From a virus, in IMG/VR virus record IMGVR_UViG_3300037070_004555, positions 1 through 20,628 of that record: a stretch of 20,628 bases of DNA; one strand, written 5' to 3'. Positions 1 to 20,628 of this stretch are shown here, piece by piece. The notes below the pieces were generated by a model. The model was given only the letters and a program-made list of their open reading frames with translations. It did no database searches and was not told the DNA's origin. Positions within the stretch are counted from its first letter, which is position 1. Each line of letters starts with the position of its first letter. Both the position numbers and the translations under genes were made by a program.

Positions 1-525
1 GACGAGACGCGGTTTCACCCGTTTCTGATTCCCGCCGCCACTGCCGATAGCAGTAAGACTTTCGACGGTGCTGATTTGCTGCCCAGCGGCTACGGCTTCC
101 TGAACTTGCGCTGTGGGTTCTACTCGATAACCAGTGTTACGGTGAACGACACGGCGCAAGTAGCGAATACGAACTATTGGGCGATGCGTGACCATCCCGA
201 CGATGTTCCGATAGGGCCGATCACTTGGCTCAAGTGGCCCAGTAGTGTCTATGCTTGCAATGCGCTGGTGATAACGGGACAGAAGGGCTACGGCCCGATT
301 CTACCCGACCGGGCATACTTGGCGATTCTGGACGCGGCGCTGCTGCAATGGCAATCGGGCACGGCGGGCGGTGCGGCGGGGGCATCTGGCATTACCGAAA
401 AGGCCACGCCATCAGCGCGCATTAAGTATGGTGCTGGTGCCGACTCTGCCCTCGGTATGCGCCTGAACGCCGCGCAAGGCCGTGTAGACAATGCCGTGAG
501 CTACTACCGATTGAAGGGGCTTTAA
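1..525 (+). CDS. Head-tail connector-like protein, 5' end missing
   Basis: The reading frame is open from the first base of the window, so the N-terminus lies upstream; an internal TTG at 76 is not a convincing start. At least 174 residues are visible, ending in TAA. The C-terminal part (roughly the last 80 residues) is rich in Ala and Gly and looks helical, ending in a segment with VDNAVSYYRLKGL. The probable role is the adaptor between portal and tail. This rests mainly on position: it sits directly before a small gene, a head-closure-like gene and a tail-terminator-like gene, as in many siphophages. No catalytic motif is visible. The stop shares one base with the next ATG (TAATG), which implies coupled translation. 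Another structural protein of the head-tail region is possible. Confidence 0.6.
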   Translation, partial: DETRFHPFLIPAATADSSKTFDGADLLPSGYGFLNLRCGFYSITSVTVNDTAQVANTNYWAMRDHPDDVPIGPITWLKWPSSVYACNALVITGQKGYGPILPDRAYLAILDAALLQWQSGTAGGAAGASGITEKATPSARIKYGAGADSALGMRLNAAQGRVDNAVSYYRLKGL

Positions 526-758
526 TGGACTCGCAGATTGCCAAAGCTGACTACTACTTTGACGATGCTGACCGTAACGGGTTGGCGCTGTCGGGGGAAC
601 ATTTGCTGGTGAGCAAGGGCGGCATCGTCTTTGAGCCGCTATTGACGATCTACGGCTTTGTGGACGGCGTGCCTGCGGGCGTGACGTTACCAGAACCAGA
701 GGGGCCGAAAGTGGAGCGCCGTCCACTTTTCCCAGAATTTGCGAGCCACGATGGGTAG
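525..758 (+). CDS. Small hypothetical protein in the head-tail joining region
   Basis: This gene encodes 77 residues and starts with ATG overlapping the previous stop by one base, so it is probably translated by coupling. The N-terminal half is acidic and aromatic (DYYFDDADRNG) and the C-terminal third is rich in Pro and Glu (LPEPEGPKVERRP). I do not recognise a family. Small proteins here in siphophage operons are often minor head-tail joining or assembly factors, but nothing in this sequence shows that role. The last eight bases overlap the preferred ATG of the next gene. Confidence 0.65.
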   Translation: MDSQIAKADYYFDDADRNGLALSGEHLLVSKGGIVFEPLLTIYGFVDGVPAGVTLPEPEGPKVERRPLFPEFASHDG

Positions 759-1275
759 CGTATTTTCCGCCGCTGAAATTGCCGCCTTGCAGGATGGCCC
801 GGCGCCCGGCAACGGTGACGACATTGCAGAAATCTGGCGCTTGCCCAATGCCAACGATAGTGGCGATAGTGATGTGTCCGACGAGACAAATCCGTTTGGC
901 GGGCCGTTGGCGTCAAGCGAAACGGATACGGTAATTGGCGACGTGCCGCGCACCAAAGTTGGGACGTATGCCGTGCGAATTGCCAGCGGTAGCGGAGTCC
1001 TGGGCACGGCGGGTATTGGAAGCGAGCGCATGGTCGGAGAGCGTGAGTTGCCAGCAGGACAGTTCTACCTGTTTTTCAATGCGGCGCAAGTCGAAAGCGG
1101 CAGTGACATCTTAGATTCCGACCAAGTTCATATTGTGGCCGGGGTCTACGATGGGGCTGCTGGGAATAAAGGTAAGACTGGCGTGGCCTATCGGTGGTTT
1201 CAGATCATGGATGCCGGGGGCCAAGTGACGGAGCAAGTGGAGCGCATGGTGCGCGCTGCTGAGATTCGAGGCTAA
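751..1275 (+). CDS. Head-closure (stopper)-like protein
   Basis: This gene encodes 174 residues from ATG 751. A TTG at 739 in the same frame would add four residues but has no ribosome binding site; ATG 751 overlaps the previous stop (ATGGGTAG), in keeping with neighbouring junctions. The N-terminal 50 residues are Asp/Gly/Asn-rich. The remainder looks beta-rich, with the pattern common in head-completion proteins: FYLFFNAAQ, a SDILDSDQVHIV segment (a buried strand after a conserved Asp), then a YRWF strand. Head-closure proteins bind the connector ring and stop DNA leaking before the tail attaches. The assignment rests on this weak pattern and on the position between connector-like and terminator-like genes. 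It could instead be a different minor joining protein. Confidence 0.55.
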   Translation: MGSVFSAAEIAALQDGPAPGNGDDIAEIWRLPNANDSGDSDVSDETNPFGGPLASSETDTVIGDVPRTKVGTYAVRIASGSGVLGTAGIGSERMVGERELPAGQFYLFFNAAQVESGSDILDSDQVHIVAGVYDGAAGNKGKTGVAYRWFQIMDAGGQVTEQVERMVRAAEIRG

Positions 1276-1277
1276 CG

Positions 1278-1763
1278 ATGGCAGGAATTGCGCCGCTTCA
1301 TCCGCTGACGATTGATGCCTTTTTCAAGCAGAAATTGGTAGCCAACGCCACGCTGATGACAAGTCATAAGGGCCGGTTCTACGCCAAGAGCAACGTGGGT
1401 GATGCGCGGCCAACGCCCTACATCTACTGGGTAGGCTACACCGACCGGGTGTATCAGCACGAAGCCGGGGCCAATCAAGAGTTCATTGGAGCCAAGCGGC
1501 TGACGTTTAGCGTGATGAGCGTGCGCGAGTTTGCCGGGGGCGTGGTTGATGAATCAGCCTTTGTGCCTGACCAGCAGCAGTTGTTTGCGACGCTTTGCGG
1601 CATTGGATGCACAGCGGTTTCGGTGTCAGGCAGCGTGATTGGCAGCATCACTGGGATACGCTGCTTGGACGACAACGTGAGCAATGACCTTCGAGTGGGC
1701 GATAGGCGCTTCTTTGAGAAGGGCATCCGCCTTGAGATTTACCAGGGCAACCCTGGCGTTTAG
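1278..1763 (+). CDS. Tail terminator / tail completion-like protein
   Basis: This gene encodes 161 residues from an ATG two bases after the previous stop, with GAGG at 1267-1270 as a modest ribosome binding site. The N-terminus has the helix common to terminator proteins (IDAFFKQKLVANA), followed by beta strands (PYIYWVGY; RLTFSVMSVREF) and a C-terminal strand (RFFEKGIRLEIYQG). Proteins of this size and place, just upstream of the tail tube gene, usually form the hexameric ring that ends tube growth and docks on the head. Neighbour order is the strongest evidence. A role as another neck component cannot be excluded. Confidence 0.55.
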   Translation: MAGIAPLHPLTIDAFFKQKLVANATLMTSHKGRFYAKSNVGDARPTPYIYWVGYTDRVYQHEAGANQEFIGAKRLTFSVMSVREFAGGVVDESAFVPDQQQLFATLCGIGCTAVSVSGSVIGSITGIRCLDDNVSNDLRVGDRRFFEKGIRLEIYQGNPGV

Positions 1764-1788
1764 TCAAATTGTTTGACAGGAGACTACG

Positions 1789-3228
1789 ATGCAACTTTCC
1801 GTTTCAAGCCAACGGCGGATTGGGCAAGTCAGGGAAGCCACGCCCGGCACTTTTGCGAGTGGGGGAAACCTCATTCTGCGCTCCGACCTGACCGGATATG
1901 CGCAGCCCGGCGACCGTCGCCAGACACACATTCCTGGTGGCATGAACCAGGCCAACGCCACCGGCTTGCTCGAAGTGATGAGCACGGCTGCCTATGACAT
2001 GGTGCCCTACTACGCGCTCATGCCAAGTGCCTTTGATGCGGCTTTTGGTATCGGAGCACCCTACTACAGCGCCGCATCCTCCACCATTGACAGTGTGGCA
2101 CACACCACGCGCACCTATCGCCTGCCGTTCGGTGGGCCGCGCCGCTCGGTGCCGACTGTGACCATGTTCGAGGGTTTGGTGGAAGATGCGCTACGCATGA
2201 CATTTGGTTTTTGCACGGAACTGGTGCTAATGAGTGATCGAACCGGCGAAGTGTCGGGCAGCCAAGCCTTCACTTTTGCGTCGCGCCTTGACCATACCAA
2301 CTTCCCTGGCGGCACCACTGCGACGCTAACAATAGCCTTCGCGGGCACTCCTGATGGTGGCACCTTTACGTTGACCGGAACCAATCCTGACGACGGTAGC
2401 ACTTGGATTACGGCAGCGATTCCCATTGCCTCCAGTGCTGGCACCGCCGCCGCTGTTGCCGCTGCTATCAACGCAGCGACCAACGTGCCCGCTGGCGCAT
2501 TTTCCGCTGCCGTTTCGCCGGGCGGCCCACTGCCAGCGGTTATTAATCTGACAACGGCGGGCGGCCCCTGGGACAAGCAGCCATTGGGCACGATTTCCGT
2601 TGCCACTAACTCGTTATCCGGGGGCACACCGCCCTACGATGCGACGATTGCGGGGACGGCGGGCATTGGTGCTGTGCTACTGCCATCGGCGCGCGGCATG
2701 ATGCTACCCGGCCATGTGACGCACTCCTACGGCGCCTATGCCGATCTCGACAATGCAAACAACCTTCTGGATGGCTCTGATTCTCCGGTGATTCAGCGTT
2801 CCGAGACGCGCTATCCAAACTTGGCGGTGCCTCGTATCTTTGAGGTTGGAGGACAGTCCTACACTGCGTTCACCGACCAAACGCCCTGGGGCGATATTCG
2901 CCACACCTACACCTTTGCCGACAGCAACAATGAGGTGTTTCAGGCGATCTTGGCCGATTCGCTGGAAGCGGGCTACACCAACACGTCGGGCATCTGCGAC
3001 ATCGCAACGCCGCGCTGGTGGCAGAAAACTTGGACGTGTGGCACGACCATCCTCAAGCAGCGCATCTTTGGCAACGCGGTGGCCCCGGTCGGGCGTGGCG
3101 ACACCAACGGGCTTTACACGCGCACCATTGAAATCGCACCGCACCAGAACTATGCTTCTGGCGACGCGGGCGGCTGCTCGGTTGAAGTGATTCTGCAATC
3201 GCCAACCGCCTTGATTCCAACGCCGTAG
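1789..3228 (+). CDS. Major tail tube protein with inserted domain
   Basis: This gene encodes 479 residues. ATG 1789 is preceded by AGGAG at 1778-1782 with a six-base gap, one of the best ribosome binding sites in the window. It lies between the terminator-like gene and the tail chaperone pair, the fixed place of the tail tube gene in siphophages. At 479 residues it is about twice the usual tube subunit length. Residues about 175-285 look like an insertion: Thr/Gly-rich strands (ATLTIAFAGTPDGGTFTLTG), an Ala-rich helix (AAAVAAAINAA) and a further strand pair. This pattern is also seen in sheath and tube proteins of other phages and probably decorates the tube surface. The flanking parts contain aromatic and Cys-bearing strands (WWQKTWTCGTTILKQRIF). 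Forming the DNA conduit from head to tip is inferred from order and abundance signals. Confidence 0.7.
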   Translation: MQLSVSSQRRIGQVREATPGTFASGGNLILRSDLTGYAQPGDRRQTHIPGGMNQANATGLLEVMSTAAYDMVPYYALMPSAFDAAFGIGAPYYSAASSTIDSVAHTTRTYRLPFGGPRRSVPTVTMFEGLVEDALRMTFGFCTELVLMSDRTGEVSGSQAFTFASRLDHTNFPGGTTATLTIAFAGTPDGGTFTLTGTNPDDGSTWITAAIPIASSAGTAAAVAAAINAATNVPAGAFSAAVSPGGPLPAVINLTTAGGPWDKQPLGTISVATNSLSGGTPPYDATIAGTAGIGAVLLPSARGMMLPGHVTHSYGAYADLDNANNLLDGSDSPVIQRSETRYPNLAVPRIFEVGGQSYTAFTDQTPWGDIRHTYTFADSNNEVFQAILADSLEAGYTNTSGICDIATPRWWQKTWTCGTTILKQRIFGNAVAPVGRGDTNGLYTRTIEIAPHQNYASGDAGGCSVEVILQSPTALIPTP

Positions 3229-3244
3229 CCCAATAAGGGCCGAT

Positions 3245-3276
3245 GCCGCGCCGGGTTTCCACGTTCCCGGCGCGGC
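3245..3276 (+). terminator. GC-rich hairpin after the tail tube gene
   Basis: Seventeen bases after the tube gene stop there is a perfect 11-bp inverted repeat, GCCGCGCCGGG and its complement, around a 10-base loop. No T-run follows, so it is not a textbook intrinsic terminator. It may protect the 3' end of the abundant tube mRNA, or reduce read-through into the chaperone genes. The next start is the GTG at 3307 with GGAG at 3296-3299. Confidence 0.5.
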
Positions 3277-3306
3277 GAATACCAAACGTGGGGATGGAGC
3301 AAAAAC

Positions 3307-4095
3307 GTGGATTTACTCAAACGACTGATGCCGGTGGTGACACTCGACGGCAAAGAGATGTCCCAGCAGGACATCGAAGACGACGTGGCCGGGCCGCAAC
3401 CTTTGGAATTTGCCTATGGCAAGGCCAAGAACCATCAGGTGCTCTACAACTTCGCGCAGGTAGACGCCAGCCTGATTGAGAGTCTTGACATCGAGCGCCA
3501 GAAATCACTCTTTGTCTCCGGTGCGGCCAAGCGCGGTGCTGCTGCCAAGACGATAGCCTTGCAGCGGCAACTGAACTGGCGCGACGAAGACGTGATGAAC
3601 GCCTTGCGCGAAGAGTTGGCGCAGGACATGGACGAGACGCAGATGCAAGCCGTCCTGAACCAGAACCGTGTCATTGAAGCCCTTGAAATCCAGGTGGTGC
3701 GTGCGGCGCTGGTCATGGATGGCGCCAGAGTCGTGTCAACTTTAGAGGGCGTGGATTTGGCAAATGAGGCGTTCTGGCGTTCAGCGCACCCGCTAAAGGC
3801 CATCATCGCTAAGGCGCTGTGGGCGAAATACCCTACTGGGCGGCAAGAGCCAGAGGCACCTATCCAAGCCCTGACTGGCAAGGATGGGAGCGACCAATCG
3901 AGCGAGGCCAGCCCGAATACGAACAAGCAAAAAAGGCCCTTGAATGGAACAGCGTCGACTACAGGATTGGATGCACCCTTGACGGCGACGAGGGGCATTT
4001 CCAGCATAGCGGAAGTCACTGGGCCTATTTCCCCGAATGGGCAGGCCGACTCCAACAAGTCGAAAAATACGGCCACGCTCCCGATTGGGGTGTAG
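3307..4095 (+). CDS. Tail assembly chaperone, upstream (G-like) frame
   Basis: The GTG start at 3307 follows GGAG (3296-3299) with a seven-base gap. The zero-frame product is 262 residues. Residues 1-190 look like a helical folded protein (for example LNWRDEDVMNALREELAQDMDE, which is shown here in two adjoining parts: LNWRDEDVMNAL and REELAQDMDE). After about residue 208 the sequence turns into Ser/Thr/Asn-rich text with poorer codon choice, while the -1 frame becomes protein-like. That is the signature of the lambda G/GT system, in which a short chaperone and a frameshifted long form bind the tape measure and recruit tube subunits. The gene lies between tube and tape measure genes, as expected. 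The true short form may end at 4095, or the tail beyond residue 209 may be made only by ribosomes that do not shift. Confidence 0.7.
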   Translation: MDLLKRLMPVVTLDGKEMSQQDIEDDVAGPQPLEFAYGKAKNHQVLYNFAQVDASLIESLDIERQKSLFVSGAAKRGAAAKTIALQRQLNWRDEDVMNALREELAQDMDETQMQAVLNQNRVIEALEIQVVRAALVMDGARVVSTLEGVDLANEAFWRSAHPLKAIIAKALWAKYPTGRQEPEAPIQALTGKDGSDQSSEASPNTNKQKRPLNGTASTTGLDAPLTATRGISSIAEVTGPISPNGQADSNKSKNTATLPIGV

Positions 4096-4193
4096 ATTTT
4101 GGCAAGGCGTTGTGGCAGTGGCGGGCGCAGTGTTTGGCTTCGGCGCATGGCCGGGTCAACAAGGCCGTCAACGAGCAAATGAAGAAGCGATGA
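3819..4193 (+). CDS. Tail assembly chaperone, -1 frame extension (T-like)
   Basis: This frame is open from 3813 (after TAA 3810-3812) to TGA 4191-4193. It lies one base back relative to the upstream chaperone frame and overlaps it by more than 270 bases. The first in-frame start, GTG 3819, has only a weak AAGG before it, so production as an extension of the upstream protein is more likely than independent initiation. From about 3930 the translation is rich in Trp, Tyr and charged residues (KALEWNSVDY; HWAYFPEWAG; DWGVDFGKALWQW) and its codon use matches neighbouring genes better than the other frame. Between 3840 and 3930 the upstream frame has the better codon use. The role by family is to link the chaperone to tail tube subunits during assembly. 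Confidence 0.65.
   Translation: MGEIPYWAARARGTYPSPDWQGWERPIERGQPEYEQAKKALEWNSVDYRIGCTLDGDEGHFQHSGSHWAYFPEWAGRLQQVEKYGHAPDWGVDFGKALWQWRAQCLASAHGRVNKAVNEQMKKR
3929..3935 (+). promoter_or_regulatory. Candidate -1 frameshift (slippery) site
   Basis: A run of six A followed by G lies where coding quality passes from the upstream frame to the -1 frame. In the zero frame the codons are CAA AAA AGG. A Lys tRNA on AAA (3931-3933) can re-pair fully one base back, after which AAG GCC CTT GAA is read. This is not the classical X XXY YYZ phase, because the A-site AGG would not re-pair well. P-site slippage at a slow AGG codon, or RNA polymerase slippage adding an A, would give the same fused protein of about 295 residues. 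Confidence 0.45.
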
Positions 4194-4194
4194 A

Positions 4195-4228
4195 GGCGTG
4201 GTGGCACCGGCTGCCACGCCGTTTCTTT
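4195..4228 (+). terminator. Probable terminator after the chaperone genes
   Basis: GGCGTG (4195-4200) and GCA (4204-4206) pair with TGC (4212-4214) and CACGCC (4215-4220), leaving a three-base bulge and a CCGGC loop. GTTTCTTT follows. This resembles an intrinsic terminator with an imperfect stem and short T-rich tail, starting right after the chaperone stop. The ribosome binding site of the next gene (AGGTGA, 4229-4234) follows immediately, so it would act as a partial stop or attenuator. Confidence 0.45.
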
Positions 4229-4237
4229 AGGTGAAAC

Positions 4238-4717
4238 ATGGCAGGTGTCTACAAGTCGGCCAATCGCAAGATGATGGCGCTCTTGGAAAAGGACTGCCAA
4301 GAGATTTGCACAGAAACGGCTAATGATTGGCGCGGATTGGCCGATGAAATGGTGCCTCAAATCGCCAATGCGCGTTTTGCGACGGACGCTCTCCGATTTT
4401 CAGCAACGGTCGCTACGGACAAGAAAAGTGACTACCCCAGAGCGATAGCAAAGGCACTCAGGGCACGGCAGGCCGCGATAGATGCCGGTGAACCCTGGGC
4501 AGCGCCGTTGGAAGTGCTGCCTGAAATCAAGCCGGTCAAGACGCCGGGTGTAGCGATGGCAATTCTGTATTACCCGGTCGGCCACGCGGTTGAAGTTCAC
4601 GAAGGCTTAGGGCAAGCGATTGGCGCCCGTCCGTTTTTGGTGCAGACGCGGCCCGGCAATATCTTCGCGGCAAGGATAGAAATGTTGGCAAAGAAGATGG
4701 AGAAAATCTCAGTTTAA
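4238..4717 (+). CDS. Minor tail protein, possibly HK97 gp10-like
   Basis: This gene encodes 159 residues from ATG 4238, with AGGTGA three bases before it; nearly the same leader (AGGTGAATCATG) recurs at 9933. The N-terminal half is helical and charged. The C-terminal part has the pattern of gp10/tail-completion proteins: a strand ending in HAVEVHEGLGQAIGARPFLV, then a helix (AARIEMLAKKMEKI). In that family the ...ARPF... segment is the best conserved part. Such proteins usually sit near the connector genes rather than between the chaperone and the tape measure, so the placement is unusual and the family call is tentative. It could be an unrelated tail assembly factor. Confidence 0.45.
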   Translation: MAGVYKSANRKMMALLEKDCQEICTETANDWRGLADEMVPQIANARFATDALRFSATVATDKKSDYPRAIAKALRARQAAIDAGEPWAAPLEVLPEIKPVKTPGVAMAILYYPVGHAVEVHEGLGQAIGARPFLVQTRPGNIFAARIEMLAKKMEKISV

Positions 4718-4734
4718 AGGAGGTGAGTTAAATC
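4716..4734 (+). promoter_or_regulatory. Strong ribosome binding site leading to an ATC start
   Basis: AAAGGAGGTGA (4716-4726) is an almost perfect anti-16S match and is the strongest in the window. No ATG, GTG or TTG in an open frame stands at the right distance: the GTG inside the site meets TAA after two codons. Five bases downstream is ATC (4732-4734), which opens the tape measure frame right after an in-frame TAA (4729-4731). Confidence 0.6.
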
Positions 4735-7700
4735 CCATACTCGGAACTCAGCAGCGAAGTCACGATTAACTACAATAAGTTCAAAACCAGCCTTGACAAG
4801 GTAGACAAGGCAATGACGGACTTCGCCAAAAAAGACTGGAAAATCCAACTCAACACGACGGCGTTGGACACGGCGATTTTCAAAGTAGCACAACTTGGAA
4901 AAGACCTTAAGGGCTTGGGCAACATTACCATCAAAGCCAATGTGCAGGGCGGTGGCGGATTAGGCAAGGTTAAAGATGACGCCGACGCCGCTGCCAAAGC
5001 CGCACAGAAATTTGAGGGAGCCATTCGTGGCCTTCAAGACCAGATGGCAAAGGCTGGTATTTATAACGAATGGAAAAAGATTTCCGCCGAAGAAAAACTC
5101 ACCGCCGATAATTTAGGCAACATCCGCAACCGTGTGCGTGAGGTTATCAGCGAAACTCGCGCTATGCAGGATAACTTATCCAATCGCGGGATAATGTCGC
5201 ACCAGCTAAAGTTTCAGCAGGATTGGAGTGCAGCCCTTAAAGAAAATGAGCAGCGTTTGCGCAAGTTGGCTGATACTGCGAAGCAGGCTGCGGGAACGAC
5301 GACTAAGGCACCGTCTTTGATTCGCGGCATCACGCCTGCTGACCTACGCTTGCAAAAAGACTGGAACGCGGCGCTGTTGGAAAACCAGCAACGTCTGCAA
5401 TCAATGGTGGCAATTCCACCGGTCAAAGTGCGCGGCATCACGTTAGCTGATTTAAGACTTCAAAAGGATTGGAACGCAGCGTTGGCCGAAAACGAGCGTC
5501 GCATGAAGGCGCTCGCTGGTGGCGCGGGCGGGCCTAAACTCATTCGTGGCGTTTCTGCTGCTGAACTCAAAATCCAAAAGGATTGGAGTGCCGCACTTGC
5601 CGAAGATCAAAAGCGCATGGCAGCAATGGCGCCGACGATTGATAAGGCAAACGCCTCAGCAAATCGCTTCAATGAAACCATGACCGGCGTGCTCAACACC
5701 CTCAAGCGTTACATCATTGGCTTTGTGGTCATCAAGGGCCTAATAGACCTCTTTGGTGCGGCCAAGCACGCTCTGATTGACTACAACGCCTTGCAGCAGC
5801 AGGTGTTAATCGGTTTTACCACCAACCTCAACAATAGTCGCAAGGCGGCAGAACAATTCTTTGGTGCCATCCAAACCTTTGTAGATATCAGCCCGTTTCG
5901 CCTGGAAGAGACGCTTAAATCCAGCCAATCATTGTTGGCTGTGCTGCGCGACATCCCCAGCGAAATCACGCGCATCAAAGTGGCAGAAGAGGCGCTTTAC
6001 GCCGTTGGGCAGCAGACTTCGGCGTTAGGCGGTGGCGCTCAGGAGTTTCAACAAATCTCCCGTGCCTTGCAGCAGATTTATTCCAAGCCGCATCTGAACC
6101 TTGAAGAAATCAACCGGCAGTTGATTGAAGTCGGCGTGCCCGCGTGGGACTTGCTCTCCAAAGCCTACAAGACCAACACGGCCCAAATCCAAGAGTGGAT
6201 TTCAAAGGGTATGATTCCCGGCAAGGAAGCGTTCAAGGCGCTGGTCAACCAGATGCAGCTTGCCAACTGGGGTGCGATGGAGCGTCAGGCGCAGACGTTT
6301 CGCGGCGCGCTTTCCACCATAGCCGACGTTTTGGAGCGCAAGGTAGCAAAGGCGTTTGAGCAAACCTTTTCCGACATCACCGACCATTTAGTGCAGTTCA
6401 GCAAGATTTTGCAGTCCAAAGAGTTTGAGCGGTGGGCATCGGACACGATGGGCAAGGTGCGATTCGCCTTTGCTGCCATCGGTAGTGCGATGAAGGAAAT
6501 TATGCGCTACTGGCCCGCCATCGTCGCGGGACTGGTCATTGCAACCGCGTCTAAAATCGTCGCCGGGCTGTCGGCCATCACGCTGGGCTTCAATGCTTGG
6601 GCGATGGGTGTGGTGGCGCTGGTTTTGGCCTATCAGAAGTTTTCGATAGTGCGCGACATCACCGATAGGGTCGTGGGTAGCACGCTTTACACCCTCAAGG
6701 CGTTATCTCAGGGCTTTGCTCTGACGGTGCAAAGCATAGCATCCTCACTCCAAAAGATACCGGACTTCGCGCTGGGGCCGGTTGGCATCGCTGCCAAAGC
6801 CGCATTGGGCGACCAATCGGGCTTGGCGGCGGGCGTAGCGCAGCAGTGGGATGTCACGATTGCAGCCTACAAGAGCGGCAAGGCCAAATTCGATGCCGCC
6901 ATATCTGCCGATAGCGTTAAGATTGGCGATGGCAAGTGGTTCGGCCTTGACTACAAAAAGGCGTTGGCTGAAATCAATAAGGCCATGCGCGAAAAGCCTC
7001 CTGTCTACGAACCGAAGTTGGGCGAGGGGGCAGACAAAACTGCTGCCAACGCCAAGAAAATCTACCTGCAACTCCTGGCGGCGCAAGAGAAGTTCTTTGA
7101 GCAGCAAAAGAAGAATTGGGAGTCCTTCGGCAGCGCGGTAGATAGCCTGATTGATAAAATCCGCAACTTTGGCGAGCGCAGCGAATTGGCGGCGTTGCGA
7201 GCCAAAGATTTCGGGCGCACCATCAAAGACAGCGCACTCACGGCGGCAGAGGGCCTTGCCAAGATCGTTGATAAAATGCGCGAAATCACAGGCGGGCGTG
7301 ACGCCGTGATTCAAGTGTTCCAGCGGATGCAGGAAAAGGCGCTCGAAATGGGCGCCTCGCCGGAACGCTTTGCCCAGTTGCAAGCCATCGTGCGCCGGGT
7401 GCAGTCAATGGTTGACCCGCGCCAGACGCTTGAAGGCATGGCGAAGAACGCCGAAGGCTTGAACGCGCAGATTCGCCACGAAATTGATTTGAACGTCAAG
7501 ACGCTCAACATCGAAATCGCCAATATCGGCACCATGCGCACCAACGCGCAGCAGGCCCAGCCTGCTGCGCTGTCCTCGCGTGCTGGTTCGCCTATGCAGC
7601 GCCAGACCCAATGGGAACGCGAACATACGCCAGGTTGGGTTTCGCCCTACACCATTCCAACACCATCGCCATTTTCAAAATCCGACAAGTCTTGGGCGCA

Positions 7701-9930
7701 AAGATTGGCCGAAGGCCGTGCTGCCGAAGCGCGCCGTGAGTCTGAATGGAAAGCCTTCCAGGAAAAGGAACGGCAGCAACATCTGCGGGATATTCAGAGG
7801 TCTGCTGGCGACTACGACTACACGCCCTACAAAGCTCCTGGACGCGCTCCAACTCGCGGCGGTTGGAAAGATGCCGCAGGCGGCGGTTTATGGGGCAAGG
7901 ATACGCCTACAGCCTTTTTGCCGTCAAAGTCTGGTTGGCATGATGCTACAGGCGGCGGGCTAAGCGCAGCGGTTCGGCAAGGCACCAAAGAGGGCTGGAA
8001 AGATGCAACTGGCGGCGGGCTGAGCACCAATCGGTTTGGATTGGTTAACCCGCACCAATACACCAAGCCGCAACCCAAGGCAGCGTTGGAGGCTGGTGGC
8101 AACGCTGCCTTGCCGATGTCTATTGACGCCCTTAAAGAGTCTCTAGAAAAGGCACGTTTGAAAGTCTTAGAGGGTGCCAATAAAACGCCGCGCAAATGGA
8201 TTGCACCGGACTTTAGCACACCCTGGCTCTTTGGTGCTCCGATGTTTGGGATGCCTGAAAAGACGGGCTTCAACGATGAGTCATTGAAGGGTTTGGCAGC
8301 AACCGCCGACCCCAAGATTCAGGCTTACATGAAGTCGCTGACCGGCAAGCAGGCAATGGGCATCGGGGGCGGTTTCCAAGAGGCTGGCGGCGTGTTGGAC
8401 GTGATTGACCTTGAAGCGGGTTTAAAGCGGCTCCAAGACCAAACCAAAAACTACATTGGCACGCAAAAAGAAGAGCAAACGATGCTCGTTGCTTTGCGCG
8501 AGGCCATGCTCAAATACGGCTACGAGTCGGAGAAAACCTCTGAGATTGAAGCCCGCCTGCGTGAAGTCACACGCATCAAAACGGATGCCGATTACCTGAA
8601 AGCGGCGGAATTGGACAAGCGCAGCGGCACCAATGAAGCGGGTAAGATTCTGGCGCAGCAAATGGCGGCATACGATGCTACGCAGGAGAGCGTGAAGGGC
8701 AATAAGATTCTGGCGACTGCCCTTAAAAACACTCAGGACATGATTGATGCTGTCACAAAAGCGTGGCAGGATCAAACCGATAAGTTGGACAAGTGGCGCG
8801 AGTCGGTGCGTATTTCTACCACTGAGCAGCAGTCTCAGGTTGTCACCTTGCAGCAGGAATTGAAACTGACGCAACTCTCCGGCGATTCCCGCGAGCGTTA
8901 CACGCAAGGGCTGGAAAAAGCGGCGGCAGCGCGGCGCGAAAACAACGCTTATTGGGCGGCGTGGAAAGCGGCGGTTGTAGCAGGCGCTAATGCGATGGAA
9001 CGCCTCAAGGCTGCTCAGGATGCCTTTTCGCTGCAAAAGATGATTGAAGAGTTGAAGCTGGGCATCAAAACCACCGAAACCTTCAACGCCAATCTTGCCA
9101 AAGCCCTCGAAATGGAAGCGGCGGCGGCGGCGATGATGGATAACTGGTTCACCGACTACAACGACAAGGTGAGTCAGGATGTGTCCCGTCGTGCTGAAAT
9201 CATGGGTGAAATTGGCGACCGTGCGCGTTTTCGCCTTATGCCCGAAGGCGTAGATAAGGCGGTGGCCCAGGCTACTCTGCAATGGCAGCGGTTGAATCAG
9301 GTGGCAGATAAGACCAAGCCGCTCTTTGACGCGGCGGGTTTAGCAGCGGCACAAGCGGCGTTCCGCGTAGATTATCTGGCGCAAGAATCTACGCAGCGTT
9401 GGAACCAATTCGCCTCGGACATCTCGAACGTGTTCGTGAGTGCCATCACGTCAACAGATGGCTTCGTGAAATCGCTATTGAAGAACACGGCGGATTATTT
9501 CACCCAAGTCGCCAGCCAGCTTGCCTCAAATTGGATTATCGGGCAGCTTTTGGGATTGGCTGGTGTGCCTTTCCAACAGCCCGCATTAGGTGGTCTGGCG
9601 GGTATCCTCATGGGCGGCAGCGGCAAGTCCAAAGGCCCCACACCTTCACCGATTGGCTACACTGATTATCATGTCGGCTATGCCAATGGCACTGACTATG
9701 TGCCGATGACGGGCAACTACCTGCTCCATCAGGGTGAGCGCGTCGTCACGGCATCGGAAAACAAATCCTACAATCGTGGTGGCGACACCTACAACATCAC
9801 GGTCAACGCGCCGGGCGGCAATCCGCGTGAGGTTGAAAACGCTGTGCGGCGGGCAGTGGCGCGGCCAAGCGGCGTTAGTGCCGCCAAACAGTTCCATGCC
9901 ATAAACAACGTCGGCGCCAGAAACAGTTAG
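4732..9930 (+). CDS. Tail tape measure protein
   Basis: This is the largest gene, 1732 residues if started at ATC 4732. The first ATG is at 4813 but has no ribosome binding site, and the 27 residues before it (SSEVTINYNKF, then KTSLDKVDKAM) look like a tape measure N-terminus. In order: four degenerate repeats at residues about 152-300; the tape-measure N-terminal domain (TIGR02675-like) around 424-510, with GGGAQEFQQISRALQQIYSK and LNLEEINRQLIEVGVPAWDLL; a long hydrophobic stretch at about 592-637 (WPAIVAGLVIATASKIVAGL); Ala/Gln/Lys-rich helices; a GWKDA-type repeat patch at about 1044-1097; and a C-terminus with GTDYVPMTGNYLLHQGERVV, typical of lambda-like tape measures. The protein sets tail length and is ejected into the host envelope. 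By the usual relation of about 0.15 nm per residue, the tail would be near 260 nm. Confidence 0.9.
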   Translation: MPYSELSSEVTINYNKFKTSLDKVDKAMTDFAKKDWKIQLNTTALDTAIFKVAQLGKDLKGLGNITIKANVQGGGGLGKVKDDADAAAKAAQKFEGAIRGLQDQMAKAGIYNEWKKISAEEKLTADNLGNIRNRVREVISETRAMQDNLSNRGIMSHQLKFQQDWSAALKENEQRLRKLADTAKQAAGTTTKAPSLIRGITPADLRLQKDWNAALLENQQRLQSMVAIPPVKVRGITLADLRLQKDWNAALAENERRMKALAGGAGGPKLIRGVSAAELKIQKDWSAALAEDQKRMAAMAPTIDKANASANRFNETMTGVLNTLKRYIIGFVVIKGLIDLFGAAKHALIDYNALQQQVLIGFTTNLNNSRKAAEQFFGAIQTFVDISPFRLEETLKSSQSLLAVLRDIPSEITRIKVAEEALYAVGQQTSALGGGAQEFQQISRALQQIYSKPHLNLEEINRQLIEVGVPAWDLLSKAYKTNTAQIQEWISKGMIPGKEAFKALVNQMQLANWGAMERQAQTFRGALSTIADVLERKVAKAFEQTFSDITDHLVQFSKILQSKEFERWASDTMGKVRFAFAAIGSAMKEIMRYWPAIVAGLVIATASKIVAGLSAITLGFNAWAMGVVALVLAYQKFSIVRDITDRVVGSTLYTLKALSQGFALTVQSIASSLQKIPDFALGPVGIAAKAALGDQSGLAAGVAQQWDVTIAAYKSGKAKFDAAISADSVKIGDGKWFGLDYKKALAEINKAMREKPPVYEPKLGEGADKTAANAKKIYLQLLAAQEKFFEQQKKNWESFGSAVDSLIDKIRNFGERSELAALRAKDFGRTIKDSALTAAEGLAKIVDKMREITGGRDAVIQVFQRMQEKALEMGASPERFAQLQAIVRRVQSMVDPRQTLEGMAKNAEGLNAQIRHEIDLNVKTLNIEIANIGTMRTNAQQAQPAALSSRAGSPMQRQTQWEREHTPGWVSPYTIPTPSPFSKSDKSWAQRLAEGRAAEARRESEWKAFQEKERQQHLRDIQRSAGDYDYTPYKAPGRAPTRGGWKDAAGGGLWGKDTPTAFLPSKSGWHDATGGGLSAAVRQGTKEGWKDATGGGLSTNRFGLVNPHQYTKPQPKAALEAGGNAALPMSIDALKESLEKARLKVLEGANKTPRKWIAPDFSTPWLFGAPMFGMPEKTGFNDESLKGLAATADPKIQAYMKSLTGKQAMGIGGGFQEAGGVLDVIDLEAGLKRLQDQTKNYIGTQKEEQTMLVALREAMLKYGYESEKTSEIEARLREVTRIKTDADYLKAAELDKRSGTNEAGKILAQQMAAYDATQESVKGNKILATALKNTQDMIDAVTKAWQDQTDKLDKWRESVRISTTEQQSQVVTLQQELKLTQLSGDSRERYTQGLEKAAAARRENNAYWAAWKAAVVAGANAMERLKAAQDAFSLQKMIEELKLGIKTTETFNANLAKALEMEAAAAAMMDNWFTDYNDKVSQDVSRRAEIMGEIGDRARFRLMPEGVDKAVAQATLQWQRLNQVADKTKPLFDAAGLAAAQAAFRVDYLAQESTQRWNQFASDISNVFVSAITSTDGFVKSLLKNTADYFTQVASQLASNWIIGQLLGLAGVPFQQPALGGLAGILMGGSGKSKGPTPSPIGYTDYHVGYANGTDYVPMTGNYLLHQGERVVTASENKSYNRGGDTYNITVNAPGGNPREVENAVRRAVARPSGVSAAKQFHAINNVGARNS
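5185..5628 (+). repeat. Four degenerate protein repeats inside the tape measure gene
   Basis: Four copies begin at 5185, 5323, 5431 and 5545, spaced 46, 36 and 38 codons. The core reads R-G-(I/V)-x-x-(A/H)-(D/E/Q)-L-(R/K)-(L/I/F)-Q-(K/Q)-D-W-(N/S)-A-A-L-x-E-(N/D). The copies are clearly related in protein but diverged in DNA, so the duplication is old or under protein-level selection. They lie before the tape-measure domain and are probably helical. Confidence 0.8.
7861..8022 (+). repeat. Three short G-W-(K/H)-D-A repeats in the tape measure gene
   Basis: The ten-residue motif G-W-(K/H)-D-A-(A/T)-G-G-G-L occurs at 7861, 7933 and 7993, spaced 24 and 20 codons, in a Gly/Pro/Lys-rich part of the tape measure. 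The surrounding text is low in predicted helix, unlike the rest of the protein. Confidence 0.75.
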
Positions 9931-9941
9931 GTAGGTGAATC

Positions 9942-10103
9942 ATGCCAACTCGCATCCTCTGCGCCGACTGTTATAACCCGCCGTGCTGAGGGCGTCCCAT
10001 AACCTGCGTGACGGGTGCGGACGGTGTAACGGTGTGGCTTTGCAAAGCGTGCCAAAAGAGACGAGAGAGATTGAAGGAACCGTCAGCGCCGCTGATGCGT
10101 TAA
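9942..10103 (+). pseudogene. Small zinc-ribbon reading frame with in-frame TGA (broken or recoded)
   Basis: ATG 9942 follows the tape measure stop by 11 bases and has AGGTGA before it, the same leader as the gene at 4238. The frame reads 15 codons, meets TGA at 9987-9989, then continues for 37 more codons to TAA 10101-10103. The whole encodes a protein-like 53-residue product with C7-x2-C10, C15, C22 and C34-x2-C37; two CxxC pairs 23 residues apart suit a small zinc ribbon, followed by a basic tail (KRRERLKE). Both halves look coding, and the second half contributes one Cys pair. Other genes here use TGA as a normal stop, so the phage does not reassign it generally. Options are a recent inactivating mutation, read-through (Trp or another residue), selenocysteine, or a sequencing error. 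I see no clear selenocysteine hairpin after the TGA. Confidence 0.5.
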
Positions 10104-10180
10104 GCCGTTGCAGGTCGCGTGGCGTGCGCACGTCGGGATAACCTGAAAGGGGAGTGAAGGTTCGATTCCTTCCGGCGCGT
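10085..10180 (+). ncRNA. tRNA-like element (T-arm plus acceptor strand)
   Basis: GAAGG-TTCGATT-CCTTC at 10156-10172 is a perfect T-arm with the canonical T-loop. The next seven bases, CGGCGCG, pair with AGCGCCG at 10085-10091 in six of seven positions. The 96-base span would suit a tRNA with a long variable arm. The D-arm and anticodon arm are not convincing: the best anticodon stem (10117-10121 with 10129-10133) gives a seven-base loop lacking the invariant T33, and the D-loop lacks GG. No CCA is encoded. It may be a degenerate tRNA, a tRNA-like structure in a longer RNA, or a tRNA remnant. Its 5' end overlaps the last codons of the zinc-ribbon frame. Confidence 0.3.
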
Positions 10181-10325
10181 CCTGCTCTGAAATACTTGGA
10201 ACGTGACAAATCCTGAGCGCGTAGTAAATGCGGCTCTGGTGCGTTATGCGTAGTGGAGCCTGGCCCACCTATCGTGTGGCGTAGTAACGGTTGTTAGCGT
10301 TCGAGGCGGCAACCACAAATTAGGC
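10104..10325 (+). other. Stretch without a gene, with a thrice-repeated GCGTAGT
   Basis: All + frames are dense with stops and no protein-like frame is seen on either strand. Besides the tRNA-like element it contains a 10-base palindrome CGTGCGCACG (10123-10132), a small hairpin GGCTC (10232-10236) with GAGCC (10256-10260), and the heptamer GCGTAGT at 10219, 10248 and 10279, spaced 29 and 31 bases. I found no convincing -35/-10 promoter. It may be a structured RNA or a regulatory region for the winged-helix gene downstream. Confidence 0.4.
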
Positions 10326-10383
10326 AAACCCGTTTTCTCTGAGTGCTCGAACCACTCCACAGGGAAAGCGGGTTTTGCATTTT
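10326..10383 (+). terminator. Strong intrinsic terminator before the small-gene cassette
   Basis: The arm at 10326-10341 pairs with 10360-10375 over 16 positions, two of them G-U, and an inner stem GAGTG/CACTC extends the structure. TTTTGCATTTT follows, partly as the stem's end. The A-rich opposite side means it could also work on the minus strand. It ends at the base before the AGGAG (10384-10388) of the next gene, so transcription entering from the tape measure would mostly stop here unless antiterminated. Confidence 0.8.
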
Positions 10384-10394
10384 AGGAGTAAACC

Positions 10395-10712
10395 ATGACT
10401 GAAACCATTCAAGCCGTAGAGCCGCCGTGCCCGCTTGACCACGCGATTCTCAAACTGCTCATCGCCAAGCGCCGCACCGTCCATAGCATCACGCACTGGC
10501 TCAAACTCTGTGGCCGCGACACCGACACTTTTGAGGTGCGCGAATACCTGCGCCGTCTGCATAGCTGCGGGCGCGTGCTAACCTTTGTGCCGCCGCACGA
10601 AAGCCGCGACGCTACCGAAGTCTTTGCCCTGTCCAATGCGGGCTTTGAGGCGCTGACGGCATTTCTGCGGGCAAGCTCAAGAACGGAGACGAATCCTTAT
10701 GGAAAGCGTTGA
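10395..10712 (+). CDS. Probable winged-helix DNA-binding protein
   Basis: This gene encodes 105 residues from ATG 10395, with AGGAG (10384-10388) at a six-base gap. The pattern suits a small winged-helix fold: a first helix (LDHAILKLLIAKRRT), a second (VHSITHWLKL), a putative recognition helix (TFEVREYLRRLHSCGRV), a short wing with RVLTFV...TEVFAL, and a C-terminal LSNAGFEALTAFL resembling the end of PadR- or MarR-like domains. It would bind DNA as a regulator. No ligand or metal motif is evident. It lies right after a strong terminator and heads a cassette of five small genes, suggesting local or late-gene control. The last 14 bases overlap the next gene. The fold is inferred from pattern only. 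Confidence 0.55.
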   Translation: MTETIQAVEPPCPLDHAILKLLIAKRRTVHSITHWLKLCGRDTDTFEVREYLRRLHSCGRVLTFVPPHESRDATEVFALSNAGFEALTAFLRASSRTETNPYGKR

Positions 10713-11166
10713 AACCAAGCCGCGCACCGGCATTGTTGGCTCTGTGCGCGAGGTTACAGTAGATGATGCGGATAAGGTTGCCTACATTCGGAATCGGATG
10801 CACTACAAAGTTGGAGCCGCCATTTGCGAGAAAATAGAAGATGGTCGTGCCTATGCGGTGACGCTGGCATGGCATGACGAATGGACAGGCGGCTTTGAGT
10901 TCTATCCAAAAGTGCTACGGCTTCAACTTCACGTCACTATCCTACTCCGCCATTGGCAAGACGCCCAAGTAGGCGAGGATGTGGTGCCGGATGCCTTTGC
11001 CTCGAAGGATGATGATATTTTGGAGTTCTACGCAACACCTGAACGGATGCGTAGAATCTATGGAGACACGCCGCCGAAGATGGTCAATGAAACTGACTTA
11101 GACACTTGGAGATTCCAGCGCATCACCACCAACGGCAAGACGGTAGCATGGAGGCGAGTGGCATGA
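10699..11166 (+). CDS. Hypothetical protein of the accessory cassette
   Basis: This gene encodes 155 residues from ATG 10699, with GGAG at 10685-10688 and a ten-base gap; it overlaps the previous gene by 14 bases. The sequence is mixed alpha/beta, with paired Trp (AWHDEWTGGFEF) and an acidic middle (ASKDDDILEFY), and a C-terminal strand (TNGKTVAWRRVA). No membrane segment, signal peptide or catalytic motif is visible and I do not recognise a family. Its stop overlaps the next start as ATGA, so the cassette is translated in a coupled way. Confidence 0.65.
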   Translation: MESVETKPRTGIVGSVREVTVDDADKVAYIRNRMHYKVGAAICEKIEDGRAYAVTLAWHDEWTGGFEFYPKVLRLQLHVTILLRHWQDAQVGEDVVPDAFASKDDDILEFYATPERMRRIYGDTPPKMVNETDLDTWRFQRITTNGKTVAWRRVA

Positions 11167-11339
11167 ATCAATGGGAAGCGCGGATTCTAAGAAACCCACT
11201 GACGTATGAAGTCCTTACTCATCCCAGTGGCGGGATGTATTACGCGATTTACTACAACGGGGAGTATTTGGGCCAATCCGTTGGCTACAGCGAAAGGCAC
11301 GCAATTCGGGGTTGGTGCTACGCCCATGCGTCGGACTGA
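11163..11339 (+). CDS. Small hypothetical protein, ATGA-coupled
   Basis: This gene encodes 58 residues from ATG 11163, which overlaps the previous TGA; GGAGG at 11150-11154 gives a good ribosome binding site. The frame is open further upstream, but that part is a shadow of the preceding gene. The protein is aromatic, with MYYAIYYNGEYLGQSVGYSE suggesting two short strands, and ends in a helix (RHAIRGWCYAHA). The family is not recognised. The layout resembles small domains that recognise a strand-turn-strand ligand, but no function can be given. Confidence 0.6.
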   Translation: MNQWEARILRNPLTYEVLTHPSGGMYYAIYYNGEYLGQSVGYSERHAIRGWCYAHASD

Positions 11340-11362
11340 GTAGCACGGCTTAAAAGGTGCTG

Positions 11363-11575
11363 ATGAACATGACTTGGACAAAGCGCATCAGGCGCCAGAC
11401 CGTCCACGAACTCACCAATGACAAAGGCGTGGTTGTAGCTTGCATTTATGCGGAATACGGCCAGCGTTACGGCTATTGGGCCTCGCCGCCATCGGGCGGA
11501 CTGCGTTACAGTTGCGGCACTTGCACTTTGAAGGATGCGAGAAAAAGAGTGCAGCAAATCGTTGAAGGGAGATGA
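11363..11575 (+). CDS. Small hypothetical protein
   Basis: This gene encodes 70 residues from ATG 11363, with AAAAGG at 11352-11357 five bases before. A GTG at 11357 lies inside that site and is less likely. The product starts with a basic stretch (TKRIRRQTVHEL), then two aromatic strands (VVACIYAEYGQRYGYWA), a CGTC pair and a C-terminal helix (KDARKRVQQIVEGR). It shares the strand-strand-helix layout of the previous gene, and the two could be distant paralogues, but identity is low. No known family is recognised. Confidence 0.55.
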   Translation: MNMTWTKRIRRQTVHELTNDKGVVVACIYAEYGQRYGYWASPPSGGLRYSCGTCTLKDARKRVQQIVEGR

Positions 11576-11581
11576 CGAGCA

Positions 11582-11812
11582 ATGGCAACTGAACAAGAAA
11601 TCGGACAGGCCGCAATTCGGCGGCGTGTGCTGAAAATGGCTGATGATCTGGCGTTGAAGTTGAGCATTGAAAGCGGTTGGCGCATGGAAGCCTACCCGCT
11701 ACGCGATGTCTTGCGTAAGATCGGCGCCAACTACCCGGTGATTCACGATGCTGAATTTGCTGAGTTGGTGGCGGCGATTGACAGCATCATTTACTTGCTC
11801 AAGGTGAGATAG
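11582..11812 (+). CDS. Small helical hypothetical protein
   Basis: This gene encodes 76 residues from ATG 11582, six bases after the previous stop; GGGAGA near 11568 is a rather distant ribosome binding site. The product looks fully helical: AAIRRRVLKMADDLALKL, then PLRDVLRKIGANYP, then EFAELVAAIDSIIYLLKV. The last helix is hydrophobic but short for a membrane span. The family is not recognised. It is the last gene of the accessory cassette before the distal tail genes resume. Confidence 0.55.
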   Translation: MATEQEIGQAAIRRRVLKMADDLALKLSIESGWRMEAYPLRDVLRKIGANYPVIHDAEFAELVAAIDSIIYLLKVR

Positions 11813-11857
11813 CTTACACGGTGCGCAACGGCTTCGATGAGGCATTGGAGTATGACG

Positions 11858-13627
11858 ATGAAACGCAGATGCGGTAAAATGAACGGTGGTTGGCTTTGTG
11901 CGCTCGGATTAGCCGTTATGGTGCTTGGGGCCATAAGGGGACAATACGAGGCGCTGCGTGGCGTAGAAGCGCGAAGAACGGCCCTTGTGCAGGCCAAGCG
12001 CGCAAAGCAACTGACGGCGGGCAAGAAACTCAACCAAAAGGCGAAGAAACACTCTACCATGTCGCTCTTTTACCACGTCCAATTTCCTACCAACACAACG
12101 GCGCCGACAGGCTACCAAGACCCGACGCTGGTAGGGCACTGGGAAATTTGGGACGGCGCGACGTTGGCGGTGTTGGCCTCACACGAAGGTGTAGGCGAGG
12201 ATGGCGACTTTGGCTTGGCGCATAAGCCGGGCGTCACGGTAGAGTTCAGTGAGATTTGGGTAAAACTGCCGGACGGCCAACCCGTTGCTTCGCCGTCCGG
12301 CATTTACATTTATTGGACGTGGCGCGATACGGTGCCTTTCGGTGCGCGCACCGAAACTTACTTTCAAGATTTAGGTGTTTCGCCGCTTGACACTGATTGG
12401 TTTTGCACCACCAAAGACGATGTAACTGCGTGCTTGGAAGGCGTCGAAGAGTATTTCACCTATGGCGGCTATGTCGTCAATTCAGGGCCGCACGCTGATT
12501 TAGCCGCTTGCCAAGCAGTTTGCGCCGAAGGCTGCGCTACACCGCCTAACGCCTGTGCCACGGCCAAAACGCACTGCCTCGAATACGTGCTTGACGGCTC
12601 TTGCTCCGAAGCCTTTTGCGGCTTCATTATCACTGATTGGGATTGGTCAGGTGATGTAACGGGAACGGGTGAAATCCTCACCGGCACGTTCGGCAGCGAT
12701 GGCGTGAAGACGATCACGTTAGTTGTGACGGACAGCGACGGTAAGGAATCCGACCCGCTGGAATTTACCTTGCTCGTCAAGCCGCTTGAAGATGATTTAA
12801 GTTGCAACTGGGGCGGCGGAGGCGGAGGCGGCAATCCCAACCCAGGCGGCGGGCCGGGCTATTGCACGCCCGCCAACGTGCCAAACGCTATCGCAGAGTT
12901 GGCCGGGTTTGGCTTCTACAATCCAAGCCTGTTGCGCTTCCCGACTCAGTATTGCGGCGGCACGTCAGGCTTTGAGCAGCACAGTGTCGCGCCTGAGTTT
13001 CGCACGCGCATTGATGAGTTTCCCGGCAGCGAATCGCGGATAAGCTACGATGAGAATGGCCGGCGCGTGGTGGAAATCAGCAGCATGGTTTTCGATGAAG
13101 CCGCCAAAGATGAGTGGGAAGCGTTTCTGGGATTGACGGATAACGGCGCTAAATCCTTCCTCTACTTCGACACGGCGCGGCACATCTTGGATGCTGAGGT
13201 TATTGGTGTTTCGGACGGGATAGAGACAGAGTATCAACTGACTTTCACACGCACGTTCTTGGAGCAATCCAAGACACTGGATGTGTTCTATCCCGATGAA
13301 GCATACCCGGCGACCTATCACCCGCAGTTTGGCATGATGGCGGCGATGTTGGCCCATGCCACGCAATTCCTGACACTGCTCATGGACGGCGAAGAATCGG
13401 TTATTGGTTGGGCTGTCAGTCGCGGCACGGAAGCGGCACCGGGCGGGCTAATTGTGTTGGCAGGCGCACCGGCGCCAGGCACGGTGATTAGCGTTGCGGG
13501 ACACTTCTACCTGAGAATGATAATTGAGTCACCGGCAGCGCCGATGCTTAGGGCGATTGGCAGCGGGCAGTATGAACTCGCCACGCCGCTGCGCCTGATT
13601 GAAACCGAGGAGGTTGGCAACCTGTGA
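11858..13627 (+). CDS. Modular tail protein: membrane segment, Cys-rich, PKD-like and DUF2460-like parts
   Basis: This gene encodes 589 residues from ATG 11858, with GGAG at 11847-11850 seven bases before. ATG 11837 in frame would add seven residues but lacks a site. Parts in order: basic start and membrane segment (about 12-28, LCALGLAVMVLGAI); a Lys/Arg/Gln-rich helix (about 33-66); a second possible start at residue 68 (MSLFYHVQF, ATG 12059, weak site); a beta-rich part; nine Cys within 183-254; a PKD/Ig-like domain (255-312, GVKTITLVVTDSDGKES); a Gly/Asn/Pro linker (319-334); then a DUF2460-like part to the end (APGGLIVLAGAPAPGTVISV; FYLRMIIESP). The C-terminus aligns in layout with the next gene. 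DUF2460 proteins are distal tail components in gene transfer agents and related phages. The N-terminal membrane segment is odd for a tail protein and may be a fused small gene. Confidence 0.65.
   Translation: MKRRCGKMNGGWLCALGLAVMVLGAIRGQYEALRGVEARRTALVQAKRAKQLTAGKKLNQKAKKHSTMSLFYHVQFPTNTTAPTGYQDPTLVGHWEIWDGATLAVLASHEGVGEDGDFGLAHKPGVTVEFSEIWVKLPDGQPVASPSGIYIYWTWRDTVPFGARTETYFQDLGVSPLDTDWFCTTKDDVTACLEGVEEYFTYGGYVVNSGPHADLAACQAVCAEGCATPPNACATAKTHCLEYVLDGSCSEAFCGFIITDWDWSGDVTGTGEILTGTFGSDGVKTITLVVTDSDGKESDPLEFTLLVKPLEDDLSCNWGGGGGGGNPNPGGGPGYCTPANVPNAIAELAGFGFYNPSLLRFPTQYCGGTSGFEQHSVAPEFRTRIDEFPGSESRISYDENGRRVVEISSMVFDEAAKDEWEAFLGLTDNGAKSFLYFDTARHILDAEVIGVSDGIETEYQLTFTRTFLEQSKTLDVFYPDEAYPATYHPQFGMMAAMLAHATQFLTLLMDGEESVIGWAVSRGTEAAPGGLIVLAGAPAPGTVISVAGHFYLRMIIESPAAPMLRAIGSGQYELATPLRLIETEEVGNL
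12267..12302 (+). repeat. Perfect 10-bp inverted repeat inside the modular tail gene
   Basis: TGCCGGACGG (12267-12276) and its exact complement (12293-12302) flank a 16-base loop, followed by TTTACATTTATT. It is a terminator-like hairpin inside coding sequence, at about residue 137-149 of the product. Confidence 0.7.
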
Positions 13628-14340
13628 GCGTCTACGATGAAGCTGTCGCGGGGGCGGGCGGTGGTGCTGAATGGGGCGGCTTGCTGGCCTTTCCTGACTA
13701 CCTGTTTGCGGGTTGCCAGAGTGGGCCGGAACGCGCCCGCGACATGGTGGCGGCACGGCGTAGACGCCAACGGTTTGTGCTGTGGGATGCCCCGCGACGG
13801 CGCATTGAACTCGAAAACTCAATGGTCAAGCATGAGGACAAGGATAACGTCGAGGCGTTAGAGCAAATCGTGTTCGGGCAGCGCGACACGTTTTTGTATT
13901 TTGACTTGGTTTCCCATACACTCACAGATGAGCCGTTGGGCACCGGCGATGGCGCGACAACCGCCTTTCCAATCTACAAGCGCCGCACTTACGAAGGCCG
14001 CGAGCACTTGCAGCGGATAACGTGCCCAAACCACAACTACCCGCAGCAATTCTTGCCCGATGGCAACGTGTGGCGCGAGACTGAACTACTGGTGGTCAAG
14101 ATAGACGGCACGCCTACGACGGCCTGGACAGTGAGCAGGGCAACGGCGGATGTGCCGGGCATGATTACCTTTGCGGTGGCGCCGGATGCTGATGCGGTGC
14201 TGACGGTGAGCGGCTCCTACTGGACGCTGGTGCGGCTGGTGAATAAGTCCATTCCGCTGCAACCGTTGAGCCTGGGTTGGTTCCAGGTGTCGGGCAGCGT
14301 GCCGTTGGTGGAGCCGCAAGGCCAGAGGTTGCCGTTATGA
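13624..14340 (+). CDS. DUF2460-like distal tail protein
   Basis: This gene encodes 238 residues from GTG 13624, whose codon overlaps the previous TGA (GTGA); AGGAGG at 13608-13613 is the ribosome binding site. The C-terminal two thirds show the DUF2460 layout: an early strand block (RQRFVLWDAPRRRIELEN), then GTGDGATTAFPIYKR near residue 107-120, a strand with VKIDGTPTTAWTVSR, then MITFAVAPDADAVLTVSG and YWTLVRLV. In gene transfer agents the equivalent protein forms the distal ring between the tube and the hub. The preceding gene ends in a related domain, so these two are probably tandem paralogues that may form one mixed ring. Confidence 0.75.
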   Translation: MSVYDEAVAGAGGGAEWGGLLAFPDYLFAGCQSGPERARDMVAARRRRQRFVLWDAPRRRIELENSMVKHEDKDNVEALEQIVFGQRDTFLYFDLVSHTLTDEPLGTGDGATTAFPIYKRRTYEGREHLQRITCPNHNYPQQFLPDGNVWRETELLVVKIDGTPTTAWTVSRATADVPGMITFAVAPDADAVLTVSGSYWTLVRLVNKSIPLQPLSLGWFQVSGSVPLVEPQGQRLPL

Positions 14341-14435
14341 GACACCTGCTTGATTGGCTCAAATTGAACGCGCCTGATTTTATTATCATCGCGCTGTTGA
14401 TTGGAATTTTCTGGCTGTCGTTCCCGGCCCGATAG
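14337..14435 (+). CDS. 32-residue single-pass membrane peptide
   Basis: ATG 14337 overlaps the previous stop as ATGA, with AGAGG (14324-14328) eight bases before. The product is 32 residues: an amphipathic, basic start (MRHLLDWLKLNAPD), a hydrophobic span (FIIIALLIGIFWL) and a short SFPAR end. TAG at 14433-14435 is followed ten bases later by the next ATG. Placement between two tail genes and the coupled start argue that it is real despite its size. The function is unknown; a membrane-acting accessory peptide is one possibility. It could be a chance frame, but the hydrophobic core and clean junctions make that less likely. Confidence 0.55.
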   Translation: MRHLLDWLKLNAPDFIIIALLIGIFWLSFPAR

Positions 14436-14444
14436 GAATAAATC

Positions 14445-15299
14445 ATGGCCCTTTTTACGACTGGATTCCCTGCCGCATTGGATAGCACCGCTACGCTTGG
14501 CGACAGCACCAACCTCGCCACCACAACGCTTGACGGCGCGCACAACGACAGCATCACCACGCTCACGGTCGCAAGCACAACCCTATTCCCAAGTGTCGGC
14601 GCCATTGTCGTTGGTTCTGAGGTTATTTTCTACACCGGCAAGACGGGCACTACTTTTACCGGCTGCACACGCGGCGCGGATGGCAGCACGGCGGCAGCGC
14701 ACAGCGATGAGGATGATGTCAACGGTTACATCGCGGCAGCTTTTCAGCACGTCATCCGCGCTGCGATTATCGCTGCTCAGACTAAGTTGGGCACGGGCGC
14801 ATCTGTGCCTACCACGACGGGTCATGTGTTGGCTGTGACGGGTGCAGGTGCGACAGCGTTTCAGTCAGCGCCGCTTGCCACGCCCAAAACTTGCCGTCTG
14901 CATTGCTCGTCCATGTCCGACGTGCCAACAACCACCTGGACGCCGATCCCCTTCAACGTCGAAGTCGAGGACGCCGACGGGATGCACGAAGGCGTGACAC
15001 ATCCTGACCGCATCACGGTGCCCACAGCGCGTTTTATTTTAGGCGGCAGCGCCTTATGGGACAATAGCGGCACGACTGGGACGCGGGGCTTTCGCATCTT
15101 GGACAAGGACAGCAATATCCTCTGCTACTTTGAAGTCCCCGCCGCCGCCTATTGCGGAGTCTCGCTTATCACCGATCCGATTGATTGCACGTCCGGCGAC
15201 TGGTTCGTATTCCAATGTTTTCAGTCCAGCGGCACCGACCAGGGGCTTTTGTTAGAGCCAAAGGTGCCTAAGTTTTGGGCTTTACAGGTGGGGCCGTAA
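14445..15299 (+). CDS. Tail fibre-like protein with jelly-roll-type C-terminus
   Basis: This gene encodes 284 residues from ATG 14445, with AGGA at 14434-14437. The N-terminal part (about 15-90) is a small Thr/Gly-rich domain seen in phage appendage proteins: ITTLTVASTTLFPSVGAIVV, a VIFYTGKTGTTFTGCTRGADG segment (split here as VIFYTGKTG and TTFTGCTRGADG), then TAAAH. A linker with GHVLAVTGAGATAFQSAP resembles fibre linkers. Residues about 150-284 look like a C1q-type beta sandwich (DRITVPTARFILGGSALW, CTSGDWFVFQC, then KFWALQV at the end), a fold often used to bind surface ligands. A role in contacting the host surface or as a tail decoration is inferred. It sits between the DUF2460-like and DUF2163-like genes. 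Confidence 0.6.
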   Translation: MALFTTGFPAALDSTATLGDSTNLATTTLDGAHNDSITTLTVASTTLFPSVGAIVVGSEVIFYTGKTGTTFTGCTRGADGSTAAAHSDEDDVNGYIAAAFQHVIRAAIIAAQTKLGTGASVPTTTGHVLAVTGAGATAFQSAPLATPKTCRLHCSSMSDVPTTTWTPIPFNVEVEDADGMHEGVTHPDRITVPTARFILGGSALWDNSGTTGTRGFRILDKDSNILCYFEVPAAAYCGVSLITDPIDCTSGDWFVFQCFQSSGTDQGLLLEPKVPKFWALQVGP

Positions 15300-16274
15300 A
15301 TGAGTGCTCTCTGGGGCGGCGGATTATGGGGCGGCACTGGCTGGGGCGGCAGTGCCACGCCCGCGCCGCCCGGCCCCTGTGTGCCCACGACTGAGCGGGC
15401 CATTTCTGCCGACTTGCAAGCCATCCTGAGCGGCGTGGTATTGCACCCGGCCCGCTTGTGCCGCGTTGCGCCCAAAGGCCGCACTGCGTTTGGCTACACC
15501 ACGCACAATCAAGACATCGCCTATGACGACGGCAACGGTAGCATCACTTATCAGGCCATCGGCAACGCCTCGCCGTCCTCAAGTGAATCCACAACGGGCC
15601 TTGATACCAATGCTACCGACGTAGCGTTCATCGTAGATGCCGTCACCATCGCCCGCATCCTGATTCGCTGGTATCAAGACAGCGATGTGGATTTCTACCT
15701 CGTGGACTATGAGAACTTAAGCGCGGGCCATGTGAAGATTGCGGCGGGGAAATTGGCGGCGTTGCCCACCGATGATGTGATGGTCAATGCCAACGTGCAA
15801 TCACTATCGGCCATCATCAATCGCAGCGTAGACCACAGCACGACCAATACCTGCCCCTACGCTCGATTTGGGGCGGGTTTTTGTGCCAATGGCTCAGATG
15901 TTGGCGGGCTGTCTGATGGCCCCACAGCGGCCGTCCTAAGCGGCACTATCGGCGCGGTAGTGAGCCGCTACCACTTGCAACTGTCAGGGATAACCTGCGA
16001 TGCTGATTTTGCAGCGGGTGGCGTGATATTTTTCCCCGACAACCCCGACTGGCCGGACTTCCCGTTTGATGTGCGCAGCAACGGTGAGGACGCCGCCGAC
16101 CTCTACTTTTCGGTGCCGCTGCCGTTCTTGCCAGAGGTGGGCGATAACGTGGATTTGGAAGAGGGATGCTTGCGGACATGGGAGGCGTGTATTGCTCATT
16201 CCGCGACAATCAACTTCGGGGGCCAACTGCTGCCGTCTCCACAAATTTTGGTGAAGACTCAAATTGGAACTTAG
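15300..16274 (+). CDS. DUF2163 / phage BR0599-like tail protein
   Basis: This gene encodes 324 residues; ATG 15300 directly follows the previous TAA and an AGGTGGGG lies upstream. The N-terminus has a short tandem Trp-Gly-Gly tract (residues 5-17). The rest follows the DUF2163 plan: RLCRVAPKGRTAFGYTTHNQ near 50-70, the DIAYDDGNGSITYQA segment, strand-rich middle, then a C-P-Y-A-R-F-G-A-G-F-C motif (C185, C195) and a C-terminal GCLRTWEACIAHS...NFGGQ (C290, C297), the BR0599-type ending. In gene transfer agents the equivalent protein is part of the hub and may contact the cell wall. It precedes the peptidase and hub genes as in those systems. Confidence 0.8.
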   Translation: MSALWGGGLWGGTGWGGSATPAPPGPCVPTTERAISADLQAILSGVVLHPARLCRVAPKGRTAFGYTTHNQDIAYDDGNGSITYQAIGNASPSSSESTTGLDTNATDVAFIVDAVTIARILIRWYQDSDVDFYLVDYENLSAGHVKIAAGKLAALPTDDVMVNANVQSLSAIINRSVDHSTTNTCPYARFGAGFCANGSDVGGLSDGPTAAVLSGTIGAVVSRYHLQLSGITCDADFAAGGVIFFPDNPDWPDFPFDVRSNGEDAADLYFSVPLPFLPEVGDNVDLEEGCLRTWEACIAHSATINFGGQLLPSPQILVKTQIGT

Positions 16275-16282
16275 GAGGATTT

Positions 16283-16609
16283 ATGCCGGTAGATAAAGAG
16301 GCTGTTGAGAGGACTCTGCTAAACGACAAGGCATTGCAGGCGGCACTTGCCGAAGCCCAAGCAGTGCAAGACGAAATGAGCCAAGAACGTGAGTTAAGGC
16401 AACGGCGCAATATGCAAAAGAACGTCAGTGTTGAATCAGTTGAAGATTTTCACACACACTGCAACTTTTGCGGCCAAAATCTGATTCTTGGTCAACTGGC
16501 AGTGTTCGGACAATCGTTTTACGGAAGCCACGTCATTTGCTCATCTTGCCTAGGCGAAGCAATGGGTGAGCTTGTAGGGCGCATTGAAGCAGTGACCAAA
16601 AAGGATTAG
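16283..16609 (+). CDS. Small four-Cys zinc-finger protein
   Basis: This gene encodes 108 residues from ATG 16283, with AGGAGG at 16273-16278. The frame is open upstream but that part shadows the preceding gene. Residues 1-45 form a charged helix that is likely a coiled coil (ALAEAQAVQDEMSQERELRQ). A zinc-binding module follows: C60-x2-C63 (HCNFCGQN) and C86-x2-C89 (VICSSCLGEA), close in style to the ClpX N-terminal zinc finger, which also has CxFCG and ICxxC. A short helix ends the protein. It may bind a protein partner; DNA or RNA binding is possible. It lies within distal tail genes but is probably not part of the virion core. Confidence 0.65.
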   Translation: MPVDKEAVERTLLNDKALQAALAEAQAVQDEMSQERELRQRRNMQKNVSVESVEDFHTHCNFCGQNLILGQLAVFGQSFYGSHVICSSCLGEAMGELVGRIEAVTKKD

Positions 16610-16614
16610 CAACC

Positions 16615-16752
16615 ATGAAAAGCAGGACAGAGTTCACCAACGAAGAACTGGCGCAGCAGGCCGAAGAAATGGCGGCAAAGTGCCACGACGAGAACGACAA
16701 TGAGGGCGCCGCGTTGCTGCTGTCGTTGGCGAATCGGCTAAGGGGGTTTTGA
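16615..16752 (+). CDS. 45-residue hypothetical protein
   Basis: ATG 16615 follows the previous stop by five bases, with AAGGA at 16601-16605. The 45-residue product is acidic at first (FTNEELAQQAEEMAAKCHDE) and ends in a hydrophobic helix with a basic close (ALLLSLANRLRGF). It is probably two helices. TGA overlaps the next start as TGATG, supporting real translation. No family is recognised. Confidence 0.55.
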   Translation: MKSRTEFTNEELAQQAEEMAAKCHDENDNEGAALLLSLANRLRGF

Positions 16753-16931
16753 TGTCTGAACAGTGGGAACATTTTGTCTTTGCACTCAATCCCGATGCCC
16801 AGCCATCTGCCTATGCTACAACCCTCGACATTTTAGGCAAAGATGGCTGGCAACTCGTAGGTATTGTGATGATAGGAAAAAAGCCTGTTGCGTTCTTGAA
16901 GCGTCCTGCTGCAAAAAGTTCAAATGAATAG
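16752..16931 (+). CDS. DUF4177-like small protein
   Basis: This gene encodes 59 residues from ATG 16752, sharing one base with the previous TGA, with AGGGGG just upstream. The product matches the short DUF4177 layout: a first strand with WEHFVFALN, a helix with a KDGWQLVGIV segment (the G-W-x-L-V core of the family), and a last strand AFLKRP. The function of that family is not known. Its last eight bases overlap the start of the peptidase gene. Confidence 0.7.
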   Translation: MSEQWEHFVFALNPDAQPSAYATTLDILGKDGWQLVGIVMIGKKPVAFLKRPAAKSSNE

Positions 16932-17517
16932 CCCTCTACTCTTTTTAGAAGCGCATCCAACCCGCGAGCAAATCGTGGCAGAGGCGCGGCTGTATCTCGA
17001 CCTGCCTTTCGAGATGAAGCACCCTAAAATTGAGTGGCGGGATGGCAATCCGATTGGCAAGACTCATTGTGTCCACTTGCTTTTCACCATCGCGCAGCGG
17101 TTGGGCTATCTGCCGCCAGAGTGGAGTTACAAGGCGTTCGCATCGCAGGCGCGGTTCAGTCCTGATTTGAGTGCGCCCGATGGCTCGTTGGATGCGGCGC
17201 TGCGAGCCGTGCTTGAGGCAAATTGTGACAGGGTAGAAGGGTTTGATTTGTTCGGCGGCATGAACATCATGGGCTTGGGCGCGATTCGAGTGCAGCCAAT
17301 CGTCTTGCCTGGCGACATCATCCTGAGCCAGATGGACAGGGTAAGCGCCAAAGGTGCCCATCACGTTGCCATCGCCATGCCCAATAACAAGGTGCTACAC
17401 GCGATTGATTACCCGGCGCGGCCAAATGCGAGCAAGGTGCAGTTGGCGGATTGGTGGAGTGTGCAGGATAGCGTCGTAGAAATCTGGCGGCTTCGCGGCA
17501 TAAGGGATGGTGAATAA
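16924..17517 (+). CDS. NlpC/P60-like cell wall peptidase of the tail tip
   Basis: This gene encodes 197 residues from ATG 16924, overlapping the previous gene by eight bases. The layout is that of the NlpC/P60 thiol peptidases found with phage tail tips and gene transfer agents: a start helix with EQIVAEARLYLDLPF, the active-site Cys49 in KTHCVHLLF, the general-base His147 in GAHHVAIAMPNN, and His159 in KVLHAID as the third polar residue. The RxC-x-G-L-V consensus is altered here to T-H-C-V-H-L. The protein would cut peptide cross-links in peptidoglycan during DNA entry. It lies between the DUF2163-like and hub genes, the standard place. No signal peptide is seen, which fits delivery with the virion. 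Confidence 0.8.
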   Translation: MNSPLLFLEAHPTREQIVAEARLYLDLPFEMKHPKIEWRDGNPIGKTHCVHLLFTIAQRLGYLPPEWSYKAFASQARFSPDLSAPDGSLDAALRAVLEANCDRVEGFDLFGGMNIMGLGAIRVQPIVLPGDIILSQMDRVSAKGAHHVAIAMPNNKVLHAIDYPARPNASKVQLADWWSVQDSVVEIWRLRGIRDGE

Positions 17518-20049
17518 GTGGGGCGCGATGTAGCAGTTATTGCGGGTGGCGTTCTTGGGCTGGGCATTGGTTCACTACTGGGAAATCCAGCGGTGGGCTT
17601 CTCAGTCGGAACTTTAGTTGCCGGTCGCTTATTCGGCCAGGAGCAACCCACACCGCAACCCGTCGCCCTTGAAAAGCCCCGCGTGCCTGCTACTGGTGCG
17701 GGCATCATGTTCCCCATCATTGACGGCGCCCGCCTTGCTGATGATGGCACCGTGCCCGTAGACCCTGCTGATGGACGTGGCGGCGTAGTCTTGAACGCCA
17801 CCGCCATCGGCTGTGCGCCCGATGGCGGCGTAGTCCGCACCACTGCCACAAGCTCAGTGCATGGCCCCGGCTCATTCGGCCATCGTGAAACGACCTCAGT
17901 CACTACCACCACCGACACCCTGACGATTGCCGTTGGCTTTGCCAGCGCCTTAACCGGCCCGGTTTACTTCGACCAGTTTGCCGTCAACGGGCAAGTCGTC
18001 TATGATCGCTACCCCGCGCCGGGCGGCAGTGGCGGCTATGTGATGAACGATGTCACAGTAGGCGGCACCATCGTTGGCGCTATCTCTGACGATGAAACAT
18101 TTGAGATGTGGTATGGCACGCGCAAACAGCCGGTGTCGCCTATCATGGCGAGCATTTACGGCAGCGACCCTTACCCGGCGCATCGCGGCATCGCTTACAT
18201 CGTGTGGACAGGGCCGATTACCAGCATCCCGACCTTCAACGTGTTGGCGCGCAACGACCGTTCACTAGCCTCTGAAATCATCACGGCCCGGCTCACAATG
18301 GTTGGCTGGGATGGTGTGACGCCGTTGATTGACTCCGACCGTTTGAACATCTGTCTTGGCGACGACGAACGGCATTTGCGGGGCGTGTTCCAACTCAACA
18401 GCGGCAGCCCGCGCCCGACTTGCGAGCAAGTGCTATCGGTGTGCAACTCACAGTTTGCAGAGGTAGACGGCAAGATTATCACGGTGTCCATGAAGACGCC
18501 GCCAACAGTAACGATTAGCAGCGATGAATTAGGCGCGCATGATGCCGGGAGCGATAGCAACTCGTTCAACACCGTCAAGGTCACGCCCGTTGACGTAACG
18601 CAGATACCCAGTTCCTATGAAATCGGCTTTTTCAATATTGACACGCTGGATAACGACACCGCGCCAAGTGTCTGGCCGGGCGCTACGCATACCAATCCGG
18701 TCAAGGTAGATTATGGCATTGTGGCATCCAAGCCTGAAATGCTGCGCACCGCTGCCATTCAACATGCGCTATTGCGCAACGCCGATGCCACCTTTGAAAT
18801 AGCTGTGCCGATAGACCGTCTGAAAGACATCATACCCGGCACGCTTTGCCAAGACGTGCCGCTACTGCAAGGCGGCACCATAGACGGCATAGTGGACAAG
18901 ATGGTGCTGTCCAACTTCCTCAGCCTGACCTGCAAGCGGTGGAGCGCAGCGGCGTTCACCGAGTCACCTACGACGATAGTAATTACGCCGCCAAGCCCGC
19001 CGCCTGTGGTGCCCAGTCTTGGCACCCTGATTGGCTTCCTGTCCGACGCCGTGCCCTACAAGGACACGATGGCGGGTGCCTTTTCGGGCTACATGGTGGC
19101 GGCAGTCTCAGTGCAAACGGGCGAGACGTTTCCTGGTGGCGCCATTTCCTACCACATGGGGCCAGCCCCGGCGCTATCCCATGCGACCGCACTCAATACG
19201 CAGTCCTGCATGGGCACGCTGGTTGGTGCATTAGGCAGCCCGGCATCGAGTGTCTTTGACTATGACCATCCCCAGCAGATTCAACTCTACAATGAAGCGT
19301 TTGCCCTGGCGTCGGTGACGGGTGCAACGCGGGCCTTGCGTGAAGCGTTTGCGCTCGATAGCCGGGCTAATTTGATGCTGGCAGAGAACGGCTGTTACTT
19401 CCAATTTACGGAAGCCGAAGACTTGGGCGATGGCCTGTATGAAGTCACCGGCATCCGTGCCTACCGCTACGGTAGCGACTATCTCAGCAGCGTGCCCGAC
19501 GAAACCAAAGTGGTGCGTATCTTCGATGAGGACGGCCTGGAATCAACGGCCATTGGTCTGCCCGACTACCGCCCCGCCGATGTCACCAAGACGATTGAAT
19601 ACCGCTTCATCCCTGGCATCTATGCACCCGGCACCGGCGCCTCGACGGTCTACACCAAGACGTTGGACGGCAACAGCTACAAGCCACTGGCGCCTGTGTT
19701 CTTGCAGAACACACCCAGCGCAGGTCTGATTCTGTCCTGGATAGACCGCAGCCGCTATCCTGAGCAATCAGCAGCATGGTGGAGCGGCGCGTCGCCAGCC
19801 AGCAGTGACGACAGCGATTTTCACGTTCTTGTTGAAGTGCTGGGCATTGACCGCATCGCACTGCCGCAGCAGCACGTTGTTGGGGCAAATAGCCTAACGC
19901 TGAGTTCAGGGCAGATGACGTTCATCTTTACCGATACTTTTGGGGAGCCTGTGCCGTCGCACTTCGACGGGCACATCTACCAACTCAGCAAGTGGCTTTC
20001 GACGGGCGGGGGCTATGGGCATGGCGGCGCTTATTCCAACTTCACCTAA
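17518..20049 (+). CDS. Tail hub / tip attachment protein
   Basis: This gene encodes 843 residues from GTG 17518, directly after the previous TAA, with AAGGGA about eight bases upstream of the start region. Residues 5-40 form a Gly-rich hydrophobic stretch (AVIAGGVLGLGIGSLLG and the following GFSVGTLVAGRLFG), common at the N-terminus of this family. The middle part fits the hub fold of gene transfer agent and lambda J-type proteins: FNTVKVTPVD, IPSSYEIGFFNID, VDYGIVASKPEMLRTA and RLKDIIPGTLCQDVP. The C-terminal third is beta-rich and probably faces the host. The protein closes the tail tube and starts receptor contact and channel opening. It is a few hundred residues shorter than gene transfer agent hub proteins. 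Confidence 0.8.
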   Translation: MGRDVAVIAGGVLGLGIGSLLGNPAVGFSVGTLVAGRLFGQEQPTPQPVALEKPRVPATGAGIMFPIIDGARLADDGTVPVDPADGRGGVVLNATAIGCAPDGGVVRTTATSSVHGPGSFGHRETTSVTTTTDTLTIAVGFASALTGPVYFDQFAVNGQVVYDRYPAPGGSGGYVMNDVTVGGTIVGAISDDETFEMWYGTRKQPVSPIMASIYGSDPYPAHRGIAYIVWTGPITSIPTFNVLARNDRSLASEIITARLTMVGWDGVTPLIDSDRLNICLGDDERHLRGVFQLNSGSPRPTCEQVLSVCNSQFAEVDGKIITVSMKTPPTVTISSDELGAHDAGSDSNSFNTVKVTPVDVTQIPSSYEIGFFNIDTLDNDTAPSVWPGATHTNPVKVDYGIVASKPEMLRTAAIQHALLRNADATFEIAVPIDRLKDIIPGTLCQDVPLLQGGTIDGIVDKMVLSNFLSLTCKRWSAAAFTESPTTIVITPPSPPPVVPSLGTLIGFLSDAVPYKDTMAGAFSGYMVAAVSVQTGETFPGGAISYHMGPAPALSHATALNTQSCMGTLVGALGSPASSVFDYDHPQQIQLYNEAFALASVTGATRALREAFALDSRANLMLAENGCYFQFTEAEDLGDGLYEVTGIRAYRYGSDYLSSVPDETKVVRIFDEDGLESTAIGLPDYRPADVTKTIEYRFIPGIYAPGTGASTVYTKTLDGNSYKPLAPVFLQNTPSAGLILSWIDRSRYPEQSAAWWSGASPASSDDSDFHVLVEVLGIDRIALPQQHVVGANSLTLSSGQMTFIFTDTFGEPVPSHFDGHIYQLSKWLSTGGGYGHGGAYSNFT

Positions 20050-20071
20050 TGCGTTAAACTGAGGAACAATC

Positions 20072-20628
20072 ATGGCTCTGACTGAATACACCGCTGGCGG
20101 TCAACTTCCCATCATGCCCGATGGCGCCGTTGATCCGTGGAGCATCGCCGCCAACGTCGCTACCCGCACCGATGCTCTTATTTTGCAGAGCACGTCCATT
20201 TCCCTGACTGGCTCTGGCGACTACACACCTACTCTGGACGATATCCGCTTCGGAATAATTGTCTTTACCGGCGTTCCCGTTGCGGCCCGCAACTTCATCA
20301 TCCCCGTCAACGCCGCCACCGTGCCAGTCAACACGCCGTTCAAAAAGACCTTCGTTAATAACACCGCACAAATCATCACTGTCAAGTATTCGACGGGCAC
20401 CACGCAAGCGGTCGCCGCCAACTCGCAGGCTGACTTGTGGGGTGACGGCACCGACATTCACTTCATCAGCGGGGCGACTTCGACGGGTGCCCCGGTCTTT
20501 GCGGCCCAAGCCGTTAACACTGTGTTTGCCGGGCCATCGTCGGGCAGCCCTGCCGTGCCCACCTTCCGCGTCTTGGAACGTGCCGATGTAGTTTCTGCCG
20601 GTCTTGCCATCACTGCCGCCAAGACGTT
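20072..20628 (+). CDS. Tail fibre-like protein, 3' end beyond the window
   Basis: ATG 20072 follows the hub gene by 22 bases, with GAGGAA at 20061-20066 as ribosome binding site. The frame stays open to the window end, giving at least 185 residues. The start (MALTEYTAGGQLPIMPDGAV) is followed by a beta-rich, Thr/Val/Ala-rich region and a linker with NTVFAGPSSGSPAVPTFRVL and ERADV. This is a pattern repeated in many phage fibre and appendage proteins (N-T-V-x-A-G-P, then P-x-F-R-x-L). A receptor-binding or fibre role is inferred from this motif and from the place right after the hub gene. Confidence 0.65.
   Translation, partial: MALTEYTAGGQLPIMPDGAVDPWSIAANVATRTDALILQSTSISLTGSGDYTPTLDDIRFGIIVFTGVPVAARNFIIPVNAATVPVNTPFKKTFVNNTAQIITVKYSTGTTQAVAANSQADLWGDGTDIHFISGATSTGAPVFAAQAVNTVFAGPSSGSPAVPTFRVLERADVVSAGLAITAAKT

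Follow-up and report, generated by a model that had tools for sequence, protein, structure and literature searches.

An interrupted candidate zinc-finger gene behind the tape-measure gene of a phage tail module

Phage Q-beta decodes a leaky UGA as Trp about 5% of the time (PMC6071253), and some phages are known to have reassigned a stop codon (codes 4 and 15; PMC11210395). The bacterial SECIS element is positioned directly 3′ of the UGA (PMC9622424). Here we describe an in-frame TGA in a 20.6-kb virus record (IMG/VR record IMGVR_UViG_3300037070_004555; the whole stretch of 20,628 nucleotides that was analysed is referred to as the window). The record contains a phage tail module with gene-transfer-agent-like (GTA-like) tail-tip genes, in which two proteins of the DUF2460 type, a hub protein (PF09931) and an Rcc01698-like protein are also encoded.

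A frame of 53 codons opens with ATG 9942 shortly 3′ of the tape-measure stop, is interrupted by TGA at 9987-9989 and closes with TAA at 10101-10103 (Table 1). The translation of 9942-10103 consists of MPTRILCADCYNPPC, a stop, GRPITCVTGADGVTVWLCKACQKRRERLKEPSAPLMR and a second stop. It bore out every coordinate of the initial annotation: the start, the TGA, the CADC pair before it and the CKAC pair past it. The two pairs are 23 positions apart if the TGA position is counted, and they share one reading only when the TGA is decoded as a residue. We put first, with the chances for and against it about equal, the view that a nonsense codon, which may be natural or a consensus error, interrupts a small orphan C4 zinc-finger gene at 9942-10103.

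Table 1 Position and basis of the features at the interrupted frame
Feature	Position	Strand	Basis
Tape measure	4813-9930		Pfam TMP_3; TAG stop at 9928-9930
Shine-Dalgarno sequence AGGTGA	9933..9938	+	Six-base match to the anti-Shine-Dalgarno complement; ATG 3 bases on
First 15 codons (MPTRILCADCYNPPC) with first CxxC	9942..9986	+	Translation; synonymous usage gene-like, only 14 codons
In-frame TGA, next base G	9987..9989	+	Sequence, translation
Open frame 3′ of the TGA with second CxxC (CKAC) and TAA end	9990..10103	+	Translation; codon evidence ambiguous
Competing -1 open frame with CxxC (CGRC)	9983..10141	+	ORF list; codon scores equal to frame 0

The start site of the 9942 frame is strong. 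AGGTGA at the same 3-nt spacing also precedes the intact gene at 4238, and a six-base Shine-Dalgarno match is present at 5 of the 342 plus-strand ATGs of the window. The good start and site noted in the initial annotation were thus confirmed.

Profile searches with the read-through, in which both sides of the TGA are joined, yielded weak Pfam matches to zf-dskA_traR (E 6.7e-4) and FYVE_2 (E 0.008), both below the curated cut-offs (20 vs 24.9 bits and 16.8 vs 27.2 bits, respectively). For comparison, the best Pfam match of five scrambles, made by hand with the cysteine positions roughly kept, had an E value of 0.028. A search of NCBIfam gave no match and a search of PHROG none better than E 0.54. 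Since no profile match was above cut-off, the read-through was filed under no named family.

A single-sequence AlphaFold2 model of the read-through, of no more than moderate confidence (pLDDT 65, pTM 0.45; pLDDT 75-78 over residues 11-40), has strands at residues 20-24 and 30-34, followed by a helix spanning 35-44, and CKAC sits at the junction of hairpin and helix. We take this order, a hairpin and then a helix with CKAC at the junction, to be the treble-clef finger arrangement. Foldseek matches of the model were not significant, several of them being L24e-type ribosomal proteins and a Rim2 zinc finger. A viral structure library yielded nothing significant, and VIA-align gave only Z scores of 2.4 and 2.1. 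Pfam matches below the curated cut-offs and insignificant fold matches count against a broken gene. The start site, the C4 motif and the single-sequence fold lend moderate support to the view that the 9942 frame represents a small gene for a zinc-binding protein, at present or in the past.

According to the reading that we prefer, this gene would be one of several small ones that were inserted 3′ of the tape measure and 5′ of the DUF2460-type tail genes. Both sides of the TGA would form one treble-clef or zinc-ribbon protein, and the intact product would presumably be a small metal-stabilised binding protein. The nonsense codon at position 16 would have arisen as a natural inactivating change in the phage or as an error in the metagenome consensus. 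With the sequence as it stands, translation from 9942 would end at the TGA and release a peptide of 15 residues with only one half of the zinc site. The TGA would amount to a loss of function.

The gene neighbourhood is in agreement with such an insertion. By far the longest gap of the otherwise packed window (464 bases) is located 3′ of the tape measure. In the GTA-like relatives Paracoccus R3, Roseobacter RDJL3 and Microcystis Mwe-JY26 a DUF2460-like gene directly follows the tape measure, and for this reason 9931-11836 appears to be a cassette of small genes that was inserted. The long gap and the gene order of the relatives fit an inserted, dispensable cassette, which counts for a broken gene.

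The genes that separate the tape measure from the DUF2460-type genes, at 9931-11836, are small orphans. Two neighbouring DUF2460-like proteins, apparently the result of a duplication, are encoded by 11837-13627 and 13624-14340; in the protein encoded by 11837-13627 a PKD-like domain precedes the DUF2460 part. Furthermore, the product of 16283-16609 is small and intact, is predicted to form a long helix and carries the C4 motif CNFC...CSSC; no convincing family match was obtained for it. It is a putative second orphan zinc-knuckle protein of the same tail region.

Homologues, whether intact or broken, were not found, and this counts against a broken gene. By tblastn, the 53-residue reading had no homologue in 50,697 phage records or 72,556 plasmids; codon 16, which the initial annotation had hoped to compare among related phages, was consequently left with no counterpart. 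Pattern scans, which reach close relatives only, did not detect a homologue either, whether in IMG/VR or among 84,980 genomes of bacteria and archaea. When the tape measure and further tail proteins served as queries, only distant phages or nothing came up. No comparable small C4 gene was seen in the GTA-like relatives or in 80 IMG/VR loci found with a hub protein alignment, and tblastn of the reading against both sets gave nothing credible.

Several single matches were rejected. One match in IMG/VR and one in a Paenibacillus genome lie in a different frame within a longer ORF and are attributed to chance. The phage matches in Microbacterium Big4 and Mycobacterium Constella (E 1-10) fall in frames that are not annotated genes and have no C4 motif, while the plasmid matches (E 5-10) overlap annotated genes that are unrelated. 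A relative of the tape measure shows only short similarity and carries an unrelated gene directly after it.

Among the alternatives the one that survives best, although we consider it rather unlikely, is that no zinc-finger gene exists. The ATG would then open a 15-codon peptide or nothing important, and the second CxxC would be a chance occurrence in a non-coding, partly tRNA-like gap. The initial annotation had stated that both sides of the TGA look coding. This applies only in part: before the TGA, synonymous usage is gene-like, though over no more than 14 codons. After the TGA it is intermediate (P 0.15 vs the composition null, 0.037 vs genes), and the codon score of this part lies below that of 99.7% of in-frame segments from large genes. 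Such a codon usage, unlike that of large genes, counts against a broken gene; together with the failure to find homologues, the low score suits a non-coding stretch. Some intact small genes, e.g. the gene at 16283, score equally low on synonymous usage. This stretch has a CxxC both in frame 0 and in frame -1, and one-stop C4 motifs are expected 0.33 times per whole shuffled window if no start site is demanded; both points favour the absence of a gene.

Gaps beside tail genes can hold RNA elements. With tRNA-like signals just downstream, this also counts against a broken gene, and the signals, which begin at 10096, overlap the end of the frame, as would be expected if the gap were non-coding. 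The shuffles point the other way once the start site is included. An ATG followed by CxxC...CxxC with one internal stop was obtained in 19 of 3000 dinucleotide shuffles of 9931-10394, and when a Shine-Dalgarno match of at least 5 bases was added, in none of 6000 shuffles of the gap, figures that concern a feature chosen after the fact. Start site and C4 motif together exceed chance. The hairpin-helix model, in which CKAC marks the start of the helix, likewise speaks against a chance occurrence of the second pair.

Two tRNA-like elements are located in the gap. Both were reported by ARAGORN at relaxed thresholds only: 10096-10182 at 90%, at which 5 of 500 shuffles had a match, and 10234-10319 at 85% only, where two or more matches were seen in 2 of 500 shuffles. 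In the first element the T-arm (GAAGGTTCGATTCCTTC) is near-perfect and the variable region is long, as in tRNA-Leu; the two elements have a 20-base stretch in common with 80% identity. The anticodons proposed by ARAGORN are GTG and ATC, neither of which belongs to an opal suppressor. Weak blastn matches mostly cluster on the T-arm GTGAAGGTTCGATTCCTTCCGG, which resembles an annotated phage tRNA-Leu; matches to this T-arm fall in unannotated stretches of other phages. An unannotated segment of Vibrio phage 2.275.O (181603-182229), for which ARAGORN made no call, resembles both halves of tRNA-Leu around an insertion. The best plus-strand Rfam matches in the gap were tRNA-like and insignificant (tRNA-Sec 15.3 bits vs a cut-off of 47). 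The two elements may be remnants of tRNA genes or else tRNA-like RNAs. In addition, 10240-10385 folds far better than shuffles (z -4.3) and includes a long imperfect hairpin (10326-10375) just 5′ of the gene at 10395. This region is a possible terminator or structured RNA.

An improbable alternative is that the gene was broken by the insertion or deletion of one base, real or introduced as a consensus error, in which case the -1 frame would supply a different C4 protein. This frame was overlooked in the initial annotation. Because it is open 3′ of the TGA and has its own CxxC, a one-base frameshift stays a candidate, and this counts against a nonsense codon as the cause of the break. It comprises 52 open codons with a suitably spaced CxxC and a codon score equal to that of frame 0. 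Joining the first 14 codons to it results in another C4 protein, which matches zinc_ribbon_6 weakly (E 0.044). Frame 0 is favoured on account of its better sub-threshold Pfam matches and the hairpin-helix model of the read-through; the zinc-finger scores of the read-through are better than those of the frameshift-joined reading, and tblastn of the latter gave nothing beyond chance. Two further ways past the TGA were rejected: a +1 frameshift at the TGA reaches a TAA after four codons, and a restart at GTG 10008 would have no visible Shine-Dalgarno sequence and include only one CxxC.

Programmed decoding of the TGA, as leaky Trp read-through or as selenocysteine, by which a fraction of translations would yield the full zinc-finger protein, is very improbable, although the frame is open on both sides, a cysteine lies just before the TGA, the C4 site is complete only past it and the leaky UGA of Q-beta offers a precedent (PMC6071253). 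As the initial annotation had remarked, other genes here end in TGA: it is the stop of 6 of the 19 window genes, including the next two genes downstream, from which it follows that the genetic code is standard. A genome-wide code change (code 4 or 25) was dismissed on the same grounds. At default thresholds a tRNA search of the window found none, and no homologues were found that show a conserved TGA. The RNA from 9987 to 10040 folds with -14.5 kcal/mol and is less stable than its shuffles (-17.4 kcal/mol, z +1.0); there is thus no sign of a SECIS, the criterion for a bacterial selenoprotein. The gene-specific recoding proposed in the initial annotation therefore received no positive support, and of its two options, recoding or fresh inactivation, the latter, widened to include a consensus error, is the better half. 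That a tiny zinc-finger protein of the late region is made only when a ribosome passes one UGA, with a metal site contributed from both sides, we likewise hold to be very improbable.

If the TGA were recoded, the locus would offer a rare example, from a tailed phage, of UGA decoding that is specific to one gene and controls a metal-binding protein. On present evidence an ordinary broken or mis-sequenced orphan gene is more likely than recoding. The locus also gives reason for caution, since more than one frame can yield an appealing C4 reading that spans a stop.

Compared to stop-reassigned phages (PMC11210395), with which the locus has a putative gene with an in-frame stop in common, TGA ends at least 6 genes here, the interruption affects a single frame, and an opal suppressor tRNA was not called in the window. 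The Q-beta coat/A1 read-through likewise involves an in-frame UGA in a phage with an open frame beyond it; however, in Q-beta a complete coat protein precedes the UGA and a long extension follows, whereas here the part before the stop is 15 residues long and no sign of read-through was found. The CxxC...CxxC spacing, the predicted hairpin followed by a helix and the basic tail are shared with small C4 treble-clef or zinc-ribbon proteins of phages, and DksA/TraR-type fingers are the nearest Pfam match of the read-through. In contrast to those proteins, the frame at 9942 contains a stop, reaches only profile scores under the curated cut-offs and has no detectable sequence relative. Nonsense pseudogenes and consensus errors in metagenome contigs differ from 9942-10103 in that no intact relative was found for the latter, and resemble it in that the start site is intact and the small frame would be open but for one early stop.
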